Part shown: positions 1 through 22,298 of the stretch, in pieces
Position numbering within the stretch: position 1 is the first letter of the stretch
How the letters are laid out: each line of letters begins with the position of its first letter
IMG/VR virus record: IMGVR_UViG_3300017917_000050
Location: 1-22,298 of that record
DNA: 22,298 nucleotides
Strand: one strand, 5' to 3'
From: a virus
Made by a program: the position numbers and the translations under genes
Notes under the pieces: generated by a model
Told to the model about the DNA's origin: nothing
The model's database searches: none
What the model saw: the letters and a program-made list of their open reading frames with translations, nothing else

Positions 1-360
1 TTCACGAATAGATTCTAAATTAATTCCCAATTTTTGACTTCTATTAGGATCTAAATTTTCTGTATTTCCATAAATTCCATCTGCAGAAATATGATTTGCA
101 GATATTTTCCAAGTTCGGCCTCTATCTAATGCTCCAACTTCGATAATGAACACCGGTTTATTCAGTCTACGATAGTGCTCGTAGACTATTTGATTATTTC
201 TCATTCGGCCGTTCCATAATACTGACCAAATTACTGCCATATCGGCTGTTTTGCTATTTTCAACTGGCTCTATTCCTATTTGTCTACAGCCATTTAAAAA
301 CGCACTCCATATAGGTTCCGATTGTAGTGCTGTCTGATTAGGAAAGTATGCTATCTTCAT
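1..360 (-). CDS. Partial GT-B-like / capsule-synthesis-like protein (N-terminal 120 aa)
   Basis: An open frame reads leftward from ATG at 360 and runs off the left edge with no stop, giving 120 residues beginning MKIAYFPNQTAL. The segment contains MAVIWSVLWNG (residues 41-51) followed by PVFIIEVGALDRGRTWKIS. This resembles the N-terminal half of the protein at 1158-2108, where a similar hydrophobic strand is followed by a QIKNGRYWLSID stretch. I infer that both belong to one family of phage proteins distantly like KpsS/KpsC-type capsule polysaccharide transferases. The C-terminal half that would carry the nucleotide-sugar site lies outside the window. The gene is divergent from the plus-strand glycosyltransferase at 376, with a 15-bp gap that carries a TAAATA palindrome. 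No strong Shine-Dalgarno sequence is visible. Coding is well supported; the function is tentative. Confidence 0.6.
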   Translation of the reverse strand, partial: MKIAYFPNQTALQSEPIWSAFLNGCRQIGIEPVENSKTADMAVIWSVLWNGRMRNNQIVYEHYRRLNKPVFIIEVGALDRGRTWKISANHISADGIYGNTENLDPNRSQKLGINLESIRE

Positions 361-363
361 AGA

Positions 364-375
364 GTAAATATTTAC
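364..375. promoter_or_regulatory. Palindromic bidirectional TAAATA late-promoter-like element
   Basis: GTAAATATTTAC is a perfect 12-bp palindrome filling most of the 15-bp gap between two divergent start codons (360 minus, 376 plus). Each strand therefore shows GTAAATA, one or two bases from the T4 late consensus TATAAATA. The box ends 5 nt before the plus-strand ATG and 8 nt before the minus-strand ATG. That both genes are served by one symmetrical late promoter is inference. Confidence 0.45.
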
Positions 376-1170
376 ATGATTATACCACCACTGCAAGGAA
401 AATTAAATTACACCGATTTTTTCATCTACGGAGCCTGTGATGAGAAATATTTTGACGAATTTGGAAAAACTCTAATTAATAGTATTCAAAAAAATAGTAA
501 TAACAATATACACCTGCATTTGTTTAATCCTAGACAGGATCAATTAGATTTTTGTCAAAATAAAAACGTTTCATATTCATACGAATACGCACCCTTAGAT
601 TTATTTCGTACTGCCGCAGATAAATGGTCTCAAGACTCAACTAATACTGATGATATAGAGCGTAAAAGACGTATTTTAAAATCTATGGAAAAAGGCGGCG
701 ATAACTCTATAATTGAACGAGTACAAAAAACTTATTTTGCCTGTGCTAGATTTATACGTTTAAAAGAATTGACAAATACAGCACAGCCATTCTTTTCTAT
801 AGATGTTGATGCTGTTGTTAGAAAAAATATTGTCTCTTTGACTCCCACTAAACATTTTTATATTCATCAGGTTCCTGGAAAGAAATCTAGATTTTTAGCA
901 GGTGGGTTAATGTCTCCAGGAAATATCGAGACCGGTCAGTTTTTGTCAGAGTATGCAACTCTTCTTGAAACTAATTTAAAAAACGACTACATTTATTGGG
1001 GATTAGATCAAGATGTACTCTTACCATTAGTGCCAAGATACAATTATGGAAATTTACCTATATCATATATTGATTGGGAAATGAATCCCAACAGTTGCAT
1101 TTGGACTGCTAAAGGTGTTAGAAAAAGTTTAAAGATTTTTGTAGAAGAACAATCACGTTATCTAACATAA
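376..1170 (+). CDS. Putative GT-A glycosyltransferase with DxD motif
   Basis: This 264-aa protein is one of only two plus-strand genes in the window. It shows the marks of a GT-A fold sugar transferase: FFSIDVDAVVRK with a DVD metal-binding motif at residues 143-145, a GLDQDVL segment at 209-215, and a C-terminal WTAKGVRK stretch (243-250) like the end of GT8-type enzymes. It would transfer a sugar from a nucleotide-sugar donor to an unknown acceptor in the host cytoplasm. ATG at 376 is the first start after the TAAATA palindrome, with no clear Shine-Dalgarno sequence. Its 3' end overlaps the convergent gene at 1158 by 13 bp. It belongs functionally with the minus-strand sugar cassette to its right but is transcribed against it. 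The family assignment (GT8-like) is less certain than the fold. Confidence 0.62.
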   Translation: MIIPPLQGKLNYTDFFIYGACDEKYFDEFGKTLINSIQKNSNNNIHLHLFNPRQDQLDFCQNKNVSYSYEYAPLDLFRTAADKWSQDSTNTDDIERKRRILKSMEKGGDNSIIERVQKTYFACARFIRLKELTNTAQPFFSIDVDAVVRKNIVSLTPTKHFYIHQVPGKKSRFLAGGLMSPGNIETGQFLSEYATLLETNLKNDYIYWGLDQDVLLPLVPRYNYGNLPISYIDWEMNPNSCIWTAKGVRKSLKIFVEEQSRYLT

Positions 1171-2108
1171 TTTCTCATGTGACTCCAGCATCGACCAGAT
1201 TGTGTGTCATCAAAACTCCAATGACATTGTGCAAGTTTCTTAATCCACTGTTCTCTATCTGCTAATACTGGATTCTCTAACAGACTAAAATCTGTGTTGG
1301 CAACATCGCCGCCTTGACTGTAAATAGGTTCATCTGTGATGAAAGCGGGTATACCTTCTATTGGAGCAACGGCACTAGGAGTACTGTTATGACAAACTAA
1401 TGCCCAACAGTTAACTAAATCTTCAGTTATATGTCTTTCTTGTGGACTAACTGTAGCATTATATTTTTTTAGTATCGGAGCATAGTTAGAAAAACTTTTC
1501 CAATCACCCGGATGCCAGCGAATAACAATTGGTCTATCGGAATATTTTCTTATTTTAGTAAATGTCTCTTCTAACCAACGCATTAGATTGTAACCGCGCA
1601 TACTCCATCCCATAGGACGCTGTAGAGTAATAAGAATATGGTTTCCAGTTGTACGCCACGGTTTTAAATCCATATTATAATCTCGTTTGATATTATTCCA
1701 GTTCACTTCCCCAGGATTATCATTACAGTAAATGCCTGTCGCTGGAAAAACACCGTTAAAACTATATCTTAAATATTTTTTAGGATTTTCTTTGTTTTTA
1801 TAAATGAACACATTACTGTCAATACTAAGCCAGTACCTGCCATTTTTAATCTGTGTGTCCATGACCATTTTGCGAACTTTATAATGATCCAACGTAGTCT
1901 TATTTGGATTTGCATCAAACGCATTTCCAATAATTGCACCCACATCACACGATTCGTATTGATAAGAGGTCGTTGTGGATGCCAAGTCTCCGCATTTTGC
2001 GGCTCCTTCTGCAAAGTATGTTAGTGCATTTACTTTTTCAGAGCCATTAATGTGCTTGGGCAGACTACTAAGATAACTTTTAATAACTAATTGTTTCGCG
2101 TTGTTCAT
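1158..2108 (-). CDS. GT-B-like / capsule-synthesis-like protein
   Basis: The protein has 316 aa. Its C-terminal half has ILITLQRPMGWSMRGYN (158-174), a strand PIVIRWHPGDW (193-203), and HNSTPSAVAPIEGIPAF (240-256). The last has the form of the donor-binding loop and helix of KpsS-like and CDP-glycerol-transferase-like GT-B proteins, where Ser/Thr residues precede an E-x-x-x-G-x-P element. I infer a glycosyl- or glycerophosphoryl-transferase-like role, without knowing the substrate. The C-terminus (W-x-KKLAQCHW...SGRCW) aligns by eye with that of the next gene upstream (2080-3060), so the two are paralogues. Its start overlaps the end of that gene by 29 bp, indicating translational coupling. 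It is the last minus-strand gene of the cassette and ends tail to tail with the plus-strand transferase. Confidence 0.55.
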   Translation of the reverse strand: MNNAKQLVIKSYLSSLPKHINGSEKVNALTYFAEGAAKCGDLASTTTSYQYESCDVGAIIGNAFDANPNKTTLDHYKVRKMVMDTQIKNGRYWLSIDSNVFIYKNKENPKKYLRYSFNGVFPATGIYCNDNPGEVNWNNIKRDYNMDLKPWRTTGNHILITLQRPMGWSMRGYNLMRWLEETFTKIRKYSDRPIVIRWHPGDWKSFSNYAPILKKYNATVSPQERHITEDLVNCWALVCHNSTPSAVAPIEGIPAFITDEPIYSQGGDVANTDFSLLENPVLADREQWIKKLAQCHWSFDDTQSGRCWSHMRNYVR

Positions 2109-3060
2109 TTTCTAAAACCATTCTCCAAGCATCGCCGGTTATCATTTCTTCCAAATGAAATTGTCCATAAGCCAACGAACTGCACCATCTATGAACAAAA
2201 CTCTCATCAGGATAAAACGGAGTTTCTATTTTTGATAAATCTTTTAAACATACAGGATCCGCCGCTGTAGGTGCCATAGTAAATGCAGGTATTCCGTAGG
2301 CTACTGATTCTATGGCTGCAATACTGTTAAGTGTAACTACAGCAAAAATATCTTCGTCCAGTGCCTGATATATTGTTTTTTTAAACGTTCTATCTGGTCT
2401 TGACATTTTTTCTCTGATAATAATTTCTCTATCTGTATATTTTCTTAATGTATCGATAGTAGATGCAATCCAAGAATCTTTTGTATATCCGTAGTGTCCT
2501 GCAGACTTATCAATTGGTGCTATCAGTAAAATTTTGCCGCCAGATTTTTTCCAACCTTTCCATTTTAAATTTTCGTCTACGGCACAGAGTTGTTCCCATC
2601 TATCACTAGGCACATTTAAAACTTTTTCGTGTTGCATGGCATTTTTTACAATTCTGTGCCATAATTTTTTAGCCGTTGGGTTAGCAGATGTTTTGTAATT
2701 TCCAAAATATCCAGTTTCTATAAAATAATAATCTAGTCTCCTTTCTTTAACTAGGTTAATGTAATCGTTAGATGCGATACCCCTAACTAATATTGGTTTA
2801 GTAATATTTTTAACAAATTTAAATTCGTTATACAGTTGAATATCTTTATCAGGAAAACTAATCATAGTTAATGCTGTTAGATCAGTGTCAGCAATCAATC
2901 GAAGAAATAGATTATGTTTTTGTTCTACAATGATGTCATTATTTTTCTTTTTAAGTTCTTGTATCTCGTGATAAATTTTATAAACGACTTGTGCTTGATC
3001 GATTATAGCATCTACAGTTAGTTTATCAGCAGACTTAGCCAGTGCAGTTGGAATAATCAT
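2080..3060 (-). CDS. GT-B-like / capsule-synthesis-like protein, paralogue
   Basis: A 326-aa protein. The visible elements are GGKILLIAPIDKSAGHYGY (174-192), REIIIREKMSRPDR (211-224) and TLNSIAAIESVAYGIPAFT (243-261). The last matches, by position and pattern, the S-x-x-x-x-E-x-x-x-x-G-I-P-A-F loop in the protein at 1158-2108. Both end with a tryptophan-rich segment followed by a G-x-x-W motif. The N-terminal 150 residues are poorly conserved and Lys/Ile-rich. The gene overlaps its upstream neighbour (GT25 at 3035) by 26 bp and its downstream neighbour by 29 bp, which fits one polycistronic message. Family membership in KpsS-like GT-B transferases is inferred from the loop pattern alone; the substrate is unknown. 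Confidence 0.52.
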   Translation of the reverse strand: MIIPTALAKSADKLTVDAIIDQAQVVYKIYHEIQELKKKNNDIIVEQKHNLFLRLIADTDLTALTMISFPDKDIQLYNEFKFVKNITKPILVRGIASNDYINLVKERRLDYYFIETGYFGNYKTSANPTAKKLWHRIVKNAMQHEKVLNVPSDRWEQLCAVDENLKWKGWKKSGGKILLIAPIDKSAGHYGYTKDSWIASTIDTLRKYTDREIIIREKMSRPDRTFKKTIYQALDEDIFAVVTLNSIAAIESVAYGIPAFTMAPTAADPVCLKDLSKIETPFYPDESFVHRWCSSLAYGQFHLEEMITGDAWRMVLENEQRETISY

Positions 3061-3817
3061 TAAAGTTTCCCCACATATTGGTTCGGGTCAGCGACTCTTT
3101 ACCGTCATTATCTACGGCCGCACGACCCATCAGTTGACTATGAAATTCTAATTTTACAACGAATTGATTCATGGCTGTGTCGGCAGGTAAAAACTCTTCT
3201 TTATAAGTATCTACTAATTTTTTTGCACCTGCTGGAGTAATTCCGTAGCCCACTGCTCCTGGCATAGATGTATTTGGTAATTTAAGTGCTTCTGCGGTTT
3301 CTGGTGGATTATACAAATAGTCGGTATATTTTGGATTTTCGTGGGCACTCTTTCCTGTGCATAGCATTAATATATCAGTCCATGTTACTGGAGTATATTC
3401 CCGTTCGAATATTACATCGTCTTCAAAAATAAAAATAGGCTCGTCTAATTCTATACATAGTTTCCAAAGTCTGTAGTGACTATAAAAACAACCGATAACT
3501 CCAGGTCTTAGAATTTTTCCAATTTTTGGATCGTTAGAAAGTTCTATTCTTATATTAATACTTCCAACTTCTTGATTGAGTTTGGATTCTGGAAATCTAG
3601 ATTTATATTCTTCTACAGAAATTGTTTCTGTCTTTATTCCGTACTTTGCAATTCTTCTGTTGTCTTGTTTATAAAGTTTAACACCATCGTCGCCGTATGT
3701 TCCTTCGAATATTTGTGCATCGAACCCATATTCTAATAATTTTTTTAAAACTTGTGCAGAACTGTTTGCGGAACTATGTATCTTAGTCAAAGAAATAACA
3801 AATGCCTTCGGTTTCAT
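3035..3817 (-). CDS. GT25-family glycosyltransferase (copy 1)
   Basis: This 260-aa protein has the hallmarks of GT25 (LPS-biosynthesis-type) glycosyltransferases: an N-terminal KAFVISLTKI strand, GCFYSHYRLWKLC (109-121), and PIFIFEDDVIF (127-137) with the EDD acidic motif at 132-134. Later come GAVGYGITPAGAKKL (187-201) and FLPADTAMNQ (209-218), the usual late acidic site. GT25 enzymes add hexoses to lipopolysaccharide or other acceptors in the cytoplasm. I chose ATG 3817 because it forms an ATGA overlap with the stop of the upstream copy; a TTG at 3823 would add only two residues. It is a tandem paralogue of the gene at 3814-4455 and carries an insertion of about 35 residues (around 58-100) that the other copy lacks. 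Confidence 0.78.
   Translation of the reverse strand: MKPKAFVISLTKIHSSANSSAQVLKKLLEYGFDAQIFEGTYGDDGVKLYKQDNRRIAKYGIKTETISVEEYKSRFPESKLNQEVGSINIRIELSNDPKIGKILRPGVIGCFYSHYRLWKLCIELDEPIFIFEDDVIFEREYTPVTWTDILMLCTGKSAHENPKYTDYLYNPPETAEALKLPNTSMPGAVGYGITPAGAKKLVDTYKEEFLPADTAMNQFVVKLEFHSQLMGRAAVDNDGKESLTRTNMWGNFNDYSNCTG
3461..3490. repeat. 30-bp direct repeat shared by the two GT25 genes (copy A)
   Basis: This 30-bp stretch is identical to 4210-4239. It encodes the conserved FYSHYRLWK region of the GT25 proteins. It is a remnant of gene duplication or a tract kept alike by gene conversion. Confidence 0.8.
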
Positions 3818-4455
3818 ACCCAATCCTTTTTTCTTGTCAGTGAAACTTTTTCATCCATAGTTTTAGATCTTCCCATCAATTGCGGATGAATTTTTATTTT
3901 GCATAAAGAAGAATTTATTGCCCAGTCGGCTGGTAAAAATGTTGTTTTATATATTTCTAATAATTGTTTTGCTACATGTGGTTTAATAGCGTATCCTGAA
4001 CATCCAGGCATATAAAAGTGTTTATAATCTATAGAAGTATTAATATCGAAATCGTTTTCTAAATAAATTGAATAGGAATTTTTAATTTTTAACCAATCAT
4101 AATTTATAGAAACAACGAGTATATCTTCAAATTCCATTTTTACAAATGGTCTTTTAAAAATTACATCATCTTCAAATATAAAAATAGGTTCATTTAATTC
4201 TACACATTTTTTCCAAAGTCTGTAGTGACTATAAAAACATCCTTTGACTCCGGGAGAATTGTGTTTAAAACTATTATCTATCTCGCCCGGATGAAAGGTT
4301 CGATTTTCTTTTGTAAACAATAACTCGGCCTCGTCGCCGTAGGTCCCTTCAAATAGTTCAGGAGCAAACCCATATGCTTCTAATTGAGCTTTGGTTTCTA
4401 ACGCTGATAAAAAAGAAGATTCGATTTTGCTCAGATTAATGATAAATGCTTTCAT
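3814..4455 (-). CDS. GT25-family glycosyltransferase (copy 2)
   Basis: A 213-aa protein, paralogous to its downstream neighbour. Shared blocks are FEGTYGD (35-41), GCFYSHYRLWKKC (72-84), EPIFIFEDDVIF (89-100; EDD at 95-97), MPGCSGYAIKP (149-159), FLPADWAINS (173-182), HPQLMGRS and VSLTR. The family transfers sugars to lipopolysaccharide-type acceptors; the acceptor here is unknown. ATG 4455 is chosen because it gives an ATGA overlap with the methyltransferase stop (4452-4454). An upstream ATG at 4488 would add 11 basic residues inside the methyltransferase gene and breaks the family N-terminus MKAFIINLSKI. It is shorter than copy 1 because it lacks that copy's insertion. Confidence 0.78.
   Translation of the reverse strand: MKAFIINLSKIESSFLSALETKAQLEAYGFAPELFEGTYGDEAELLFTKENRTFHPGEIDNSFKHNSPGVKGCFYSHYRLWKKCVELNEPIFIFEDDVIFKRPFVKMEFEDILVVSINYDWLKIKNSYSIYLENDFDINTSIDYKHFYMPGCSGYAIKPHVAKQLLEIYKTTFLPADWAINSSLCKIKIHPQLMGRSKTMDEKVSLTRKKDWV
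4210..4239. repeat. 30-bp direct repeat shared by the two GT25 genes (copy B)
   Basis: Identical to 3461-3490; see copy A. The identity covers synonymous positions as well as the conserved codons. Confidence 0.8.
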
Positions 4456-4979
4456 TTTTCTAACCAATAAATGCCGATTTCTTCGCATTCTATAAATTTT
4501 TTAATATTATTTCCAAATGTTTGTAACATTTCAGAATGGCTCCAATCATCTTTTACATGATATTCAAATGGATTATTATTAATTTCGTCTTGTGGATAGT
4601 GTACTATAGGAATACTTATTAACAAAAATTTCGAATGAGATAGTATATTATTAACTATAATAACTGCATCTTCTTTTGACAAATGTTCTAATATATCTCC
4701 AGTAATAGTTAGATCATAATCTTTATCCCATATAAAATCTTTTATATTAGTATTATGCACCGTATGATATAATTGATTAAGATTATATTTGTCAATATAA
4801 GGTTTCCAAACTTCTACAGCACTCCAATTAAACTCTTTTATATGGGACATAAGTCTAAAATATGTACCCGAGCCTGCACCAACATCTAATATAGAATTTA
4901 TTTCATTTTTTTTAAGTTCAACCCAGTCGACGGATTCTTTTTTCCCGAGTGGCGAACTAGTACCCATTAATTTAGCCAT
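4452..4979 (-). CDS. Class I SAM-dependent methyltransferase
   Basis: This 175-aa protein has a typical SAM-binding motif I, ILDVGAGSGTYF (30-41), an acidic residue after strand 2 (VEVW, E56), and DLTITGDILEHLSKEDA (89-105), the motif IV/post-motif pattern of the Methyltransf_11/UbiG-type group. WSHSEMLQTFG (146-156) is a common late element in such enzymes. Its place inside a glycosyltransferase operon suggests methylation of a sugar or glycan end, as seen in O-antigen and capsule clusters; this is inferred from context. I chose ATG 4979, which overlaps the upstream stop codon by one base (TAATG). A TTG at 5003 would add eight residues inside the upstream gene. The next gene begins within its stop (ATGA). 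Confidence 0.75.
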   Translation of the reverse strand: MAKLMGTSSPLGKKESVDWVELKKNEINSILDVGAGSGTYFRLMSHIKEFNWSAVEVWKPYIDKYNLNQLYHTVHNTNIKDFIWDKDYDLTITGDILEHLSKEDAVIIVNNILSHSKFLLISIPIVHYPQDEINNNPFEYHVKDDWSHSEMLQTFGNNIKKFIECEEIGIYWLEK

Positions 4980-5665
4980 TATTTGATATCTCTCTGTTGA
5001 CAATACTCTGTTAGTATGCGTTCACGATGCCATTCATTACCTTGTGGAGTATCTGCAAACTCGTGGAAGCAAGGTGTTCCTAACGTATAGTGTAATAATT
5101 TAGCATCTGGGTTGGCATCATATTCGTCTGGTAACCAATTCCATTCTTTGGGTAATTCGCCTATGCGATCATCGTCTAACCAACTGAATCTATGTAGATA
5201 TGCACCTGTAGAATTTTGTACGAATTCTGGTGTAAGTTTGCGATTAGGAAAACTGTTGCAGTTCCAAAGTATAACACTTGACCAATTTTTTCTAGGATAG
5301 TCTTCGTTTTTTGCACCTAAATATTTTACAGGCATGCGTGTCTTATAGTCATGCTTGACCACCATAACGTCTTTGTTTATTTCTCTCAGTTCCCATAACT
5401 TAACAATGTCGTCCCTGACAATCATGTCGCCATCGATGAATATTGCCCACCCTGTATAACTCATAAGGTGTGGAACTAAGAATCGTGTGTAGATAAAATG
5501 GTTACTACCGTCGGTGTGTGTTTCGTCGTAGTCTTTGAATAGATTTAATGCTACTGGAATTATAGCAACAGGCTTGCTGGCATGTCTGATAATGCTGTTA
5601 GCACAGACATGATATGCTATTGCTTCTCTAGGGTCGTAACCAATAAAAATAGGAATAGGTTGCAT
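4979..5665 (-). CDS. GT8-like glycosyltransferase
   Basis: A 228-aa GT-A fold enzyme. The N-terminus IPIFIGYDPREAIAYHVCA (4-22) is the usual start of phage GT8-like transferases. WAIFIDGDMIVRDDI (73-87) holds the DGD metal-binding motif at 78-80, and LLHYTLGTP (190-198) supplies the late His-containing element. It is expected to use a nucleotide-sugar donor and a divalent metal. It is the first gene of the minus-strand sugar cassette, preceded by a TTAAATA late-type box 8 nt before its ATG and separated by 35 nt from uvsY. The cassette therefore appears to have its own late transcription start rather than depending on the recombination genes. Similar genes occur in many aquatic T4-like phages; the acceptor is unknown. 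Confidence 0.75.
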   Translation of the reverse strand: MQPIPIFIGYDPREAIAYHVCANSIIRHASKPVAIIPVALNLFKDYDETHTDGSNHFIYTRFLVPHLMSYTGWAIFIDGDMIVRDDIVKLWELREINKDVMVVKHDYKTRMPVKYLGAKNEDYPRKNWSSVILWNCNSFPNRKLTPEFVQNSTGAYLHRFSWLDDDRIGELPKEWNWLPDEYDANPDAKLLHYTLGTPCFHEFADTPQGNEWHRERILTEYCQQRDIK

Positions 5666-5673
5666 AATAGTAG

Positions 5674-5680
5674 TATTTAA
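5674..5680 (-). promoter_or_regulatory. Late promoter-like box TTAAATA before the sugar cassette
   Basis: On the minus strand TTAAATA is followed by CTACTATTATG, the last three bases being the start codon of the GT8-like gene. The sequence AAATACTACTAT is shared with the box before the 629-aa gene (10936-10950), which supports a common element. No -35 element is expected for T4-type late promoters. Confidence 0.5.
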
Positions 5681-5700
5681 CCATTTTGCAACCTTGAGAT

Positions 5701-6156
5701 TTACAGTGTGGCGTCTTCCATACCTGCTACACGAAGTTTAACAATATTTGTTAACTGCCACTGTTTTTGATCTAGGGATTTGGTAATGCCCAGCCATTTG
5801 TTACGCAGTAAGGCAAATTCGTTGATAATTTTTTCCATATCAACTACATCAGACTCACCTTCTACATATTTTTCTACATCTCTACTACTCAGTGCTCGAG
5901 CGTAGTTTTCTAAGTATTTGCGGAAATGGCTACTCTTGAGTCTACGTAATTCTATATTTAGATACTCAAGAATAGCCTCTATTTCCTGTAGTTGGTTAAA
6001 ACGTTGCTCAACGATGCCTGGCATACTTGCCGCTGCCTTTTCTATATTACCCGTTATACGGCATTCATGTTTTGCGGCCTGTAATTCGGCTTCAAAGAAT
6101 TCCACAGCATCTGGGATATTACTAATATCCTTGGCTATTTCGTTATACCAACCCAC
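5701..6156 (-). CDS. uvsY: Recombination mediator protein UvsY
   Basis: This 151-aa protein matches the long form of T4-like UvsY: MPGIVEQRFNQLQEIEAILEY (45-65), a basic HFRKYLENYARALSSRDVEKY segment (77-97), and LLRNKWLGITKSLDQKQWQL (116-135). UvsY loads UvsX on gp32-covered single-stranded DNA during recombination-dependent replication. The start is GTG at 6156, directly after the TAA of the upstream acidic gene and in the same frame, with GAGGA six bases upstream as Shine-Dalgarno sequence. No ATG occurs before residue 45. It is the third gene of a uvsX / acidic protein / uvsY operon. T4 UvsY has 137 aa, so the length is close. Identification is from recalled family pattern plus context. 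Confidence 0.85.
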   Translation of the reverse strand: MGWYNEIAKDISNIPDAVEFFEAELQAAKHECRITGNIEKAAASMPGIVEQRFNQLQEIEAILEYLNIELRRLKSSHFRKYLENYARALSSRDVEKYVEGESDVVDMEKIINEFALLRNKWLGITKSLDQKQWQLTNIVKLRVAGMEDATL

Positions 6157-6408
6157 TTAGTCCTCTTCCCAATCGTCTGAACCATAATCAACGTCTTCGT
6201 CTGATTCTCCATCCCAATCGTCGAGATAATACTCAATTGCTTGGTCTAGATCTTCATCACCACCAATAGCGGCTTTGAATACGTGATCCTGAACGCCGTT
6301 GTCGGCTAAAATATCAACGTACTTACTGGCCACAGTCTCAATAGATTTTTTATCAAAAAATTCTTTTAGGCCTGTCCAGATATCAATGATATGATCTTCA
6401 TTCAGCAT
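6157..6408 (-). CDS. Small acidic protein between uvsX and uvsY
   Basis: The protein has 83 aa and I do not recognise a domain. The N-terminal 60 residues look helical (IDIWTGLKEFFDKKSIETVA), and the last 25 are strongly acidic (DDWDGESDEDVDYGSDDWEED). It overlaps the end of uvsX by 11 bp, and its stop codon abuts the GTG of uvsY in the same frame, so the three genes are translationally coupled. Conserved placement between two recombination genes suggests a role with that complex, for example as an acidic partner of a DNA-binding protein. This is context inference only. Confidence 0.65.
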   Translation of the reverse strand: MLNEDHIIDIWTGLKEFFDKKSIETVASKYVDILADNGVQDHVFKAAIGGDEDLDQAIEYYLDDWDGESDEDVDYGSDDWEED

Positions 6409-7462
6409 TTTCTAAGATTTCTCCAGTTTCCATGTCAATGTTAAGGGCTGTGGGATTTGACATAAAGTTAGCCATAACTTTATCCAAGCAACCTTCTTCG
6501 TTGCGCTCCCATTCCTTGCGATAGAATTTTAATTCTTCTGCGCCAGCGTATTTAAGTCGATTGCCATCTTTTTGCAAAATACCTTTGCCTTCAAATAGGT
6601 CAACTAATCCGCTGTAAGGATTCATACCTGTTTCATAAGGGATCTTAATTTGAACTGATTCAAAAGGTTTAGCATAGCGTGTCTTCATGATCTTACATGC
6701 GGCACGAATACCTTTGACTTCTGAAATTTTGTTACCGTCTTCGTCTTCTTTTAACTTCAACTTACGCATGGCAACAACAATACTACTTGCATAGATAAAG
6801 CCTTGACCGCCTGAGATTTTATCATCTGGATCAAACATATCCTGGCTTGCGTAGGTGTGGTTGGTTGCGACCAAGCCTACATTATAACTGCCAAACATAT
6901 TAACACAATTACGAACTAAGGCTGTCAGTGCTTTAGGTTTACGGCCCATATCACCTTTTAAATCGCCTGCTTCAAATTGATTAACATCTGTAGGAGTTAG
7001 CAACATACCAAGGCTGTCTATAACAAACAATACCTTAGGACGCTCTTCCATGACTTTGTATTCTTTCATGAATTCGTTGACTGTTTTTGCAACATCGTCA
7101 ATCATAGCCATGTTTAACTTTAGTAATTTGTCTTCACTAGTATCTACGCCTAATGCTTCTAACCACTTTTGATCTAGAGCATTTTCTGAGTCAATCAATA
7201 CAACATAGATGCCCTGTTCTTGTGCGTGACGAATTAAATTACCTGAACAAATAAAACTTTTGCCTGCACCGCTTTCGCCGGCAAACACAGTAACTTTACC
7301 TAATGGAACACCTCTGTGAAAGTCACTGCTGATTAGATAGTTTAAGGCATAGTTACCTGTGCTAATCCAATCTGTAGGATCATTGAATCCTACTCCTAGA
7401 CCGTCAATACTCTTAGTAAGAGTTTTACGGAATTTTGAAAGGTCAAATGCCTTTGATGCCAT
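6398..7462 (-). CDS. uvsX: RecA-like recombinase UvsX
   Basis: A 354-aa protein, close in length to T4 UvsX (391 aa). The Walker A motif GESGAGKS is at 62-69. DSENALD (91-97) holds the catalytic Glu, and VLFVIDS (144-150) is Walker B. VATNHTYASQDMFDPDDKISGGQG (about 198-221) corresponds to the DNA-binding loop 2 region and following strand of the RecA/UvsX core. It forms ATP-dependent filaments on single-stranded DNA for strand exchange and recombination-primed replication, working with UvsY and gp32, both neighbours here. The start ATG 7462 has a GGAGAAATTATG ribosome-binding context. A strong hairpin without a U-tract lies between gp32 and this gene, so read-through from the gp32 message is likely but possibly reduced. 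Confidence 0.95.
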   Translation of the reverse strand: MASKAFDLSKFRKTLTKSIDGLGVGFNDPTDWISTGNYALNYLISSDFHRGVPLGKVTVFAGESGAGKSFICSGNLIRHAQEQGIYVVLIDSENALDQKWLEALGVDTSEDKLLKLNMAMIDDVAKTVNEFMKEYKVMEERPKVLFVIDSLGMLLTPTDVNQFEAGDLKGDMGRKPKALTALVRNCVNMFGSYNVGLVATNHTYASQDMFDPDDKISGGQGFIYASSIVVAMRKLKLKEDEDGNKISEVKGIRAACKIMKTRYAKPFESVQIKIPYETGMNPYSGLVDLFEGKGILQKDGNRLKYAGAEELKFYRKEWERNEEGCLDKVMANFMSNPTALNIDMETGEILENAE

Positions 7463-7488
7463 AATTTCTCCTTGTTGTAGTAGTTATG

Positions 7489-7510
7489 AGAGGGCACCAA
7501 AGTGCCCTCT
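7489..7510 (-). other. Intergenic hairpin between gene 32 and uvsX
   Basis: A 9-bp perfect stem (7489-7497 with 7502-7510, AGAGGGCAC/GTGCCCTCT) has a four-base loop that reads UUUG in the minus-strand RNA. No U-tract follows on the minus strand, so it is not a standard intrinsic terminator. It starts ten bases after the gene 32 stop. It could be an attenuator, a processing site or a 3'-end stabiliser for the abundant gp32 message. Confidence 0.7.
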
Positions 7511-7520
7511 ATGGTCTTGA

Positions 7521-8492
7521 TTATTGCTTTTGACGATTGCGAATCATCGCAAGAATGTCTTCGGCACGACCGCTACCACTTGCTGGAGCAGTTGCGGCAG
7601 GAGCCGCGGGCTTGCTGACTGCTGGAGCCGCTTTGGCAGGAGCCTCATCTGGATCAACATCATGATCTGCCACAGAACCCTTGTTAGGATCACCTGTTGC
7701 GGCACTCATGCCTGCTGGACGGAAGTATTGTCCCCAAGCATCTTTATCAAATGCATCACCATTAACTGATGCTTCAAACATTTCTTTGATAACTTTGAGT
7801 TCAACTTCGCCTGGCTTTTTAGGTAAGAAATCTGTAAGGTTAAACAGACCATGTGCCTTGATTGCTTCTAACTCTTGTTCAGTTAGAGGACGCTCACGAC
7901 GACTCCACTTTGAAGTAGAATAGTCTGCATAGCCACCTTTGCTAGTTTTGACTAGTTTAAAGTCAACACCGCGACTGTAGTCAGTTGGCAGTTCTTCTAA
8001 CTCTGGATCAACAAGAGCACTCTTGATCAATTGAAAAATCTGAGGTCCGATGATAAATCTACGGATTGGATTTTCTGGTTGGCTATCTTCCTTGAGACCA
8101 TCTTCAACGACGAATCCTTGGAAAATATAACTACGCTTTTTCCAGTATTTACGACCTTGTTCTTCAAGACTCTTGTCTTTGAACCATGTGCGAACTTCAC
8201 TTAAGATTGGGCAAGTTTCGCCATACATTTCCATACATGGAACTTGTACTTGTACTTGTTTGTTGTCAGTTTCGCCTTTGATACCTGCAAATGGCAATTT
8301 GATCATAAGACGCTCTGCCCAGAAGAAAGTATTGTCCCCATTACCATCTGGTAGGAAACGTACTGTGCTTTCTTTGTTTTGCTCTAAGTTCCAGAACGGA
8401 TAGATTGCGTTGTCACCAACGGGGCGGTCACCGCCGCTTGATCTTGTTTCTTGTGCCTGAAGTTTTGCACGAATTTCTGCTAATGTGGCCAT
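7521..8492 (-). CDS. 32: Single-strand DNA-binding protein gp32
   Basis: This 323-aa protein matches T4 gp32 in length (301 aa) and layout. Residues 1-20 are the basic cooperativity segment, followed by an OB-fold core with YPFWNLEQNKESTVRFLPDG (31-50), FFWAERLMIKLPF (56-68) and YWKKRSYIFQGFVVE (116-130). gp32 coats single-stranded DNA and organises replication, recombination and repair. Only two cysteines (C86, C94) lie where T4 gp32 has its His-Cys3 zinc site, so the zinc ribbon appears incomplete. The tail is an Ala/Pro linker (284-308) ending in a basic helix RAEDILAMIRNRQKQ instead of T4's acidic terminus. ATG 8492 follows AAAGGAG. Its leader holds an inverted repeat and an A-rich stretch. 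Confidence 0.9.
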   Translation of the reverse strand: MATLAEIRAKLQAQETRSSGGDRPVGDNAIYPFWNLEQNKESTVRFLPDGNGDNTFFWAERLMIKLPFAGIKGETDNKQVQVQVPCMEMYGETCPILSEVRTWFKDKSLEEQGRKYWKKRSYIFQGFVVEDGLKEDSQPENPIRRFIIGPQIFQLIKSALVDPELEELPTDYSRGVDFKLVKTSKGGYADYSTSKWSRRERPLTEQELEAIKAHGLFNLTDFLPKKPGEVELKVIKEMFEASVNGDAFDKDAWGQYFRPAGMSAATGDPNKGSVADHDVDPDEAPAKAAPAVSKPAAPAATAPASGSGRAEDILAMIRNRQKQ

Positions 8493-8549
8493 AATGTTCT
8501 CCTTTTAATATGCCTTTTATTTGCCTTAGTTGTTTAGAACTTTCTAAAC
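8493..8549 (-). promoter_or_regulatory. Gene 32 leader: inverted repeat and A-rich tract
   Basis: Upstream of gene 32 is an 18-bp inverted repeat, GTTTAGAA-N2-TTCTAAAC (8532-8549). About 35 nt of A-rich, G-poor sequence with three AAGG elements then leads to the Shine-Dalgarno sequence AAAGGAG. T4 gene 32 represses its own translation when gp32 spreads from a structured nucleation site across an unstructured A/U-rich leader. The layout here is similar, but the regulatory role is inferred. Confidence 0.4.
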
Positions 8550-8550
8550 A

Positions 8551-8582
8551 AAAAACGCATACTTGTTATTGTATGCGTTTTT
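8551..8582. terminator. Strong (bidirectional-looking) intrinsic terminator
   Basis: A perfect 12-bp stem AAAAACGCATAC / GTATGCGTTTTT has an 8-nt loop and gives U-tracts on either strand. It lies 52 bp after the stop of the 133-aa gene, so it closes the large late block before gene 32. Confidence 0.85.
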
Positions 8583-8589
8583 ATTTATA
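8582..8589 (-). promoter_or_regulatory. Perfect T4 late box TATAAATA overlapping the terminator
   Basis: The minus strand reads TATAAATA, an exact T4 late consensus, whose last base is the first base of the terminator stem. Transcripts starting 6-7 nt downstream would begin inside the 5' arm of the hairpin and so lack much of it. They would read into gene 32. Promoter activity is inferred from the exact match and position. Confidence 0.5.
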
Positions 8590-8633
8590 CAAGCAAGACT
8601 TTTTCTTGCCTAAATGTGAGCAGTTTTACCGTT

Positions 8634-9035
8634 TTACTTTGAAGCACCTTGACCAAGTGCATAGGCTGTTGCTCCTGTGGCCACAGCCGCATCGGATCTA
8701 AACAGGTCCATAACCTTAGGTTTGACAAAATTTACCACTTTGGCTTTTTCTTCGGGTGTAATCTTTGCAAATTTACTTCTAACCCATTTAGCCGCACCTG
8801 GAATTTTGTTAATCAATACGCTGATCAATACACCCACAGCAATATCAATGTAGTCGTCATCGGTTAATTTGCTTGGGTCACCGCCAGTTTTATCTACATA
8901 AGTTTTTGCAACCTTATAAATTTCATAGGCACTCCATGCTGTAAACGCCCAGGAAATCAAACTAGGAACAGCCGCAAGTAATGGAATTACTTCGTCTAAT
9001 TTTTCACGTTCGGTGACAATTTCGTATGCTCGCAT
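8634..9035 (-). CDS. Small membrane-type protein with MRAYEIVTE N-terminus
   Basis: A 133-aa protein of unknown function. Two hydrophobic stretches are visible: about 16-46 (VIPLLAAVPSLISWAFTAW and following) and 64-80 (DIAVGVLISVLINKIPG), then a basic segment AAKWVRSKFAKITPEEKAK and an Ala/Gly-rich C-terminus. The first nine residues, MRAYEIVTE, resemble the T4 capsid-targeting peptide MKTYQEFIAE, after which the gp21 protease cuts. This could be an internal head protein delivered with the DNA, perhaps acting on the host membrane; holin-like function is an alternative. It is the last gene of the late block, 13 nt after the 629-aa gene and followed by a strong terminator. The start ATG 9035 is the only good one. 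Confidence 0.6.
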   Translation of the reverse strand: MRAYEIVTEREKLDEVIPLLAAVPSLISWAFTAWSAYEIYKVAKTYVDKTGGDPSKLTDDDYIDIAVGVLISVLINKIPGAAKWVRSKFAKITPEEKAKVVNFVKPKVMDLFRSDAAVATGATAYALGQGASK

Positions 9036-9048
9036 AATTTACTCTAAA

Positions 9049-10938
9049 TTAAAAGTCTTGTCTATCTGCATTGGCGGCGCCTTGCTGTACCGGTGCGCTG
9101 GCTAATGCAGGATTATTTGGTGTTCTTGATCTAAACTGCTGACTTTTTCCCTGTGCTTGTAGCAAGGCTTGACTAGCAGTAGCATATTCTGGGTCGCCTG
9201 GATTTACGGTCTTACCATTATATTGAATAGGACCTTCAGGTTTTCCCATCTTTATAGTTCCTTGAACGCTAGATGAACTTTTTGTAGTTGTTGCAGTAGG
9301 TTTGGCCGGATTAGCCGGTGTTGCCTGTGCTGTTGCGGCTGGTGCTGGAGTCTTTTGTCCAGTTTCTGGATTTGTTGTACTGCCATCTGGGTTCTTGATT
9401 GATACATTCTGACCTTGTGCATTTACACCAGTTGCTGGATTTGCGCCGCCGCCTGCTGCCTTGGCTTTTTGTAAAGCAGTTGACGTTGCAGGGCCAAACT
9501 TTCCATCAACTGCAATACCTGCGGCTTGTTGGAATTTTTTAATAGCATCTTCTAATTCTTTGGCTGTGGTTGCATCTGCGGCTTCTTGTATAGCGCCTTG
9601 CATTGTTTCAAAATCTGGCTGTGTTTGCTCTTTAGCACTTAGTCTTTCAACAACTTGACTGGCAAATTGGCCTGCATGATCACCAAATCTTTTTTCAACA
9701 GCAATTTTTACACCCTCTTCTCCTTTAGGAAAAGTTCCCTGTTCTTGATCATACATGCTCATAATAAACTCAACAACTTGACGTGCATCGGGAGCCTGTT
9801 GCGGTTGTTGTTGTGGCATGTCATATTCAAATGTAGAAACGTCATCTAAGTGGCTTTCAAAATCTGCCAAGTGATTATGTTCTTCTAGATCTTCATCATC
9901 GCAGACGCATTCTTTCTTTGGTCTATCGCAGGCATCACAATAATCCGATTTGCCTTCTCCTACTAGATCTTCGTAGCCTAATGCCTGTGGTTGATCTACT
10001 AGTCTGTAAATGAATGGGAATACAGATTTGAGTTCTTCATTGAATGTGCGGATTGTTAATGCGTCAACCCAAGTATTAACTGTTTCTTCAGGAATTGGTA
10101 AATTGCGAGAAGGTTTAAAACTTTCTGCAAATTCTGCATAATAACTTTGACGCTGTAGTTTGGAAATCTGTTCTTTAATGTCGGAGATACGAGTTAATAC
10201 TAAATCGGAAATATCACTTAGTGCTTCTTGTAGACCGTTACGTTGAGTGTAGTTTTTAAACTGACGTAACTTACTGAGTTCTTCACTTAGGCTAGAAATA
10301 TGTGTGCCAATTGCATCATAAACAGTACCGCCATTGGCTACGTGAGTGGCCATTGCACGAGCACCGTTCAAGTGACGATGTGGATAACGGAATCTTTCTC
10401 CAGCGGCATTTTCGATATAAATGCTGTCAATGTGCATTGTACGTCCTGCTGGAATAGCATAATTAACTGGTTGACTGTGCTTGACGATAATTTTCGCCTC
10501 GCCCATGTCTTGGAAACTGGTCTTACTAGTTCCCCACAATTTTGATTCACTCATTTTTATATCTCCGTTTTCCTGTGCTAGATACTCGTAATCTCTTTTA
10601 TCTAGATTTGTTTTTGTAATATCTCTAGTGTCAAAGTTCAGCATGTTTGATTTGGCAAACATACGCAATTCTTTTAAAAATTTATACCAATCGTTTTTAG
10701 CATCAAGATGCTGTCCTTCAACCATAGATTCGCTGTAAATTACAGTTAGGCTTTTGTCATCTACTTTAATATTAACATGTCCTAAACTAGCACCTTCGTG
10801 TGTAAAATCTAAATCAAAAAACCGTGCTCGTGCAGGGTCTGTAATAACAACGCCTGCTTGATCTCCTAATTTTACATTGGAAAATCTACTGCGTACTTTG
10901 TTAAACAAATCGGTTGAAATTGTGGTCAAATCTTTCAT
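9049..10938 (-). CDS. Multidomain protein with zinc knuckle and peptidoglycan-binding repeat
   Basis: A 629-aa protein. Residues 1-128 form a first domain (LFNKVRSRFSNVKLGDQAG). Residues 129-330 form a second (MSESKLWGTSKTSFQDMGEAK; RFRYPHRHLNGARAMATHV; coiled segment 215-265). CDACDRPKKECVC (334-346) is a CxxC...CxC zinc knuckle. A Gln-rich linker is followed by a PG_binding_1-like repeat, IKKFQQAAGIAVDGKFGPATSTALQ (about 466-490), then a long Pro/Ala/Thr-rich, low-complexity tail. No lysozyme or amidase catalytic domain is visible, so it is not a standard endolysin; a virion structural or injected protein is more likely. ATG 10938 sits 5 nt after an ATAAATA box. An internal ATG at 10554 (residue 129) with GGAG eight bases upstream could give a 501-aa second product. 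Confidence 0.7.
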   Translation of the reverse strand: MKDLTTISTDLFNKVRSRFSNVKLGDQAGVVITDPARARFFDLDFTHEGASLGHVNIKVDDKSLTVIYSESMVEGQHLDAKNDWYKFLKELRMFAKSNMLNFDTRDITKTNLDKRDYEYLAQENGDIKMSESKLWGTSKTSFQDMGEAKIIVKHSQPVNYAIPAGRTMHIDSIYIENAAGERFRYPHRHLNGARAMATHVANGGTVYDAIGTHISSLSEELSKLRQFKNYTQRNGLQEALSDISDLVLTRISDIKEQISKLQRQSYYAEFAESFKPSRNLPIPEETVNTWVDALTIRTFNEELKSVFPFIYRLVDQPQALGYEDLVGEGKSDYCDACDRPKKECVCDDEDLEEHNHLADFESHLDDVSTFEYDMPQQQPQQAPDARQVVEFIMSMYDQEQGTFPKGEEGVKIAVEKRFGDHAGQFASQVVERLSAKEQTQPDFETMQGAIQEAADATTAKELEDAIKKFQQAAGIAVDGKFGPATSTALQKAKAAGGGANPATGVNAQGQNVSIKNPDGSTTNPETGQKTPAPAATAQATPANPAKPTATTTKSSSSVQGTIKMGKPEGPIQYNGKTVNPGDPEYATASQALLQAQGKSQQFRSRTPNNPALASAPVQQGAANADRQDF

Positions 10939-10943
10939 AGTAG

Positions 10944-10950
10944 TATTTAT
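10944..10950 (-). promoter_or_regulatory. Late box ATAAATA overlapping the terminase stop codon
   Basis: The minus strand reads TAATAAATACTACTATG: the TAA stop of gp17, an ATAAATA box, 5 nt, then the start codon of the 629-aa gene. The CTACTAT extension is shared with the box before the sugar cassette. Confidence 0.55.
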
Positions 10951-12545
10951 TAGAATCCTGTTGAAACAAATATGGGCATTGGGGGTTCAAAATCACCGTC
11001 ATCGTCGTCTAATCTTCCGCTCATGACTTCAAATACACGCTGATCCCAATCTGCCATAACTGCGCTCATACGTACTGCTAACAGCATAGCACTGACTAGA
11101 TCGTCAGTTTCCCCGCTTTTTGCTTTAAAACTAATACCGCTGGCTATAAATGCTTTTAACTCGCTGATCAATGCTCTAGAATGTATTTTCATTTTACCCG
11201 ATTCAACTAGATGCTTTAAACGACTGCAAGCAGATATTTTGCTACGATGAGTGGTATTAAATCCTTTACGGAATTTTCGTACATGACCTTTGCGTATAGG
11301 CTCTGCTACAAAAAGTCCTGGTATATTTTCTTCGCCTACATTCTTAATAACAATTAAAGCGGCTTCGCCTACTGTATTATTTTCCACACTCCAGTAGATA
11401 TTTTGTCCCTGCATTTTAGGACAGGCTTCTGCAATATACTTGTTAATATCTTTTAATATTTTAATCTGTCCTTCTATGGCAGTGGTATTATGATGCCATT
11501 CTGCAACCTGTTCCATACTTGGTAATTCAATAACCTGTATGGCCGCGTAGTTACCTCCAGTGCCTAGCGCAGGGTCCAGGGCCACAGCATAAATCATATC
11601 ATCTTTAGGCTGTTTGTACCATCGGCACTGTCCCATTTTTAAGATAGGTTCTTTACCCTCTAAGCCAGCCAAGCAAATACTGTTAATCAGTGTTTCGTCA
11701 TAGACTAAGAATTCGCAGCCGTATTCACGACGAAAACGTTCTTCGCCAATACGGCCCATTTCAACCTGTTTCCAGTCTTCGTTACGATCGGGATGTTCCC
11801 ACCACTCTGCTTTAAACGAATGGAATCCATTTATACCTAATTCAGTTTCGTTGCCATACTCGTCAAATTTCTTTTCTGCTTCTTTCCAAATAATAGCAAA
11901 TGTATCTTCGTCTGAGTTAGGTGTTGATGTAATAATTGCTCGTCCACCGGTGGCTAGTGTGGGTGATATGGAAGTCCAAAACTCTTCCGCAATGTTTGGT
12001 TGTACAAATGCAAACTCATCACAGTATAGTAAGGATATTGACATACCGCGACCAGTGTTGCCAGTAGTAGTTGCTGATACAATACGTGATCCATTATCAA
12101 ATTCAATGCTCCCTTTGTTATAGTTTGTTACGCCACAGCGTATGTGATCCGGACAGTCTTCATAGGCATAGCGTATGCGTTGCATAATTTCCTGCGAACC
12201 TGTGTATTTGTGTGCGGCCACTAGAATAGTTTGATCTGGATGAAACATAGCATACCATAACAAATAACCAGCGGCACAGGTTGTTTTACCACTTTGGCGT
12301 GGTAGCATATTAATATTAAATCTGTGATTATGATAACTTTCTAACAGCCTAATTTGATAGTCAAACGGCTCAAATAGTAGTTTACCCTTTACTGGATGTT
12401 GTATAAAAAAGAAATGTTTGGCAAAATACAGATAACCAGTGTCTGGATCGGCACACTGCGAAAGGTCGTGGATCTGTTGTTCTGTAAAACGTTCTTGGCG
12501 ATTAGCCTTTTTGATTAATACGCCGTCTAATGATTTGCTAGCCAT
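10950..12545 (-). CDS. 17: Terminase large subunit gp17
   Basis: This 531-aa DNA-packaging motor protein has an ATPase domain and a nuclease domain. The adenine-binding segment FEPFDYQIRLL is at 58-68, Walker A LPRQSGKTT at 81-89, Walker B LLYCDE at 172-177 (D176, E177), and coupling motif TSTPN at 206-210. The RNase H-like nuclease has D324 (VALDPALG), E388 (SVENNT) and D481/D482 (ETDDLVSA), equivalent in pattern to T4 gp17 D401, E458 and D542. It docks on the portal, cuts concatemers and pumps DNA into the prohead. It is somewhat shorter than T4 gp17 (610 aa), mainly at the N-terminus. A UUCG terminator and a TTAAATA box lie directly upstream, so gp17 seems to start a new late transcript separate from gp16. 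Confidence 0.96.
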   Translation of the reverse strand: MASKSLDGVLIKKANRQERFTEQQIHDLSQCADPDTGYLYFAKHFFFIQHPVKGKLLFEPFDYQIRLLESYHNHRFNINMLPRQSGKTTCAAGYLLWYAMFHPDQTILVAAHKYTGSQEIMQRIRYAYEDCPDHIRCGVTNYNKGSIEFDNGSRIVSATTTGNTGRGMSISLLYCDEFAFVQPNIAEEFWTSISPTLATGGRAIITSTPNSDEDTFAIIWKEAEKKFDEYGNETELGINGFHSFKAEWWEHPDRNEDWKQVEMGRIGEERFRREYGCEFLVYDETLINSICLAGLEGKEPILKMGQCRWYKQPKDDMIYAVALDPALGTGGNYAAIQVIELPSMEQVAEWHHNTTAIEGQIKILKDINKYIAEACPKMQGQNIYWSVENNTVGEAALIVIKNVGEENIPGLFVAEPIRKGHVRKFRKGFNTTHRSKISACSRLKHLVESGKMKIHSRALISELKAFIASGISFKAKSGETDDLVSAMLLAVRMSAVMADWDQRVFEVMSGRLDDDDGDFEPPMPIFVSTGF

Positions 12546-12549
12546 ACAT

Positions 12550-12556
12550 TATTTAA
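12550..12556 (-). promoter_or_regulatory. Late box TTAAATA before gp17
   Basis: On the minus strand TTAAATA is followed by ATGT and then the gp17 start codon, a gap of only 4 nt. It lies directly downstream of the UUCG terminator at 12559-12586. No Shine-Dalgarno sequence fits between box and ATG. Confidence 0.5.
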
Positions 12557-12558
12557 CG

Positions 12559-12586
12559 AAAAAAATAGGCTCCGAAGAGCCTATTT
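12559..12586 (-). terminator. UUCG-loop intrinsic terminator before gp17
   Basis: A 10-bp perfect stem (12563-12572 with 12577-12586) reads AAATAGGCTC-UUCG-GAGCCTATTT in the minus-strand RNA and is followed by further U residues (complement of the A-run 12559-12565). C(UUCG)G loops are typical of T4-like phage terminators. It ends the transcript of the 417-aa gene. Confidence 0.9.
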
Positions 12587-12631
12587 GGCATTGTCTTAAT
12601 CACAATGCAACTGCTGACGAATTAATAAACT

Positions 12632-13885
12632 TTATTTAGAACCCATCATTCCGCGTGGCTTTCCAAGGCCGGGTGTGCCGCCGATTGGGTGACCGTACAT
12701 ACCATCGCGCTCTTCACCTTTGCTGTTGCGCCATTTTCCATCTGGACCTTTCTTTAAAGGCTCTTTTGTCTGGTAGTCTTTGGGAATATGCTCTGCTGAA
12801 TCAGAGCCTTCGCTAGTTGATTCTCTCCAGCCTTGGCTTTGATCTGATAGACTACCTAACTTAATTAAGTTTTGTTTATTCTTTTTAAGACCAGGCATAT
12901 ACTTTGCCATCTCAGGATCTTTCTTAATTAATACTTCAAGCTCTTGTATTTTCTTTTCTATTGCGGCATGTGCTTTGTCTGATAACTTATGTGTGTCAGG
13001 GCCATATCTACCGTCTGGATTTTTCATTAGAGCTTCTCCAGCGGCACGATCTGCTGGCTCTCCGTATATTGCTAGTATTCTTCCTACTTCTTTTTGAAGA
13101 TTTGTTACAGCATCTGTTTTAAGATTTGTTTTAAACCCGGTAGTTGTTTTTTCATCGGGAGTCATACTAAAATCTCTTGGCTCCATCGGAACACTACCTT
13201 CTTTAATTTCACGCCACATAGCGTCTAACTGTTTACGAATACTAGACTCACGCACAGCCATTGCATTATCACCGTCTTGTGCCTTAGCATATTGATTCTT
13301 TTCTCTGTTAATGCCGCCAGATAGGTCTTTGACCATTGTATTATGATCACTGTACTGCTCGTCTGGTTCATTAGCATATTCTTCTTCAGCCTGTGTATAG
13401 CCGCTAGGATCCTTAACACGAATGTCTGCTGGATCTTTTGGTTCTTGCATGCCGCCGCCTGCATCAGAAGTTACACTGTCAACACCTGCATAGGCTTCTT
13501 CTGGCTCATTGGCAAAGTCTTTTTTAATGCCTGCGTTACGAATTAAATCTTTAATTTGATCCATGCCGCGATCACCGTCTGAGCCTGCTGGGGACATATC
13601 CGGTTTATCGCCACCGCTTATCTTAGTTACTTTAATTGGCATATCTAAACCAACTGCTGGCATAGGCATAGCCTGTGGTGCATGATCTAAACCATGTTCG
13701 CCACCTCTCATTAAATTTAACAGTTCTTTGATATTGTCAACGCCCTGTGCATTTAAACTTACATTCATAGAAACGTTGCCTGGAGGAGTCATACCAGGAC
13801 TCATACCACATTCTTCTACATTTTCATTTAGTTGTTGCTTTTCAACATTGCCGTCGACAATGCCTAATAATTTTTTCATGTCCAT
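12632..13885 (-). CDS. Uncharacterised repeat-bearing protein, probably virion-associated
   Basis: This 417-aa hydrophilic protein has no domain I recognise. Visible features: MDMKKLLGIVDG start; two short helical repeats, NIKELLNLMRGG (51-62) and QIKDLIRNAGI (110-120); two longer repeats around FANEPEEAYAGVDSV (124-138) and YANEPDEQYSDHNTM (170-184), the second followed by VKDLSGGINREKNQYAKAQ; a helical region 255-345; and a Gly/Pro/Met-rich C-terminus. The low hydrophobicity, repeats and position between gp16 and gp17 fit a head-internal or scaffold-like protein, but this is inference. ATG 13885 lies 2 nt after the upstream stop, with AAAGGA nearby; ATG 13879 (MKKLL) is an alternative. A UUCG terminator follows the gene. 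Confidence 0.65.
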   Translation of the reverse strand: MDMKKLLGIVDGNVEKQQLNENVEECGMSPGMTPPGNVSMNVSLNAQGVDNIKELLNLMRGGEHGLDHAPQAMPMPAVGLDMPIKVTKISGGDKPDMSPAGSDGDRGMDQIKDLIRNAGIKKDFANEPEEAYAGVDSVTSDAGGGMQEPKDPADIRVKDPSGYTQAEEEYANEPDEQYSDHNTMVKDLSGGINREKNQYAKAQDGDNAMAVRESSIRKQLDAMWREIKEGSVPMEPRDFSMTPDEKTTTGFKTNLKTDAVTNLQKEVGRILAIYGEPADRAAGEALMKNPDGRYGPDTHKLSDKAHAAIEKKIQELEVLIKKDPEMAKYMPGLKKNKQNLIKLGSLSDQSQGWRESTSEGSDSAEHIPKDYQTKEPLKKGPDGKWRNSKGEERDGMYGHPIGGTPGLGKPRGMMGSK

Positions 13886-13887
13886 GA

Positions 13888-14493
13888 TTATTTTTTTCCT
13901 TTTAGAGTTTTGGAGCCAATTGGACTAATACTAGCCCCAGACTCTACAGTAGCCGGTGCTTTTTCGCTAGGAGCACTCTTGGCCAGTAATTGATCGTTAA
14001 CACCTTTATATTGTTCGCCGCCGTGTTTGGCATTTGCTAGATCTTTTAAGAAATTAGAAATGCGCTTTTCACCTACAATATCTTGATGATTGCTTGGTGG
14101 AGGATCACACTGACCAATTAATGGTTTGTTTTCTGCTTCTTTAAAGTTGTCTTCTTCTTGAGCACTAACCGCGCTTTCATTAGCGGCACGTACTACTACA
14201 GATCCTTCTTTGCAACCACAGCACTGACAAATATATTGTTCTAAAATTGCTGAAGTAGTTGGATAACGAACTTCAACATTAAATGCAGTTACATTTACAT
14301 TTTTTAATTGAGGAAAATCTGCTGGATTTTCTGTAATTGGTGCTCGCTTGCCTTTGCTGATGTTAGCCACTGAATAACGCTCTAGGGCAGTTTTTAATTT
14401 TTCATTAAATCCTTCGGCTAGATCGCCCGCTACCTTAACAGTAAAAGCGTATGTTTTTTTACTCTCAATCAAATAATCTGCAAATGTTTTCAT
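13888..14493 (-). CDS. Probable internal head protein with capsid-targeting-like N-terminus
   Basis: A 201-aa protein, mostly uncharacterised. The N-terminus MKTFADYLIESKK closely resembles the T4 internal-protein capsid-targeting sequence MKTYQEFIAE, including a hydrophobic-x-Glu-small cleavage site (LIE|S) for the gp21 prohead protease. Further on are AFTVKVAGDLAEGFNEKLKTAL, VNVTAFNVEVRYP, a CQCCGCKEG cysteine cluster (about residues 88-96) that could bind a metal, and a disordered Lys/Ser/Ala-rich tail. I infer that it is packaged in the head and trimmed. ATG 14493 is preferred over GTG 14505, because it follows GGGGAT at good spacing and gives the canonical peptide. An ATAAATA box overlaps the gp16 stop upstream. 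Confidence 0.65.
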   Translation of the reverse strand: MKTFADYLIESKKTYAFTVKVAGDLAEGFNEKLKTALERYSVANISKGKRAPITENPADFPQLKNVNVTAFNVEVRYPTTSAILEQYICQCCGCKEGSVVVRAANESAVSAQEEDNFKEAENKPLIGQCDPPPSNHQDIVGEKRISNFLKDLANAKHGGEQYKGVNDQLLAKSAPSEKAPATVESGASISPIGSKTLKGKK

Positions 14494-14510
14494 AATTATC
14501 CCCACTACTG

Positions 14511-14517
14511 TATTTAT
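14511..14517 (-). promoter_or_regulatory. Late box ATAAATA overlapping the gp16 stop codon
   Basis: The minus strand reads ATAAATACAGTAGTGGGGATAATT before ATG 14493. The box lies 17 nt upstream of the start and leaves room for the GGGGAT ribosome-binding site. It overlaps the TAA of gp16. Confidence 0.5.
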
Positions 14518-15017
14518 TTCATATTCTTTAATTTTTCCAGTAGGCTGTTGCGATCTGTAATAAGGTATCCTTCTCCTTGTATGTCGTCATCTCCTGCTGG
14601 TTTTGCGTCTTGATCTAACTTCTGCTTTTTAAGTTGTAGTTCGATCATTTTTAACTTTTTGTCTATTTTTGCTGATTTAGCATCTATAGCATTTTTTAGT
14701 GCTGTCTGTGCTACTTCAAAAATTCTAGCACTGTAACGTGGTTCTACGTTCATACCTAAATCTACTAGATCTTCGTAGGCATCTGTGGCTTTCTTAGCCA
14801 ACTCGTCTAGTTCGCTGTCAGCAATATCGCCAAGGCCTTTCACCTGCGGCAGTGCGGCAGCGATCTTGTCAATGTCGCCCATTTCACGGAAAAGGTTTTC
14901 TGCTGGGGCATTATCTCTGGCTAACTGCTTTTCTGCTTTCCTGTTGTTCTTTTCTTCGGTTTTAACGATTTCTTGATTTTCAGGTAAGTTGAGTAATTCT
15001 TCAAGTTTTTTTGTCAT
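14514..15017 (-). CDS. 16: Terminase small subunit gp16
   Basis: This 167-aa protein matches the gp16 pattern of T4-like phages. A short N-terminal KKLEELLNLPE motif is followed by a variable Lys/Glu-rich segment. The central helical core runs DIDKIAAALPQVKGLGDIADSELDELAKKATDAYEDLVDLGMNVEPRYSARIFEVAQTALKNAI (in pieces, about 48-112), and then a coiled helix IDKKLKMIELQLKKQKLD. The C-terminal segment ends TDRNSLLEKLKNMK. Length equals T4 gp16 (164 aa). It forms the ring that recognises DNA and stimulates gp17 in packaging. It follows gp4 by 8 nt. Unlike T4, where 16 and 17 are adjacent, two unrelated genes and a terminator separate it from gp17 here. Confidence 0.85.
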   Translation of the reverse strand: MTKKLEELLNLPENQEIVKTEEKNNRKAEKQLARDNAPAENLFREMGDIDKIAAALPQVKGLGDIADSELDELAKKATDAYEDLVDLGMNVEPRYSARIFEVAQTALKNAIDAKSAKIDKKLKMIELQLKKQKLDQDAKPAGDDDIQGEGYLITDRNSLLEKLKNMK

Positions 15018-15025
15018 ACGTTTAC

Positions 15026-15460
15026 TTATCGCTTGCCGTTATAGAAAATATCGTTTTCCGAAACTACACGGAACAGTATTCCCTGTTGTTTGCACCATGC
15101 ACGGCAGGCTTCCCATTTAGCCATGTTTTTAATGTACGCGGCTTGATTGGTTTTACTGCGTCCAACTTTTTCTAATACTGCTTGACTGGCTGGTTTTACT
15201 TCCCACACTTCCGCATGTTTACGTCCATTTTTATCATTGTAGACTACGAAAAAATCCGGCACATAGATAGTGTGTTTACCAGTTAAAGGATCTCTGTAAG
15301 GGACTTTGACAACTTCACTACCCCACTTTTCTATAGATTGATTGTTGTCAAACATCTGCATCACGGCCCACTCCCAACTACTGCGATAAGTTGGAGTTCT
15401 ATTGCCCATATACTTGTCAGGGTTCTTTAGAGCAAATTTTCCCTGTGCAAATTTTTTCAT
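15026..15460 (-). CDS. 4: Head completion protein gp4 (nuclease-fold)
   Basis: A 144-aa protein close to T4 gp4 (150 aa). It begins with FAQGKFALKNPDKYMG and YRSSWEWAVMQMFD (25-38), where E30 fits the first acidic residue. It carries a PD-(D/E)xK signature: VPDF with D69, then EVWEVKP with E87 and K89. This restriction-endonuclease/TnsA-like fold is known for gp4-type proteins, which finish filled heads before tail attachment. The start ATG 15460 forms an ATGA overlap with the stop of the 127-aa gene, and gp16 follows after 8 nt. The catalytic residues look intact, so nuclease activity is possible. Confidence 0.85.
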   Translation of the reverse strand: MKKFAQGKFALKNPDKYMGNRTPTYRSSWEWAVMQMFDNNQSIEKWGSEVVKVPYRDPLTGKHTIYVPDFFVVYNDKNGRKHAEVWEVKPASQAVLEKVGRSKTNQAAYIKNMAKWEACRAWCKQQGILFRVVSENDIFYNGKR

Positions 15461-15840
15461 ACTATAATATTACGGCTTTCTAAAAAATCACTTTGGCCCT
15501 GCTGACGATAACCTAATGTAGATATTTTTTGACGATTATAGTTAAGAACTTCGGTAACAATAGCACTGAGTTTAATATCTTCTAAACCTTTTAATGTATC
15601 TAACAGTGTAAAAACATTTACGCCATCTAACTTGGCCTGTTGTAATAATACGATGGCTGTAGACTGGCTGGCTAGTTCGTCAAATCCTCTCTTACGAAAG
15701 AATCCCACAGTAGCATCTATCTGTTCTGCTGGAAAACTTATAGGCTCAACAAAAAACGTATCAAAGAATGTACGAACTTTGTCACTAGAATCTGTAATTT
15801 CTGTCTGCGGTAAATTGCTACTCTGTGCTAAATTTGTCAT
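15457..15840 (-). CDS. Conserved T4-like phage protein of unknown function
   Basis: A 127-aa, probably helical protein. Notable blocks are FFDTFFVEPISFPAEQIDATV (25-45), FFRKRGFDELASQSTAIVLLQQAK (47-70), VFTLLDTLKGL and VLNYNRQKISTLGYRQ. I recall similar small proteins beside gp4 and tail genes in aquatic T4-like phages, but cannot name a function; a baseplate or neck role is a guess from context. It begins 3 nt after the stop of the tube-initiator-like gene with AGGAT as Shine-Dalgarno sequence, and ends in an ATGA overlap with gp4. Confidence 0.65.
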   Translation of the reverse strand: MTNLAQSSNLPQTEITDSSDKVRTFFDTFFVEPISFPAEQIDATVGFFRKRGFDELASQSTAIVLLQQAKLDGVNVFTLLDTLKGLEDIKLSAIVTEVLNYNRQKISTLGYRQQGQSDFLESRNIIV

Positions 15841-15843
15841 AGA

Positions 15844-17235
15844 TTATCCTGCTGTTGAAATTAATTTATCCACAACACCGTTGAGTTTGACATTTCTTCC
15901 GCTGTTGAGTAAATTGTCAACTTGTGCCGCGGCATTAGGACCAGGAGGAACAATGCCAGACTTAATTGCTAAGTCAACTGCTGAACTCTTAAGAGCAGGA
16001 TTATTAGCCAATGCCGCTGTTCGTTGATCGGGGGTATTTGTTTTTGCTGTTTCTTTTGGTGCGGCGGCCACTGTTGGTGAATTGGCAGCACTACTAGGTT
16101 TTTTAGGGAATATAACGTTGGCCACACCACTGACATCTATACCAGTGCTGGCGCCAATTGCACTTTTTAAAATACTAAATCCTTCTTGACGTATACCTTC
16201 TTTGGTCAATCTCTTAGCATTGTTATAGGTATTAATTCCTTTGATAACTGTGCCTAAGGTAAATCCATTTCCGCCCGGGCCAAGGTCTGACAGTATGTCT
16301 GCAATACCACCTAGCACACCACCTTGGCCAAAAAGACTGGTAACACCTCCGCCTAGTAGACCCAGTGGACTGGGCTGGTGATCGTAAAATTCTGTGGCAA
16401 AGCCTTTAGGGTTTCCTCGGCTAACTGCACCTGTGCCGTATATCACTGCTTCGTAACCAATTTGCATAGTATTGCCAGAAACTTCAGTTGAATTTTGACT
16501 TAGGGTATCATGATTCCAACTTGTAATTACAGGATTGATTAATGTATAACTCTGATACTGATGACGAGCTAATTGAAATATCTGTATGCTACTAAAGAAA
16601 GGTGCGCTAGAGCCATTGTCTAAGCCGTATCTAAATTTGTTTAGTGCTTCATTTTTATAAGAATTTCTTTGATATGCTGCCGGAACACCTGCATCCAGTC
16701 CTCCAAAAAATCCTTTGACTGCACCGAGTAATCCGTTAGTTCCTGGAATAAATCCTGCAACAAGATTTCCTACACCGGACAATAATTGTCCAGCAGTGCT
16801 TGAACCTAGACTAGAACCGTGCTTACTGTCTGCGAAATAATAACCGTAGTACATAGACCACAATGCTGTACTCAAACCAAAATTATCATCATGAAATTGT
16901 ACACTGATTGCATCGTACTCTAGTTTTGTATGTATTTGTCTTTTCTTATTATATTGCTGTGGCTTTTCAACTTGTACTCTAAACTTAGGTAAATCTATAG
17001 ATTTGACCAACATATTAATAGCAGTACCGTGTTTTTGTATATCAAATTTTGCTGATCCTATAGCACGTGGATTGATGTTAAAAACCACATGATACAGCCA
17101 CTTGCCTTTAGGAGCAAGCCGCATAGATTGACTGTTGTACAGTCGTGCCGCGTGTTGAAAATCGCCAAGAGTACCTTTAGGATTGCCTAATCCCGATACT
17201 ACGTTGTCTAAAAAACCGTTGAGTAAGTTTGCCAT
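15844..17235 (-). CDS. Baseplate tail-tube initiator/cap-like protein (gp54/gp48-like)
   Basis: A 463-aa protein. The N-terminal third looks like a tail-tube fold related to gp19: RLAPKGKWLYHVVFNINP (39-56), INMLVKSIDLPKFRVQVEKP (73-92), LEYDAISVQFHDDNFGLSTAL (105-125) and WSMYYGYYF (126-134). A Gly-rich middle and a C-terminus rich in Ala, Asn and Ser follow. T4 gp54 and gp48 start the tube on the baseplate and share this fold; the position right after gp19 agrees. Which of the two it equals, I cannot say. ATG 17235 is chosen because an ATAAATA box ends 5 nt upstream; a TTG at 17256 would lie upstream of that box. It starts the four-gene unit with the 127-aa protein, gp4 and gp16. Confidence 0.6.
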   Translation of the reverse strand: MANLLNGFLDNVVSGLGNPKGTLGDFQHAARLYNSQSMRLAPKGKWLYHVVFNINPRAIGSAKFDIQKHGTAINMLVKSIDLPKFRVQVEKPQQYNKKRQIHTKLEYDAISVQFHDDNFGLSTALWSMYYGYYFADSKHGSSLGSSTAGQLLSGVGNLVAGFIPGTNGLLGAVKGFFGGLDAGVPAAYQRNSYKNEALNKFRYGLDNGSSAPFFSSIQIFQLARHQYQSYTLINPVITSWNHDTLSQNSTEVSGNTMQIGYEAVIYGTGAVSRGNPKGFATEFYDHQPSPLGLLGGGVTSLFGQGGVLGGIADILSDLGPGGNGFTLGTVIKGINTYNNAKRLTKEGIRQEGFSILKSAIGASTGIDVSGVANVIFPKKPSSAANSPTVAAAPKETAKTNTPDQRTAALANNPALKSSAVDLAIKSGIVPPGPNAAAQVDNLLNSGRNVKLNGVVDKLISTAG

Positions 17236-17240
17236 ACAAT

Positions 17241-17247
17241 TATTTAT
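17241..17247 (-). promoter_or_regulatory. Late box ATAAATA before the tube-initiator-like gene
   Basis: The minus strand reads GATAAATAATTGTATG, with only 5 nt between box and start codon and no Shine-Dalgarno sequence. It follows the UUCG terminator of gp19 by about 25 nt. Confidence 0.55.
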
Positions 17248-17274
17248 CGATAGCAAATAACTGCTTAGATAAAG

Positions 17275-17300
17275 AAAAAGGACACCGAAGTGTCCTTTTT
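17275..17300 (-). terminator. UUCG-loop intrinsic terminator after gp19
   Basis: An 11-bp perfect stem (17275-17285 with 17290-17300) reads AAAAAGGACAC-UUCG-GUGUCCUUUUU on the minus strand, with the U-tract inside the 3' arm. It starts 20 bp after the gp19 stop. Confidence 0.92.
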
Positions 17301-17319
17301 TAGATTGCTCCCGGAATCA

Positions 17320-17940
17320 TTAACCGCCTGTAGCGAGAGTTCCCAGAGCTCTTCCTACTGCTGTACCTACGCCAGTGCCTTGTGGGCTTTGGATTGCGTT
17401 ATCATATTGAATGGTTAAATCAATAGTTACTGGATCATTTGTTCCGTAGTTTACTGTACCATAACTTGCTGTGGTTAAGAAGCAACCATACATTTCCCAA
17501 GTTTCTAATACTGTTGGAACATTTGCGCCGTTGCCGCCGTCTAGCATTTCTAATCTGGTTGTAAACTTATAGTCAATACCAGATGCTGCCGAACTTTGTT
17601 CAAAGAAATCAAATTGTTTCTGTAACTGCTCACCAACTAATTTTTGTACTTCACCTGTAGCGTCGTCGCGTAATTTGCATGTGATTGGATTCCACTTGTG
17701 TTTACCAGCCATGTAAACGCGGCTGTTGTACACAGGCAATTCAATTGAATCAAATGTTAATTCTGGACGTTTTGCTTCAACAACTTGCTTGGTTAAGTTT
17801 GTTGTTGGTGTAGATACCCCAAAGTTTTCAAATGTGATTCTAAATCTATATGCTAGTTTAGGCATCAACAAGCCTTGACTGCTTGCTGACTGGTCACTGG
17901 CTAAGGGTACCGATAATTTGCTTAATGTTGAAATAGACAT
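17320..17940 (-). CDS. 19: Tail tube protein gp19
   Basis: A 206-aa protein (T4 gp19 has 163 aa). The tail-tube pattern is clear: MPKLAYRFRITFENFG (26-41), LTKQVVEAKRPELTFDSIELPVYNSRVY (49-76), HKWNPITCKLRDDATGEV (80-97), WEMYGCFLTTASYG and VTIDLTIQYDNAI (171-183). It polymerises in rings to form the inner tube through which DNA leaves the head. The extra length is in the N-terminal 25 residues and the Gly/Ala-rich C-terminus. It lies 34 bp after gp18 with its own ATAAATA box and a good CAGGAG ribosome-binding site, then a terminator, which fits the high amounts needed. Confidence 0.92.
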   Translation of the reverse strand: MSISTLSKLSVPLASDQSASSQGLLMPKLAYRFRITFENFGVSTPTTNLTKQVVEAKRPELTFDSIELPVYNSRVYMAGKHKWNPITCKLRDDATGEVQKLVGEQLQKQFDFFEQSSAASGIDYKFTTRLEMLDGGNGANVPTVLETWEMYGCFLTTASYGTVNYGTNDPVTIDLTIQYDNAIQSPQGTGVGTAVGRALGTLATGG

Positions 17941-17960
17941 TGTTTATAGTCTCCTGTAAT

Positions 17961-17967
17961 TATTTAT
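17961..17967 (-). promoter_or_regulatory. Late box ATAAATA before gp19
   Basis: The minus strand reads ATAAATAATTACAGGAGACTATAAACA before ATG 17940 (20-nt gap). This spacing leaves a leader containing the CAGGAG ribosome-binding site, unlike several other boxes in the window that touch the start codon. Confidence 0.65.
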
Positions 17968-17974
17968 CTTAGCC

Positions 17975-20900
17975 TTATAACCCTGCAATTTCACCAGTGT
18001 TCTTCAAGCGTACTGGAATGTAAATGAATTCCACAGCCTTAACTGGTTCAATGGCAATGTCAACATACAACTCGTTCCTATCAATTCTATTAGGTGTGTT
18101 GTTACTTTCGTCACAAACAACTAAGAAGTCATATAGAGCACGTTGTCCGACTAATTCTAACAACAGACTTTCAACCTGTTGTTTGATTTCATCTCGAGTG
18201 ATCTTATCGTTAGGCTCAAAGATGTATGGTTTTGCAAGTTTGTTCAACTGGCTACGTAGGTAAATTACCAAACGTGCTACGTTGATACGATCTAATGCAC
18301 TTGCGTTTCTTGCACGAGTCTTTTGACCAAAGTTAACTAGACCTGCACCTGTAAAGAATGTAATTGGGTTAACTTTTACATTGTACAATGTGTCACGTTG
18401 ACCTTCATTTAGAGCAACTGATCTGAACTCGCCTTCGCTGGTTACATAACCAACTGCTGTTGCGTTAGTAATGCCACCACGACGTGTACCTGCTGGTGCA
18501 AACCATGGATAACTTACTTGATCACTTAGAGCAATCATACGTAAGATCATATGACTTGGCGGAACTGCAATATCGCGTCCTGCGTTGTCGCTGGTAAAGC
18601 CCCATGGATAGAACACACCTAGGTATTCATCAAAACTTACTAGTCCGTTGTCATCGTCTTGTAGACTTAGTGCAACGTTGTTACCCCAATCGTTGATTGT
18701 TGTAGCATCTGGAGTTAAGCGTGGAGGTGTATCGCCTACTACGAACGAAGTTAAACCACGATCATAGTTTAGACTTACCATTTCGCCAATTAGTTCTGGA
18801 TATCCTGGTGTAGCCAATAAGTTGAATGAACGAACTTCTGTATCACGGATATCTTCGTTGCTGTTAACCAGTGCTTGTAGCGCCTGGATAACAACTTTAC
18901 GCTGTGCGTGACGTCCAAATGAACCTGAACCATCTGCTTGGTTACCACTTTCTGTTACCCAACGATGTGGATAATAAGGAGCAACATATCCGGGAGCACT
19001 AGGATCAGTTCCAACACCGCCCATGGCTTCGTCATTATAACGAATATTATCTGCTGTTAGATCAACATAGTTACGTTTAAATCTCTTAACGTTAAATCCA
19101 CTGCGACGTAGATTCCATAGGATCATACCACGTGGATATAGTGCAGGATCTGGTGCATCAACGTCTAAGAAATCGCTGGTCCATAGATCTGCAATAGTTG
19201 CGGCATCACTGTCGGCACCTGCTGTTGCCCAACGTGCATCAGCAAATAATACGCCATTTTCTGTTGTTTGATCTGTTTTATCTAGTGTTTCCCACTTTAG
19301 TAAATCACCGTTCCAACGTTTGATTACTGGATAGTTTTCTAAATCGCTGGTATCAATCCAAATCTGGCCATCTGCGGCATCATCGATCGCTGTTGTACCG
19401 TCTGCAAATGTTGTTGGTTCGCTGGCACTAACAATAGGACCTTCTGGATCGGTATCTCCGTAGAAATTACCATAACCTACCCAAGTGTCGCCGTCATGTA
19501 CCATTAGGTCAACTTCGTCAACAACTGAACTGTACCATAATTCGCCGTCGGCTACTAGTGTAGTCGGTGCGGCTGTATCGATAAAGTAAGATTGTTTTAA
19601 TCCTGCAAATGTACGTGCAATCCAGTTACTTGCAACATATTCATAGGTTGTATCATTGTCGCCTGATGGAAAACTTCCAGCAGTGTCTAACAAGTAAACG
19701 TTAGTGTTTTGGCTGATAAGACCAAGTGTTGATACTGTAGCATCACTGTCACCTAGGTCAGCAAATCTAATATCACCGCCGTTTTTGTTTTCAATCTGTA
19801 CGCGATTATCTGTTGTTACACTGGCTTCAATTTGAGCAATATTAGCAGTGTTGATTGCAGTGGCCAATGCTAGTGCATCACTAGTTGCACCGGTTGCTGT
19901 AAATGTTACAGTACCTTCTTCTAATGTTGCTGTACCCGCTACGCTACCTGCCATGTTAATTGTGTATGGGCCACCACTTAATGTACTTGCAGTAATTTGT
20001 ACTGTTTTAATAACTGTGGCACCAGTTTTTGCTCTGCGCATTACACGGAATTCAGCAAGACCATTTTCGCCTGCTGGGTTCAATGGATACTCATCGTAGT
20101 TGTACTGTACGTATACTGAATTTACAGGAATCTGTGATCCACCGTTAGTTGGATCAATTGCTGTTAACGCCGCTTGATTGTTAGCGTATAATGGAGCATC
20201 TTTTTCTTCCCACAACTGTGTTGCACCGTTGTAGACTTTAACTCTCCAACGAGCACCCAGGTTAGGTTCTGTAGTTTTAATCCATACAGATCCCGTTGGA
20301 CGAGCTGTGTGACCACTCTTGTTACGCTTCCATAATGGAACATCTGTATGTGCGCTCATTTTTAGTTTTGGAGCATAAAAAGGTTCAAGTTGAGCTGCCG
20401 CTTCTGTTAAACCCACTTCTGCTAAAATTGATGGGCTTGCAGAACTAACTTTAATACTTGTAACGTTATTATTTTTTGCAAAAATATTTAAACGGCCGTT
20501 AACTACGCGAGCACCAATAGTTGTAATGCCAGCACCGTTGATCGCATCAGCAACACCTGCCACTGTAGTAGCAACAATTGGACTAATAGTCTGTGCAGGT
20601 GCACCGTTAACAGAAATTGACAATGCCTGTCCAGTAGTTACTGTGCCGCCGTTTGAAGGTGTAGATCCTGCAATAACAGCATGAGCACGTACCCAACCAC
20701 TAGAACCAACTTGTACCCAAGTTGCTGTACCTACATCACCGTCTGCGTCAAATGCGCTCTTATAGTAAACTTTGACTAAATGTCCTGTAGTAGTATTGCT
20801 GGCATCATATGCGATAGCATAAGAACCAACTGCGCCTACACTGTTTGATGGAACACCAGTTGAAATGATTGTTGGAACTTTGTTAGTAAAACTCTGTCCA

Positions 20901-21373
20901 CCTGTTGAACCTGCGGCAGCACCGTTCCATTCAAAAATACCATATGAAGTAGCATCGCTGTCTAGCCAGAATGTACCATCTTCTGGTTCACCGCCTGGTG
21001 CATCAGCACTGGCTACTAATTTTTCTAAATCTAAATCTGCACGAACAACAAAAGCACTATTGCTTACACCTAGATAACTGTAAGCGGCTTGTAGACCGTA
21101 TTCGTTTAATTCACCTGCGTGAATTGGGTTATTGTTAGCATCAACACGGAATGTTGGATCACCGAATGTGTCAACAAGATCGCGTTGGCTAGTAATTAAA
21201 TAAACCTTGCCAGCGTTAGCGGCTAGTGTACCTTGTGCTGTACCTGTACCAGCACCGTTAGTTTTGTTCTGTGCCGAAGCAACAATAAACAGTGGGCGTG
21301 TACCGGGTTCAGCAGGTGTGTAAAAACTTTCGTCAATTACGGAAACCTGTACGCCTGGGGAAGTTAAAGCCAT
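17975..21373 (-). CDS. 18: Tail sheath protein gp18, enlarged with inserted domains
   Basis: A 1132-aa protein, far longer than T4 gp18 (659 aa). The N-terminus MALTSPGVQVSVIDESFY and core strands LFIVASAQNKTNG (28-40), YGLQAAYSYLGVSNSAFVVRAD (92-113) are typical sheath. So is the C-terminal domain (about 815-1132): RKVVIQALQALVNSNEDIRD, the GVFYPWGF segment, and ARLVIYLRSQLNKLAKPYIFEPND. It forms the contractile sheath around gp19. The extra length is in 120-750: two Ser/Thr-rich, flagellin-IN-like modules (about 249-322 and 455-552), each ending in LGL or VGL, and four G-x-[LIVF]-W-type strands near 133, 361, 610 and 669. ATG 21373 follows GGAGATAAGGAT. It has its own late box 41 nt upstream. 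Confidence 0.95.
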   Translation of the reverse strand: MALTSPGVQVSVIDESFYTPAEPGTRPLFIVASAQNKTNGAGTGTAQGTLAANAGKVYLITSQRDLVDTFGDPTFRVDANNNPIHAGELNEYGLQAAYSYLGVSNSAFVVRADLDLEKLVASADAPGGEPEDGTFWLDSDATSYGIFEWNGAAAGSTGGQSFTNKVPTIISTGVPSNSVGAVGSYAIAYDASNTTTGHLVKVYYKSAFDADGDVGTATWVQVGSSGWVRAHAVIAGSTPSNGGTVTTGQALSISVNGAPAQTISPIVATTVAGVADAINGAGITTIGARVVNGRLNIFAKNNNVTSIKVSSASPSILAEVGLTEAAAQLEPFYAPKLKMSAHTDVPLWKRNKSGHTARPTGSVWIKTTEPNLGARWRVKVYNGATQLWEEKDAPLYANNQAALTAIDPTNGGSQIPVNSVYVQYNYDEYPLNPAGENGLAEFRVMRRAKTGATVIKTVQITASTLSGGPYTINMAGSVAGTATLEEGTVTFTATGATSDALALATAINTANIAQIEASVTTDNRVQIENKNGGDIRFADLGDSDATVSTLGLISQNTNVYLLDTAGSFPSGDNDTTYEYVASNWIARTFAGLKQSYFIDTAAPTTLVADGELWYSSVVDEVDLMVHDGDTWVGYGNFYGDTDPEGPIVSASEPTTFADGTTAIDDAADGQIWIDTSDLENYPVIKRWNGDLLKWETLDKTDQTTENGVLFADARWATAGADSDAATIADLWTSDFLDVDAPDPALYPRGMILWNLRRSGFNVKRFKRNYVDLTADNIRYNDEAMGGVGTDPSAPGYVAPYYPHRWVTESGNQADGSGSFGRHAQRKVVIQALQALVNSNEDIRDTEVRSFNLLATPGYPELIGEMVSLNYDRGLTSFVVGDTPPRLTPDATTINDWGNNVALSLQDDDNGLVSFDEYLGVFYPWGFTSDNAGRDIAVPPSHMILRMIALSDQVSYPWFAPAGTRRGGITNATAVGYVTSEGEFRSVALNEGQRDTLYNVKVNPITFFTGAGLVNFGQKTRARNASALDRINVARLVIYLRSQLNKLAKPYIFEPNDKITRDEIKQQVESLLLELVGQRALYDFLVVCDESNNTPNRIDRNELYVDIAIEPVKAVEFIYIPVRLKNTGEIAGL

Positions 21374-21414
21374 ATCCTTATCTCCTAATTAGCTCTTCTT
21401 TTAAGCTCTAACAA

Positions 21415-21421
21415 TATTTAG
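21415..21421 (-). promoter_or_regulatory. Late box CTAAATA before gp18
   Basis: The minus strand has CTAAATA 41 nt upstream of the gp18 ATG, followed by a leader with GGAG. It differs from TATAAATA at the first two positions, as do some late promoters reported in T4-like cyanophages. Confidence 0.45.
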
Positions 21422-21479
21422 CGGAGATAGGGTAAAATGCTCTGTTATACAACCACAAAAAGGGTTCAAAAAGGGGTGG

Positions 21480-21487
21480 TATAAATA
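21480..21487 (+). promoter_or_regulatory. Perfect late box TATAAATA before the plus-strand HNH-like gene
   Basis: TATAAATA is an exact T4 late consensus and ends 4 nt before ATG 21492. It is the only exact plus-strand match I saw directly before a gene. It lies back to back with the gp18 promoter, so this gap drives late transcription both ways. Confidence 0.6.
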
Positions 21488-21491
21488 GTTT

Positions 21492-21827
21492 ATGCGACCG
21501 TTATGTCAAGTTTGTCAACGTAAACCCTGTGCTGTAAACTATTATAAGAATAAAAAACCTTATTATAGATCCAAGTGTGACGGCTGTGCTAGTGGCACTA
21601 GTCCTGGTGTGCCACTGTGGTATAGACTAGGTTATAGACAAAAGGACTACTGTGAAAAGTGTGGCTATAAAAGCAAACACAGAGAAGTGTTTAATGTGTT
21701 TCACATAGACGGCGAGTTAACTAACTGCCGTCCTACAAATCTTAAGACGATATGTGCAAACTGTCAACGATCCTTGCATAGAGAGGGGGTTCGTTGGCGT
21801 CAGGGAGATCTAACACCTGATTTTTAA
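21492..21827 (+). CDS. HNH-like zinc-ribbon protein
   Basis: A 111-aa protein with two cysteine clusters: C5-x2-C8 with C29-x2-C32, and C54-x2-C57 with C88-x2-C91. The second pair encloses an HNH-like core, VFHIDGELTNCRPTNLKTICANCQRS (split: H71, D73, N83). In typical HNH nucleases a His follows the last Cys pair; here that position is Gln (Q92), with H96 nearby. Catalysis may therefore be lost or altered, and DNA binding alone is possible. It is one of two plus-strand genes and follows a perfect TATAAATA box by 4 nt with no Shine-Dalgarno sequence. Its last 86 bp are antisense to the end of the gp1 kinase gene. A mobile homing-type origin is possible but not shown. Confidence 0.7.
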   Translation: MRPLCQVCQRKPCAVNYYKNKKPYYRSKCDGCASGTSPGVPLWYRLGYRQKDYCEKCGYKSKHREVFNVFHIDGELTNCRPTNLKTICANCQRSLHREGVRWRQGDLTPDF

Positions 21828-22298
21828 CCTGTGCATAGAGTTCATCGATACTGCCATTATTATCTAAAATATAATCAAACTCAGTACCAACCCAAGCAGT
21901 TTCACTGGCATGAATGCCTATTCTTTTTAATTCTTGCAGAGCAAGATTATGGCCTTGATTAGCAGACAATGCTAGATTATACCAGGCAGGCAATTCACCT
22001 CGTTTAACCCATACAATTTTGCCGCCAGCATTTTTAATACTGGCTATTTCGTTTGGAAAACGACAGTCACTAATAACAACATCGTCTTTTGAATTGCGTA
22101 GTTTATTTTCTAAACTAGCGATCCAAATATCATCATGGAAACTTTTACGGCAAACTTCTGTGCCCCAATATTGTAGAATCCATCGTGGAGTTAGATTTGG
22201 CATATCCAAACGTTGTGCCCACCACGTATCCACTTGTTCTCGCCATTCTCGAGCGGCTTTGGTTCTGCCTTCTAACATTGTTCTGTCCCAGCCAAAAA
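21742..22298 (-). CDS. 1: Deoxynucleotide monophosphate kinase gp1 (partial, N-terminus missing)
   Basis: The frame is open to the right edge, giving 185 residues of a longer protein; the ATG at 22278 is internal, since FGWDRT precedes it in frame. Phage dNMP kinase blocks are present: FGWDRTMLEGRTKAAREWRE, DTWWAQRL, TPRWILQYWGTEVCR and DVVISDCRFPNEI. The P-loop that should be near the N-terminus is outside the window. In T4 gp1 phosphorylates dTMP, dGMP and hydroxymethyl-dCMP to feed phage DNA synthesis. The C-terminal 25 or so residues after VKNQV look unconserved and are the part overlapped by the plus-strand HNH-like gene. It is transcribed toward gp18 but ends before the gp18 promoter region. 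Confidence 0.85.
   Translation of the reverse strand, partial: FGWDRTMLEGRTKAAREWREQVDTWWAQRLDMPNLTPRWILQYWGTEVCRKSFHDDIWIASLENKLRNSKDDVVISDCRFPNEIASIKNAGGKIVWVKRGELPAWYNLALSANQGHNLALQELKRIGIHASETAWVGTEFDYILDNNGSIDELYAQVKNQVLDLPDANEPPLYARIVDSLHISS

Follow-up and report, generated by a model that had tools for sequence, protein, structure and literature searches.

A putative T4-type, cleavable capsid-targeting tag on a conserved core protein of large T4-superfamily phages

Short N-terminal tags that mark the internal proteins of T-even phages are already known (PMC12373910, PMC9026906). In the T4 internal protein IPIII, residues 4 and 7 of the tag chiefly determine targeting and residues 8 and 10 processing, and an Asp at position 10 blocks processing while targeting is kept (PMC9026906). 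The same source has the protease gp21 cutting after L/I-x-E and suggests that the CTS may let T4-like phages take in various proteins. The propeptide of the T4 capsid protein gp23 is 65 residues long (PMC5694885). The internal proteins of T4 are non-essential and diverse between phages (PMC12373910, PMC3012670), and Ip1-3 all inhibit GmrSD restriction enzymes (PMC12373910). A literature search, largely of partial texts, turned up no paper on such tags in the jumbo-phage group considered here or on Acb1, and no N-terminal proteomics for this clade.

The window, by which I mean the whole stretch of viral DNA that was analysed (22,298 bases), has head, tail and replication genes of T4-like character, most of them on the minus strand. 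One of its genes encodes a protein of 201 amino acids whose N-terminus is MKTFADYLIESKKTYAF, beginning MKTFADYLIE|SKKTYAF, with the bar at the predicted cut:

13888..14493, minus strand: coding sequence, 201 aa, an open reading frame with an ATG start; PHROG 14802 family; putative CTS-tagged core head protein
14464..14493, minus strand: capsid-targeting-like tag MKTFADYLIE, residues 1-10, with aromatic residues at 4 and 7, Leu at 8 and Glu at 10; conserved in relatives (T4 functional positions from PMC9026906)
14461..14466, minus strand: predicted scissile bond Glu10|Ser11; [LI]xE[SAT] in relatives, and the same motif in the capsid cleavage column

A longer reading frame is available from a GTG at 14505; relatives start at or near the ATG instead. 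The protein matches the PHROG 14802 profile ("virion structural protein") over residues 1-162 with an E value of 3.1e-6, as do 79 of the 87 relatives in the alignment described below. Searching the phage collection by tblastn with the 201-aa protein gave matches in 14 records at 27-30% identity: Pseudomonas phage PA5oct and its kin, Agrobacterium phage Atu_ph07 and Sinorhizobium phage Phosso. Among viral contigs, relatives are encoded by 578 of the 600 pattern-matched stretches among the matches listed. By profile, the family was not found in nine T4-like genomes, T4 included. The Atu_ph07 homologue (L028:12001-12756) is annotated 87 bases too short, its upstream start giving MKTLQDYLTES, and one relative (L138) lies on a contig that bears the label Candidatus Pacearchaeota MAG but is probably phage sequence that was mis-binned.

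The likeness to the tag of T4 IPI, IPII and IPIII (MKTYQEFIAE), pointed out in an earlier, sequence-only reading of this DNA, extends to the length of 10 residues at the N-terminus, the aromatic residues at 4 and 7, the Leu or Ile at 8 and the Glu at 10, and it is upheld by the relatives. When the query was the domain only, from residue 16 onward and so free of the tag, [LI]-x-E-[SAT] was found directly before the folded domain in all of 80 loci, these being the best 80 of at least 578 relatives, with distant relatives under-sampled. The 80 loci represent 68 distinct proteins, 67 of which match the regular expression [LI]xE[SAT]; in the exception (L079) an internal Met had been taken as the start, and the upstream start gives MKSFKEYLMES. 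The stretch ahead of the motif differs in length, so that the tags of these loci run from 8 to 12 residues. An alignment of 87 rows (A3) shows Glu at position 10 in 87, Leu at 8 in 86, Phe at 4 in 83 and Tyr or Phe at 7 in 69, and 66 of the 87 relatives, the window included, have [FY] at 4 and 7, [LI] at 8 and Glu at 10 together. About 55 of these rows were collected with a query that contained the tag, and the column counts therefore lean towards the tag, which makes the body-only count of 80 in 80 the fairer one. Conservation in A3 runs on beyond the predicted site, to K13, Y15 and F17, in part because the domain begins there. The residue after the predicted cut is mostly Ser in this family, unlike in the T4 internal proteins.

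Two of the named homologues depart from the pattern. PA5oct has YYDA|S at the site, thus no L-x-E, and Phosso has YLSS|V; since the scissile Glu is missing from both, cleavage would not be universal in the family. By the precedent of IPIII, these two homologues could be targeted yet uncut.

How much of this might be chance? The [LI]xE motif near an N-terminus proves nothing taken singly, since it is not enriched there: [LIVM]-x-E occurs within the first 14 residues in 13.2% of 302 ORFs of the related genome G002, compared with 12.8% of internal control windows, and in 13.0% of 369 ORFs of PA5oct, compared with 12.2%. The complete tag occurs well beyond what chance would give. At least 120 stretches in IMG/VR match a DNA pattern that codes for MK[ST-like]Fx[DE][FY]LxEA, and a complete scan of IMG/VR with the control, the same codons in reversed order, gave 2.

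The profile phrog_2667, annotated as internal head protein, approaches the same question from the side of T4, where its matches to IPII and IPIII are confined to residues 1-14. It has matches, of modest E value (1.6e-6 to 5.5e-3), in 24 of 40 records and none in the other 16. In 23 of the 39 records other than T4, the single match is the N-terminus of the family gene, by coordinates that were checked. One of 14 control genomes matches, and the window itself is unmatched even at an E value of 10.

The sequence-only reading had named the gp21 protease and the cut sites of gp23 as the place to look for corroboration, and relatives supply it, the window being a fragment that shows neither gene. 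A gene of the gp21 type (Peptidase_S77) is present in 8 of 10 related records, and the two without it are fragments of 46 and 77 kb. Residues 62-66 of T4 gp23 are FLTE|A, that is, LTE65|A. The column aligned to this cut reads YLSE|S in G002 and FLVE|N in PA5oct, and each of the 8 loci that reach into the beginning of the capsid gene (one of them G002) has YLSE|S, HLVE|T or WLNE|T there, in every case LxE|[ST]. To judge from the residues, the tag ends (YL-x-E|S) in a site of the type seen in the capsid cleavage column. Like the cleavage site of gp23 it conforms to L/I-x-E|; unlike that site, at residue 65 of a capsid protein, it lies at residue 10 of a small protein.

As in T4, the tag stands on unrelated proteins, and the phage group has a gp21-type protease. 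Within single phages of the family the picture is mixed, as given below. Among the matches listed to the DNA pattern, 80 loci yielded 81 tagged ORFs. The family profile matches 13 of these, two of which (proteins of 91 aa, L259 and L279) owe the match solely to the tag, as a profile of the body misses them. The remaining 68 were reduced to 59 by dropping those that were short (<60 aa) or duplicate, and the bodies of these 59 non-redundant proteins from outside the family fall into at least 36 clusters. Pfam identifies among them Acb1 (anti-CBASS; E = 2.8e-23), GNAT acetyltransferases, cytidylyltransferase-like and HAD proteins, and lytic transglycosylase domains. The Acb1-like protein (L233:2104-2571, plus strand) begins MKTFREYLAE|A, its Pfam match begins at residue 21, and it also matches the solved Acb1 structure 7t26 (E = 3.1e-7). 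Other proteins of its contig are related to those of G002 and PA5oct. The single other relative of this protein that was found (L356) has no tag.

Tagged genes also occur more than once per locus. With a looser regular expression, 26 of the 80 loci have more than one, and the total is 110 hits as against 1 for the reversed motif, in loci every one of which had been selected for the tag. Five loci (L296, L249, L281, L285 and L240) have three or four tagged ORFs each, with different bodies, some of them close together and including GNAT-like ones. In three loci of the family (L266, L271 and L279) there is another small gene with a tag, unrelated to the family gene and on the same strand at a distance of about 1.5 kb; in L266 it falls between the family gene and the large terminase. 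No other ORF of G002 or PA5oct bears a convincing tag. A tag scan was made of eight records, six of which had been selected for the tag. As for isolates not selected in this way, P-SSM2 has two tagged genes, one a cytidylyltransferase, and Syn9 has one. The tagged genes of T4 are IPII, IPIII and gp61.1; the last, a hypothetical gene (AF158101, 18966-19130, minus strand), begins MKTFKEFIKE and lies near the IPII/IPIII tag in sequence. A loose regular expression for the T4 tag also picks up one further T4 ORF, presumably thymidylate synthase.

Over 18 genomes the looser pattern matched 15 times and its reversed control twice. Four of the 15 are the gene at 13888-14493 or its relatives, and three are a repeated sequence in Aeh1 that is unlike the tag. 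In the same scan the pattern was absent from S-PM2, S-SSM7, phiM12, PA5oct, Atu_ph07, Phosso, G017 and G018. A stricter DNA pattern, which misses the Ser codons AGY, was found in 5 of 17 records, always at the family gene.

The position of the gene is conserved too. Its neighbours in the window are:

14514..15017, minus strand: small terminase-like gene, directly upstream; PHROG 445/16202; synteny in 159 of 161 loci
12632..13885, minus strand: next gene, between the 201-aa coding sequence and the large terminase; no family match
10950..12545, minus strand: large terminase, downstream, one gene further; family match; synteny in 90 of 90 loci
15026..15460, minus strand: head-completion gene, gp4-like; PHROG 218 (head closure) and a TnsA-like Pfam domain

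The name gp4 for the last of these is my reading from its position and family. In a set of 178 loci, some of which overlap on one contig, the small terminase lies upstream in 159 of the 161 with enough flank and the large terminase downstream in 90 of 90. The gene at 13888-14493 is thus a core gene, between small and large terminase. PA5oct has the same gene order: sheath, tube, tube-like, head completion, small terminase, homologue, next gene, large terminase (for several of these names the basis is gene position and the MIJ3 record). Its homologue, EST35_0202 (QCG76083.1), is homologous over residues 1-127, with 26% identity over the alignment, and is marked ESI-MS/MS in the PA5oct record. 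The PA5oct list of proteins detected by mass spectrometry also marks enzymes such as ribonucleotide reductase and thymidylate synthase, so that detection of the homologue is weak evidence of a location in the head. The PA5oct gene placed like 12632..13885 was detected as well. The downstream gene was considered as a second cleaved protein and found unconvincing, with [LI]xE over a wide span in 65 of 95 distinct N-termini.

AlphaFold2, given the window protein and the 86 relatives of A3, predicts a helix at residues 4-11 (block pLDDT 73), a break at 12-14 and then a compact domain. The features of the body are:

14185..14451, minus strand: predicted ferredoxin-like beta-alpha-beta-beta-alpha-beta domain, residues 15-103; AlphaFold2, block pLDDT about 88-94 over residues 11-100
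14203..14229, minus strand: CQCCGCKEG, residues 89-97; cysteines not conserved
13891..14121, minus strand: tail, residues about 125-201, of low confidence and probably disordered; block pLDDT <=65
13912..13926, minus strand: SPIGS, residues 190-194, near the C-terminus; SP[IVML]GS in 40 of 87 relatives

In the model, a short detachable helix before a compact domain fits a cleavable tag, short of proof. The motif SP[IVML]GS may be a second short binding motif, to go by its recurrence in relatives. Foldseek against the PDB returned generic ferredoxin-like folds only (best E = 3.0e-4), and a search by sequence for homologues of solved structure found none (best E = 0.32). In a viral library Foldseek found the family itself and, as a weak lead at rank 23, Ip7 of phage MX01 (E = 1.8e-3).

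Conservation of the tag, its match to the capsid motif, the presence of the protease and the re-use of the tag on unrelated proteins together make a T4-type cleavable capsid-targeting tag the best reading of this N-terminus, as the sequence-only reading had proposed. An account of the whole protein can be built on it, one that I consider probable: a conserved head-interior protein of large phages of the T4 superfamily, targeted by its tag, trimmed by a gp21-type protease and with a constitutive job. The amphipathic tag, with its aromatic residues at 4 and 7, would dock the 201-aa protein onto the prohead core. The phage's gp21-type protease would then cut behind Glu10 (L-x-E|S), just as it would cut the major capsid protein, leaving a small ferredoxin-like domain and its flexible tail free within the head as it matures. 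There the mature protein would most likely serve head maturation, packaging or genome delivery constitutively and not as a host-specific anti-defence protein, given that its gene lies between the small and large terminase in nearly all relatives.

One could instead suppose that the N-terminal helix is never cleaved and serves to dock a protein of the neck, tail or packaging complex, with L-x-E-S kept for folding or binding. The neighbouring genes, which encode tail tube, neck-type and terminase proteins, would suit such a role, as would the conservation that extends past the site, the retention of the helix region without the Glu in PA5oct and Phosso, and the uniqueness of the tag in G002 along with the want of a strict match in PA5oct. 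I nevertheless think this rather unlikely, for a private docking helix leaves unexplained why the same tag stands before dozens of unrelated bodies, and Leu 8 and Glu 10 agree with the cut motif in these phages' own capsid protein. Less likely still, metal binding set aside, is the specific role that had been suggested for the protein before, in which it would be loaded and trimmed as described and then injected to counter host defences, as T4 IPI is. The inhibition of GmrSD by all three T4 internal proteins (PMC12373910) speaks for it, as do the tagged Acb1-like protein, whose phage contig encodes relatives of this clade's proteins, and the weak match to Ip7. Against it, T4 internal proteins are accessory and variable (non-essential and diverse; PMC12373910, PMC3012670), whereas this gene is core, syntenic in the terminase operon (159/161 and 90/90) and conserved across hundreds of contigs, and a host-specific anti-defence role is on that ground unlikely, though the protein may still be ejected. 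The conserved body and the predicted ferredoxin-like domain also set it apart from the T4 internal proteins. Family and domain profiles and Foldseek found no defence-related domain in the 201-aa protein.

The same earlier reading took CQCCGCKEG to be suited to metal binding, and a metal-binding protein built around CQCCGC might be imagined from the window protein, which has five cysteines, four of them within six residues. The relatives make this very improbable, and I have rejected it because the cysteines are not conserved: the segment has none in 24 of the 87, one in 23, two in 29, three in 8 and four in only 3. In the predicted domain, moreover, CQCCGC falls at the end of a helix.

To return to the putative capsid-targeting tag, it is about an even bet that it is no peculiarity of T-even phages but an address label in general use across the T4 superfamily, applied both to core head proteins and to a large cargo that would be pre-loaded in the head and enter the cell as infection begins. 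Candidates for such cargo are the at least 36 unrelated clusters, with their Acb1-like anti-CBASS enzyme, GNAT acetyltransferases, cytidylyltransferases and HAD-like proteins. If this is true, counter-defence proteins that are injected could be traced in sequences by the label, and injected phage proteins in general, pre-emptive anti-defence enzymes included, would become findable by a simple motif. The comparison also offers a testable function for the N-terminus of a widespread and unnamed core phage protein, and it suggests that head loading in the style of T4 is recognisable by sequence far from T4.

A few other features were seen along the way. PA5oct has a second class of N-termini, MKI-x-D-I...LxE, 4 of 5 members of which were detected by mass spectrometry as compared with 86 of 394 other proteins (Fisher p 0.010), an exploratory figure in that the regular expression was devised after examples had been seen. 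In the window, a hydrophobic protein of 133 aa (8634-9035, minus strand) starts MRAYEIVTE, and similar starts, of the form M[KR]-x-x-[DE]-I...E, are seen on PA5oct proteins, the 4 of 5 just mentioned. A virion structural-like protein next to it (9049-10938, minus strand; PHROG 13484) has a peptidoglycan-binding domain too. Finally, the contig of the Acb1-like protein contains a tandem array (L233:3978-8389) of more than 12 similar genes for proteins of about 80 aa that end in forms of LTPEEVMEIELSR, with a CxGCVL-like motif.
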